From NCBI GenBank assembly GCA_028386065.3, contig JAKUCV010002506.1, positions 125,651 through 189,650 on the forward strand: 64,000 bases of DNA. Direction: 5' to 3'. Positions 1 to 64,000 of this stretch are shown piece by piece (positions within the stretch are counted from its first letter, which is position 1; every line of letters begins with the position of its first letter). The position numbers and the translations under genes were made by a program. This DNA comes from Turnera subulata. Lineage: Eukaryota; Streptophyta; Magnoliopsida; Malpighiales; Passifloraceae. The notes beneath the pieces were generated by a model. That model made no database searches. It was given only the letters and a program-made list of their open reading frames with translations, and was not told the origin of the DNA.

Positions 1-1217
1 TTTTATGTTTGTTTGCATGAGCTCGTTGGAATGGTTTGTTTGAGTTGCATGCTTGTTTGCTAACATGCTGTAATCTGTATTGTGTGCCTAAGTGTATTAT
101 TTGCTTATGAGCAGGATGTTGGATTTGTTATGGATTATATCATGTGATGTGATTTTGGGTGCTTGTGTGATGTGTTGTGGGTCGGAGACCCGGTTATTTG
201 TTTGAGATGTCTTTATCACACTACCCTGTTAGATCACAGCTAATGGCACACTTAAACTCATAATCTGTGAATAAAGATAATGTACAGTAGAAGTTAGGCT
301 ACTGTGTGCTGATGACCGGTTGTTTCGAGCGGGAAGTGATACCCCTCGGGTTGCTTGCGGATTGGCAAGTGTTATGCAGATTTGCATGTGGGTCTGTGAT
401 GACCGGTTTCTACCTCCCTCCTTCTACCTCCCTCTTTCTACCTCCCTCTTTCTCTCTGTCTCACTCTCTCTCTCTCTCTATGGATGTGTTGGGCTTCGTG
501 CCTGGTTTTTATTTGGGCTTATGCCTGGTTGTCTCATGAGACGGGACCGAGCTCGACGCACACAGTAGGGGCCCTAAATAATAAATCATAATAAGAAAAC
601 TTATAACACAACAGATGAAGAATAGTAAACTATATGCTTGATTGTGTTGGCATGTTAGTACTGATTGTTGTATGTTTGCATGCATGTCTTGTTACTCTGC
701 TTTCCCTTCGGACCTGATCTGCACACTCTCATAATTAGATATATATTGCTCACTGAGTAGGCGACTCACATAATCGCCAACGTTGTTTTTCAGACTTTAG
801 ATAGCGTGCAGACACCTTCTCTTTTTCCGGAGTACGGACGTGGACATCCCAGCAGGTAGCCGTGTTTGTTCTCCCGGTTGGATCCATAGTGTCGGCATGC
901 ATACTATTTTGTTACTCTTATTTTTTATTCCAGTTATTTCTTCCGCTGCATTGGATTTATATTGAGATGTCACTTTTAATTTTGGATTGTTTTATCGGCG
1001 GATTGCCGGGATTTACTTTTGATGTTATTCGGCAGGTTGTCGGGTTTGATTTGAGGCTTGCTAAGCCGGATTATTATGTTCTTCTTGACATCTCGTTTTA
1101 TTGAGAATTTTTTTGGATATTGTTTATATTGGTTTTCGTGTCCCGGGTTTTCAAGGGCATTTTGGTAATTTCCTTGAGTTTGGTGTTTTATTGTTAAATT
1201 GGGACACGGGTGTTTCA
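1..1217 (+). mobile_element. 3' part of a Tekay-like Ty3 LTR
   Basis: This stretch is collinear with 61571-62784, the distal part of the complete LTR near the window's right end. Both share the CT-rich tract (about 411-480 here), the 'gggtcggagacccgg' block and the terminal TGTTTCA. Here the LTR ends in CA at 1217 and is followed by unrelated DNA rather than a primer-binding site, so it is either a 3' LTR or a solo LTR. The 5' part lies outside the window, so its target duplication cannot be tested. The small open frames inside it are not genes. Confidence 0.85.
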
Positions 1218-1276
1218 GTTATATTAACACTTTGATCAAGCTTGTATTATTCCTTCAAGAGTATATTTTATCCCCT

Positions 1277-3590
1277 AATTTTATAACAAACTTCAAATTT
1301 TAAGACATTTTCCATCTGACCCTAAAATTTAATAATTGATTGGTCGTTGGTAGCATAATTATATGCACTCTCATCTCCCGGTGGGAATAAATATAATTGG
1401 CACCTTCTTCTGGTGAATTGTGGTTGGGACATATTTCATATCTTTATAAAAATGTAAGCAAATTAAGATACGCTTATCAATAATGCTTTTTGTCATTACA
1501 TACCTCACCCCTTGAAATTTTTAGGAGTGATGTAGCATCCTAATTGACATCTTATGTATCTAAAACTTTAATGATGATTGGGTAGATATTTTTTATTATT
1601 TTTATTTTGGTAGATGAAAAAGAAAAACCTTAAATCTATTCACTTCATCAATTTTTTATTATTGTGCAAGGTTTCAAAGCCCTAAATCTAACTTTTCTAT
1701 TCCATCATCAATATTTGTTTCTTCATATCATGCTATAACCGTTGCCAGATTCCACCACTATTTGAAGAAAACTTATTCTTACTAATCTAACAAGTAAGCC
1801 TCCCTTAACAAGCCAGATAATGGGTCAACAAGCTTGATTATTTCCAAAATGTTTTTCCCAGCTTGTGTTGCTTGCTGTGAGGACTCGACCAAAAATTAAT
1901 TTGATCCCTCACCTTAAACATTACACCTTCTTCTTATGGTAAATCCAACATCAACGGAGTCGCCACCCGAATTTTATTAAAAGAAAAATTTAGGAAAAAC
2001 CTGACATCCATCTCCCTAGGCAACCGGTCATAGCGAACCAAAGATGTTGGATTCGGGGGTTCATCACAGATGGGAAGGTATTAGGCACCCATCCATGTTG
2101 GGATGAACTCGTGTGCTATTGAAGATCAAAGTATGCCTTATGCACAAACAACACAAGAATAATAATAAAGCAAAAATAAAAGCAAAACATAAAATAAACA
2201 CATAATTGTGCTTGAGATTCCAACACTAGAATCCACCTACGTACTCCGGCGACCAGATTCAAAGCTCACGTAGTTATTATATGGAATCACGATACAACAC
2301 AACACAACACCATAACAGAAAGAAAACACATAATTTGGCTCGCATCTCGTTGTCAAACCGAGACTACTTATGTATCCCTGTGACCAGGGTCAAAGCCACG
2401 TAGTTCTAACATGGATCCATACCATAATCAAAGCATCATCATCAATTGCATCACAGAAACATGTAACGGCAGCAAAACTAGAGATTAAAAGGGTTAGGGT
2501 TACCTCTTGAAGCCCTCCTCTAGCTCTTATAAGCTTTCCGCTCCTCAGCAGAATCTTGGCCTGACTTCAAGAATAAATTCGACGTAGATGGATGCTAAAT
2601 CAGCATCTGGCGTCAACAAAAAAGTTGTAGTTCCCTTACTTAGCTTTCCACAAACTCCAAAAACACAGCAATCCGATGTCTACAACTCAAGATATTATGA
2701 TTTTACTGAGACAGCTCACGCTGGAATCCTCCTCACGGGTTTGCACTCTTTGCTCCAATGATTTGCTTTGATTGGCCTCCTTGTTGCTCTCCTCTTGATC
2801 TCTTCTTGCTACTGTATTGTTCCTACTCCTCTCCACGAAATATTTCCCCAATAACAGCTCCTAAAATGATTCCTAAACTCAAAGAACTAGGGTTTCTCCA
2901 AGCACTGTAAGTTTAAGGTGTATTGAGAAAAATTCTAATGTGTACCCCAATTGTGTATAATGCGGGGTCTATTAATAGTGTTCAGGGGGTAAGGGGTCGT
3001 CTTATTAATCTAAGAGTCGAGATTGAACCCATAAATCTGACGGTTAAGAGCTAGGATTGCGAAAAAGAGGAAAAAAAGAACATTCAGGAACATTTGACCG
3101 CCATAGCCCCGGCGGTCCTGTCGTGACGACCGCCAGGGCCCTGCGGTCATCTTTCCTTGTCTGACGGTCGTTGCGATCATGTCTCCATGACCGCCACCAA
3201 CTGGGCAATTTTTCGTTGTTTCTTACTTTTTCTCCTCCAATCTGATTCGTAGTTGGTTTCCACACCCTCTAAAATATTCCCTGACCCAGAAAATACCCTA
3301 AAATTGTATCCCACTGCACTACTTTACCATTTTATCAACCACACATCAACTTATTTCTTTTTTCTAATAAAACTACCATAAAAATTACAAAATTGTCAAA
3401 ATGTATATTTAATCCTTAATTTCCACAAAAATTAGGATTAAATTGGGCTACAGACAATGTGTTTAAATGTGCTGCTAGTACTGAAGAATCCATATTCTAT
3501 TAGCCCATACTTAGTATTTATTTCTAACCCAAAATTAAATAAATAACAAAGGCAAAAAATATATAAAATAGTAGCAAATAAAATACCCTT
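1277..3590. repeat. Tandem duplication, unit 1 (about 2.3 kb)
   Basis: The sequence from 1277 repeats from 3591 with scattered substitutions and small indels. The unit holds about 600 bp of non-coding host flank followed by the first 1.7 kb of a minus-strand Tat LTR. At the junction (3583-3600) the LTR text 'ataccctt' runs straight into the host text 'aattttataac', with only a few bases of overlap. This looks like a microhomology or unequal-exchange duplication that happened after the LTR inserted. No gene is seen in the flank. Confidence 0.88.
1876..3590 (-). mobile_element. Truncated Tat-family LTR (duplicate copy)
   Basis: It begins TGTGAGGACTCGACC at 1876, the complement of a Tat LTR 3' end, and stops at the duplication junction before the other terminus. 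It matches 4179-5901. Near 3108-3200 it carries GC-rich self-complementary 'gaccgcc/ggcggtc' stretches. It has no target duplication of its own. The identical preceding CTTGC is simply the copied flank. Confidence 0.85.
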
Positions 3591-5901
3591 AATTTTATAA
3601 CAGACTTCAAATTTTAAGATATTTTCCATCCGACCCTAAAAATCAATAGTTGATTGGTTGTTGGTAGCATAATTATACGCACTCTCATCGCCCGGTGGGA
3701 ATAAATATAATTGGCGCCTTTTTCTGGTGAATTGTGGTTGGGACATATTTCATATCTTGACAAAAATGTAAGCAAATTAAGATACGTTTATCAATAATGC
3801 TTCTTGCCATTACATACGTCACCCCTGAAATTTTTAGGAGTGATGTGGCATCCTAATTGACATCTTATGTATCTAAAACTTTAATGATGACTGGGTGTAT
3901 ATTTTTTATTATTTTTATTTTGGAAGATGAAAAAGAAAAACCTTAAATCTATTCACTTCATCAATGTTTTATTATTGTGCAAGGTTTCAAAGCCCTAAAT
4001 CTAACTTTTCTATTTCCAACATCAATATTTGTTTCTTCATATCATGCTATAACCATTGCCGTTTTCCAAGAAAACTTATTCTTACTAATCCAACAAGTAA
4101 GCCTCCCTTAACAAGCCAGATAATGGGTCAACAAGCTTGATTATTTCCAAAATGTTTTTCTTAGCTTGCGTTGCTTGCTGTGAGGACTCGACCAAAAATT
4201 AATTTGATCCCTCACCTTAAACATTACACCTTCTTCTTATGGTAAATCCAACATCAAAGGAGTCACCACCCGAATTTTATTAAAAGAAAAATTCAGGGAA
4301 AACCTGACATCCATCTCCCTAGGTAACCGGTTATAGCGAACCAAAGATGTTTGATTTGGGGGTTCGTCACAGATGGGAAGGTATTAGGCACCCATCCATG
4401 TTGGGGTGAAATCATGTGCTACTGAAGATCAAAGTATGCCTTATGCACAAACAACAGAACAATAATAATAAAGCAAAAATAAAAGCAAAACAGAAAATAA
4501 ACACATAACTGTGCTTCAGATTCCAACACTAGAATCCACCTACGTTCTCTAGCGACCAGATTCAAAGCTCACGTAGTTCTTATATGGTATCACGATACAA
4601 CACAACACAACACAACAACATAATAGAAAGAAAACACATAAATTGGCTCGCATCTCGTTGTCAAACCGAGACTACCTATGTATCCCTGTGACTGGGGTCA
4701 AAGCCACGTAGTTCTAACATGGATTCTTACCAAAATCAAAGCATCATCATCAATTGCATCACAGAAACGTGTAACGGCAGCAAAACTAGAGATTAAAAGG
4801 GTTAGAGTTACCTCTTGAAGCCCTCCTCTAGCTCTTATAAGCTTTCCGCTCCTTAGTAGAATCTTGGCCTGACTTCAAGAAGAAATTCGACATAGAAGGA
4901 GGCTGAATCAGCATCTGGCGTCAACAATAAAGTTGTAGTTCCCTTATTTAGCTTTCCACAAACTCCAAAAACACAGTAATCCGATGTCTACAACTCAAGA
5001 TATTACGATTTTACTGAGACAGCTCACGCTGGAATCCTCCTCACGGGGTTTGCACTCTTTGCTCCAACGATTTGCTTTGATTGGCCTCCTTGTTGCTCTC
5101 CTCTTGATCTCTTCTTGCTACTGGACTATTGCTACTCCTCTCCACAAAATATTTCCCGAATAACAGCTCCTAAAATGATTCCTAAACTCAAAGAACTAGG
5201 GTTTCTCCAAGCACTCTAAGTTTAAGGTGTATAGAGAATAATTCTAATGTGTACCCCAATTGAGTATAATGCGGGGACTATTAATAGTGTTCAGGGGGTA
5301 AGGGGTCGTCCTACTAATCTATGAGTCGAGATTGAACCCATAAATCTTACGGTTAAGAGCTAGGATTGCGAAAAAGAGGAAAAAAAGAACATTCAGGAAC
5401 ATTTGACCGCCATAGCCCCGGCGGTCCTGTCGTGATGACCGCCAGGGCCTTGCGGTCATCTTTCCTTGTCCTACGGTCGTTGCGATTATGTCTCCATGAC
5501 CGCCACCGACTGGGCAGTTTTTCGTTGTTTCTTATTTTTTCTCCTCCAATCCGATTCCTAGTTAGTTTCCACACCCTTTAAAATATTCCCTGACCCAGAA
5601 AACACCCTAAAATTGTATCCCACTGCATTACTTTACCATTTTATCAACCACACAACAACTTTTTCCTTTTTTCTAATAAAACTACCATAAAAATTACAAA
5701 ATAGTCAAAATGTAAATTTAATCCTTAATTTCCAAAAAAAAATAGGATTAAATTTGGCTACTGACAATGTGTTTAAATGTGCTGCTAGTACTGAAGAATC
5801 CATATTCTATTAGCCCAAACTTAGTATTTATTTCTAACCCAAAATTAAATAAATAACAAAGCCAAAAAATATATAAAAAAGTAAGCAAATAAAATACCCT
5901 T
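3591..5901. repeat. Tandem duplication, unit 2
   Basis: Second copy of the unit at 1277-3590. Its LTR part continues past the duplication endpoint to a proper LTR terminus at 6027, so this is the parental copy and unit 1 is the truncated duplicate. The copies differ by several small indels, for example the number of 'caaca' repeats near 4600 and the loss of the 'ccaccactatttg' segment near 4055. Confidence 0.88.
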
Positions 5902-7894
5902 ATTCTACCACATTAAATCACAAATATATTCATGCCATCAATCAAGTCATCTCATAAATCAAAGACATAAACACATTCATAATTCAAAATAGTAGAATAA
6001 TTCTTGGGTCAAATTTGGGTGTTCACAAGTGGAGTCGCCAACTGTGAGGACCCGACCAAAAATTAATTTGATCCCTCACCTTAGACCTTACACCTTCTTC
6101 TTAGGGTAAATCCAACATCAATGGAGTCGCCACTCGAATTTTATTTCGGAAAAAATTCACGGAAAAACCTGACATCCATCTCCCTAGGCAACTGGTCATA
6201 GCGAACCAAAGATGTTGGATTCAGGGGTTCGTCACATAAGGGAAGGTGTTAGGCACCCAACCGTGTTGGGGCGAAAACGTGTGCAATTAAAAGATCAAAG
6301 TATACCTTATGCACAAACAACACAACAATAGTAATAAAGCAAAATAAAAAGCAAAACAGAATATAAACTCATAATTGAGCTTGAGATTCCACCACTAGAA
6401 TCCACCTACGTACTCCGATGACCGGATTCAAAGCTTATGTAGTTCTTATATGGCATCATGACACAACACAACAACACAAGACAACAACATAATAAAAAGA
6501 AACCACACAATTTGGCTCGCATTTCATTGTCAAACCGAGACTGCTTACGTACCCGTGTGACCGGGGCCAAAGCCATGTAGTTCTAGCATGGATTCATGCC
6601 ACAATCAAAGCATCATCATTGATAGCATCAATGCAATACATAACGGCAGCAAAATCTATAGATTAAAAGGGTTAGGGTTACCTCTTGAAGCCCTCCTCTA
6701 GCTCCTATAAGCTTTCCGCTCCTCAGTAGAATCTTGGTCTGATTTCAAGCAGAACATTGACGTAGAAGGAAGCCGGATCAGCATCTGGAGTCAACACCAA
6801 ATTTGTATTTCTCCTTCTTAGCTTTTGCCAGACTCTAAGAACGCATCAATCCAATGTCTACAACTCAAGATATTGCAATTTTACACAGACTGCTCATGTT
6901 GGAATCCTTCTCTCGGGTTTGCACACTTTGCTCCAATGATATGCTGTGATTGGCCTCCCTCTTGCTCTCCTTTTGATCTCTTCTTGCTACTGGATTGTTG
7001 CTACTCCTCTCTGCGAAATTTTTCCAGAATAACAGCTTCTAAAACGATTCCTAATCTCAAAGAACTAAGATCTCTCCAAGCACTCTAAGGTTAAGGTTTG
7101 TAGAGAATAATTCTAATGTGTACGCCAATTGTGTGTGATGTGGGGTCTATTTGCATTGTTCAGCGGGTAAGGCATCGTCCTACTAATCTAAGGGTTGAGA
7201 TTGAACCCCCAAATCTGACGGTTAAGAGCTAGGATTGCGTAAAAGAGGAAAAAAGAACATTCCGGAACATTTGACCGCCATAGCCGAGGCAGTCATGTCG
7301 TGACAATCGCCAGGGCCCTGCGGTTATCTTTCCTTGTCCAACGGTCATGGCCGTCATGTCTCCATGATCGCCACCGACTTGGCAGTTTTTCCTTTTTTCT
7401 TAGTTTTTCTCCTGCAATCCGATTCCTAGTTGGTTTCCACGCCCTTTAGAATATGCCCTGAACCAGAAAATACCCTAAACTTATATCCCACTCCATTACT
7501 TTTCCTTTTTATCAACCATGCATCAAATTATTCCTTTTTTCTAATAAAACTACCATAAAAACATAAAATAGTCCAATTATATTTTAATTCTTAATTTCCA
7601 CGAAAATTAGGGTTAAATGAAGTTGTAGACAATGTGTTTAAATGGGCTGCTAGTACTAAAGGATCCTTATTCTATTAGCCCAAACTTAGTATTTGTTTCT
7701 AACCTAAAATTAAATAAATAACAAAGGGCAAAAATAAATAAAAAGAAATAAGTAAATAAAATACCCTTATTCTACCACATCAAATCACAAATATATTCAT
7801 GCCATCAATCAAATCATCTCAATAATCAAAGACATAAACACATTCATAATTCAAAATAGTAGAATAAATCATGTGTTAAATTTGGGTGTCCACA
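4179..7894 (-). mobile_element. Tat-family two-LTR insertion (LTR-PBS-LTR)
   Basis: This is a complete insertion made only of two LTRs, 4179-6027 and 6043-7894, about 1.85 kb each and in the same (minus) orientation. Only 15 bp (6028-6042) lie between them. Each LTR has TG...CA type ends with inverted TGTGA/TCACA termini. The insertion is flanked by a perfect 5-bp duplication, CTTGC at 4174-4178 and 7895-7899, so the whole pair behaves as one integration unit. All gag and pol sequence is absent. The 15 bp read on the minus strand give TTGGCGACTCCACT, which looks like a primer-binding site. I recall Tat/Ogre elements using a tRNA-Arg site of this kind, but the tRNA assignment is from memory. 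Confidence 0.9.
6028..6042 (-). other. Primer-binding-site remnant between two LTRs
   Basis: The minus strand reads GTTGGCGACTCCACT between the CA end of one LTR and the TG start of the next. It sits exactly where a minus-strand primer-binding site should start. Nothing of the leader, gag, pol or polypurine tract remains. Confidence 0.75.
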
Positions 7895-10101
7895 CTTGCA
7901 TCTTCGGTTCAAGGGCCATGGGCACTCATTGGTGACTTTAGTGAGATTTTTGATCCGAGAAGCAAGGGGGTGCACCTACTAGTCACCATCGTTGTTCTCG
8001 GTTCAGGGCCTGAATTGATAGTTATAGGTCAGTGGATGCTGGATTCATGGGCCCGGTGTTTACTTGGCGAGGGCAGGAACACAATCAGGGGAGAGTTTAT
8101 GAGAGACTAGATCGAGTACTGACTAACCTTGACTGGATACAACATTTTTCGGATACTTCAGTCTGGCATCTGTCTCTTGTTAAGTCAGACCACCATCCCA
8201 TCACTTTATTTTCGGATATATAGAGGGACTGAAGTGGGATAAGACCGTTCAGGCTTGCGTATGCCTGGACAACACAAACGGAGTTTGGTGCCATGGTGGC
8301 CAAGAATTTGCAAGGACAAGGTCCGATGCAGACTAAACTTCAACATTGAACATCCCAACTTGGCAGATGGAATAGAGCTATCTTTGGGATTATCTTTTGG
8401 CATAAACGTAAACTTTTGGCTCATTTGGCTAGGGTCCAACGTGCTTTATCTATCCGAAGCAACCTTTTTCTACGTAGATTGGAAACGAAGCATTTGCAAG
8501 AGTATAATTTGATCCTTCGTCAGGAGGAAGTCCATTGGTACCAAAAGTCACGGTCCAAGTGGATGATATATGGCGACCAGAATACTAAATACTTTCATGC
8601 TACTACCATGGTTCGGCGGCGCAAGAATAAAATCTCTCAACTAAAAGATCAGGAGGGAATTTGGATCATTGAGGCTGAAGGTTTGCGTGACCTGGTGGCA
8701 CAGTTTTATAATGCCTTGTTTACTAAAGACCCTTCTCTTGTTCATGCCTTTCCTCTATCAGGCTGTTTTTCAGTACTAGCAGTCAACCAAATGGAGAATG
8801 TGATGGCACCAATCACATCCTTGGAAGTCAAACAAGTTGTTTTCCAGATGGGTGCTTTTAAAGCCCCGGGTCCGGATGGGTATCAGGCATGCTTTTACCA
8901 GCATCAGTAGGTTGTGGTGGGAGCCGATGTGGTTTAGTTTATGCAGCAGGTCTTCTCGGGTACGAGCTCTATTTCAGAGGTAAACCAGACCTTCCTTGTC
9001 CAATTACCTAAAATCGAACTCCGGAAATCGTTGCACAGTTTTGACCTATTGATCTTTGTATTGTTCTCCTCAAAATTGTTACCAAAATCATTGTTAACCG
9101 CATCAAGGGGGATTTTCCTAGCCTTATTGGGGCTTCTCAGAGTAGTTTTGTCCCTGGACGGTAGATTGTTGATAATATTGCTGTAGCCCAAGAATTAATC
9201 TACATTCCAAGGGTTACATGGCAATTAAGGTGGACTTGGAAAAAGCTTATGATCAGATTGATTGGGATTTTTTGTCTGATACTCATTCGGATTGCAGTTT
9301 CCTCCAGCTCTTGTCTCTCTTGCCATGCAGTGTGTGTATTCGGTTAGCATGAGTGTCTTATGGGATTGTTCTCCAATGAAATCATTCTCTCCATCTTGCG
9401 GTGTTCGTCAGGGGGATCTACTGTCACTATATTTATTTCTCTTATACTTGGAACAGTTTTCTCATCTTGTGTCGCAAGTTGTAAGGAATGATGTATGTAA
9501 CCTATTCAGGCAAGTCGGGTGGTCCGAAAGTTTCTTTTCTTCTCTTTGTTGATAATATAATTCTATTTGCAGAAGCCTCCCTTGATCAGCTATGGATCAT
9601 CAAAGAGAGTATGGACTGTATGGACTTATTATGCACCCACTCTGGGCAAGAGGTCAGTGTTGCAAAAACACGAATATATTTCTCAAGAAATGTTCCTGAT
9701 GCCATGAAAGAGGAGTTGGCACGCTAGAGTGGATTTGAGGTTACACAAATTTGGGCATGTTTCTTGGTGTGCCGTTATACGCTGGCCGTATAACAACGAA
9801 AACTTATACCCATCTGGGGGATGCTGATAAAAACCGGTTAGCAGGGTGGCAAGTCAACCAAATTTCTTTAGCTGGTTGAATTACTCTCTGTCAGTCTGTT
9901 CTCAGTGCCTTACCTACAGACTGCAAAGCTACCACAACACATTTGCCGGGAAATTGAAAAATTGTGTCGTAATTTTATAGGGGGGACCGTCCGAAAGAGA
10001 GATAAATCCACCTTGTTAATTGGCATACTATGTGTCAACCAAAGGGCTTGGGGGTGTCGGGGTCAAAGATTTAACTATATTTAATGATGCTCTGCCCATA
10101 A
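7895..10101 (+). pseudogene. LINE ORF2 5' half: endonuclease and reverse transcriptase
   Basis: The endonuclease part shows 'GPWALIGDF' (about 7910-7940) and, after a frameshift, 'GPVFTWRG', 'RLDRVL' and 'SDHHP' (8050-8200). The RT part (8416-9727) shows 'KSRSKWMIYGDQNTKYFH', 'APGPDGY', 'SFVPGR', 'GVRQGD' and the palm motif 'FVDN' at about 9548-9556. The usual motif ends in two Asp residues. Here the second Asp codon (9554-9556) reads Asn, so this copy could not have been active even without its frameshifts. The original target joined the non-coding DNA left of 4174 to this start, consistent with a 5'-truncated LINE. Confidence 0.85.
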
Positions 10102-12181
10102 CACTACTAGAATGCAGCCCTTTACTCTCGGATTTAGCAAGGGATTTTCAGCCGTTTGTAACGGATTTTAGGATTTGCAACGGATTTTGTCACGGATGAA
10201 ATCCCTGATTAAACCCTTCGTTGCAAATCCAATAGTGAGGAAATTTGTAACGGACACTTTTGCGACGGATTTAGCTAGGAATGGTGCCTTACTAACTATG
10301 ACGGCCTCATTTACCTTGCAACTTATCCTTGACTAAAACCATAACTAATTGCGAGCTATATCCCTTACTATTTGTAAAGGAATCAAACCCTCACAAATAA
10401 ATTCCTTGCTAAATCCGTGGCAAACTACATTTACAAAAACAAAAAAAATAAATAAAACGAAAACTAATATATTAATATATGGTCCTAATTGTAATTAAAG
10501 TTAATTAGATTCAAATTTTTTGATGGAAAAAATGAAGCAAAATGAAAAAAAATTAGAAGCAGAATAAAAAAGAACTTTATTGTAATGTTATTACAAATAC
10601 AGAAATTAATTATAATACAACAAAATAATTGTAAAGGTTTTTACATAATAAAATACAACAAATTAAACCGGGTTCCAATGAATGAAGATCCGCCTACAGA
10701 TCTGCTCGAAAACTGCAAGCCATGGATAGATCTACACAGCATCTTTTAGATCTGAACTGGATCTGGGAATCCCAACCTCGAGTCGGCTTGCCTCTGCCTC
10801 CACACACTCGAATCTACCTGGAATCTGTCACCAACAACCCAAACTCGCCATGAGTACATCTGGTTTCTCAAACAATCCCAAAGTAAACAAGAAACAACAA
10901 CAACCACAACCCAGAAACATTAGAACCCAGTAACTCTCTATTTAGCAGAGACAACATAAAACAAACAACGAATCAGAAGCAGAGAAGTAGAAAGGACGGA
11001 CCTGGGCACAAATAAAGACGCATGCGAAGGTGAAGAACTAATAGTTGTAGCGCTTGTTAGCATCCAACATTAATCCGGATGGAGGCGTGGTGCTTTGAGG
11101 CGTGGTCCTTCGTTCTGCATCTTTGTTGGTTCTACATCTTTGATGGATTGGAGGATTAGATGCTCGGGAAAGGGAGTGAGGAAGGCGGCGGCTGGTAGGT
11201 TTTGGTTTTGGGAAAGGAAGAGAAGGGGAGGAAGAGATAGGGTTTGGCTTGGGGAAAAGAAGAGAAGGGGAGGAAGAGAGACAAGAGAGAGAGAGAGGCG
11301 CGNNNNNNNNNNNNNNNNNNNNNNNNNNNNNNNNNNNNNNNNNNNNNNNNNNNNNNNNNNNNNNNNNNNNNNNNNNNNNNNNNNNNNNNNNNNNNNNNNN
11401 NNNNNNNNNNNNNNNNNNNNNNNNNNNNNNNNNNNNNNNNNNNNNNNNNNNNNNNNNNNNNNNNNNNNNNNNNNNNNNNNNNNNNNNNNNNNNNNNNNNN
11501 NNNNNNNNNNNNNNNNNNNNNNNNNNNNNNNNNNNNNNNNNNNNNNNNNNNNNNNNNNNNNNNNNNNNNNNNNNNNNNNNNNNNNNNNNNNNNNNNNNNN
11601 NNNNNNNNNNNNNNNNNNNNNNNNNNNNNNNNNNNNNNNNNNNNNNNNNNNNNNNNNNNNNNNNNNNNNNNNNNNNNNNNNNNNNNNNNNNNNNNNNNNN
11701 NNNNNNNNTAGCAACGGAAATTGCATAATTTCATCCGTTACAAATGGCAAGGGACCAAATCCGTCACTATTTGTCACGAAAATTTCACCCGTCACTAATA
11801 GCAACGGAAAAAACCCTAACAAATTTGTTTTTGGAATATAACACTTGTAACGAACAGATCCCTTGCAATTTGTAAGGGAAAAAATATCCGTTACAAATTA
11901 GTGACGGGCAAATCCCTCATAATTCCCTCACAACAAAGGCGGGAAGGAGGCGGGAAAAATATCAGCTTCCCGGGCAAAATTTACTCACGGATTTTGTCAC
12001 GAAAAATTAATCCCTCGCATAATCCGTCACTAATTTTTGTGACGGAAAATTTTCCTTACTAAACCTGTTGCAAAGCTCACTTTTGCCTCGGATTTTTTTT
12101 CCTCGCAACATCCGTCACTATTAGTGACCGAAATTTTGCTTCACACAAAATCCGTTAGTAAATGGCTGCATTCTAGTAGTG
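10102..12181. mobile_element. Non-autonomous CACTA (En/Spm-type) transposon
   Basis: The terminal inverted repeats are CACTACTAGAATGCAGCC at 10102 and its complement ending at 12181, preceded by a 3-bp duplication TAA (10099-10101) and followed by it (12182-12184). Both subterminal regions (10110-10440 and 11709-12150) are packed with variants of 'gtaacggattt' and 'tttgtcacgga' in both orientations, the expected arrangement for transposase-binding repeats. No transposase frame is visible, although 406 bases are unsequenced. The interior (about 10660-11300) is of a different composition, with a GC-richer block, and may be captured host sequence. I do not recognise it. Confidence 0.93.
11303..11708. 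other. Assembly gap (406 N)
   Basis: Unsequenced bases inside the CACTA element. On its left is a purine-rich 'gagagagagagaggcg' microsatellite, a likely cause of the gap. Open frames reported across it are meaningless. Confidence 1.
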
Positions 12182-13684
12182 TAAAGATATGTTGGAGATT
12201 ATTTTCTAGAGAGTAAGGATTATGGTCAGAATTATTGTTTTCCAAATACTTGCTTGTACGAGATGGGCGAGTTGTGCTTAACGAGCGTGAGACATGTCCC
12301 CTTTTTGGTGTGCATTAGTCAAAGTATGGCCGATTACTCTTCAGGGGATACAGTGGCATGTAGGTGATGGATCACAGGTTTAATTTTGGTAAAACTGGTG
12401 GGTAGATGATTGTAGGGGCCCGCTAATTTCGGTGGCAATCGGTAGTATTCTGGATGAGCAATTTTCATGGCATGTTCAGCGTTACACAACACCTTCTAGG
12501 GTTCGGAGTTGGGACTTACTCTCAATTTATTTACCGAGGGAATTTCTCCTCAATCTGGCAGCAATGCCTCCTCCTATTCTTGGCCAAGATGATTCATTGT
12601 CAAGGGGTTGGTCGAAATCTGGGTTTTTCTCTACTAAGTCTGTGTATGCTCTCCTTGCTAACCCCACCTGGGATCCTTTGTATGTAGTGTGGAAATATGC
12701 TTGGTCTTGGGTAGGTCCGGAGCGCATTCGTTCCTTTTTATGGCTTGCTGTTCATGGCAAGTTACTCACTAATGAGTCCTGGCATGTCTGAAAATATGCT
12801 TCACTTGTTTCGGGACTTTTGGAGGGCACAGTGGGTTTGGCGCAAACTCATACCCCGGGATTGCTGGTGACAATTCTGTACAGGCTCATTTACAGTTTGG
12901 TTAGCACGGCTTTTGACTCCTTCCTTTACCATGCTTGGGACTGATAATTGGCATATATTATTTGGTGTTGTCTTGTGGAAGCTATAGGGATGGCGCAATG
13001 CCTGGCTATTTGATCATCAGGACATAGGTACATTTTATATTACTGAAGTGAAGGACTTTGTTCATGAGATTCTGCAGTCCCTGGGGTATTCTGCTGGGAC
13101 TCTTGTTGCTTCCACAAGGCCAACTAGATTAGTTGTATGGCAGCCTCCTCCGCCGTCTTGGTTCAAGTTGAATACGGATGGTTCAAGTAAAGGAAACCCT
13201 GGTATTGCTGAGGCCGGTGGGGTCTGTAGAGATCACAATGGGTCTTGGAATTTTGGGTTCCCCTCCAAAATCGGCTTTTGTTTTGCATTCAAAGATGAAA
13301 AGTGGGCAGTGTTCCTGGGGCTCACGCATGCTTGGAATCAGGGTATCCGACATGTTATCTTGGAGATGGATTCGTTTGTTCTGTTTCAATTTGAAAGGTG
13401 GTGGTACTGCATGTCAGGATGTGTTGATCTCGCATATTCTATCTCTCCTTCACCGTTGTTGGTCGGTAGAATTGATACATACATACTGGGAAGGTAAATA
13501 TTTGGCTGACGAACTTGCCAACGTGGCTCTGGAGAACGGTTCTGCAGCCCAGATTTTCTTACATGTACCTGCACAATGTCTGAATGTTTTTGTTTCTGAT
13601 CAGGCGGGATTGACGTTACTGCCTCAGCAAGATAGTTTAATTTCAATGTAGTTGTGCTAGGCCCCTTTCATACTAAAAAAAAAA
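12182..13684 (+). pseudogene. LINE ORF2 3' half: zinc-binding RT domain and RNase H
   Basis: This continues the LINE after the CACTA element. At 12432-12791 the frame has 'SGFFSTKSVYALL' followed by 'ERIRSFLWLAVHGKLLTN', the usual zf-RVT signature. RNase H follows at 13048-13651: 'WFKLNTDGSSKGNPG' supplies the first catalytic Asp, 'DEKWAVFLGL' the Glu region, 'LEMDS' the second Asp, and after a frameshift near 13390 'GKYLADELAN' the last Asp. The frame ends at 13651 and a 10-base A-run at about 13675 marks the 3' end. The LINE at 15.6-21.6 kb has no RNase H, so the two belong to different LINE families. Confidence 0.85.
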
Positions 13685-15587
13685 GGCCAAATAATCTTCA
13701 GCAAGGAGACATAATTTTCATTTGTTGAAGCGAGATAATCTCCAACAAGGAGAATTTTCAACTGTGGAAGCGTTGGAGTCCTGACTTCATAATTTTTTTT
13801 CTTAAGCTTTTTGATATCTCTAAAAATTCCTGATTACTCCATATTTTTAATCTTTTATAATCTTTTTTATATGCCATAAGATAGATTAATTAGAATTTTT
13901 ATATCATATTGGGAATAAGAACATACCTAACCCAAATCAAACACTAAATTGAATTGCGCTGACAATATCAAACACCAAACCACCAATACTAAGCATGGAG
14001 TCCTTTAATTACATACCTATCCCAAATCCATGAATACTTTTTTTTTCAGATGTGTTTTTCTTTCCTGTGATGATACCCGTTTGGATTTTAAATTTATGGG
14101 AGAACCCCCAAAGGGAGAGTACGTGATGGAACAAAACAAAGGTAAAGAATTGGGAGGAAAGAAAATTTAGAGATTCTATTTATAGTCAACTATTATTAAA
14201 AAATTAATTAAGATGCCACATCATCTCTGAAAATTTCAAGGGTGGTGTATTAGTGGCAAATACTATTATTGATTATATTAATGACATTATATTATTATGA
14301 CATTTTGTGCCCTAAAAAAAATTGACATTTGTCTAGTAAAAAAATAAAAAAAAAAATAAAAAATTTCTTCAATAGATTGCTTTAACTATCAAAGAGTCAA
14401 ATTAATAAAAGCTGCTTTAATAAATTGTTTTGACTAAGAAAACTCAATTATTGATAGGTATCACGCAAAAAGAATACAAGTGGAGTTGGGAACCTAGGAT
14501 TTGCATACCTCAGGAGCACTACGATGCTTAAGTTAGTAAACATACATATGATACCGTGTGTATAGAATAAACTCAAGAGAGTGATCAAGAGTCGTTACTT
14601 AGGACTTGAGGAGTCATTTACACCTTACATAGCCTCAGTTAGGCTGACAAGATGGATTTGGCGGGATGGGAAATCCTTTTCGAATTGGGGATCGCAGACT
14701 TAGTCCAAGGCTTATCCATTGTAGGCTGTCTTGGAGACATTGGGATCTGTGCCCAAAAAGCGGGATTTGGCCCAACCGAAATATGTGAAATTTGAGATTA
14801 TCATTAGCCCCCAAATTAGGGTTCGGATTTTCCTGGTCCGGTTTCAAGAACGGAACAAGCGTGGAGTGACCAATTTGACCCTTTAGAAAGTTAAATTGCC
14901 AATTTGTTCAAGCAAATAACTAAATAAGGGAAATAATAAAGCATTAAATGTATGGCGTGTAAAATAAATTGAGATACCAATTTCAGCAAATGATTATTCA
15001 GATATTTACAGGTATGAAGGGAAGCCAATGCATCATGTGCCGATAAGTTGGTTCATTTAGTTACCTTTCCGTTTGGAGTTTCTCGCCTGCATGTGATTGC
15101 CTTTGGCCTGCTTTAGGAGTATTCTTGCTCATGATATGTTTGGCTCCAACTGTAATCATTGCCCATGATATGTTTGTAAGTATTTCTTCTTCTTTTTTTT
15201 TTTGTTAACAACGCACACCCATTCAGTTAGCAATAATTAAAGGTGTTATTTTAAGCAAGAAAGATTGGATAGAGTTTGACTGAAGCCATGAGAGGGACAT
15301 TTACATGTTTCACAGGAATCGGACCACAAATTATTCCCTCAAATAAGTCCAAACCAATAAGATTATAGACCTTCGTTTCCATGCTCAAATAGTCCAAACC
15401 TGGAAAATAACGTGTACTACGTAAGGATCATGTAATTTCCCACAATATCCCTTTTCTTAACCAATTTCCCACAGTGATTTTGGGACGTCAAAGATGTGAT
15501 ATTCTAGCAAGCAACGACCCAGCAATTTCCGAAGGACGTCCTATGTTGAAGTGAGCATCTATGCATAAAGACACACACATGACATTT
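13685..15587. other. Non-coding AT-rich intergenic stretch
   Basis: I see no supportable gene. It holds poly-A and poly-T runs (14335-14365, 15190-15205). Around 14205-14260 there is a stretch resembling the complement of 1496-1560 in the duplicated flank (shared 'aaaatttcaaggg' and 'acatca'), so a diffuse repeat family is present in both places. 14630-14880 is more GC-rich but only short unrelated frames occur. Confidence 0.6.
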
Positions 15588-15602
15588 CAGTTTCGTCTCT
15601 AC

Positions 15603-15615
15603 TTTTTTTTTTTTT
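15603..15615 (-). other. LINE poly(A) tail
   Basis: A run of 13 T on the plus strand directly abuts the left target duplication. It is the poly(A) tail expected from target-primed reverse transcription of a minus-strand LINE. Confidence 0.95.
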
Positions 15616-15735
15616 GATAAAACGAAGATTTATTAATAGCAAAACAAAGATCATTTACAGGGCTGGTCAGGCCAAATCAATGATGGCAGACGGCAGAAGA
15701 GCGTACAGAGTATAATCCAAAAATAAAAGACCCCA

Positions 15736-18700
15736 CTACACTAGCATCATTTTGCATCCAGTACCATGCCAAGACTTAAGACTGTCAACACATATAAGTA
15801 AATCAGATAAAGAATAAGGAAAACTTGGTTGTTTAGCTCTGATCCATGAGATAGATCTTAGTAGGATAAGATCTAGGAATCTCTCCCAATCCACACCCTT
15901 GCCCTCAAAGATCTTCTTGTTCCTTGCTGTCCAGATGCTCCACATGAGAGCATAACAGATTGTCATCCAGGATGATCTTGCCGTATATGGTCCTGTTAGT
16001 TCAAACCACTGCTCAAACAAGTCCTCTACAGAAGCCGGTATACACCACTGGACACCCCACCACTTGCTTATCCTTGCCCATAGAACCCACGAATTCCGGT
16101 AATGTAGAAACAAATGCTCTCTGCTTTCTATCACCTCCTCACAGAAAGCACAGAGAGCATTCTCACCTACAATAATATTGCGTCTCAACAGATTGCTCCT
16201 CGTGGCAACACCATTGTGGAAAACCATCCAGACAAAACTTTCCACCTTTAGAGGAGCAAGTCCCATCCATACACAAAGCTTTTGCGCCGAACAAGTAGTA
16301 GGGGAAAAAAGAGATAAATACCCCGTTTTAACAGAGTAGTTTTCATCCTTGCTACCCGTCCAAATCCACTTGTCCTCTTTTCTCTCAACCAATTTGAAGT
16401 TTACTAACAGCAGCTTGTTCTTCTCAACCTCTTCTTCCTCCCATACAAATAACTGCCTCCTCCAACGTGACATCCAAGACCAGCAATTATCGACGCAGTA
16501 GAAGACATCAGCCACAGATGCATCTTGATCCATTGAAACTGAAAAGAGCCTAGGATAGACCACTTTGAGCACACCACATTCAAGCCAGATATCCCACCAA
16601 AACTTGCACTTAGAACCATCCCCAACCTTCATTCTCACCAGACTATTCAAGCAAGAAACACTATTCCCTTCATGTACCCCTGCTTTTACAATACCATTCC
16701 ACACTGGAGATGCACTACCCAAGGTAAAGCGTGGCCAAGATCCACCTTCGGACTCCAATGAGCTCAATTTAATTATTTGAAGCCAACCCGGATTATAAGG
16801 AGTATCCGGGTCACTGTTGATGAACTTCCATAACCATTTAAATAAGAGGCACTTGTTTTTCTCCAGAATAGCTTCAATACCGATACCTCCACAGGATTTA
16901 GGCCTAGCAATCCTCTCCCAAGCCACGAGGCACATCTTGCGTTTATCTCCACTGCCACTCCACAAGAATCTTCGCTGGAGACCTACTATTTTGTTTGCAA
17001 CCCCAATAGGAATGGGATACAAAGATAAGTAGTATAACGGCAGACTGCTAAGTACAGCTTTGATAAGTGTTATTCTCCCACCCAAGGAGAGGAACTTGCT
17101 CTTCCAAGTAGCGAGTCTTGATCTGATGCGATCGAGAATCGGTTCCCAAGACTTAAGATTGCGCATATTTGCACCCAGAGGCAATCCAAGATAGGTTATT
17201 GGCAGCTGCTCCTTTTTACTCAACAACATCCCTGCTAAATATTCTGATCTCTCCAAGGACAGATTAAGCCCAACTAAGCTACTTTTGTGAAAGTTTATTT
17301 GCAACCCAGAGCATGCTTCGAAACATCTAAGGCATTGTTTTAAGTTCAACAGGATGTCCACATCATCAGGCAGAAAGAAAATAGTGTCTGCGAATTGTAG
17401 GATTGACACGGTGGCATCCCCAACATCCAATCCCTTAACGAAACCTGACCCAATAGCCTGAGAAAAAAAAAGCTGCAAGTCCTTCAGCCACAATATTAAG
17501 TAAAAAGGGAGAAAGAGGATCTCCCTGCTTAAACCCACGGTGAGCAGTAAATTCTTCCGAAGGGGATCCATTTATCAAGACCTCAACCTTTGCATCCTCT
17601 AAGCACATCCACATCCACCTCCTCCATTTTCCCCCAAAACCCATTCTTTCCATAACTTCCATCAAAAACTCCCAGGACACTGAATCATAGGCTTTCCTTA
17701 AGTCAATCTTCCACATCACTGCTTTGATACCCGATTTCTTCGCAAAATGAATCACCTCCGCAGCAGTGAACACGCAATCAAGTATATATCTGCCTTCAAT
17801 AAAAGCAAACTGCTTATCACTCAAAATCTCTTTAATTACCACCTTCAACCTCTTCGCAAGTAGCTTGGCAATAATTTTGTAAACCCCATGGACTAGGCTT
17901 ATCGGTCTGTAATCCTCAAAACCCAAAGGCTCTGATTTCTTTGGAATTAGCGTAATGAAAGCCCGGTTCACACCCTTAGGTAGTCGACCTCTACTCAAAG
18001 AGCCATAAATGAGCTCCACAACATCATCTCGAATATACTCCCAAGCTAACTTATAAAATTTGAAATTGAAACCATCAGGCCCAGGGGCCTTGTCTCCATC
18101 ACAATCCCAAACTGCGCTTTTTATTTCCTCCACTGTAAATGGGCTTCCTAGAAAATCCACCAGGTCATGAGGGATTACCCTAAAGTTCACACATCCCAGG
18201 TTCGGCCTGCTCCTTGTTAAAGGTTTAAAGAACTCAGCAAAAAACTCCTTTGCAGCGTTCTTCATCAAAACCGGATCATCTACGACCACACCATTAACAA
18301 TCACCGATCTAATTAGACTCCTCCTTCCTCGATTGCAAGCCACAGCGTGAAAAAATTTTGTGTTTTTATCACCCAATCTCAACCAGTTAATGCGTGACTT
18401 TTGCCTCCATATGCACTCCCTTTGTCTGCGCTTGGAGAACAACTCCTTCTTAATCTCGTACACTTCCTTACGTTCCTCGGCAGATAAACTTCTATTCTCC
18501 CCTATTAAATCGAAATCAACAAGTCTTTGTTGCAGATCCTTTAGAGACTTATCCACATTACCAAATTCGATTAAATTCCACCGTTTTAGGGCTTGCTTGA
18601 CAAATCCAAGCTTCTTAATTAACTTGAAACTCCCCGGATGTTCATAGCATGCATCTATCCACATATTCTTTAAGACATCGTCGAACCCCGGATGTAAAAG

Positions 18701-19507
18701 CCAGCAATTCATGAACTTAAATGGCCGAGCACCCCAGTTGATTTTTCCTTGGGCGAGTATTAAAGGACAATGATCAGAGTCCTTTTTACTCCCAGATTTT
18801 AAAGAAATCGACGGGAATAATGAAAACCACACCGGGTCCACAAAGATTCTATCAATCTTGCTTGCAACCATGCTATTGCCCCACGTGAATCTTCTGTCCT
18901 GCAGATCAACTTCACACAACTCCATTTCTGAGATAAGATCCTCAAAAGCCTTAGCACCCCTTACACAAAAGCTTCCACTACGTCTATCCTCTGCCTTCAG
19001 CGTCTCATTGAAATCCCCGGCTAAAAGCCAAGGTAATTGAAACCCCCGCATCAGCACCTTAAGATCCAGCCACAATGCAATTCTATCCTCCACCGAAACC
19101 GGCCCATATACTCCACAAATATCGATATCAATCTCCCCAAAAACTAACCCTGTAATAATTATCCAGTTATTTCCACACAACCTCCTGTTACACTGGAATT
19201 TAGAAGTATCCCACAGCAGAGACAACCCTCCCGAGTTGCCTACAGCCTTTACCTCAATTACATCGAAAGAACCTCTCCCCCCCACCCTAGTATATTCCAC
19301 AAGACTCCAACCACTACACTTTGTTTTGCATAACAACACAAACAGAGCAGCAGAAGCCGACACCAATTCCCTAATTTGTTGTTGCTTACAACTCCTACCC
19401 ATCCCCCTAACATTCCAAGATACAAAACTAAACATAGAATAAAAAACAACCACACCCACTAGCAGTAACACAACTGCAGTCACTCCTCGGCTCTCAACGT
19501 GACCCAC
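15736..19507 (-). pseudogene. LINE ORF2: endonuclease, reverse transcriptase, zf-RVT
   Basis: The likely start is the ATG at 19435, whose product begins 'MFSFVSWNVRGMG', the expected start of an L1 endonuclease. An upstream ATG at 19507 in the same frame overlaps the end of ORF1. Endonuclease marks follow: 'LAGDFNE', 'DRRFTWGN', 'KIDRIF' and 'SDHCPLI'. RT marks are 'APGPDGF', 'FITLIPKK', 'DYRPISL', 'KIDLRKAYDSVSW' and 'GFKQGDPLSPFL'. The frame then shifts at a run of nine A on the plus strand (17463-17471) and resumes as the frame ending at 15736, with 'YLGLPLG' and a C-terminal zf-RVT domain. The catalytic box reads 'LQFADTIFF': one of the two adjacent Asp residues is missing (remaining Asp at 17386-17388). 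Read across the shift it is about 1,230 codons, normal for plant L1 ORF2. Confidence 0.93.
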
Positions 19508-21417
19508 GCCACAGACTCCTTCTCTATAAACTCACCCACAACCTTCTCAACGTCTTGAATATTCTCTCCTAAGTCTAACCCTAGAGCCTTGCCAACATCA
19601 ATAGTTTTACTAACCTCTGCTGCTTTGAAAGACACGGCTGAATCTCCACCCGAGGTGAACTTTGCACGATTATTCACTGCTATATCTCCGTCTTGAATGG
19701 AGCTATCGCCTGTATGGAGTGCACTCACACTACCACCCTCTTTTATTTTCTTCACTCTTTTAAGATAGAGGCTTCTTCGCAGGTTAGCCTTGTCTATGAT
19801 ATTTCTGAACCTTCTTTCTAGAATTTTCAAGGCACGCCTCTCACCTCCCTCCTCAAAGCCAACTGTGTCATAATATTCCTTCACCAAATCCGTTTCAAAA
19901 TTTTTTGGACTACCAGTTTTGCATTGCTCCTCATAAAGGCCCGCGGGCTTACTTTGATTTTGGGCCGAATTAGAAACCAGCCCTTGTGGTGACCCAACTG
20001 GCAAGGAGTCAGCAACAAAAGACTCGCAGTCTTCATTTGAATAAAGAGAACATGACGCCTGAGATTTTGATTTAGGCATGCGCCCTCCGTCTCCCAATGC
20101 ACCAGCCTTATCACACCTAGAAAAACTCCCTTGCATTCGGACATTACCTCCCTTCGCAACATCTCCCTCAATCCTCGTAACCTGCTTACCTTTCCCACGC
20201 ACTTTGATTGTCTCCCTTATGCCAACCGGGTCGGGAGAGCTACTGACATTCCCCACCCCCCCGTCACCCAATACTGTGACTCTTCTTCCAATGGGCTGCA
20301 TGTACGAGTTCCTCTCAGAAAGTACCACCTGGTTTCCACCTGAACATTGGGTCTGGGTACCAAGAGGGCATTTCAATTCAAAGGGACATGAAGGTTGAAC
20401 CTCTACAATTCTAATCTCGTACGATCTGCTGTTAATCATGGCAGTATAGGACCGTTCAATACTCTCCGTGAACGTTGTTTGAACCTGGACCTTTGCTACC
20501 TCCAGGTCATTGCTCCTAACCAAGCTATTCTGGAGCTTAAGAAAACATCTGAATCTACTAGCGATCATGCTGAAGAACTCCTCACACCAAGCTTGAGGAG
20601 GAACGCCGTAGATATTTAACCAACAGGATCTATTTGTAGCACAGTCCCCTTCCTCCCATGGTTTTAACCATTCAAAGATTCCACTATCACTTAGTAGACC
20701 CGATTCTAAGCAAGTTAGCATCACCTCTTGTGACTCAAAAGCCAGGAGAACATGGTTACCTCCTAAACATTTGACGTCAACAGCAATATCAATAAGGGAC
20801 TTGATTTTGGTGCAGATATCATAAGTGACAACATCGCAGGCTAGAATGCCAAAAGCGCACGCTTTCAGTGTGTCCATGCATTCTCTCTTCGGGTTGAAAG
20901 CCAGAGACCCGTCTTTTACAGATTCGATACCCCCTTTAGCCATTCTTTTCTGAGCGACATGCTTATTATCCATCGCCACCACCTGGGAAAACGACCGCCC
21001 ATCTCTTACCTTGGCAGACATACCAAGATTCCTATACCCCTGACTATGAGTAGCTGCCACCTTGCCTTGGCCGCCTTTAGCAAAGCCTGCTTCATTCCTT
21101 CGACCCCTAGCCATATTAGCACAGAGCATGCCATTACTGTACCTATTTATCTTCTCAACTACAGCACCTATATCTCCATTATTCTCGAACCTCACGAAAC
21201 CATATCTCACTCCATTCCTCGACAATTTGCCAGGAACGTAAATATCCAAGACCTTACCAAATTTTGACATCTCAGTGTATATATCAGAGGTACCCCAGCC
21301 TGATGGTATGTTTTCCAAATAAATGGTACGAACTTTGTCCTCTTCCGTAGCACGTTGAATTGCCTCCCTTGGCCATCTTGAGAAAGACACGGGTTTAGCC
21401 CTCTGTGACTCAAACAT
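19480..21417 (-). CDS. LINE ORF1 protein with RRM domain
   Basis: This is an intact 645-residue frame. Residues about 29-105 form an RNA-recognition motif, with 'TIYLENIP' matching RNP2 and 'RYGFVRFE' matching RNP1. A second region (about 175-335) contains 'WLKPWEEG', 'WLNIYGVPPQAW' and 'IASRFRCFLKLQ', which resembles the DUF4283-type ORF1 domain of plant LINEs. The C-terminal third is polar and probably disordered. By family knowledge such proteins bind the LINE RNA and act as chaperones in the RNP. The frame ends 28 bases after the upstream ATG of ORF2, so the two ORFs are tightly packed. Start chosen at the first Met preceding the RRM. Confidence 0.92.
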   Translation of the reverse strand: MFESQRAKPVSFSRWPREAIQRATEEDKVRTIYLENIPSGWGTSDIYTEMSKFGKVLDIYVPGKLSRNGVRYGFVRFENNGDIGAVVEKINRYSNGMLCANMARGRRNEAGFAKGGQGKVAATHSQGYRNLGMSAKVRDGRSFSQVVAMDNKHVAQKRMAKGGIESVKDGSLAFNPKRECMDTLKACAFGILACDVVTYDICTKIKSLIDIAVDVKCLGGNHVLLAFESQEVMLTCLESGLLSDSGIFEWLKPWEEGDCATNRSCWLNIYGVPPQAWCEEFFSMIASRFRCFLKLQNSLVRSNDLEVAKVQVQTTFTESIERSYTAMINSRSYEIRIVEVQPSCPFELKCPLGTQTQCSGGNQVVLSERNSYMQPIGRRVTVLGDGGVGNVSSSPDPVGIRETIKVRGKGKQVTRIEGDVAKGGNVRMQGSFSRCDKAGALGDGGRMPKSKSQASCSLYSNEDCESFVADSLPVGSPQGLVSNSAQNQSKPAGLYEEQCKTGSPKNFETDLVKEYYDTVGFEEGGERRALKILERRFRNIIDKANLRRSLYLKRVKKIKEGGSVSALHTGDSSIQDGDIAVNNRAKFTSGGDSAVSFKAAEVSKTIDVGKALGLDLGENIQDVEKVVGEFIEKESVAWVTLRAEE

Positions 21418-21600
21418 TTCCCCCCGCCCTGAAGATCTTCCGACACCTTGATAATCATTCCTTGACTTCCCTGAACCCCCAGATCCACCACTAAAGACTT
21501 TGCGTTATGCTTCATTCCCTGAATTTACCTCTCGCTGGCTCAAGCTTCTCCGGGGGATTTGCAATGTGGAATTTCTTACCGTAAACAGTTTCGCCTCTAC

Positions 21601-22782
21601 TTTTCTAATTGAACCATAAGTTAAGATAGCTTTATCGGAAGGATAAAAGATTCTTGAACTCCTATTATTTTTAGTCATTTTCCAATAGAGTCCTATAATT
21701 TTTTTATTAATCAAGTCCTACCAATTTGAACCGTTAATCAAATAAGTCCTATCGTCAAATTTTGATGAGTTAGCCACCATCCTATGACATGGCACAGTAC
21801 TGATGTGTCCAAATGTCCACTTCATTTGGACTTGATTGATCAAATAAAAATATTATAAGATTCAAATTAAGAATTTTTATAAATTATAGGAAATCTAAAG
21901 ATACTAAACCCTAAAATTTTAAAATTCTTAATTATAAATTTTAACCATAAATTTTAAATCCTAAAGTAACAGAATAAAGTAATAGATTTTAAATTTTAAA
22001 ATCTTAAACTCTAAATAATACTAAAATCTTAAACACTATAGTTCTAAATTTTAAATTCTACATTTAAAATGATATAATCCTGAATTTTTAAAGACTTTAT
22101 ACCCACTTTAAAAGAGTAGCTCTTAAAATCTTAAATCCCAAAGCCCTAAACCTCAAAACCATAAACCCTAAAATTCTAATTCTTAAATCATATATTGTAA
22201 TGACCTAGAATCCTAAACTTTAAATATTTAATCCTAAAATCAAATTTTAAAATATAATTTTAGATGGTCCATGCCAAATAAATTAATTATTTTTTAAGAT
22301 GAGGAATTGAGATTTTAAATTATTCACGATTGGTATGTAACCCTATTTCTATTGTTAAGGTTAAAATTTAAGACTTTATGATTTAAAATTTAATATTTAG
22401 ATTTTTAAGATTAATGATATAAGATTTTAAAATTAGTGCTTTAGATTTTAGAATTTATGATTTAAAATTTATAATATTAATATTACAAATTTTTTAAGTT
22501 TTAAGGTTAGCACTTTAAGATAAATTTTTTTTTGAATTTAAGCTTTATTCCTCAATATTTAGGAGTTTAAGAATTTTGACTTTAAAATCTTTTGAAGTCT
22601 TATAGCTTATAAATAATTTTTAATTGAGTCCTATAATTTTAATATCTTATCATTCAAATCCTATAATTTGTTGATTTGGTTAATCAAGTCCTAATGACGT
22701 GGACTTTAAACATGTCAGCATCACATGCCACATCATAAGATAACGGCCAAGTCAGCAAAATTGGATGAAAAATGATGCCTAA
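21601..22782. repeat. AT-rich degenerate repeat block with telomere-like words
   Basis: Between two direct copies of an 'agtcctataattttt' type segment (about 21680-21725 and 22615-22690) lies about 900 bp built from 'aaattttaaa', 'aatcttaaa' and 'aaaccctaaa' words. The left half favours 'ttttaaaatct' and the right half its complement, so the block is loosely self-complementary. CCCTAAA heptamers occur near 21915 and 22140-22170. No reading frame is supportable. Confidence 0.6.
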
Positions 22783-22835
22783 GGGAGAGATTAGTCTCGT
22801 GTGAACGGGGATATTCTTCTAGTATAAAAAAAAAA
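22783..22835 (+). repeat. Retroposon 3' tail (copy 1)
   Basis: The text 'gggagagattagtctcgtg' through 'cttctagtat' ends in an A-run. The same segment recurs at 26778-26830 with about 80 percent identity by eye. Shared tails ending in A suggest the 3' end of a SINE or truncated LINE family. I do not recognise the family. Confidence 0.5.
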
Positions 22836-22965
22836 CTGAAATCTTGATGCAGAAAAAACCTACAATTTGTTTTTCTAAGGAAAAAAACCTACATAGATGC
22901 TTGGATCAGCTAATTTGTGACTGTTTCGTATTTCCCGCACCATTTTCTACGTGCAAATCGCTTTT

Positions 22966-24835
22966 TGGGTTTTTGGGTTTTATAGTACCCGATGTTTAAT
23001 GTTTTGGCCAATTTGGGTCCCTGACTTTTTATTTGGACGGTCACGTACTCCGACTTTAAGTGGGCAGGCCAGTCATAGTCCCTCGGTCAGGCACCTGCCG
23101 ACGTGGCGGGCTGCCCGATTTTGGGCTCTCTGAGCTGCGCCGAAACGACATCGTTTCGAGTTGGGACTACACCGTTTTGATGACGTGGGTTGACACGGTA
23201 GATTAGTGGACCCCACCGTCTGCCCGGGCCTGGTACAATACCATACCGACCCAAAATCCGCCCCGTTACCCGAAAATCCGCCCAGTATGCACCAGTGAAC
23301 CCGCCCACCCATTTCATTTATATTTATTATAACAATACTAAATACTATCTAATAATAAATACAATTAAATTCCATCATTTACTTCCCTTTTAAAATTTTT
23401 TACATTCCTTTACCGTGTTTTTTTTCCTTAATATGTAGTAATATTATCATCTAAATACTAATAAATACAATTAAATTAGGTCAATTACTTCTTTTCCTTT
23501 TGTTAGTTTATCCCCCCTCCCAGTTCCCAAAACTTGGTCTCTCACAATTGAATTAAGCAAATTATTCCCCTTTCTTTTTCTCCCCAATTATCGCCTTCTG
23601 GGCAAAACTATCAATCTCAAAAACCACTCCACAATCACACTCAAAGCCGAATACAATCCCCCAAATCCATCCACAACCCACCCCATCAACACTCACTGGA
23701 GCAAGGGGTGCCCAGATCCAAAGGAGAAGCCGCCGTAGCAAGAGTTGGAGCACGTGAGCCACCGGATCTCGTTGAAGAAGTCTTCGCCGGAGAGTTCTAT
23801 GAAGAGAAACCTTGGAGCAGACCCAGCCTTGTCGAAGCTAGAGGATGGTTGTAGATGTAAGATCCGACCGGAGGTGGGCGGAGCCGCTGACATCGAACGA
23901 CAAGAGACGTGGAAGATACTGCTGGAGGGAGATGACTGGTGTGTGCGAGTACCACCATGAATGATTGAGGCTTTCAATGAGTCTTATTTTTTGTGGGGTT
24001 TGCATAACTGGATGGGGGAGGAAGAGGGGGTGGCGTGAAAGGAGGGAGCAAGGAGTGAGAGTGAAGAGCACTTCATTTTTGTGGTTGGAGAATTTCTTGT
24101 CAAGTTTTTCCAATTACTCGTGGAATTGCAAGGGCCTCGTCCACGTACTGTGTTGTTGTGATGATGAATGCTTAGAAAATATTAACAGAACTAGTTAATT
24201 AACTGTAATTTTTTTTGAACATTGATTAATTAATTAAATGTAATTGAGAATTGTTAAATTTAATAATAATAATAATATTATTATTTATTAAGATAGTTAT
24301 TAGGTGGTGTTAAAATAATAGTTTGGTTTATATTAAAAAATAATTGTTCGGTGGTGGCTTATTTTTTATTTTGTAACAAAGGATTTACTGTAGTAATATT
24401 ATTCAGTTATTAAAGTGTTTCGATAAAAAAAGTCATTAAAATGGTAGATTTTTTTCTTAATTCAAATCAGTTGCGGGTGAGTTTTTGGCCGGGTTTATGT
24501 TGGTATCCATTGGGTTTTGGGTCGAATTGGTGAAGAACCTGGGTTAGTAGCATGCGGATTCCATAAAGACATGTGGATCCTACGTGTCCTTCCAACAATC
24601 TAAAACGACGTCGTTTTGGCACGAGACCACGTCGTTTTGGCACGAGACGACGTCGTTTTGAAACACCTCCCAAACCTCAAATCCACGCAGTCCGCCACGT
24701 CAGCAGGTACCTGACCAAGGGATCATGATTGGCCTGCCCAGAGAAACTCGGGGTACATGACCGGCCAAACAGAAAGTTAGGGACCCAAATTGGCCAAAAC
24801 GTTAAAGATCGGGTACTGTAAAACCCAAAAACCCA
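22966..24835. mobile_element. Long-TIR element (MULE or foldback type) with gene-like cargo
   Basis: About 147 bp at each end are inverted copies: 22966-23112 matches the complement of 24690-24835 from 'tgggtttttgggtttta' through 'gacgtggcgg', with roughly 85-90 percent identity. Long TIRs without a transposase frame fit a non-autonomous Mutator-like or foldback element. No clear 9-bp target duplication is visible, so the class is uncertain. The interior holds a GC-rich block (about 23680-24100) that contrasts with its AT-rich surroundings, plus clustered AAACGACGTCGTTT-type palindromes on both sides (23140-23180, 24600-24662). Confidence 0.75.
23693..23977 (-). other. Possible captured gene fragment in the long-TIR element
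   Basis: A 94-residue minus frame in a GC-rich patch contains 'FDKAGSAPRFLFIELSGEDF' followed by a Cys/Gly-rich end. Composition differs sharply from flanking TE sequence, which is how captured exons look in Pack-MULEs. I do not recognise the protein and cannot show that it is coding. It could be chance in GC-rich DNA. Confidence 0.3.
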
Positions 24836-25059
24836 TTGTTTTTCTTGGAACTACATTATTATAGACTTGAGTGAAAAAAATAACTATTTTTTCATAATTA
24901 AATAAATAACCCAATCTTTGGATAAATTGGGTTTAAATTCACAGTTAGCTTGGTGATTATGACCTAATTGTGAGTAAGAAAGTCGGCTGCAAACCGAGTG
25001 CTGTTCACGGACAACTTGAGACTCGGCTCCATAATAACTAGCTTGACCCTTCTTTTTCT
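24836..25059. other. Non-coding spacer
   Basis: AT-rich sequence with no recognisable gene or repeat end. Confidence 0.5.
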
Positions 25060-25665
25060 TTTGGCAACACTAGCTTGACCTAGACTTGGAAAAACGGGTA
25101 TTGACACGACAACCAGATACGAACCTGACACAAAATTAGCAGGTATAGGTCAGAGATTTTCAACCCGTTCAGTTAAATGGGTTGACCCGGCACGACACAA
25201 AAATTAGCAGGTCAGGTTGCGGGTTGACCCGCCAACCCGATGGGTACCTATTTATGACCCGATTATACTTGGGGTATAGATATTTTACGAATTTAATGTA
25301 AGACTTAGTTGATATTTAAGGCCAAAGTTACTAAAATTAACCCAAAATATTTCTATAAATGCTTTAAAATATTATTATATTATGATTTTATAATTTATAA
25401 TTTTATTTAATATATGAGAAAATCTAATTATATGGCTATTTGCTTAAAAAATACAACCACTTGTGCAAAATAGAAAAATTTCAAACTGATTTTTTGGCTT
25501 GTTAGACTTAATAGGTAACAAGTGGGTCAACCCGAACCCGACACGGTAATAAACGGGTTGGACACGACATGACAGGATTATTAAATGGGTCGGGTCGGGT
25601 TGAAGATTTGGAACCTGTTTTACCTGTTCAACCCGACACGACAACACGAATTGCCAGGTCAAGCC
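25060..25665. repeat. hAT-like MITE candidate rich in GGGTTGACCCG palindromes
   Basis: The ends are weak inverted copies ('agcttgacct' near 25072 and its complement 'aggtcaagcc' near 25656). The interior carries many 'gggttgacccg', 'gacacgacaa' and 'cgggtcgggt' words in both orientations around an AT-rich centre. Non-autonomous hAT elements of plants often look like this, but I could not find a clean 8-bp duplication. Confidence 0.45.
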
Positions 25666-26011
25666 TTGACCCTTTAGAAACGTTATTTTAGCAAGTTAAA
25701 TTTGAGTTTGTCTATAAAAAATTCGACACTTAATGAGTCGAACCCAAACTCAGTGAATCTCAACTCATTTAGGTCGTGAGCTAGGCTTGTTTACATTCTC
25801 ATTAGCAAAATCGCAAGGTTGACTTATTAGATGCATTAAAAAGCTGTTGAAAAATTCATTAATCATGTACAAATTATGAGTTTTTGGTATAATTGATAAC
25901 TTTGCACTCTATCAAATCGTATACCCCAAATTTTTTCTTCTACCATTTGTATATCTAAATTTTTCTTTGTCAGGTCAATTATAACCCTTGGGCTAGGTAT
26001 GTGTTAATGTG

Positions 26012-26237
26012 AGAGGCGGATCTAAGGGGAGGGAAAGTAGGGGCCACGCCCCTTATATTTTCTTTCCTATAATCTTTTTGTAATTTCCTATATTCTATTT
26101 GTAACGAAATATTAAGAAATACGGGTGGTTTAATGGTTTGCCGCCCTTAAAATTATTTTCGAAGTCATTTCAAGTCTTGGAATTTTTCCCGTCAATTTTT
26201 TCACTTTTCCTCATACAATACAAGGATCCGCTCCTGA
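26012..26237. repeat. Small MITE-like element
   Basis: The left end 'agaggcggatctaag' and right end 'caaggatccgctcctg' are imperfect inverted repeats around a 'gggccacgcccc' block and an AT-rich body. It resembles common plant MITEs with a GGCGGATC terminus. No reliable target duplication is seen. Confidence 0.5.
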
Positions 26238-26777
26238 TTGGGATGAAGGTTGCCTGAAATCAAGCTGCAGCCCTTTGCTCAAAACAATATTGTCTCACTG
26301 TGATACGACGTCATTTCAGGTCCACGTACGTGTAAAACAGGAGTCCCATCGTTCCCTTACTCCTCAGTCGTCTTCTCACCCAATTTAAAAGGTTCAACTG
26401 AAGAATTAAATGGTTTGAAACATGACATGAATACCAGTTGAACTTAAACTTGTCTAAATTTGTACTAGTCGAGCTTGAGCCATCTAAAGATTGACTCCGC
26501 TCATTTACAACCCTCTGAATTTTCTAAATGAGAGAGTGGATGAGGAAAAGGGCGAAAGAGAGAGGTTTTCACGGCTGGCATCCTTCCAATAGTGGGATCA
26601 GTCGGCCAAGGTGTGCTCCTCAATAGAGTAAGCTTATGCTTTTCACTAGACGAGCAAGAGATTACATTCAGAGAGCAACTGAAGATGGAAAAGAGGAGAG
26701 GGTTCAAGTCCTGCTAATATAAATGGAGCATAAATAGTTGATATAGTGCCCACCTTAACAGGTGTCGATCGAAGCCC

Positions 26778-26830
26778 GGAAGAGATTAATCTCGTGTCAG
26801 CGGAGATACTGTTCTAGTATCAAAAGAAAG
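26778..26830 (+). repeat. Retroposon 3' tail (copy 2)
   Basis: Second copy of the tail at 22783-22835, ending 'gttctagtatcaaaaga'. It directly precedes a LINE ORF1 fragment. Confidence 0.5.
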
Positions 26831-26842
26831 AGGAGAGTGTCT

Positions 26843-27321
26843 ATGTGGAGAACATTCCCATCTATTGGTCTCCGGTTGACCTCTACAGAGAGTTTGCGAG
26901 GCTAGGCGACGTAATTGACATTTTCATTCCATGGAGACCGTCGTGGAGTGGTGTAAGGTATGGTTTGTGAAATTTGAGAATACTAGTAGAATTCTATAAA
27001 TTATTGATAGGATTAACGGCTTGAGGTCTCATTCCGGTCCTTTCAAAACTAATTTGGCTAGAAGGAGAGTTGATCAAAAGGAAGGTGTAGGGGTGAGGAA
27101 GACAAATTTTAGTAGTGGCACTACACAAAGCTTAAATAGTGTAGGTGTAGGGGTGAGTTGATCGGAAGGAAGGTGTAGGGGCGGTGAGGTGTTCGGAGAT
27201 GGGGAGGAAGGCTGAAGGGAGAAGTGCTAAGAATAGTGTAGTGAATATTGTTTTTGATCCTTCCTAGGAGTGCTTGGAGTTTCTAAAGTCTTATGCTTTT
27301 GGAGTTTTCAGGGATGGGATC
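26843..27321 (+). pseudogene. LINE ORF1 fragment (RRM part)
   Basis: The conceptual product starts 'VYVENIPIYWSPVDLY' and continues 'GDVIDIFIP' then 'SGVRYG', an RRM whose RNP1 is interrupted by a frameshift at about 26965. Further on, 'ECLEFLKSYAFGVFRDGI' aligns with 'ECMDTLKACAFGI' in the intact ORF1 at 19480-21417. A tandem 'ggtgtaggggtgag' duplication lies around 27085-27180. It stops at the start of a Tat LTR (27322), which may have inserted here. Confidence 0.8.
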
Positions 27322-27850
27322 TGTGAGCACCCAAATTGACCCATAAATAATTTGTTATGTTGGATTGTGGATGTGTTTGTGCCTATAGATTGAGAAGATT
27401 TGGTTATAGCCTAAAATATATTTGTGATCTAACTTAATAGAATATTAGTATTTTGTTGACTTGGGCATTTGATATATTTTTAATAGCGATTATTGAGATG
27501 ATTTAATCCTGAGCTAAGAAATATTAATAGGTCTGACTTAATAAAATATGGGTATTTTGTTTGTGTGGCCTTTTTATTTGTTTTAGTCCATTATTATTGA
27601 GATAATTTAAAAATAAAATTAAAGTTTTGACCAATAAGATATGGACCAATAAGATATGGACCCTCCAGCAATAGCAGCCCATAATTGCACATTACCTGCA
27701 ACTAATTTTATTCTATTTTTTCGTAAAAATTCTGAATTAAAATATATCTTTTTCTTGTTTTGTGTTTTATGGTAAAAGGAGTAGAAAAGAGGTAAATTTG
27801 GATGTGTGATAAATAGTAAAAGTTAGGGTTTGGGCTACAAGTTAGGAGTG
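27322..27850 (+). mobile_element. Tat-family LTR, 5' (U3) part
   Basis: It starts TGTGAGCACCCAAATTGACCC, the plus-strand start of Tat LTRs seen at 34361 and 56184, and contains the 'ttgagatgattta' words typical of those LTRs. It breaks off at 27850 against an inverted piece of another Tat LTR, without the GC-rich section or the normal 3' end. Confidence 0.75.
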
Positions 27851-28006
27851 TGTGAGAACCCGACTCAAAATTAATTGAGCCTTCTCACCTATTCCTTTTC
27901 ACCTTCTTCCTCAGGTCAATCCCATGTCAATGGAGTCGCCACCTGAATTTTATTAAGGGTAAAATTTGGGAAAAACCTTTGCGTGACTCATTTAGGCAAC
28001 ATTGAT
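27851..28006 (-). mobile_element. Tat LTR 3' end, inverted, interrupted by the Athila composite
   Basis: TGTGAGAACCCGACTC at 27851 is the complement of a Tat LTR terminus. It continues through 'ggagtcgccacc' and 'gggaaaaacc' to 'ttaggcaacat' and seems to resume at 32943 with 'cgacaaccaaaccatggg', which matches the next part of the LTR at 56790-56850 read in reverse. The Athila composite therefore sits inside this LTR fragment. Confidence 0.65.
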
Positions 28007-29271
28007 AACATCTAAATGTGAATTCATTAGTTATGATAACATCTAACTTGAATTCATTCCTTTGCACTCCTTTAGATGCAAGAAGTTTGATTTTTGATTG
28101 ATCTTTTGTTCATGCTTAGTTATGATGAATTCATGCAAGTTCTAGCATTTTTTGCTTAGCATTTTTCAACACCCTATGCATTATTTTTCAAAAATTTTGA
28201 CGTCAACATATATGTCCTAGAACAAGTATTCAAAACTTTTCAAAGCGAATTTTTCTCATAAATGCTCAATGAAAGAGATGATTTAGGCATTTTTTATTTA
28301 AACCAACAAGCCAATAAAAAGCCTACCCTTTATCATTATCCCTTGTTTACCCCTTTTGAGCCTAAATCATGGCAGCTAATTTTTCTTTTTTTATCTACAT
28401 TTACCCACTTTTAACCCTTTGAAACCTTATGGCTACCATTCTTTTCTTTCATTATCCATACCCTATTTTTCAGAATTCCTTAAGAGATTATTATTATGAG
28501 TTTTTATCAAGATTCTTTTCTATAATAAGTGCAATTGTACCGTATCTTTTCACATCCAAGAAGATCTATACATTGAAGATGTTTGTATTTTCAAATTGTT
28601 TCAAGTATGTTATGAAATGTCAAGCGCAAAAAAAAAATGGAAAAAAAAAACGAAGAATCGGCAAAAATCGATTCCAAAAACAAAAAAAAATTAAAAAAAA
28701 ATCCAAAAAAAAGATGGAAATTGCGCAATTATGGTTCCTGAAACAAGTTGAATTTCTTTTGATGAGAGAATTCTTTTCAATCTCTTGATAATGCACATTG
28801 CAATCTTTTCTTAAGTGAATTTTTGAACTTTGATTGCCTATATACCTTTTCTTTGATGAATCTTTACCCAAGACCCCATTACAACCCTTTGTAAAGACCT
28901 ATTGATCTTTTTGAGAGTGTTTATTCATAATAGTAGAGTTAAGTTCTGGAATTTGCCTATGGGACTTGTTTTTCAAATTTTCATGACGTCAATTCATTCA
29001 TACATGCATATGGGAAGATGATTTTTGCTAAGTGATTTGTGTGAAAGCTTGTACAGGTAAGTCTGACTATTGCATGAATTCTTTTTCATGAGATTTTCTT
29101 TCTTTCTTGGCATTTGCTCTGAATGTTTTTCACAAGCTCTTGGTGAATATCTTGGAAGTCTTGATATAAATTTTTTTGATTGTGTGATTTGGTGGAGATT
29201 TTCAAAACCCTCATTTGGTTTATTTTGTTTTATTTATTTGAGGACAAACAAAGTTTAAGTTTGAGGAGATT
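28007..29271 (+). mobile_element. Athila-type internal 3' region
   Basis: It begins with two near copies of 'tgataacatctaa' (28007 and 28037) and runs through non-coding AT-rich sequence to 'aagtttgaggagatt', a polypurine tract directly before an LTR start at 29272. 'gaggacaaacaaag' near 29240 is a word typical of Athila 3' ends. The A-rich frames near 28429-28871 are low complexity, not genes. Confidence 0.7.
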
Positions 29272-31111
29272 TGATAACATCTAAAAGTTAGTGTTTTTAT
29301 GATGGTTTTGAATGGCTTTCACTATGTACTCTTGGACAATTATGTGTATAATCTTTATATTATTATATCTTTTCATGCATTGTATCAATTAGTACTTTAA
29401 TTTTGCTGATTAAGTATTTTTATCAGGAATTTATCGTTTTTGTTGAAGAATGGAAGCTTTTTAGCCAAGTTTGGAAACCAGGTCCAATTTAGGAAACTTT
29501 CTACAGTGAGCATAGCCAACTATGTTGACGATTTCGGGAGTTCTTGGCATCAAAATTAAGCGCGACCAATTGGAAACGAAACTAGACTTCCAGGGCTTTT
29601 TATGGATTAAATTTTATAATTTTTAGACTTGTCTACAAGGAGCAGTAATTATGTTAATCCAGCCCAGGATGCAGATTTTTCTATGCCAACCTAGGCCTAG
29701 TGTTTCGGCGATATCTTGTGCTAAAGAAGTTAAATTGAAGAGTTCTTTTTATGAAAAGAAAGCTAAGAGAATTATCTAGAACTTTGTGGAAGAAGCCAAT
29801 GCCCAGTTTGGACGTCTTCTAGAGGAAACATGGCGTGCAAGTTTCGGGTCAGAAAACAGGCAAAAGGCCAACTTGGAGTGCAAGTCAAGAATTCAATTTC
29901 CATTCAATGAAGTAGAGCCCCACCGACTTCCAGCAGCTAAAGTCAGTATAAAAGGACCCCCTAGGTTGACATATTCAGGAGGCAGAAGTCAAAGGGCGAA
30001 GGTCTCTCGAATTGGTTAGTTACTAGGTTACACATACTGGTAGGGTTAGGGTTTATACTCTTTTGGATCCTCTAGGTGGTGCCGAATTCCTCATCCAATT
30101 TCAAAGGTTATTCCCCACAAAAATTCAACATTTTTCCAGCAAGATTTGAAGTTTTAGAGTCACAGCATCACCAGTCCAATTGCAGCAGAAATCGAGACAA
30201 GAGGAGTAAGAAGTCGATGTCACACCTACCAACACCAATCGGCCAATCGATCCCTCTCTCTCTCTTTATTAATTTTTCTTTCTGTTAAATTGTTTACATG
30301 ATGAATTCTTGTGAGATATTGACTGATTGCTATTTTATTATGAGGAACTAATTCTTTAATCTTGGATTTGGGATATAACTAATTACTTCTATGGTTTTAT
30401 TATCTTTGGATTGATGTTTATTCAATTGGTTGTGTTGATTGTTCAATCTATGTGTGCCGAATTACAAATCTACTTTGGATTGATTCTTATTGATTGCAAC
30501 ATGCGAGAGCTGCGTGATTTATATGATGATACCTAAAAGAACATAGATTGATTGATGCTAAAATATGCGGGAGCTGATAGTTTCTTAGGGCTTGATTGAT
30601 TGTTTTGTGCTTAATGAATTTAGTATGGATGCTAGGCTATGCGAGAGCTAGGTAGTAATCTTTGCTGAATATTTGATTCAACATGCGAGAGCTGAGGATT
30701 AAGACATTAGAAACAATTGCCCACAATCACACATTAACAATAGAAATCGACATCCATGAATAATAAACCTAGAAAGTAATTGTGTGAATCCCGATTTCCT
30801 AGAATGCTTTAGATATTGATAGAACTTTGCTTTAGATTAAGTCTGGAGTTTTATTTCTTTTTATTATTTGATTTCGACGTCACCCTACGCCATCTTTAAT
30901 TGATTTGCCTAGATAATCATAAGTTGTGATTTAGATAGTACTTATTTCCCTTGTTCCGTGGATCGACCTTGATTAGATTACTACACTACATAGTACATTG
31001 TACGCTTGCAGTTAACAATCGTTGCATTTACTCGTGATATATTTGTGTGCCGTGTTGTGAATTGATAAAGAATTATAAATTTGAAAAGTCAAGCATAAAA
31101 ATAATGCATCA
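29272..31111 (+). mobile_element. Athila-type LTR
   Basis: It starts TGATAACATCTAAAAG and ends GCATCA, 1,840 bp. A primer-binding site follows at 31119 and a polypurine tract precedes it at 29257-29271, so it has internal sequence of Athila type on both sides: a shared-LTR (tandem) arrangement made by recombination. Four 'atgcgagagct' words lie at 30502-30690. The first 390 bp recur in inverted orientation at 32552-32942. Confidence 0.85.
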
Positions 31112-31118
31112 TGCTTTT

Positions 31119-31140
31119 TGGTGCCGTTGCCGGGGAACAA
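31119..31140 (+). other. Athila primer-binding site
   Basis: TGGTGCCGTTGCCGGGGAA lies 7 bp after the LTR end. Athila elements are known to use a site of the form TGGCGCCGTTGCCGGGG, usually assigned to tRNA-Asp. Here there is one substitution near its start (C to T). Confidence 0.85.
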
Positions 31141-31264
31141 ACGGTTTTATTATTATTGAGATTACTTTAGGTTTTATTTTTCGCATTAGTTTCTTTTTAT
31201 TTCTTTTTATTTTTTTAAATAATTTTTGTTTTTCTTTTTTTTTTAGTGTTGTTGATTTTGGTTA

Positions 31265-32461
31265 ATGCCCAAGACGAGACGCGGTGCTTCATCGAGTCCA
31301 ATTCTTGAGATCAATCCGGAGATCGCGAGAACCTTATACAAGCAGTTGCGCGACAAGAAGAAGCAAAAGCAAAAACAAGTCGTTGAGCCTGTGGAATTTC
31401 TTCAAGACACTGAAATAGAAGAGGAGACAGATGTTGTAGCAGATAATTTCGAGACAGTCATCATGGCAGAAGAAGGAAACAAGACACTGCGTGACTACGC
31501 AACACCGAGTTTGGATATAGTGCAGTCGAGCATTGCAAGGCCAGCAATCAATGCCAACAATTTCGAACTGAAGACAGAACTCATTCACATGGTGCAACAG
31601 GAATAATTTGGAGGCTTGGATGATGAGGACCCGAATCAACATCTACAAACGTTCATGGAGATTTGTTATTTGATCAAGATCAATGGGGTGACTGATAATG
31701 CAATTCGACTTCGATTATTTCCGTTTTCTTTGCAAGGCAAGGCTAAGAAGTGGTTGAGATCAGGAGCAGCTGGAACATACAAGACGTGGGATGAGCTTTA
31801 AAATGCTTTTCTTGCAAAATATTATCCACTTGATAAACCAGCACATATCCAGAGCAAGATTACATCATTCATTCAATCCAACGGAGAAAGTTTTTGTGAA
31901 GCATGGGAACGTTATAAGGATCTTATTCAAGGATGCCCACAACATAGATTACCCGAATGGCTTGTAGTTCAATCTTTCTCTAATGGTTTAAATGAGCCAT
32001 TGCGTATGAGTTTGGATGCAGCATCAGGAGGGGAATTCATGGCGCAAGCACCAGATGTGGCGTATAAAAAATTGGAGAAGATGGCGAGTAACAGTTACCA
32101 AAGCTCTTCACGATCAAACAACAAGCGAGTAGCTGGAATTCTGGAAGTGGAGACAATGACAATGCTTAATTCAAAGCTTGACGCTTTGAGTCAGCAAGTA
32201 AAATCATGTGTTGCTGTTGTTATGCCGAGTTTAATATGTGATAAATGTACAGGTGCTGGACACAATTCAATGAATTGTCCAACCAGAGACGAGTTGACCA
32301 TTGAGCAGATGAATTACATTCATCAACGCCAACAACAACGAGGACCCTACACCAGCACATACAATCCGGAATGGAGGAATCATCCTAATTTCTCATGGAG
32401 GGAGTCCAACCCGAATCAGCAAGGCAATTTTCAAAGGAACGATTATGGGCAGAAGAGTTAG
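31265..32461 (+). pseudogene. Athila-type gag
   Basis: One reading frame runs through with in-frame TAA stops at 31604-31606 and 31799-31801. Signature segments are 'NFELKTELIHMVQQ', 'FGGLDDEDPNQHLQTFMEIC', 'AIRLRLFPFSLQGKAKKWL' and 'FLAKYYPLDKPA', all characteristic of Athila capsid. A CCHC zinc knuckle (C-x2-C-x4-H-x4-C) lies at about 32238-32280. Gag would package the element RNA in a cytoplasmic particle. The N-terminal 110 residues are highly charged. The sequence ends in an inverted LTR piece (32552), so protease and pol are missing. Confidence 0.88.
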
Positions 32462-32551
32462 AGCATGCAAATTCCGAAGAATCAAGACATGGATCTTACA
32501 TCTGTGATGAAAGCCATAATGGAGACTACGTATGCAAACGAAGATGATGCA

Positions 32552-32942
32552 AGGATTAAAATAATTACTGCTCCTTGTAGACACGTCCAAAAATTATGAA
32601 ATTTAATCCACAGAAAGCTCTGGAAGTCTTGTTTGGTCTCCAATTGGTCTCACTTAATTTCAATGCCTAGAACTCCCGAAATCTTCAAAATAGTCGGCTG
32701 TGCTCCCTGCAGAAAGTTTCCAAAATTGGGCCTGGTTTCCAAACTTGGCTAAAAAGCTTCCATTCTCCAATAAAAACGATAAATTCCTGATAAAAATACG
32801 TAATCAGCAAAATTGAAGTACTAATTGACACAATGCATGAAACACACACAATAATATAAAGATTATACACATAATCGATCAAGAATACATAGAAAAAGCC
32901 ATTCAAAACCATCATAAAAACACTAACATTTAGATGTTATCA
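32552..32942 (-). mobile_element. Inverted head of the Athila LTR
   Basis: The complement begins TGATAACATCTAAATG at 32942 and follows 29272-29655 for about 390 bp to 'ctacaaggagcagtaatta'. It joins the gag remnant at about 32552 where homology stops. Together with 28007 this leaves the composite with the same 16-bp LTR head at both ends in opposite orientation. Confidence 0.85.
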
Positions 32943-34360
32943 CGACAACCAAACCATGGGATGACACGTAGATGTGAGGCACCTAGTCAAGTAGGAACCC
33001 AGTCAAGAAAGTCAAAGATCTAGTCTTTACAAACCGGAGAGAAGAGGGAGTACATCCATAAGCCAAAGACCCGGTCTTTGCACCTAAAAGAGAGTCAGTA
33101 AACCCGTGAGATGAGCAAATGCAAACAAGTAAGACAATGAGAGAATAGGAGGTACCCAGAGGTAAATGAAAAGCCAGGGACCCGATCCTTGCAACCCTGA
33201 GAGGAGCCCAGAACAAACCAACCACGAGACTAGAGAGAACCTTGAGTGAATCAGGAGAGAACCCAAAGCCGGGTCTCAGCACCCGCAAACTGTGAGATGA
33301 GAGAAAAGCCAGAGAGGAGTCCAAACATGAGGAATCCAGACCTAGGAGAACCCAGTTAGAAGAGAGATGAGAAGGAAACCAGACATGAACAACCCAAATG
33401 AGAGAAAACCGTGAGGGAGTCCAGATGCGAGGGAGTCCAGACAAAAAAATGAACCATGAATAAGACAAGGCAAACCAGAAATAAAGGTATCCAGATATGA
33501 GGGAAACCAGCCATGAGGGAAAAAATCGTTAGGGAGTCCAGACATGAGGGAAATCAGCCATGAGGGAGAAAACCATGAGGGAGTCAAGACATGAGGGAGA
33601 AAACAATAAGAGAGAGTCAAGACTCGAGGCATCCACATATGAGGAAAACCAGTAAGCCAAGGGCCCAACCCTTGCAAACCCAAGATGACCAGACCTTGAG
33701 ACATACAAGTCGAAAGCCGGGAACCCAGTTCTCGCAATGAGGAAACCAGACATAAGCCGTGTACCCAGTACCCGCAAAACTAAAGCCGAGGACCTGATCC
33801 TCGCAAAACCTTGGGATGAGATGATTCCCAAACAGAATCCAGCCAACAAGGATGAGATGATTCCTTGTCAACAACCCGATAGATGAGGTGATTCTATCAC
33901 CCCGGGATGAGATGATTCTCGAAAACCATAGCTTGGGATGAGATGATTCCCAAACACAATCCAGCCGACAAGGATGAGATGATTCCTTGTCAACAACCTG
34001 GTAGATGAGTTGATTCTATCACTCCGGGATGAGATGATTCCCGAAAACGACAGTTTGGGATGAGATGATTCCCAAACATAATCCAGCCGACAAAGATGAG
34101 AAGATTCTTTGTCAATAATCCGATAGATGAGATGATTCTATCGCCTTGGGATGAGATGATTCCCAAAAAACCTAGGATGAGATGATTCCTAGGATCCGAG
34201 GGCCAGTCCCTCAGAACTTCAGGATGAGATGATTCCTGGAGAGGAGCATGGGATGCTCCAAAACATGGCACACACACCACACATTATCATTCAAATTTTG
34301 TTATTCCTTTCTAACATTGTTTCATCCTTAGTCCCTAAGGACTCATCCGCGAGGCGCATC
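32943..34360 (+). repeat. Tat 3' region: covarying hairpin arrays
   Basis: This is the hypervariable region before a Tat 3' LTR. 33010-33805 carries spaced units of the form AAGCC, arm, CCnRR, arm', GCAAA with different but mutually complementary arms. Between them are 'gaggagtccagac' type repeats. 33811-34240 carries 14 units with loop TGAGATGAT and complementary arms. A final hairpin GGAGCAT/ATGCTCC (34243-34259) and the sequence up to 'gaggcgcatc' lead to the LTR at 34361. Tat elements are known for tandem repeats in their 3' UTR. The arm covariation is described in the findings. Minus frames here are repeat artefacts. Confidence 0.85.
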
Positions 34361-34723
34361 TGTGAACACCCAAATTTGACCCATGAACATTTTACTAAAA
34401 GTAGATTTCAAACATGCTCAAACTTGAGGTTAATGAGATGATTTGATTTTGAGTTAAGGCATGATAAGAATTTAATTTAGTAGAATTAATGTATTTTGAT
34501 AATCTAAACCTTTGTGTACTTAAACCTTAGGATTAATGAGATGATTTAGTCTTAGGATAAAACATATAATAAGGTTTATTTACATTAAAATACATTCCAT
34601 TTCGTTGCTTAGGCTCTTTTAGTTGTTTTTAACCCAATTATATTGAGATGATTTATTTTTGGGTTAGAAATGGGTTTAAAGATCCAAGTTAATGAATTCT
34701 CCAGAGTTTATCCAGCCCATTAA
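34361..34723 (+). mobile_element. Tat LTR, part before the copia insertion
   Basis: It starts TGTGAACACCCAAATTTGACC after the purine-rich 'gaggcgcatc' and matches 56184-56530. It stops at ATTAA (34719-34723), the left target duplication of the copia element, and resumes at 42428. Confidence 0.9.
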
Positions 34724-36245
34724 TGTTAGTGTAATATGCCCAAAAGCCAATCATTGGATGATTGTACATAGTCATGTAAATACATTAAGGTTATTCCAAT
34801 AAATATGTTTATGAGATAAATGCTTGCACATATTTATAACCCTAGAATATTTTATGTTCTTAAATGTCCCTAGTCGATTATTATTATGGATGGGTTGTAA
34901 TAATAAATTAAGACTAGCGTATGTTGAGAATTATATGAGATATGAATTCTACATACGGGTACAAGTTAGAGAACTTGTGGACTGGACCGACCTAACATAA
35001 GAACACTACATGGAACGTTATATGATTGTCATTAGTGGTTCTTATATGTATTGTCCTTAGACCTGAGATCATCAAGGTTCTCAACATGTGAGTCATATAG
35101 TTTGATATTACTCTTGGCTATTCGTAACTGAGTAGACCTTAGTGTAATCATTGGGTATATGATATAATGTGTAGTGGGTTTTGTATGATCAAGATGGAAT
35201 TCGTCCAACCCATACAACGGGTATATTATCAGTTGGGCCTCTTGATAGAGTTGAACTGTAAATGCATGGCCATGCTCGGTGTGATATGGTGATATCATTA
35301 GTATCCGCTTTACACAGTTAACTCGGGGATAAAGAAACTTAGATTAAACTTATACGAGATTGACGTATTCCATGTCTCGTGTATGATCTTGATAATGGGA
35401 CGAAAGGACGATGACATGTTCCGAGGCATAATGAATCAGTACTGATCTTGTCGTTTGGGTAGCAATGATGTGTTGCTAGACACCGCTCATTGTTTATAAT
35501 TGTAAAATGAGATTTTACAATTATTGCCAAACGTTACAAGTGCCTACAGGGTCACACACTTAGAACTGTTGATTCGAGCAGGTGGTTGAACCATGGTTGG
35601 ACCGTGGTTTTGACCAAGTAGGTGGACCATGGTTGAACCTTGGTTGGACCATGGTTGGACCGGGTCGTTTTAGGCTGATTTGGTTCACTAATTATCAGAA
35701 TTATTGAACCAGAATTAGTGCCATATGATGTGTATTCTTATATATGATGATATATATATTTAATGCTTAGTGGAGCATTAAGTCTTAGTGGAAACATAAT
35801 CATGAAGGATAAGACATGATTATGTTGGCCAATGACTTAATAAACTATGCATTTCAAGTGTGTATAAATAGAGTGAAGGTTTGATCAGATTTTCAGACCA
35901 AGCAAGGCTTTACACACTCTTCACACTTGAAAAAAACACATCAAACACTTTCTAGTCTCTAGCTCTCGAAAATTCTGCAGCTAGCACTGCGGTTCGGGAG
36001 TGCTCGGGTTAGTGATAGTGAGATGGTTACTAGCAGTCATCAACGGTTCGTGTGGATACCGTAAAGGAGCCGAATTTCTTGTCGGGTTCTTGCTGATTCT
36101 ACACTACAGTTGGGTGAAAGACCTCAACCAAGCAAGGTATGAAAATTGTTATTCGGTTTGGTTAGCTCCACTTGGATCCTCCATGAGTACCGGGTCTTTC
36201 CGCTGCATGTTTTGGTTGTCAAGTTTGCATGCTCGGTTACTTACA
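34724..36245 (+). repeat. Copia 5' LTR
   Basis: TGTTAGTGTAATATGCCC to CGGTTACTTACA. It contains clustered AACCATGGTT-like palindromes (35585-35665), a CCAAT box (35829-35833) and a TATA box (35863-35870). Positions about 35081-35865 are absent from the 3' LTR. Confidence 0.95.
35863..35870 (+). promoter_or_regulatory. LTR TATA box
   Basis: TATAAATA, with CCAAT about 30 bp upstream, precedes the R-U5-like part shared by both LTRs. It is a good candidate core promoter for the element. The 3' LTR lacks it. Confidence 0.7.
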
Positions 36246-36246
36246 G

Positions 36247-36259
36247 TGGTAGCGGAGCC
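36247..36259 (+). other. Copia primer-binding site
   Basis: TGGTAGCGGAGCC begins one base after the LTR. It resembles the initiator-tRNA-Met site TGGTATCAGAGC used by most plant copia elements, with substitutions. Confidence 0.8.
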
Positions 36260-36544
36260 TCTTGTGAAGTTCTAAACCGAATTCTTGTGCATATGTATGT
36301 TATGTACCCGTAAATATATGTGATATGTGATGAAGCATGATCATATATATAGAATTCAATTATGTATACGTGATATATATGTTGATGTTGGTTTATGTCA
36401 AAAGTGTTTTGGCAACAAGCACTTGATTGGTATGTGATATCAATCAAGGGGATCTTGGCAGTAAGTCGTAGGGGTTTGACTAAAGGAAAATCAATCGTCA
36501 GTTTTCGTTTGGAACGATTGTCGTTCTAGCACATCATGGCCAGA

Positions 36545-37167
36545 ACATCGATGTTCATCAGATGAACATCGATGTCGTCATGGGTTTAGCCTTGGCCGAG
36601 CCTACTGAACATCGATGTTGTGAGACAAAACATCGATGTTCTATGAAAGTTGGCCTTGGCAGATTCCCATGAACATCGATGTTCAAGATTGAACATCGAT
36701 GTCCAAGAGTTCTGCCGAATTGTTATGAGATTCCAGAATTCTTAAACATCGATGTTTAAGCTGAAACATCGATGTCCTTGAGTTCTAGAACCTCAAACAT
36801 CGATGTTTAAATGTTATACATCGATGTTTAAAACTACTGCCAAGATTTTGGACCTTCGGAACTTGCCAACATCGATGTTCAGGTCAAGACATCGATGTTC
36901 ATGAGTTCTAGAGGCCAATGGACCTTTGGTACTTTCCAACATCGATGTTCAAGAACCTAACATCGATGTTCTTGAGCTCTACCAAATAGTTTGGAGTTCC
37001 AGAGCCTCAGAACATCGATGTTCAAATCAAGACATCGATGTGCTTGAGTTCCAGAGGCCATTGGACATCGATGTTCAAGCTAGGACATCGATGTTCATGA
37101 GCAATGCCAAGTGATTGGCGAGAATCAGATTCTCACAATATCGATGTTCAATGTTAAACATCGATGT
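36545..37167 (+). repeat. Paired palindrome array in the copia leader
   Basis: Nineteen perfect copies of ACATCGATGT and one with a single mismatch (37138) form ten pairs. Starts are 36545/36566, 36609/36630, 36673/36693, 36746/36766, 36797/36818, 36869/36889, 36939/36960, 37012/37032, 37065/37085 and 37138/37158. Spacing within pairs is 20 or 21 bp. Pair-to-pair distance is 51-73 bp. Sequences between pairs are only loosely repeated ('gagttctagaggcca' type). The array lies between the PBS and gag, hence in the transcribed leader. Confidence 0.97.
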
Positions 37168-37738
37168 TCTTATGTATTTTTGGTTTCCAAATTTACAAAA
37201 CATCAATATATGATTTATCAAGAACATGCATATGATGTATAGGAATAATATGTTGATGTAAATATTAAGTTCCTCTTGTGTTACCTTCCATGATAAGCAC
37301 TCATCATTGCTTAGATCAATACTTGGTAGGTTTTGCCAAAGCCTGGTGCCAATATTTATCCTAGCAATGTGCGACGGGATAATTGTAATGTCCGAACTGC
37401 TTGTTATGAGTTGAACTTAACTAGGTCTTCTCAATAGGATTGAGGACTTAGAGGCAAGTAGTTGAGCTAAGTCTATGAGATAGACAAGAACAAGTGTTGT
37501 TCACTCAACTATCCAAGAGTTACATGAGATGTAATTGACAAGAGTTGTCTACCTAAATAACTATGATATATGTGATCAGCCAAAGCTGACTTATCTTGAA
37601 GTGAAATATGGATCTTGACCTACTTATAATTATCTTGATTTATGTAGTAGGAGCATCAATTAATAAAATTCCTTATTAAGTGATTTTATGTATACATGAC
37701 TCTTATTTGTGTGAGTTGATCGTTGTTGTAGAGTAATC

Positions 37739-38250
37739 ATGGCACAAAACACAAGTACACAATCACTGCGATCTGTCCTTGAGAAGGAAAAGCTGAGTGG
37801 GAATAACTTCGTAAAGTGGCATCGCAATTTGAGGATAGTCCTCAAACAAAAAAAGAAGTTGTATGTCCTTGAAGGGCCTGTTCCTAATGAACCGGCGCCT
37901 AATGCTCCTAGGGCAGAAAGAGATGCTTACAAGAAGCATGTTGATGATGCGTTGGATGTTGCATGCCTTATGCTTGTTAACATGGACTCTGAGCTTCAGA
38001 AGCAACATGAGAACTTGGGTGCATTCGATATGATCAAACATTGAAAATGCTTTTTGAAGAGCAAGCAAGGCATGAGAGGTATGAGACCTCTAAGGCATTG
38101 TTCCAATGCAAGATGGCTGAGTCATCACCAGTCAAGCCTCATGTGCTTAAGATGATTGGATACATTGAGAGCCTTGAGGGTCTGGTTTTTCCTTTGCAAA
38201 AGGAGTTGGCTGTTGATATAGTCCTGCAATTCGTTGTCGGATAGTTACAA
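37739..38250 (+). pseudogene. Copia gag, N-terminal part
   Basis: It begins MAQNTSTQSLRSVLEKEKLSG and continues 'NFVKWHRNLRIVL', the usual start of plant copia capsid (UBN2-like). The frame shifts near 38040 ('GAFDMIKH' then stop) and is picked up in another frame at 38041-38244, then shifts back to the original frame near 38230. Two compensating shifts break the capsid. The C-terminal part lies in the next feature. Confidence 0.88.
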
Positions 38251-40738
38251 CCAATTTGTCATGAATTTCAATATGAATCATCTTGACAAATCCTTGTCTG
38301 AGTTGCTTAACATGTTGGGAACAGTTGAGCAACAAATGAAGGCAAACAAATCCAACAACATTTTGATGGTTGGAAAAGGCAAAGGAAAGGGTAAAGCCAA
38401 GTTTTACAAGAAGAAGAAATGTGCCAAAAAGTTTGGTACTTGTGCATCTTCTTATTCCCATGTGCTGAAACCCAAAGGTGGTATTGCAAAGGAAGGACAA
38501 TGTTTCCATTGCAACAAACCTGGCCATTGGAAACGCAACTGCCCTGTTTACCTTGAAGAGGTGAAGAAACACAAGGGAAGTAAGACTTCCACTTCAGGTA
38601 TTTTTGTTATAGAAGCTAATATCTCTTTCTCTGCATCATGGGTATTAGATACCAGAAGTGGTTCTCACATTTGTGTAAATGTGCAGGAACTGAGAAAGAG
38701 TAGAAGATTAGGAAAGGGAGAGATAGACTTGCACGTTGGAAATGGAGCAAGAGTTGTTGCATTAGCCGTAGGGACTTACCATCTATCTTTACCGAGTGGT
38801 TTGGTTTTGGAACTTGATGATTGCTATTATGTACCTACTATAACCAGGAATTTGATTTTTGTCTCTTGTTTGGACAAGAAAGGTTTTTCATTTCTAATAA
38901 AGAACAATTGTTGTTCTATTTATTTTAATGATATTTATTATGGTGGTGCATATTTGAGCAATGGTTTGTATGTTCTAAACCTAGAAACACCAGTCTATAA
39001 CATTAATATGAAGAAGGTTAGATTAAACGATTCTAATGAAACCTATCTCTGGCATTGTCGATTGGGCCATATAAACGAGACTCGTATTTCTAAACTCCAT
39101 AAAGATGGACTTTTAAACTCATTTGATTTTGAATCATATGAGACATGTGAGTCATGTTTATTAGGCAAAATGACGAAGGCTCCTTTTGCTGGTAAAAGTG
39201 AAAGAGCTTCGAACTTGTTAGGTCTTATACATTCTGATGTATGTGGACCTATGTTAACACAAGCTAGAGGTGGTTTTCAGTACTTCATTACATTTTCTGA
39301 TGATTACAGTAGATATGGCTATGTGTATCTTATGAAACACAAGTTAGAATCCTTTGAAAAGTTCAAAGAATTTAAGAATGAAGTACAGAATCAACTCGGC
39401 AAGAGTATTAAAATGCTTCGATCTGATCTAGGAGGTGAATACTTAGACCGAGATTTTCTTGATCATCTAAAGCAATGTGGTATTGTATCCCAACTTACTC
39501 CATCAGGTACGCCTCAATGGAATGGTGTATCTGATAGAAGGAATAGAACTTTGTTAGATATGGTTCGTTCTATGATGAGACAAGCTGACCTTCCTTCTTC
39601 ATTTTGGGGACATGCATTATTAAGTGCTGCCTTTACACTTAACCGTGTTCCATCTAAATCGGTTGAAAAGACACCATATGAGATATGGACAGGGAGGCGT
39701 CCCAATTTGTCTTTTGTGAGGATCTGGGGTTGTGAGGCTTTCGTGAGACGAGAAGCATCAGATAAACTCGGCCCTAAATCCGTCAAGTGCCTCTTTGTTG
39801 GATATCCTAAGGAAACTAAAGGATATTATTTCTATAATCCCACAGAGCACAAAGTGTTTGTTGCTCGTACTGCTATTTTTCTAGAAAGAGAATTTATTTC
39901 TAGAAAAATCAGTGGGAGAAAAATAGAACTCGAAGAAGTTCGAGGTATAGAGGCTGAGATGGAACAAGGACAGGAACCACAAAATGTTGTGGGTGAAAAA
40001 CCTGTGCCTGTAACACATGGACTACATAGGTCTGATAGGATTCGACATGAGCCTGAGAGATATGGATTTCTTATGACTCATACTGGAGACGTGATGCTCA
40101 TTGAAGAGTATGAGCCCACTTCCTATCAGCAGGCTATTACGGGTCTAGACTCTAAGAAGTGGCTAGAAGCCATGGATTCGGAGATGGAATCCATGTATGA
40201 AAACAAGGTATGGATCTTGGTTGATCCACCTAAAGGGGTAAAACCTATTGGGTGCAAGTGGGTCTTTAAGAAAAAGACCAACATGGATGGTAATGTGATT
40301 ACCTTTAAAAGGCGATTGGTTGCGAAAGGTTTTAAGCAAGTTCATGGTATTGACTATGATGAAACTTTCTCACCAGTTGCCATGGTTAAATCCATCCGGA
40401 TTATATTGGCTATAGCAACATACCATGATTATGAGATATGGCAAATGGATGTCAAAACCGCTTTTCTTAATGGAAATCTTTTAGAGGATGTGTACATGAC
40501 ACAACCTGAAGGTTTTGTCACTCCAGAAAATGCTAACAAGGTGTGCAAGTTGCAACGATCCATTTATGGATTAAAGCAAGCTTTTAGGAGTTGGAATCTT
40601 CGTTTTGATGAAGTAATCAAACAGTTTGGTTTCATTGAAAATGATGATGAGCCATCTGTTTACAAGAAGGTTAGTGGGAGCACTATCGTTTTCTTGTTAT
40701 TCTCATTGGGAATGATATTCCAACACTACAGTCTGTAA
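38234..40738 (+). pseudogene. Copia gag-pol: zinc knuckle, protease, integrase, RT part 1
   Basis: An open frame of 834 residues. A CCHC knuckle lies at residues 90-103. The protease active site reads D139-T-R where D-T/S-G is expected. The integrase zinc site H274/H279/C305/C308 is intact and the catalytic positions are D335, D398 and residue 434, which is Asp in place of the usual Glu. RT begins near residue 655 with 'GCKWVFKKK', 'RLVAKGF', 'DYDETFSPVA' and the first catalytic Asp in 'WQMDVKTAFLNG'. The YVDD box should follow about 40685-40705. Instead a short deletion and frameshift remove it, and the frame ends at 40738. Confidence 0.93.
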
Positions 40739-41673
40739 AGAATTGGTTAGAAAAGAATTTTTCAATGAAGGACTTAGGAGAAGCTGCCTACGTGCTAGGT
40801 ATAAAGATCTATAGATAAAGATCCAAAAGGCTTCTTGGGCTAAGTCAAAATACATATATTGACAAGGTGCTAAAGAGGTTTAGCATGCAAGATTCCAAGA
40901 AAGGTTTCTTGCCCATGTCACATGGCGTATCTCTCTCAAAGAATCAATGTCCTAGTACATCCAAGGAGAGAGAGCGGATGAGTGAGGTCCCTTATGCATC
41001 TGCAGTAGGATCTATCATGTATGCCATACTATGTACTCGACCGGATGTCGCATATGTTTTGAGTGTCACAAGTAGATACCAATCTGATCGCTGTGAAAGT
41101 CACTGGACAGTGGTTAAGAATATCCTTAAGTACTTGATAAGGACTAAGGATGCATTCCTTGTATATGGAAGCGTTGATGAGCTTGTTGTAAAGGGTTACA
41201 CAGATGCTAGCTTCCAAACTGACAGGGATGACTTTAGATCGCAGTCAGGTTATGTGTTTTGTCTTGGAGGTGGTGCTGTATGCAGGAAGAGTTCAAAGCA
41301 AGAGACAGTTGCTGACTCTACAACTGAGGCTGAGTACATAGCCGCCTCAGATGCAGTGAAAGAGGCTATTTGGATTAAGAAGTTCGTAACTGAACTTGGG
41401 GTGGTTCCTAGTATTGACAGTCCGATTGAGCTCTATTGTGACAACAATGGGACAATCGCACAGGCTCAAGAACCTAGATACCACCAAAGATCCAAACATA
41501 TACTCCGACGCTATCATCTTATTAGAGAGATCATTAATAGAGGCAATGTCAGGCTGTGCAAAGTTCCTTCTGAGAACAATGTAGCAGATCCATTGACTAA
41601 GCCACTCACACAGCAGATGCATGATGGTCATACTGCATCCATTGGTATTAGATACATGGATGATTGGGTTTAG
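40695..41673 (+). pseudogene. Copia RT part 2 and RNase H
   Basis: After the deletion the frame continues with 'IGNDIPTLQSVKNWL', 'MKDLGEAAYVLGIKI', a TAA at about 40816 and then 'LGLSQNTYIDKVLKRF'. The long open part (40867-41673) is RNase H: 'GYTDASF' supplies the first Asp, 'STTEAEY' the Glu, 'YCDNNG' the second Asp, and 'RSKHI' and 'ENNVADPLTKPL' the last residues. RNase H itself looks intact. Confidence 0.92.
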
Positions 41674-41675
41674 TG

Positions 41676-41687
41676 CAAGTGGGAGAT
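41676..41687 (+). other. Copia polypurine tract
   Basis: The purine-rich 'aagtgggaga' just before the 3' LTR start primes plus-strand synthesis in this family. Confidence 0.85.
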
Positions 41688-42427
41688 TGTTAGTGTAATA
41701 TGCCCAAAAGCCAATCATTGGATGATTGTACATAGTCATGTAAATATATTAAGGTTATTCCAATAAATATATTTATGAGATAAACGCTTGCACAAATTTA
41801 CAACCCTAGAATATTTTATGTTCTTAAATGTCCCTAGTCGATTATTATTATGGATGGGTTGTAATAATAAATTAAGACTAGCGTATGTTGAGAATTGTAT
41901 GAGATATGAATTCTACATACGGGTACAAGTTAGAGAACTTGTGGACTGGACCGACCCAACATAAGAACACTACATGGAACGTTATATAATTGTCATTAGT
42001 GGTTCTTATATGTATTGTCCTTAGACCTGAGATCATCAAGGTTCCCAACATAGAGTGAAGGTTTGATCAGATTTTCAGACCAAGCAAGGCTTTACACACT
42101 CTTCACACTTGAAAAAAACACATCAAACACTTTCTAGTCTCTAGCTCTCAAAAATTCTGCAGCTAGCACTGCGGTTCGGGAGTGCTCGGGTTAGTGATCG
42201 TGAGACGGTTACTAGCAGTCATCAACGGTTCGTGTGGATACCGTAGAGGAGCCGGATTTCTTGTCGGGTTCTTGCTGATTCTACACTACAGTTGGGTGAA
42301 AGACCTCAACCAAGCAAGGTACGAAAATTGTTATTCGGTTTGGTTAGCTTCACTTGGATCCTCCATGAGTACCGGGTCTTTCAGCTGCATGTTTTGGTAG
42401 TCAAATTTGCATGCCCGGTTACTTACA
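41688..42427 (+). repeat. Copia 3' LTR with internal deletion
   Basis: Same ends as the 5' LTR, but 'cccaacat' is joined directly to 'agagtgaagg'. About 782 bp including the palindrome cluster, CCAAT and TATA boxes are missing. New copies take their U3 from the 3' LTR, so progeny of this copy would lack the promoter. The deletion must postdate insertion because both LTRs start identical. Confidence 0.93.
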
Positions 42428-42861
42428 ATTAACACATTTCTTGCAGACTAATTTTAGCTCTGATTTTCGTGGAAAATCAGAGTTAAATTGTCATTTAAGT
42501 AGATTTTTTTGTTTTTGGTATGATTTTGCTTAAAATAGGTATCAATGTGTAATCAATCATTCTTCGAATGATTTAAGGGAGTGGGGATCAAGTAATTGAG
42601 TGATTCTGGGTTAATTAGGGTTAATTACGCGGTAGGATCAAGTTAGAGTTGAATTAGGGGGATTGGAGGTCAAAAAAAGAAATGAACGAGTGACACGCAG
42701 GGTGACCAGCGGTCCTCTCGTGACGACCACCAGCACCTGGCGGTCATCCTCACATGACCACCGGCACTGGTGGTCATCCAAAGGATGACTGCCGGCAGCG
42801 GCAGTCATACGTACCCATAATCCCCGATTTTCTCTAATTTTGTTTCTAATTCGCTGAAGAT
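42428..42861 (+). mobile_element. Tat LTR, part after the copia insertion, joined to pol
   Basis: It resumes with the target duplication and matches 56530-56765 up to 'gtcaaaaaa'. From 42700 to 42830 it carries GC-rich hairpins such as ATGACCACC/GGTGGTCAT and ATGACTGCC/GGCAGTCAT. At about 42855 it runs straight into RT sequence, so the LTR end, PBS, leader, gag and protease are deleted. Confidence 0.8.
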
Positions 42862-45800
42862 ATGCCAAGTATTGATCCGGCCATTGCCCAACATAGAATC
42901 CCCTCTTTCCCAATGCCAAACCTGTGAAGTAGAAGGCCCGCCGTCTCCAACGTCAATGGGCTTTGAAGGTGAAAGAAGAAGTTGAGAAGCAAATTCGAGC
43001 CGGGTTTCTTGAAGTAATTGAGTATCCCGAATGGTTAGTCAACATAGTGCCAGTCCCGAAGAAGAATGGGAAGGTGAGGATGTGCGTAGACTACCGAGAT
43101 TTGAACAAAGCCTGCCCCAAGGATGAGTTTCCACTGCCACACATTGACCTTCTTGTGGATGCAATGGCCGGACATGCATTGTTATCCTTTATGGATGGAT
43201 TCTCAGGGTACAATCAAGTAAAAATGGCACCAGAAGATAAGCATAAAACATCCCTCCGAACAGAATAGGGGATATTTTGTTACAAGGTCATGCCTTTTGG
43301 GTTAATCAACACCGTGGCAACATATCAAAGGATGGCCACTACATTCTTACACGACATGATGCACAAAGAAGCCGAGGTTTATGTTGATGACATGATCGTG
43401 AAGTCAGAGACTCGGGAATCCTATGTGGTCATTCTAAGGAAGTTCTTTGAGAGAAGTCAGGAATTCGGCATGAGAATTAACCCTCAGAAGTGTGTCTTCG
43501 GTGTTCAAGCAGGAAGGCTCTTGGGTTTCATGGTAAGCGAACGAGGTATAGAAGTGGACCCTTCCAAGATCAAAGCCATTCAAGAAATGCTGACTTGAAG
43601 AGTGAGAAAGAAGACTGAAACTTTCTTGGGCGAATACAATATGTCAGCCGTTTTATTGCTCAGCTCTCTAGTATTTGTGCACCCATCCACTGCTTACTTA
43701 AGAAGGGGGGATGACAGGTGCCAGGACGCATTCGAGCAAATCAAGAAACATTTGTCTAACCCCCCAGTACTCCAACCTCCTAGGCCGGGAAAACCCTTGT
43801 TGTTATATTTGACTGTCACAGAAGAAGCTATGTGCGCAATGTTGGCCCAATATCTGCCAGACTCTTGCACTGAGGCTGCCATCTACTACTTAAGCAAGAA
43901 GTTCAATGGGTATGAGTTGAATTACAACATGGTGGAGAAGACGTGTGTCGCTTTAACATGGGCTTGCCAAAAGCTCCGGCATTATTTCATTTCCTTTGAA
44001 GTCTTGCTTATTTCCCGAATGGACCCTATCAAGTACTTAATGGAGAAGCCAATGCCAAGTAGCCGCATAAGCAGATGGGTGGCCATCCTGTCACAATTCA
44101 ACGTCCGGTTTATTTCACAAAAGGCCATCAAAGGAGGCGCCATAGCTGATTTCCTAGCTTCTCAGCCAGTGGGGAACGATGAGAGATTTGAACCACAATT
44201 CCCGGACAAAGAAATAATGAACTTAGATACACCAACCTGGGAGATGCATTTTGATGGGGCGGCCAATGCAAGTGGTTTTGGAACAGGAGTAATTCTCACG
44301 TCTCCTAATAGAGCGACTTTTCCAATTTCCTGCAAATTGGAATTTAAGGCAACCAATAACGTGGCTGAGTATGAAGCATGCACCACTAGCTTGGAGATAG
44401 CACTCAACGTGGGGATCAAACAGATGAGAATATTAGGGGATTTGGCTCTGGTAATTTTCCAAGTGAAGGGGGAATGGAAGATCAAAGCAGAAAAATTGGC
44501 AGCTTACCACGATTTCTTGCAGACCCTGGCCTCCAAGTTCGAAGTAATTCACTTCCAGTATGTACCAAGGAAAGACAATCTGTTTGCTAATGCATTAGCC
44601 ATACTCTCTTCAATGATAGGAAAGCCAAACAATGCCATCATCTAGCCATTGACAGTCCGAAGGAGAGGAAGGCCATCCTTCTGCCAGAAAGAGGAGGCGA
44701 GTGAATGTTGGTTTCAAAGCTACCTGAATGAGTTCAATCCCGACAAAACTTCCATCATGGCCCTCACTACTATGAAGGTAAATCAACCGTTACATGTCCA
44801 GATTGAACATGGCGGTGACTCAAACCATTAGTATGAAGACATATTGAAATACCTTAGGGAAGGGACATTCCCTGAGGGGTCGATGGCCGAGGAAAAGAAG
44901 ACTCTAAGAAGATTAGCTGGAGGGTATGTCATATGCACCGGGAAAATTTACAAAAGACACGCTACGGGGGTCCACTTGTTATGCGTAGATACAAAGGAGG
45001 CAGAACGTATCATGAAGAAAATACACGAAGGAGATGAAGGCCCACGCGTAGGAGTAGAGATGCTGGCTCGAAAAATATTGCTTTTGGGATATTTTTGGTC
45101 AACAATGGAGGCTGATTGTGCAAAATTTGTGAAGTGTTGTCACACATGCCTAGTCCACGGGAGGTTGTAGCAAAAGCCTCCACTACCATTAACCCCCATG
45201 TCCTCACCCTGGCCATTCTCAGCATGGGGCATTGATGTTATTGGAAAAATAACCCCAAAGGCTACAAATGGACACGAGCACATACTGGTGGCCATTGATT
45301 ACTTTACCAAATGGGTGGAAGCCGAGTCATATGCCGTGCTCACATCTAAAATGGTGGCTGAATTTATCCGCAACAACATTTTTATCATTATGGCATCCCA
45401 CTTGAGTTAATATCGGAAAATGGTGCACATTTCAAAGCTGATGTCGAGAGGCTATGTCGAAAATTTGGAATTAAACATCATAAGTCTTCACCCTATCGAG
45501 CCCAAGCCCATGGAGGGGTGGAAGCCGCCAACAAGAATACGAAGGCCATCCTTGGAAAGATGATATCTACACATACAGAATGGGCAGAAAAATTGCCATT
45601 AGCTCTATGGGGGTACCAGACCTCTATTAGATCCTCCACGAGTGCAACTCCATACTCCTCAGTGTATGACATGGAAGCCGTGTTGCCTGTAAAGCTCGAA
45701 GTGCAGTCATTGAGGGTGGCCCGGGAAAGCAAGCTTCCTGAAACAGAATGGGTACAAGAAAGGCTTGATCAATTGACATTGTTGGATGAAAAGCGATTGT

Positions 45801-46086
45801 TAGCCTTATATCATGTGCAGGGATACCAAAGAAGAATAGTTAGGGCTTTCAACAAGAGAGTCAAGGAAAGAGAACTGAAGGATGGGGATTTGGTGCTAAA
45901 GGAAGTGAGACAACCAGTGCACGGCCCTAGGGGCAAATTCAAGGCCAAATGGATTGGGCCCTATATCATCATGGAGATCCTACCAAAGGGGGCAACAAGT
46001 GTGAGAGATTTGGATGGAAACGAGTTTCGAGAGCAAGTCAACTTGGATTAGTTAAAGAAGTATTATGCGAAATTTGAATCGATGTA
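42862..46086 (+). pseudogene. Tat pol: RT, RNase H, second RNase H, integrase
   Basis: RT (42862-43600) starts 'MPSIDPAIAQHRIP' and, after a frameshift near 42930, shows 'VDYRDLNKACPKD', 'SFMDGFSGYNQ', 'YKVMPFGL' and an intact 'VYVDDMIV' (Asp pair at 43386-43391). In-frame stops are TAG 43266 and TGA 43596. The first RNase H contains 'AIYYLSKKFNGYELNYN'. A second, archaeal-type RNase H contains 'MHFDGAANASGFG' and 'NNVAEYEA', but its last catalytic position reads Asn ('FANALA'). Two RNase H domains in a row are diagnostic of Tat. Integrase (44844-46051) has an altered zinc site ('GPRVG' where GPH is usual), 'WGIDVIGKI', then a frameshift near 45390, 'SENGAHF' with Glu for the second Asp, and 'GGVEAANK'. 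A TAG at 46049 and a TAA at 46084 end it. Confidence 0.94.
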
Positions 46087-46452
46087 AAAAGAACTACCTA
46101 GACCTGATTCTTTGAGCTCAAAGAAAAGAAAGAACCCAAAGAAAAAAAAATGAGCCATGGATACGTAGGAAGTCCAACTCGGCTCCGGTCACTTTATTAA
46201 TAAAAAGGCCAAGGGTTGACAAGAAAGGAAATGGGAGTTCATTCACTCATTTATTTTGCATGCGTTATACATGTCATGAATATTTATCTAAGCAAAATAT
46301 CTAAGTACGCTTAAGCATCCCCTCATAATCACCTGGTGAATATTTGATCCCAAGAGTCTATCTCTATAACCGGAGAGGATTCGCTCAATCTCACCTACAC
46401 TCCCGTTCAACCACCTTTGATAATTCATGGAGGAATAAGGATCGGCAATGTT
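46087..46452. other. Tat post-pol spacer
   Basis: Non-coding. It contains 'catggatacgtaggaag' (about 46155) and a run of A near 46142. It separates plus-strand pol from the convergent antisense gene. Confidence 0.6.
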
Positions 46453-47579
46453 TCAAACCTTCATCTTCGTGGGAAGGCTCCAGTATCCTTGCAAGAGCTT
46501 TATAGTGCACCCATCCATTAACCTATCAAAAGGCGGATGGGGAAGAGGAGGAATCATCTGATCATGCCCAAATTGCCTAACTACCCTGGATGGATAGTAG
46601 AAGGTAGTCCGAAGAATCCCTGGGAGCACTACGACCTTTTGACCCACTGTGTGGACGATCACCTCTTGCATCCCGAACCAAGAACAGTGCCGCATGACTT
46701 TATGTTCCTCCAAGTGCTTCATGATAGCCACCCAGTCCTTAACTGGAGAAGGTGTGAAGGAAGAGACCCGTTTCTGGTAATCCCCAGAAGTATACAAGCC
46801 TGATCTCGGAGGATGGATCAACTTAAGATGATCGCACAACCACATCTACCAAGAGAAAGATTCATAAGTAAAAGAGAGGGAGAAGATGAATTCCAAAGAT
46901 GCATGAGAGCCAGAGATGATACCTAGAGGAGTAGTGGGGAACCCGCCAGAGGTTTATAAGGATAAGTTATCAAATCGTCTAAACAAGCAAGCGTTTCCCC
47001 TAAAACGATGGGCACTATACCGTGACCATTAAACAGCTCGGCTACCAGTGCGCCTATGTTTAGAGAACAGCTACTAGAGTGACCTGTCAGCAGGAATTCA
47101 CACACCATCACAAGAGCTAAGGCATGATCATGCTTATCTTTCCAAGATGCGTCACATTCTAGATACATGCGCAGCACGGCATCAATAGAGTATTGGTCAA
47201 CTAGTGGTGACAAATTCATGTGCGCATCCTTGCCTAGCAAACGTTCCATCTGCTCATCGGTGATGGATAAGAAAGCATCGACCTTAGACTTAGTCACTGC
47301 GGCAGGAGAAATCATGGCAACATCATTCTTCACTTGGGTTTCAAGGAGTGCACAAAACTCATCCACCAATGGGCAGAGTTCCGCCATAGAGGAGCCAAAA
47401 TGAAACACACGGCTATCATAATCCCAGAACATGGCAGCAGCACGAACCAAATCCTCGTCAACCTTCACTGTGGCCAAGTTGAATAACGCAGAAAGCCCCG
47501 ATAGTTTGAAATTAAGGCGACGCGCTTGGGGAACACCCTCCATCCACTAGAGCACTTTGGCACGAAAACCTTCCCTCAT
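46453..47579 (-). pseudogene. Antisense accessory gene of the Tat element (DUF7745-like)
   Basis: Reading leftwards, an ATG at 47579-47577 opens 'MREGFRAKVL', a TAG follows 11 codons in, and the frame continues as 'WMEGVPQARRLNFKLSGL' and 'AAAMFWDYDSRVFHFGSSMAELCP', ending with TAG at 46925-46923. A second frame (46845-46453) begins 'MWLCDHLKLIHPP' and includes 'TFYYPSRVVRQFGHDQMIPPLP'. Between them is a 77-bp stretch (46922-46846) starting GT and ending AG on the minus strand, a plausible intron. The first TAG-ending codon directly at the splice site suggests a CAG-to-TAG change. 'FWD...F.FG..E..P' and the later 'YYPSRVVRQFG' segment resemble plant DUF7745/plant-mobile-domain proteins. Antisense extra ORFs between pol and the 3' LTR are known in Tat elements, with unknown function. 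Confidence 0.72.
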
Positions 47580-47644
47580 GGCTACCTCTGTTGTGTTTGG
47601 AAGATATTCTAATGAGTTATGGGGTTTTTGGGAGCCCAGGGGTG

Positions 47645-47652
47645 TACTTATA
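47645..47652 (-). promoter_or_regulatory. TATA box of the antisense gene
   Basis: TATAAGTA on the minus strand lies about 66 bp upstream of the ATG at 47579, a good spacing for a plant core promoter with a leader of about 35 nt. It would drive transcription opposite to the retrotransposon. Confidence 0.55.
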
Positions 47653-48053
47653 CTCTTTTAGGGTCGGTGGGAATCGCGAAAACCCTAAAGCCGAAATCCA
47701 TAGAACGAAATGGAAGTTCCAGGAGTCCGCGATCGCCACCGTCGGAAGTCATGTCTTGAAGACCACCACTACCGGCGGTTATCCATGCAAGACCGTCGGA
47801 AGGCGGCGGTCATCCACCTATATGGCCGCCGGGTCGATAGTTTGGGCCCGCCCGAAAAATTCCGAAAAATTCAAGAAAAATTTGGGGGGAAGGAGAGAAG
47901 GTAGGGAAGAGAAAATAAAAAGAAAAAAAAGGGATGCACCCGTTTATTAAGGTCAAGCTTACTGGAGGGGCACTTACTTGACTTTTACTTGAGTTTGCAA
48001 TAATAGATGCTTTTTATGTGATGAATACCATGCATGCACAACTTGTCAATGCG
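47653..48053. repeat. Tat 3' region with GC-rich inverted repeats
   Basis: 47700-47840 contains repeated 'ccgtcgga', 'ggcggtcatcc' and 'gaccacc' words in both orientations, like the GC-rich hairpin block of the Tat LTRs. The rest is AT-rich. It ends at ATGCG (48049-48053), the target duplication of the Tekay-like element. Confidence 0.55.
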
Positions 48054-50417
48054 TGAAACGCCCCGACCCGTATTTACCGTACACAGTAACACGTGCCGAA
48101 ACTGTAACAACCTGACCAAATAAAGCCCAGCATACAGTGTATACAATCGAAACTCGGGCTCAACAGCCCAAAATAAAAGCATCAAAAACAACATAACCGT
48201 CCCAATGGCCCAACAATAGTAAAAACAATGCACAGCGGAAGACTTAATAACTCACAAAACACTATATGCGACACTGATGCAAACTATGGATCCGAGCCCT
48301 GTCCAAGGGATAACGCCGCAGCCTGTCTGGAATGCACCAAACCTGTACCACAAATAATCCATCCTACGGGAAGAAAGCCCACAGGTGAGGGGCGAGTCCG
48401 AAGTGCTCACCGACGAAGAATAGACTATCAATATGCAACACTATAATTACTCAAGGTCGAAAACAGGCAAAAAAAAACCGCCAAGTACATACCAAACCAA
48501 AAACTCGACCCAAAACTGGTCCAAGACCAAAAGACTAAATCAAAAATCCAATTTTCCAATTTTATCTTTCCGGGCCCCGTCACGGATAAGCTAGGGGTCA
48601 GACCTGGTTATCAACACATTTCGGGTGCCAGACCAAATCCAAGAGAACCCAGGGATCGACATCCCAAAAATAAGAACCCAGGGATAGACATCCCAAAAAT
48701 AATCACGGGATAGACATCCCAAGCATAGACTTCTTATCACAAGTAACCCAGGTCATGGCCACCACAAAACTGTCTTAAACCACTGAGTCGTACCACTACT
48801 TACCACGTGACAATTATATTATCATCATCCAAAACCACGTCACTGGGATCAACATCCCAAACCAAAATACCGGGATAGACATCCCTATCAAAATCCAAGG
48901 ATCGACATCCTTATCACATTTGATTATTTATTCCATTATACTTTAAACCAAAAAGACACCAGGACTAATATCCAAAAACTCAACACTGGGATAAACATCC
49001 AAAAAACCAATCAGGACACTGGGATAAACATCCCGAACCAAAACACAGCAAATGCAACAACCACCAGAGCAATAATCATCAAACACAATAACCGAGTAAT
49101 ACAGGCACATATGGAAGGAAATCCATCCTCACCTTAGCCGATTACTCAACTCCAGAAACAATGACCGGTCCCAATCCGGCTCCTCGGGAAACCGCCCGAT
49201 ATCATAACCTACACAACAGAACAATATACTCTCGTAAATGCACATAATCGGTATGCTATGATGCCAATACTGCGAATTAAACCCATCCCGGTTACATATC
49301 TTTTAATATCATCTTTTACGGAAAAATATTATACCGTACGTATATCCGAATATAATTTCGGTACCATACCCTAACTAAAACTCTTTTCAAAATATTTTTC
49401 ATAGTTTAATTATACCTTTTTTCCAATTATAATTACCATAATAAATACTTAACAAATTTTATATATATCAGAAAATACTTCCATACAATAAATTATGTCA
49501 TATTCTTTATTTCTCTAGCAACATAAATTAATATAAATATATATATATATATATATCCAGAAAATTATTATTTATCAAATATATATTAAGGTAAGCATAT
49601 ACTATATGTATTCTTTTTGCAGAAATTATAATCATATAAACATATTTTCTGAAAATAAATATAGGTATGCATATTTATTTTTCTAAAGATATAATACATC
49701 CCCAAACAATTATATTATCAATATAATAATCTATTTCCAGGAATATTACTTAGGTATACCATATATATTTTTTTTTCAGAAAATATATATCTTTTTATTT
49801 TTATTTAATTTATACAGTTTATAACCATATTTATTTCCCAAAATCATATTTTACAGAATTATTTTCCCAAAATATAATCCTTATTATTATTTTCCTTCCA
49901 TTTAATTTTTTTTCCAGATTTTATTATTATTTTTTTCTTCCCTTCTCTCGTTTTTTTTTTGCGTTCATTTTTTTTATATCTTTTTTTTTCTCTTTTTTTC
50001 TTTTCCTCTCTTCTCTTTTTTTTTCCCCCTCTCCTTTCTTCCTCTTTTCTTCTCTTCCTCCCCTTCTCATTTCCTGCTTCTGATTATAAAGACGAAGAAA
50101 AACTGTTCAGCCTGTGATTCTTCAATAATGCAGCTTGTCTGCATTATGGAGCGAGTCCGGTCCGGACCAGAAAATAACTGATACCCCCTTAGTTATTTTC
50201 CGGTGTGATTTTATCGAAGATTCCGGGACCCGAAAAATACCAACTTAGGCCCGAAAAATCCATGGAAAAATCTCGAGCGCGGGAAAACCCTCGGTTTCGA
50301 AAAACGATGCCCGATTTACCTTGAATTAATTACCCAAGATTAATTCATTTGGTAAATCACTGTATAATGACTTTAACAGTCCCGGTAAAAATCCAAAGTT
50401 TTACCCGGGCTGTTACA
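48054..50417 (-). repeat. Tekay-like 3' LTR
   Basis: 2,364 bp, aligned along its whole length to 52771-55164. It contains a series of GGGATnnnnATCCC inverted repeats (48650-49035), an AT-rich centre and a pyrimidine-rich tract (49900-50080). Only scattered substitutions and small indels separate the two LTRs. Confidence 0.93.
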
Positions 50418-50430
50418 GTCTACCCACCTT
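50418..50430 (-). other. Tekay-like polypurine tract
   Basis: The minus strand reads 'aaggtgggtagac' directly before the LTR, preceded by 'ggggacgaaattc'. This is the usual 3' terminus of plant Tekay/Del chromoviruses. Confidence 0.85.
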
Positions 50431-50521
50431 AAAAAGAATTTCGTCCCCGAAATTCCGTCTTATCCGTGGGTCCTACCACGGTAAGCTTCTGGCACACTCT
50501 GCCAGGTGTCCAAACTCAACC

Positions 50522-50568
50522 CGAGATATCGCTTATACCCTTAAGCGACATCTCGTCCTCTATAAGAA
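50522..50568 (+). promoter_or_regulatory. Palindrome and TATA box of cassette gene A
   Basis: Arms CGAGATATCGCTTA (50522-50535) and TAAGCGACATCTCG (50542-50555) are complementary with one mismatch and a 6-nt loop. Five bases later comes TATAAGAA (50561-50568). The first ATG of gene A is 36 bases further on (50604). This looks like a compact promoter with a regulatory palindrome. Confidence 0.55.
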
Positions 50569-50603
50569 CCAAACCTCATGACTGGGCAAACTCACACACA
50601 GTC

Positions 50604-50963
50604 ATGGACTCTCCAATCCGATCTCGAACTACCTCAGACTCTGAGAACACTGCTTTCCCGACAAGTTCCGATGAAGAACCTCCCAAGAAACGGTTCAAGA
50701 CGAACATCGTCGGTCTGAAAGAACACATGGTCGTCTCCAGCAGACGGCGGAAGAAGCGTGCTGGCAAAGAAGCTGAGGATCGGAAGGGCAAGGCAACGGC
50801 TGAAAGCAGCACTCCGCAGCAGACACTGACGCAGCTGAACGTCTCACTGAAGAAGATCAGCTTGGCGGTGATGAAGATAGAACTGGCGTGCACGGAGCTC
50901 TTTCCTCACATGAAAAATGTCCAAAAACTTGTAAAAAACTTAGAGAAGCATGTAACTCAATAG
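50604..50963 (+). CDS. Cassette gene A: basic and coiled-coil protein, unrecognised
   Basis: 119 residues from MDSPIRSRTTSDSENT. The frame extends upstream to 50466, but the ATG at 50604 follows the TATA box at a normal distance and is preferred. The N-terminal third is Ser/Thr/acidic, followed by two basic clusters ('PPKKRFK' and 'SSRRRKKRAGKEAEDRKGK') that could be nuclear-localisation signals. The C-terminal 45 residues ('LNVSLKKISLAVMKIELACTE' region) have a heptad-like pattern suggesting a coiled coil. An AATAAA poly(A) signal lies at 50995. The frame is unbroken although it sits inside a decayed element and on the strand opposite to it. I do not recognise the family. A plant virus or host-gene origin cannot be decided by eye. 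Confidence 0.55.
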   Translation: MDSPIRSRTTSDSENTAFPTSSDEEPPKKRFKTNIVGLKEHMVVSSRRRKKRAGKEAEDRKGKATAESSTPQQTLTQLNVSLKKISLAVMKIELACTELFPHMKNVQKLVKNLEKHVTQ

Positions 50964-50994
50964 AGTACTTCTTCCCCGTCGTAAAACTGTTATG

Positions 50995-51000
50995 AATAAA
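50995..51000 (+). terminator. Poly(A) signal after cassette gene A
   Basis: AATAAA within 'gaataaataaaataat', 31 bases after the stop codon. Confidence 0.5.
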
Positions 51001-51822
51001 TAAAATAATTTTTTTTAAATCGAAACTCTTACGTTACGCGGTCCTATGTTAAACAGAAAATCAAAACATTTCAAAGCAAAATAAAAATCAACAATAAGAA
51101 TATAAAATCAAACATAAAGAGATTAAAAACAAAATTCGTTTAACAAAACCAAAACATAAAGAAGTTAAAACAAAACATATTTCATGATCTGCGCTCATAT
51201 CGGACGTAAACATCCTCGATCTCGAGAAACGTAAAGCGCGCAACTAACGGTGACGTCGGTTTCCCTCGTGAAAAAGATATCCGTTAACTCGCAAGGCGAT
51301 GATCACGAGAGCGTCCTGTGTCCCTCAAAAGAAACGACATCCACTTGTTCACAAATTCAACATGAGCCAAAAACGTCTGTCAAGTCTCGTATCTTTCCAC
51401 GATGTCTGAACAGGTGTAAGCTTGTCGCACATGCGCTCTACTCGAGGTATGGTCCCATCAGTTTAGTCTCAACGGTCACGGATGCATGTGATAAAAGATG
51501 CAGGAAAATATAGAAAAACCATAAAAAGAAAGGACAAGGTAGCCAGGGCGAAAGAAAATCGTGAGATGGAAAAGGGCTGAAAAACACTGGCATTTGTAGC
51601 CCGAAAAACGTATAAAGTAACGAAGCAATAAATGAAGCAACGGCAAAATTTTTAAAAAGCAAAATCTTGAAAATCGAAAACCATAATCACGCTCCCCATA
51701 AGAGTATAGAAGACGGAGCGGTGAGGTGTAAATCATCAAAAGCATTTGAGAGAGAGTTTGCAACACGTTTCAAAAAATAGACACAAAAACACGTTCAGAA
51801 AAACACAAAATCGCAAGTCAGA
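51001..51822 (+). other. Intergenic region of the cassette
   Basis: No supportable frame. It holds A-rich sequence, a TGACG-type motif (51250), 'tataaag' at 51611 and a long A-rich leader-like stretch before the ATG at 51823. It probably includes the gene B promoter and 5' leader. Confidence 0.4.
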
Positions 51823-52506
51823 ATGCCAGCTCCATCATCCGTTTTCTTCGTTGAAGGTGCCAACCTAGGCAGAAGAAACCGACTGGCCTACAGCATGATC
51901 AACGAGCATCCAGAGGAACTACCAAACGAGCTCGGCAGAATGCCCCGTCTGGTCTTTGTCGACGAACTCTACTCCTCCAGATTCTTCGTCACTCCCATGG
52001 AAGAGACGTTCTCCCTAGAGGACCATGGCACTCTGAGGACTTCCTTCTACGGCTCGGCCAACTCCGTCATGTTTTTCATCTCTGAAAGACTTCAGGAGTT
52101 CAACCTAGAGTCCACTTGCCATTTCCTAGAGCAAGGCACCTACTACCAGCTCTTGATGACGGCCCAAAGCATGCCCAGAGTAACTCGGTTACCCGCAACT
52201 TGGCCAAAGGCCCGACTACTGGTGTGGAACTGCAGAGGAGTCGCTAGGCGTTCCCAGGAGTTCTCGCGTACCTTGAGGGACCTGAAGAACCAGTACAAGC
52301 CCAACATGGTTCTTCTCACGGAGACCCAATGACAGCCTGAAGACGATCACGGTCTCATCCCACTTCGGTTCCCCCAAGCAAACCGGTTCGAGCTTCCTGG
52401 CCAGGACAACAGGGGCGGCATGTGGTTCTCGTGGAGCAACAGCATCACGGCCAACATCAACAATGACCCCACTAGCTTCAGGGTCAACGTCGTTCCAAGG
52501 CGATGA
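51823..52506 (+). pseudogene. Cassette gene B: unknown N-terminal domain plus partial EEP nuclease
   Basis: The frame opens MPAPSSVFFVEGANLGRRN and runs 169 codons to TGA at 52330, then the same frame continues to TGA at 52504. The internal TGA is probably CGA changed at a CpG. Residues 1-125 are an unrecognised alpha/beta-looking domain ('RMPRLVFVDELYSSRFFV', 'ANSVMFFISERLQ'). From about residue 130 comes the start of an endonuclease/exonuclease/phosphatase fold: 'RLLVWNCRG' (metal-site Asn), 'PNMVLLTET' (catalytic Glu) and 'GGMWFSW'. The domain stops after about 95 residues, so the later catalytic Asp and His are absent. G+C and codon use are higher than in the flanking LTRs. It could be a captured host gene or part of an unusual LINE. 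Confidence 0.6.
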
Positions 52507-52755
52507 ATGTATTTTCTTTATAATATAATGTAATTTTAATGTTTGTAATATTAATATTTGTAATATTAATAATATTTATATTTCCGCTTATTTATGGCAA
52601 CATTACCTCTTATGTGAATGTTCTGCGACAGCTGGTGTCCCTTGACTGGATCCATAATGCACTAACTAAATGATATTAACTAATAAACAAATGGAGCGAA
52701 CTATGCAAACAAGAACAACAAGCACACAAGGACTACCCAACAAGACCTAACGCCC
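52507..52755. other. Cassette 3' flank and Tekay-like leader
   Basis: 52507-52600 is AT-rich with 'taatatt' words, perhaps the gene B 3' end. On the minus strand, 52750-52600 is the element leader with one short frame starting 'MDPVKGHQLSQN' (about 52651). This may be all that is left near the gag start. Confidence 0.4.
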
Positions 52756-52767
52756 GCTCCGCTACCA
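52756..52767 (-). other. Tekay-like primer-binding site
   Basis: The minus strand reads TGGTAGCGGAGC three bases after the LTR end, a variant of the initiator-tRNA-Met site. Confidence 0.8.
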
Positions 52768-52770
52768 AAA

Positions 52771-55164
52771 TGAAACGCCCCGACCCATATTTACCGTTCT
52801 TAGTAAACACGTGCCGGAACTGTAACAACCTGACTAAATAAAGCCCAGCATACAGTGTATACAACAGAAACTCGGGCTCAACAGCCCAAAATAAAAAACA
52901 TAAAAAACAACATAACCGGCCCAATAGCCCAACAATAGTAAAAATAATGCACAGCGGAAGACTTAATAACTCACAAAACACTGTATGCGACACTGATGCA
53001 AACTATGGATCTGAGCCCTGTCCAAGGGATAACACCGCAGCCTGTCTGGAATGCACCAAACCTGTACCACAAATAATCCATCCTATGGGATGAAAGCCCG
53101 CAGGTGAGGGGTGAGTCCGAAGTGCTCACCGACGAAGGATAGACTATCAATATGCAACACTATAATTACTCAAGGTCGAAAACAGGCAAAAAAAACCGCC
53201 AAGTACATACCAAACCAAAAACTCGACCCAAAACTAGTCCAAGACCAAAAGACTAAATCAAAAATCCAATTTTCCAATTTTATCTTTCCGGGCCCCGTCA
53301 CGGATAAGCTAGGGGTCAGACCTGGTTATCAACGCATTTCGGGTGCCAGACCAAATCCAAGAGAACCCAGGGATCGACATCCCAAAAATAAGAACCTAGG
53401 GATAGACATCCCAAAAATAATCACGGGATAGACATCCCAAGCATAGACTTCTTATCACAAGTAAACCAGGTCATGGCCACCACAAAACTGTCTTAAACCA
53501 CCGAGTCGTACCGCTACTTACCACGTGACAATTATATTATCATCATCCAAAACCAAGTCACAGGGATCAACATCCCTAACCAAAATACCGGGATAGACAT
53601 CCCTATCCAAATCCAAGGATCGAAATCCTTATCACATTTGATTATTTATTCCATTATACTTTAAACAAAAAAGACACCAGGATTAATATCCAAAAACTAA
53701 ACAAGGGGATAAACATCCAAAAAACAAATCAAGACACTGGATAAACATCCCGAACCAAAACACAACAAATGCAACAACCAACAAAGCAATAATCATCAAA
53801 CACAGTAACCGAGAAATACAGGCACATATCGAAGGAAATCCATCCTCACCTTAGCCGATTACTCAACTCCAGAAACAATGACCGGTCCCAAGCTGGCTCC
53901 TCGGGAAACTGCCCGATATCATAACCTACACAACAGAACAATATACTCACATAAATGCACATAATCGGTATGCTATGATGCCAATACTGCTAATTAAACC
54001 CATCCCGGTTACATATCTTTTATTATCGTCTTTTACCGAAAATATTATACCGTACGTATATCCGAATATAATTTCGGTACCAAACCCTAATTAAAACTCT
54101 TTTCAAAATATTTTTCATAGTTTAATTATACCTTTTTTCCAAATTATAATTACCATAATAAATATTTAACAAATTTTATATATATCAGAAAATACTTCCA
54201 TACAATAAATTATGTCATATTCTTTATTTCTCTAGCAACATAAATTAATAAAAATATATATATATATACATAAAATTATTATTTATCAAATATATATTAA
54301 GGTAAGCATATACTATATGTATTCTTTTTCCAGAAATTATAATCATATAAACATATTTTCTGAAAATAAATATAGGTATGCATGTTTATTTTTCTAGAGA
54401 TATAATACATCCCAAAACAATTATATTATCAATATAATAATCTATTTCCAGAAATATTACTTAGGTACACCATATATATTTTTTTCAGAAAATATATATC
54501 TTTTTATTTTTAATTAATTTATACCGTTTATAACCATATTTATTTCCCAAAATTATATTTTCCAGAATTATTTTCCCAAAATATAATCCTTATTATTATT
54601 TTCCTTCCATTTAATTTTTTTTCCAGATTTTATTATTATTTTTTTCTTCCCTTCTCTCTTTTTTTTTCTGTGTTTGTTTTATTTATTTCTTTTTTTTTCT
54701 CTCTTTTTTTTTCTTTTCCTCTTCTTTTTTTTTTCCTCTCTTCTCTTTTTTTTTTTTTCCTCTTCTTTCTTCCTCTTTTCTTCTCTTCCTCTTTTCTTCT
54801 CTTCCTCCCCTTCTCCTTTCCTGCTTCTGATTATAAAGACGAAGAAAAACTGTTCAGCCTGTGATTCTTCAATAATGCAGCTTGTCTGCATTATGGAGCG
54901 AGTCCGGTCCGGACCAGAAAATAACTGATACCCCCTTAGTTATTTTCCGGTGTGATTTTTCCGAAGATTCCGGGACCCGAAAAATACCAACTTAGGCCCG
55001 AAAAATCCACGGAAAAATCTCGAGCGCGGGAAAACCCTCGGTTTCGAAAAACGACGCCCGATTTACCTTGAATTAATTATCCAAGATTAATTCATTCGGT
55101 AAATCACTGTATAATGACTTTAACAGTCCCGGTAAAAATCCAAATTTTTACCCGGGCTGTTGCA
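52771..55164 (-). repeat. Tekay-like 5' LTR
   Basis: 2,394 bp with the same order of features as 48054-50417, including the GGGATnnnnATCCC series (53365-53750) and pyrimidine-rich tract (54640-54820). The last bases read TGTTGCA where the other LTR has TGTTACA. Confidence 0.93.
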
Positions 55165-56183
55165 ATGCGCGCATATTAGGGGCACATCGCCAGCCTTTGA
55201 TTACCAGGGGCATGAAATGCCCGCTTGGCACCTGATGTCGGGTTGAGACGCCCGGTAGACAAACCAAAGCCGTGTACCCGATGCACGCTAAACCCAAAGC
55301 CGTGTACCCGGTACACGCAAAACCCAAGCCGTGTACCCGGTACACGCAAGACCGAAAGTCGTGAACCCGATAGACGCAAACCCAAAGCCGTGTACCCGGT
55401 ACACGCAAAATCAAAGTTGTGTACCCGGTGCATGCAAAATTGAGAGATGAGAAAGAACAAACCTGAGGAAACGCAAAACCAAAGCCGTATACCCAGTAGA
55501 TGCAAAGCCAAAGCCGTGTACCCGGTACACACAAATCCAAAGCAGTGCACCCGGTACAGGCAAACCCAAAGCCGTGTACCCGGTGCACGCAAAACCAAAC
55601 CCCGGGATGAGATGATTTCCAAACCAAATATTGAATAAACAATTGACGAGATAAGTTGATTCTCGATGATCGAGCCACGAAGTGGAACCTTTTTTATGAG
55701 AGATGTAGGGGCATGTGATGCCCAAGGTATAGACAACACTGTCGCGGATCGGCATCTTAGAGGATGACTGGGGCATGAGATGCCCAGGGACTAGATAACC
55801 AGGCCGTGAAATGGTATTTCTGACGGAAGTCGATGGCGAAGCTATTGGGATGAGATGAATCCCGAAAACCATGACTTGGGATGAGATGATTCCCAAATCG
55901 AAACCTAGTTAACAAGGATAAGATGATTCCTTGTCAACAACCCGATAGATGAGATGTTTTTATCACCTCAAAATGAGATGATTCCCGAAAACCTAGGATG
56001 AGATGATTCCCAGAAACCGAGGGTCAGTCCTACAAAACTTCAGGATGAGATGATTCCTGAAGAGGAGCATGGGATGCTCCAAAACCTGGCACACACAACG
56101 CACATCTATCATTCAATTTTGGTTGTTCCTATTCTTACGTTGATTTGTCCTTAGTTCCTAAGGACTCATCAATGAGGGGCATC
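55165..56183 (+). repeat. Tat 3' region, second hairpin array set
   Basis: This is the continuation of the Tat element after the Tekay-like insertion. 55260-55600 has nine or ten units of about 30-40 bp built on CGTGTACCCGGTACACG flanked by AAGCC and GCAAA. 55640-56060 has several TGAGATGAT-loop units, and GGGCATnnnATGCCC hairpins occur at 55207, 55709 and 55772. GGAGCAT/ATGCTCC (56063-56080) and 'gaggggcatc' lead to the LTR. The layout copies 32943-34360. Confidence 0.85.
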
Positions 56184-56991
56184 TGTGAACACCCAAATTT
56201 GACCCATGAATTTTCCACAAAAGTTAGATTTTAAATGTGTTTGAACCTAGGGTTAATGAGATGATTTGGTCCTAGGAATAAAGCATGTCAAGAATTTATC
56301 TTAGTGAAAGTAACACATTTTAGTGATTTGAGCCGTTGTATATTGGTGTACTAGGATTAATGAGAAGATTTAATCTTAGGATAAAATATACAAAAAGGTT
56401 TATTTATACTGAAATGTGTTTTTGGGGCCTTTTATCTATTTTTAATTCAATTTTAATGAGATGATTTATCTTTGGGTTAAAGATGGATTTATGGGCCCAA
56501 GTTAATTCTCCAGAGTTTGATTAGCCCATTAACACATTTCTTGTAGACCAATCTTAGCTCTGATTTTCGTGAAAAATCAGAGCTAAATCCTCATTTATGT
56601 GGAAATGTTGTTTTTGGTATGATTTAGTATAAAATGGGTGTTAAATGTGTAATAAATCAATCTTGGGATGATTTAGGGGAGTGATGATCAAGTAATTGAG
56701 TGATTCTGGGTTAATTACGTGGTAGGATCAAATCAGAGCTGAAGTAGGGGGATTGGGAGTCAAAAAAGGACGGATGGGTGCCTAACGCCTTCCCATCTAT
56801 GACGAACCCCCGATCCCATGACTTTGGTTCGCCATGACCATGTAGCCTAAAGGAGTCACTTGACGGTTTTTCCCAAGTTTTGTTCTTAAATAAAATTTGG
56901 GTGGCGACTCCAATGTCTTGAGATTGACCCGAGGAAGAAGGTCAAAGGATTAGGTGAATAGGCCCAAGTGATTTTGGGTCGGGTATTCACA
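56184..56991 (+). mobile_element. Tat 3' LTR (808 bp)
   Basis: TGTGAACACCCAAATTTGACC to GGGTCGGGTATTCACA, preceded by a purine tract. It is shorter than the 1.85-kb LTRs at 4.2-7.9 kb because the GC-rich hairpin block between 'gtcaaaaaagga' and 'cggatgggtgcc' is missing. About 75 bp before its end it contains 'gtggcgactcca', a copy of the primer-binding-site core. Confidence 0.9.
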
Positions 56992-57393
56992 CCGTGCCAT
57001 CAAACTTGTCAAAATTTGGCATCTTGAACTTATTGGGGAGCCTTGCTTTGGGGAATAAAGCCAAATGATCGAGGTTGTAGTCATCCTCCTTGCGCTTTAG
57101 CTCCTTGAGCATTCCTTCGATCTTGTTGATCTTCTCATCAAAGCGTGGGATCAGAATTTCCGGATTCTCATCAACAATAATTGGCTGTTTACCATCGGCT
57201 TTGCTAGTGCTAATTTTTTAGGATTGGGCAACGGTCCCATCATTGCCCCTTGCTATCTTCAAAGCTTCGAGAAATTGAGCCATGTTGACATCCTTCAACT
57301 TCTCCACCATCTCACCCATCACGGTCAGATCATTAACTTGTTCTCGTTCTTGGCTCCGAGATTGCGTTTTATTGCTCCTAAGCCCTTGGTAGT
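56992..57393 (-). pseudogene. Tat gag fragment
   Basis: The minus strand encodes 'VMGEMVEKLKDVNMAQFLEAL' then a stop, and in the same frame 'PIIVDENPEILIPRFDEKI' and 'KFKMPNFDKFDGT', the conserved segment before the Tat capsid core. It is cut at 56992 by the plus-strand LTR and at 57393 by an Athila-like LTR. Its strand is opposite to the adjacent Tat LTR, so a second Tat copy is involved. Confidence 0.75.
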
Positions 57394-58764
57394 TGATGCG
57401 TAGAAATCTACAAGCGCACAGATCGAGGTAGCACACAAGGTCGTATCCACAGGAACTAGGCAAAATAATCAACTAACAGACTCACTCTGTTAGGCTGAAA
57501 ACAGTAAAAGAAGTAACGATTTCGAGATTGTGATTTGAGATTACGATAAATAATAAAATAAACAGAGGTAAGCTGTAAATAAAACGAAGAGATCAGTTGA
57601 TAAAAAGCCTAGATCAATCGGGGTTCACTACTCTATCCTTTTATGCCCTAATTATCCTCCAGATCCTGCTAACAGGGTGACTCTGTTCCGTGTCCGCGAA
57701 CGGGGCGACACTGTTTGCTAAAAATCTACAGCTTTCTATTCGTTTTCTTGATGGGTAACAACCTAGGGTGAAATTATCGACTTTTGGATGTATAATTTCG
57801 TCTCAGAGGTCAATCTTACCACAGTCGTGGATCAAACCTATTCCTAAGAGCAATGATGCTTTTTATTGTTACTAATTCCACAATAATCCTAATGCCGTTC
57901 AGCACCTAGATTAGGGTTTGTTTATGATTTTCCAGAATTAAACGTCTCCTGTTGGTGATTAGTCTAATTCCTAAGACAAGTTTTAAGGTGATCAAGCTTC
58001 AAACCCGAATTATGCTCACATAAACAAATCAACAACACAAATAAGAAAACTGCTCGAGGAGTAATTAAATCATAAAAAGAATTGAGTAGCTACATCCCTC
58101 TTGATCTAGAAAAGAGGATTTAGTTCATAGAAAAATATAAAATAAACATGGAGGATTTGTTCATAGCAAACCGTAAAATAAAACTAGAAAAATCTCCACA
58201 AAAAGTCTTCTGCCATCCAGCTGCTGTGGACAAAATTCTGGAGTCCCCCTTCTGCTGGAGCCGACTTCACCTTTTATGCTCCAAGAAACCCTAGAATTAA
58301 TTCCTAGAAGTTAGCTTAGGTAGCTAGAATCTAGGAATTAATATTTTTTTGGGATTCTTTTCCTTCTTTTAGTCACAGCAGGCTTCTTTCTCTTATAGGA
58401 GTGCCAAACAAGTCGGTGGTTTAATATAAGTCCTACTAAATAGCAAGCAAGTGTTGACGCAATTTATAATAAATTCCAGATTCTGTCCTGCGGGATTCAA
58501 CAGAGTGACACCGTTGAAAACTCTACGCCAGGAAATCTTCATCAAATCAGCTCTAATCTTTCCAGAAATCCACAAAGAGCTTGAATCCCACGAAATATAG
58601 GTTATTTTGCATCAAAAGACACCTGAAAGCAAGTATCAATTAGTGAAGATAATGCTAGTATAAAATAGACAAAAACCGTAATTAAAATGCATGGTTCCTA
58701 ACTAAATACTTGGCGAAAGGAACATTTTATGCTCCAAATTACTATATGATGTGCACACATATCA
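57394..58764 (-). mobile_element. Athila-like LTR (3' LTR of a minus-strand element)
   Basis: On the minus strand it starts TGATATGTGTGCACATC (58764) and ends TCTACGCATCA (57394). The preceding minus-strand sequence 'gttcaggtttgggggaatt' is a polypurine tract with the 'gcttggggacaagcaaaag' word typical of these elements. It contains partly palindromic 'aacagggtgac...ctgtt' words. Confidence 0.8.
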
Positions 58765-59591
58765 AATTCCCCCAAACCTGAACTTTTGCTTGTCCCCAAG
58801 CAAAACTAAGCAATAAATCAAGGAAAAAGATAGGATATGCACAAGGATGTTATCTATTCAAACCTGCACGGCGTGACCCTGTTCAAATACAACCTGCAAT
58901 TTAGCCTTAGAAAAGTCCACCTTTGAAAAGTATGCTCATAAAGTCTCAAGTCTAAAGTTCACCAAATTACACACAATCAAGATTCAAATTCCTTCACAAA
59001 CATTTAGTCCAATCAGTCCTTCAAAAGATATGCTTAGAAATCGAACAATTAGAAACAATATCCCATAGGCAACTCAAAACTCGCATCTCCACTAATGGGC
59101 ACAAATCAATAATCAAATATCAATAGGGCTTAATAAAGGGTTGAAACAAGGTTAGGTTTGTATTTTGAATGAAGGAGAAAGAGTGTTCAAAAGTCTGTCA
59201 AATCACTGAATCCAAACCTTGCAAAATTAGAGCAACTCGATGTTTCAACAGACTGACCCTGTTCGCTGGCAGTAATGTTCATTGAATGATCTGCCCTGCT
59301 CAACTCAAATGCACACACATTTTTTTTTTGTTTTTATTTTTTTTTGTGGGTGTTACGTTTTTCTGTCTCTTTTTTTTTCAACTTTTTGCTTTTTTTTTTT
59401 CCGTGAGTGAGCAGGGGTTAATCATGCTACAGCTTGTATCCTTCTCACAGAAATTCTGAACAGGGCGAGACTGTTGGTCTTGAAATCTGATGTTCAATAC
59501 TCTTTTATGAACTGATGCGCAAGTATATGGACTCAATAACTTAACTGATCAGGCACAAGATGGTCATGTAAGTGGCTGCAAAAGTGTGAGG
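58765..59591 (-). mobile_element. Athila-like internal 3' region
   Basis: Non-coding region upstream (minus sense) of the LTR. It includes T-rich stretches (59318-59400) and further 'aacaggg...ctgtt' words at 58870, 59250 and 59458. It ends where the Tekay-like LTR starts at 59592. Confidence 0.7.
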
Positions 59592-62500
59592 TGTAACACC
59601 CCGAATTTTCATAATTTGATTTTTGGAATTTCCGGAATTTTTATTCCAATTTTACCCTTGTGAAATTTCCGGAATTTTGGTTATGGAAATAAATTATTTT
59701 CCTTGGGAATAGTGTTTTAGGTCGGCAATATAAAGGGTTTGAGTTTCGTCGGAAACGGGGACTTATATCGGGGTGAAACGGAGTTTTAACGTAGTTGTCT
59801 ATAAAACTACGTCGTTTTGCTTAATGGGAAAACAAAAAAATAAAAAAAGAAAACGTTTACTGGCCAAGGGCGGGTTGACCGCGCCTTAGTCCAAAACGGC
59901 GTCGTTTTGGACCAGGCCGGCCAACCCTAACCCCTTTCTTCTTTTTCTTTTCTTTTCTCTTCACTCTTCTTCTTTTTCTCTTCTACCCCGACGGCGCCCA
60001 TCTCTTTTCTTCCTCTCCCTCTTCTCTTCTCCTCTTCCACAATCCTCTCCCCAATTGATTACCCTATCCCGATCCCTCTCTCTCAACTTCTTTTCTTTCT
60101 TTTGGTTCTCCCTCACACACACACCCGTCGACGGCCCATCATCTAGTTCCTTTCTTTTGTGCCGCCGCCGCCGCACCTGTGCAGGGGAAGAGCTGCTCAC
60201 GGAGGAGCTGTGACGAAGGCCGTGGGGGGCTTCGGTTTGCACGCGCGTTCCGGGTCGGATTTGAGTCGCTGCGCCGTGGTAAGCCCTACTCCTCTTCTTT
60301 TTTTTTCTTTCTCCTCACTTCTCCATGGTCTGATGTCGATGTGTGCGTGTGTGTTGTGGGGGGCTTCGGTTTGCACGCGCGTTTCGGGTCGGTTTGTTGT
60401 TGTTGTGTCGTCTCGGTCGGGATGGTGGTGCGTGTTTGTTGGCTCGATGGGTGGACGGATTTGTGTTTTTGGTGGCCGGTATTGGTGGTGCTCGGCAGTG
60501 GCGGCTCGCTGTTGCGGTGGTCTCCGGCAGCGTGCTAACGAGCTCGGGTCTGCGTGGGTTGCTGCTGTTGGCCGGTAGATTTGTTCAAGGGGCAGCCGTG
60601 GGGCTTTGTGGCAGACCCGATCCTTGCAGCTAGTGTCCCGGGTAAGGACTCTCTCTCCCAAATCCTTGTTAACCGTTGTGAAGTTCAGCGGTGCTGTGTT
60701 GTTTGATTCGGATGTTGTGGGTTTGAACGTTGGTTTGGATGTTGTAGGGCTTTGGTTGTTTTGTCGGGGTCGTTTGAGAGCTGTTGGGATTTTCCGGCAA
60801 GGTCACCGGAATCCGGCGAGGCTCGGGAATTTTCCGGCGAAGACTTGGGTTTCATTCCGGCATTAAACGGTACTATCCCGATGTGTAATTTGGAGTTTTA
60901 ATCTCATTCATGGCATGTAATAATTAATGTAGATATAATTGTTGTATCGGGATTTAAAGTTATTTAGTGGAATACCGCGTGTGGGGTTGTGAGTGTGTAT
61001 AGTCAGGAATTTACCGACACGGGTAGAACCATAGGCCGGGAACAGTTGAGCTCGGGTTGACCTTAGAACGGTTTTAGGAAACCGGGCCCAGGCCCAATAT
61101 TTAACTTGTGAATATTTTTTGGACTTAAGTAACGGGCTTTGAGCCCAATCCTATACTTGGTTAACTAAGGACTTAAGGAAGTGGGCTTTAGGCCCGGAAA
61201 TTGAATTTGGACTTAGATTGGGCTTTAGGCCAGAAACACGTAAAGAACATAATGAGTGGGCCATAGGCCCGGGAGCTACTTTTGGACTTAGTTGGGCTTA
61301 AGCCCGGTGAACTTTAGGTCCCGATACTCGGAGTTTAGGTGAGAGAACATCATGTCGGGCTTAGACCCGGGAATTTCATAATTGGCTAACTGGGGACGGG
61401 TTTAACTCAGTTGAGCATTGTAGTTATCATGCATGCACGACTTATTGTGATTGTTTGTAATTTGTTGTGTGTGCCGGTATTCAGGCACAGGTAACACCTC
61501 GGGAGCTGGAGGATCTGTTTTGGGAAAAGCTCCACAGGACAATCGTCGTTAAGGTGACTTTATACGTCTTTTTATGTTTGTATGCATGAGCTTGTTGGAT
61601 TGGTCTGTTTGGAGTTGCATGGCTGTTTGCTTTCATGCTGTGATCCGTATTTTGTGCCTATGTCTTACTGTTTGCTTTTGAGCATGAATTGTTGGATTGT
61701 TATGGTGATAACATGTGGTGTGATTTTGGATAATTTGTGTGATGTGCTGTGGGTCGGAGACCCGGATATTTGACTGAGATGAGAACACACACAACCCTGT
61801 TAAATCACGATTCTTGGCACACATAAACTCATAACTTGTGAATAAAGATAATGTACAGTAGAAGATAGGCTACTGTGTGCTGATGACCGGTTGGTTCGAG
61901 CGGGAAGTGATACCCCTCGGGTTTGCATGCAGGATAGCATGTGATATGCTGATAAGCATATGGGTCTGTAATGACCAGTTCTACCTCCCTCCTTCTACCT
62001 TCCCCTTTCTACCTCCCTCTTTCTCTCTGTCTCTCTCTCTTTCTATGGATATGTTTGGGCTTCCTGCCTGGTTTTATTTGGGCTTATGCCTGGTTGTCTC
62101 ATGAGACGGGAACGAGCTCGACGCACACAGTAGGGGGTCCTGAATAATAAATTATAATAAGAAAACTTAACACTCAACAGATGGAGAATAATGAACTGTT
62201 TGCTTGAATGTCTTGGCATGTTAGTACTGGTTGTTGTATGTTTGCATACTTGTCTTGTTTCTCTTCTTTCCTTTCGAACTTGTTTCTGCACACCTACATA
62301 ATTAGAATTGTACTGCTCACTGAGTAGGCGACTCACATAATCGCCAACGTTGTTTTTCAGACTTTTAGTTAGCGTGCAGTCACTTTCTTCACTTCCGGAG
62401 TGCGGACGTGGTTATCTCAGCAGGTAGCTGTGCTTTTTCTCCCGGTTGGATCCATAGAGCCGACTTGCATCTCATTTTTACTTTTGCTTTATTTTGTCTT

Positions 62501-62784
62501 TATCTTCCGCTGCAATGGATTTTGTTGAGATGTCATTTTGATTTTGACTATTTTATCGGCGGGTTGCCGGGATTTGGTAATTGGTGATGTATCGACAGGA
62601 TGCCGGGTTGACTTGAGGCTCAGTAAGCCAGTTTTGAATTTGATCTTTATGACATCTCGGAATATTAATAATCTCATTTCAGATAATGTTTTGATATTGG
62701 ATTTCGTGTCCTGGGCTTCAGGGGTATTTTGGTAATTTCTTTGTTTGAGTACTTTATTTGTAAAATTGGGACACAGGTGTTTCA
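59592..62784 (+). mobile_element. Tekay-like 5' LTR (3.2 kb)
   Basis: TGTAACACCCCGAATTTTC to CAGGTGTTTCA, followed at once by a PBS. GC-rich CpG-containing sequence at 60120-60870 contains a direct repeat of 'gtggggggcttcggtttgc' (about 60221 and 60355). 61083-61370 has seven GGGCY...RGCCC inverted repeats. Open frames in the GC-rich part are not convincing genes. 1-1217 is another copy of its right part. Confidence 0.92.
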
Positions 62785-62787
62785 GCT

Positions 62788-62800
62788 TGGTAGCAGAGCA
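62788..62800 (+). other. Tekay-like primer-binding site
   Basis: TGGTAGCAGAGCA begins three bases after the LTR and differs by one base from the initiator-tRNA-Met site TGGTATCAGAGCA. Confidence 0.9.
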
Positions 62801-62928
62801 GGCTTCAGATCCTTGGTTTTAAAAGTGTTTTAAACTTTGTTTTCAAAGTGTTTCTGTGTTTAAGCCTGTTTCCGGATTTATGACTTTAAAGGTGTTTTTG
62901 ACTCATTTGCATTCATATAGGCGTTGAT

Positions 62929-64000
62929 ATGGATCACCAGGGGCAGCACAATGCTGAGGATGACGCCGCTACTCATGTCTCCGACAATGTGTCGGTGATG
63001 CAGGTTCCCGTAGGACAGGGGAACAATAATGCAGCAGAGAATAATGCTGCAGGTGGAGGAGGACAGAATGTTGTGCCACCTGTTGTGGACCCAGCGTTCC
63101 AGCAGTATCAGGCCTTTTTGCAGTGGCAGCAGTTCCAGCAGTTTCAGCAGCAGCAGTAGGGTGCCCAGCCGGTAGCACCTGCTGCAGCAGGTGGTATGGA
63201 GAGTGGATACAAACACATGGATAAGTTAGTAGTGAAGGAATTCTCAAGTGAAGAGGGCAAAGCCAAGGAGTTTGATGTTTGGTTTCGCCAGGTGGAGAAT
63301 GTTCTGGAGAAGTTCACTTGTGCTCCTGAACAGAGAGCTCGATTTGCGGCACACAAGTTCACGGGATATGCTTTGACTTGGTGGGAGGAACTTGTGGCCA
63401 ACCTACCGAAGCCTGTGGAGATGCCTTGGGAGGATTTTAAGGAGAAATTCTACAAGGAGTTTCTTACTGTTAGTTTTCTGGAGGAGCAGAAGAAGCATTT
63501 TCTTGACCTAAAGCAGGGTCTAGATGAGACTGTGTCTGCATTCAGGATCCGGTTCAGTATTCTTCTATCTTATGCTAGGGAGTTTGTGCCCGATGAGGTG
63601 ACCAAGTGTAGGCGGTTTGTTAATGGCTTACGTACAGAGTTGGCGTTAGCTGTGGCTGGTGGAGGGCACAAGACTTGGGATGCAGTTTGTGAGGCTGCTT
63701 TTGATGCTGAGATAGTTCAGTTGATCGGGAAGGAGGCTCGAACGGCCGAGCAGAGGAAGCAGTCATCTGCTTCAGGACAGAAGAGGCAGTATTCTGATGC
63801 CGGAGGTGCTGATTATTCTGGTGGACAGGGTTCTTCTTATCAGGGTTCGAAGAATTCCCGAGGGCAGAGTTATCAGGGTGGACAAGGGAGATCCATGGAA
63901 GGACGGTCCTATCAGTCTGGCTCTCAGGGACGGGGCTTCTCGGCACGGTTCTCGGGTACATGCTGGTATTGCAATAAGCCGGGACACCAGAAGTCATCTT
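62929..64000 (+). pseudogene. Tekay-like gag (runs off the window)
   Basis: It starts MDHQGQHNAEDDAATHVSD, passes a Gln-rich stretch, meets a TAG at 63157-63159 and continues in the same frame to the window end. The TAG lies in a run of CAG codons, so it is most simply CAG to TAG. The capsid shows 'KEFDVWFRQVENVLEKF', 'AAHKFTGYALTWWEE' and 'FRIRFSILLSYAREFVPDE', typical of chromovirus gag. A Gly/Ser/Gln-rich linker follows and then a zinc knuckle beginning CWYCNKPGH at 63961. Pol would follow beyond the window. With only one stop this is the best-preserved Ty3 gag here. Confidence 0.92.

What the first reader, a model, noticed from the sequence alone, without database searches (positions are those of the whole stretch)
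33811..34259. Hairpin array with constant loop and covarying arms in a Tat 3' region
Fourteen units share the core TGAGATGAT (or a one- to two-base variant), but the arms on either side differ from unit to unit and stay complementary. Examples: TTGGGA/TCCCAA (33811), ACAAGGA/TCCTTGT (33846), GATAGA/TCTATC (33878), GACAAGGA/TCCTTGTC (33967), GTTTGGGA/TCCCAAAC (34053), GACAAAGA/TCTTTGTC (34089), CGATAGA/TCTATCG (34121), CCTAGGA/TCCTAGG (34171), CAGGA/TCCTG (34220). Some units carry G-T pairs in place of Watson-Crick pairs (33903, 34000). The change from GACAAGGA to GACAAAGA is matched by TCC to TCT on the other arm. This is a classical sign that pairing is kept. Tandem repeats in Tat 3' UTRs are known, but I do not know of covarying hairpins being described. 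Selection on RNA structure is one explanation. Template switching by reverse transcriptase, which repairs one arm from the other, is another.
Basis: partly seen in the sequence, partly recalled or inferred. Interest (0 to 1): 0.92.

Follow-up and report, generated by a model that had tools for sequence, protein, structure and literature searches.

The report
Constant-loop hairpins in a Tat retrotransposon
A retrotransposon, likely from a plant, carries near its 3' end and inside its terminal repeat many hairpins that show the same nine-base loop while their stems change sequence and stay paired, which suggests that its RNA is likely recognised through that repeated loop.

Summary
All 14 units are where stated; each has 5-8 contiguous pairs beside the loop, and re-dealing arms never reaches the observed pairing (0 of 20,000). 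In 156 units from 18 other array pieces pairing is 78.8%, against 49.3% with arms swapped. Across 23 chosen LTRs, 96.2% of 1,284 stem cells pair, 18 of 56 pairs have changes on both sides, and G-U outnumbers A-C 268 to 24. Conserved folding is seen on the sense strand (alifold z -8.3, antisense -1.5). Loops are 95% identical; stems (80%) diverge like the rest of the LTR (79%). So the LTR hairpins look like selected RNA structure displaying a constant loop. In the array the arms covary but G-U is not favoured over A-C (39 to 46), so RNA selection and template switching are not separated there. Best mechanism, inferred: a multivalent RNA-recognition domain, probably bound by Gag for packaging; the binder is untested. 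Tandem repeats in Tat 3' regions are known; my searches listed no report of covarying constant-loop hairpins in them.

The parts
33811..34241 (+). Array of 14 short hairpins, loops starting at 33817, 33853, 33884, 33908, 33939, 33975, 34006, 34030, 34061, 34097, 34128, 34152, 34178, 34225; four arm types repeat with a 122-base period
34361..34723 (+). First part of the 3' LTR (starts TGTGAACACC); the rest lies after the Copia-type insertion
34392..34483 (+). Long LTR hairpin A, apical loop TGAGATGAT at 34434-34442
   Evidence: window coordinates converted by hand from alignment columns
34490..34594 (+). Long LTR hairpin B, apical loop TGAGATGAT at 34537-34545
   Evidence: converted by hand
34623..34673 (+). 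LTR hairpin C, apical loop TGAGATGAT at 34644-34652
   Evidence: converted by hand
42428..42706 (+). Remainder of the same LTR (end approximate), split off by a Copia-type insertion at 34724-42427
33172..33804 (+). Second hairpin family upstream: AGCC-(17-base hairpin)-GCAA units with paired, varying arms
31802..32458 (+). Open frame with Retrotrans_gag, same strand as the hairpins
55600..56062 (+). Array of the same kind of units in the second Tat element of the window
56183..56770 (+). LTR of the second element, loops at 56257, 56361 (TGAGAAGAT) and 56457

Best explanation
The 3' region and the LTR of this Tat-type retrotransposon carry many hairpins that show one constant nine-base loop, TGAGATGAT, on stems that change sequence while staying paired, and the element's RNA is likely bound through these repeated loops, probably by its own Gag protein when RNA is selected for packaging. 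Shown: the constant loop, the covarying stems, and, for the three LTR hairpins, that pairing is kept through G-U pairs that exist only in sense-strand RNA. Inferred: that the loop is the recognised part (it is conserved while the stems diverge like background), that many copies give avidity, and that copies without a long open frame keep the hairpins because they act in cis. Not shown: the binder and the step; packaging by Gag is the guess I rank first, ahead of nuclear export. My rough split: RNA structure with a selected loop 0.9; a protein reads the loop 0.7; that protein is Gag and the step is packaging 0.4.
For: Alifold of 14 chosen LTRs: sense -51.2 against column-shuffled -18.7 +- 3.9 in 60 shuffles (z -8.3), antisense z -1.5. 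In 23 chosen LTRs, 56 pairs: 96.2% of 1,284 cells paired (shuffles 93.4 +- 0.3, 0/500), 66 cells with both sides changed (25.9 expected, 0/500), 18 pairs with such changes (10.9, 1/500), covariation score 0.315 (0.251, 0/500); partners slid by 1-3 columns pair 27-55%. G-U 268 cells, A-C 24; pair types shared by 3 or more sequences: 28 G-U, 1 A-C. Of 9,086 nine-pair hairpin placements, 8 reach 93% paired with 3 or more variable pairs on the sense strand, 4 of them around the loops of A, B or C; 0 of 9,086 antisense. Pairwise identity: loops 0.951, stems 0.799, other LTR 0.792; only the start of the LTR is as conserved as the loops. Arrays. Linkers between array hairpins are 76% A+C, stems balanced. 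The 5.7 kb copy in L061 has array and LTR hairpins but no sense frame over 172 aa; that frame has no Pfam match. Pol domains were not otherwise searched there.
Against: No binding, probing or expression data. Array units show no G-U preference (39 G-U, 46 A-C) and no strand preference in folding. Single-sequence antisense folds of the LTR stretch are also more stable than shuffles, though less than sense (first element sense z -4.5, antisense -2.6; second -6.8 and -4.3). The count of further pair types is not beyond shuffles (38 of 500), and related sequences can exceed those shuffles without structure. Within an array unit type most stem positions look independent. The LTR sample is about five effective sequences, and ranking single column pairs did not put stem pairs among the 45 listed. 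Stems B and C taken alone are mostly not kept beyond chance (B one of four comparisons at 0.03, C none of four). Several units are not predicted to fold in context: 33884 and 33908 at 0.02 or less, 33817 about 0.3, 34006 about 0.28, and five array units plus loop 56457 of the second element at about 0.1 or less next to the loop. Transcription, cap site and whether the LTR hairpins lie in U3 are unknown.
Confidence: 0.5

Rival explanations
1. The hairpins form a nuclear-export or RNA-transport element, likely bound by a host export adaptor, so that unspliced element RNA leaves the nucleus.
For: Same structural evidence. A LINE-1 3' UTR export element that binds NXF1 is in the reference list of PMC12786077 (passage), and retroviral export elements are named in abstracts listed.
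Against: Nothing in the data points to export rather than packaging; known transport elements are, as I recall, not arrays of ten or more constant-loop hairpins.
Confidence: 0.2
2. Arms of the array units match because one arm is copied from the other by template switching during reverse transcription; the hairpins have no function there.
For: G-U and A-C are about equally common in array stems; sense and antisense z-scores are alike; [quoted passage not shown]
Against: It does not explain G-U-rich LTR stems with the same loop and a conserved fold on the sense strand, nor why the loop is kept in every arm context. It could still act in the array alone.
Confidence: 0.2
3. TGAGATGAT is a DNA site for a host factor, and the flanking palindromes are DNA features such as cruciforms.
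For: Strand-neutral array statistics.
Against: All but 2 of 434 exact cores in 30 loci point the same way, and LTR stems keep pairs that exist only in sense RNA, G-U 268 against A-C 24.
Confidence: 0.05
4. The hairpins are small-RNA precursors or silencing targets.
For: Long imperfect stems in the LTR.
Against: In a microRNA precursor an arm is conserved (recalled); here loops are conserved and stems diverge like background. No Rfam family reaches its gathering score in 33000-34723.
Confidence: 0.05

Closest known systems
Tandem repeats in the 3' region of Tat/Ogre/Retand elements (PMC7004042, passages; PMC11963269, abstract and passages)
   Same: Tandem arrays between the coding region and the 3' LTR, in a Tat-type element.
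   Different: They are described there as family-specific repeats of varying sequence. 'Hairpin', 'stem-loop' and 'secondary structure' do not occur in PMC11963269 ('palindrom' only in a cited title), and 'hairpin', 'palindrom' and 'secondary structure' do not occur in PMC7004042. Here the repeated thing is a constant loop on changing paired stems, and it continues as single-copy hairpins in the LTR.
Retroviral packaging (psi) hairpins and the MS2 coat-protein hairpin (recalled)
   Same: Works like: a short loop on a stem whose sequence matters little, in one or several copies.
   Different: Location is 3' region and LTR; loop sequence unrelated; no protein known; 14 to 22 array copies in the copies looked at.
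K-loop / kink-turn motifs (PMC7991803, passages)
   Same: The loop can be drawn with U-U, G-A and A-G pairs (by inspection).
   Different: The K-loop there has a 7-nucleotide loop beside the G-A pairs; here only three bases would remain.
LTR stem-loops (PMC3601003, passages)
   Same: Stem-loops in the R regions of retroviral LTRs are described.
   Different: Its models leave out plant Metaviridae LTRs; no shared-loop set across LTR and 3' region appears in the passages seen.

Membership tests
Tat lineage with tandem-repeat 3' region | Second, archaeal-type RNase H (RVT_3) with RT and integrase domains | tested here: met
   Window 42933-45407: RVT_1 in two frames, RT_RNaseH, RVT_3, Integrase_H2C2; rve only at E 0.043, below its cut-off. 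This internal region follows the interrupted LTR; only gag was found upstream of the 14-unit array.
Tat lineage with tandem-repeat 3' region | Tandem arrays between coding region and 3' LTR | tested here: met
Tat lineage with tandem-repeat 3' region | Antisense frames with the TRP28 domain (Retand) | tested here: inconclusive
   Antisense frames exist; the two searched gave only sub-threshold DUF7745 and PMD; those over the array were not searched
Tat lineage with tandem-repeat 3' region | Placement by RT phylogeny | not tested
   No tree was built
Conserved structural RNA | Compensatory changes beyond shuffle and slide controls, on one strand | tested here: met
   LTR hairpins only; one of five measures not beyond shuffles (38/500)
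Conserved structural RNA | The same for the short array units | tested here: inconclusive
   Arms covary, but no strand preference
K-loop | Tandem G-A pairs followed by a 7-nucleotide loop | tested here: not met
   Nine-base loop leaves three bases (sequence; definition)
microRNA precursor | Arm conserved more than loop | tested here: not met
Known Rfam family | Match at gathering score | tested here: not met
   window 33000-34723 only, four sub-threshold matches
Gag packaging signal | Binding by Gag and need for encapsidation | not testable with these tools
   no binding data

The most novel reading that the evidence does not exclude
The 3' end of this retrotransposon's RNA is a natural MS2-like display: a string of about 14 to 22 short hairpins on A/C-rich linkers, then three long LTR hairpins, all showing UGAGAUGAU, read by one protein as a multivalent packaging or transport signal. 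Tandem arrays of Tat 3' regions would then be amplified binding sites, not debris, with loop and reader changing together between families.
Probability: 0.3. Interest if true: 0.9.

Novelty: new variant of a known kind. Interest (0 to 1): 0.78.

Why it matters
Tat/Ogre arrays are common in plant genomes and seed satellite DNA (passage of PMC7004042), and no purpose for them is given in the passages I saw. A covarying hairpin set with a fixed loop would give plant Ty3/gypsy elements a candidate cis-acting RNA signal, give a reason for the arrays, and make the question testable with a nine-base loop probe.

Tried and rejected
Minimal reading frame in the loop (ATG AGA TGA): rejected, because hairpin C in two subfamilies mostly has T before the loop and so no ATG, and the TGAGAAGAT variant loses the stop. 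Kissing dimer through the loop: rejected, since the loop is not self-complementary (sequence). K-loop: rejected as membership (three bases left). Known RNA family: none at gathering. Single-column-pair mutual information over 88 LTRs: uninformative, about five effective sequences; the 45 pairs listed were not stem pairs. A first null that kept each base change and only moved its place is conservative and was mostly not significant. With background substitution types, stem A was kept beyond chance in four of four comparisons, which share one reference (P 0.005, 0.022, 0.031, 0.010), B in one of four (0.031), C in none. The sense scan also passed four placements around columns 324-332, an alternative local helix outside my model.

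Choices to know: the 56 pairs are 50 of the 75 pairs of RNAalifold plus 6 added by me; 25 pairs (long-range helices at columns 15-34 and a small hairpin at 218-244) were left out. The 23 LTRs of A1 and the 14 were picked by me for spread out of 97 LTR stretches; 'subfamily' is my grouping by eye. The 18 array pieces were picked in contig order from the first places listed of 5,020, so each holds at least one GGA/TCC unit. Whole-genome DNA searches score only the best 40 candidates, so family sizes are lower bounds. No plant genome other than the window's own assembly was searched; that the assembly is from a plant is inferred from its elements.

Full report
Observation. The 14 units at 33811-34241 are as described. 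Each has 5 to 8 contiguous standard pairs beside a nine-base loop; 97 of 9,800 positions upstream have five or more. Re-dealing 3' arms among the 14 units gives 0.515 +- 0.069 paired at positions 3-7 against 0.90 observed, 0 of 20,000 as high. Four unit types recur with a 122-base period, so 14 units are not 14 independent cases; arrays elsewhere test that.

Other arrays. The window is part of a 518.7 Mb assembly of 7,125 contigs. GGATGAGATGATTCC occurs 5,020 times, control 0. In 18 array pieces chosen in contig order (156 units with at most one loop change) pairing at positions 3-7 is 0.788, arms swapped 0.493 +- 0.018, maximum 0.550 in 2,000; 98 of 156 have five or more contiguous pairs. In 30 similar arrays, 432 exact cores are sense and 2 antisense. 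Loop changes in 408 paired hairpins number 2 to 30 per position; the commonest is T to A at position 6. Linkers are 40% A and 36% C; stems are balanced.

The LTR hairpins. The LTR starts at 34361, about 120 bases after the array, and is split by a Copia-type insertion at 34724-42427. Inside it three single-copy hairpins carry the same loop at 34434, 34537 and 34644; the second element has loops at 56257, 56361 (one base changed) and 56457. L061 has the B and C loops exact in both LTRs and A in its 3' LTR; A in its 5' LTR is changed. I gathered LTRs of four subfamilies, grouped by eye. Between L001 and L070, stem A differs at nine places, all transitions, with all 11 pairs kept (P 0.005 under background substitutions). 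RNAalifold of 14 chosen LTRs gives -51.2 on the sense strand against -18.7 +- 3.9 for shuffled columns (z -8.3), and z -1.5 antisense. On 23 chosen LTRs the 56-pair structure has 96.2% of 1,284 cells paired (0 of 500 shuffles as high), 18 pairs (1 of 500) and 66 cells (0 of 500) with changes on both sides and a covariation score of 0.315 (0 of 500); the fifth measure, further pair types, is not beyond shuffles (38 of 500). Sliding the partners drops pairing to 27-55%. G-U 268 cells, A-C 24. A scan of 9,086 nine-pair hairpins (at least 93% paired, at least 3 variable pairs) finds 8 on the sense strand, 4 around the loops of A, B or C and 4 at one alternative local helix, and none antisense. Loop identity is 0.951, stems 0.799, rest 0.792: the stems drift as fast as their surroundings and the loop does not.

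Limits. Single-sequence folds of the LTR stretch are unusual on both strands, more so on the sense strand (z -4.5 and -2.6; second element -6.8 and -4.3); hairpin A alone is sense only (-3.1 and -0.1). The array units show no strand preference: G-U 39, A-C 46 in 624 cells, sense z -2.98, antisense -2.83. Within a unit type most positions are near independence, as expected if most differences arose after insertion; exceptions include type U2 position 3 (0.971 paired, 0.759 expected) and type U4 position 6 (0.724, 0.606). In context, 9 of 14 array units have pair probabilities above 0.7 from the second pair outward, and so do hairpins A and B; C has its second to fourth pairs at about 0.9 with unpaired bases between. 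Units 33884 and 33908 are near zero.

Mechanism. A loop kept constant over 17 hairpins of the first copy, on stems whose sequence is free but whose pairing is kept, is how a loop-recognition site would evolve. Gag is my first guess because the array continues into the LTR, because the copy in L061 keeps the set without a long open frame, and because retroelement Gag selects RNA (recalled). Export is the main rival.

Known and new. Tandem repeats in Tat 3' regions are known (abstract and passages of PMC11963269; passages of PMC7004042). In those passages they are not described as hairpins. The rows listed by my searches held no paper, by title and abstract start, on covarying constant-loop hairpins in plant LTR elements; some searches listed only part of their hits, and one paper that holds the letters TGAGATGAT and the word retrotransposon (PMC5595298) was not opened. 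The library lacks most subscription papers, and supplementary files were not searched. Passages of PMC7991803, PMC12786077, PMC3601003 and PMC4974528 were seen for comparison. The original report of hypervariable Tat 3' UTRs (Macas and others 2009) was seen only as a citation.

Noticed in passing
window 33172-33804, 55298-55590 and L001-L060: A second hairpin family, AGCC-(17 bases)-GCAA: 157 of 194 hits are exactly 17 bases, mostly with paired six-base arms of many sequences and a loop close to CC[CT][AG][AG]; G-U 39 and A-C 20 at positions 2-6 of 67 distinct units by hand count.
   Followed up: partly
window 42700-42810: The stretch just after the LTR has its own repeats that can fold as hairpins, for example TGACCACC-GGCACT-GGTGGTCA and TGACTGCC-GGCAGC-GGCAGTCA.
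   Followed up: no
window 48640-49030 and 53360-53740: Direct repeats of about 2.4 kb (probably LTRs of another element) hold an array of GGGAT(A/C)GACATCCC-like short hairpins with a few arm variants.
   Followed up: no
window 36545-37168: 19 copies of the palindrome ACATCGATGT within the Copia-type insertion.
   Followed up: no
window 34724-42427: Copia-type element inserted in the Tat LTR; its first LTR copy is itself interrupted at about 35088-35867.
   Followed up: partly
window 31802-56770: An LTR, a pol-bearing internal region and an LTR of another subfamily (about 76% alike) follow one another: old or recombinant copies.
   Followed up: no
L061 1-6401: The sequence after each LTR of this copy is similar (94.9%), as if LTR and internal regions follow one another in tandem.
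   Followed up: no
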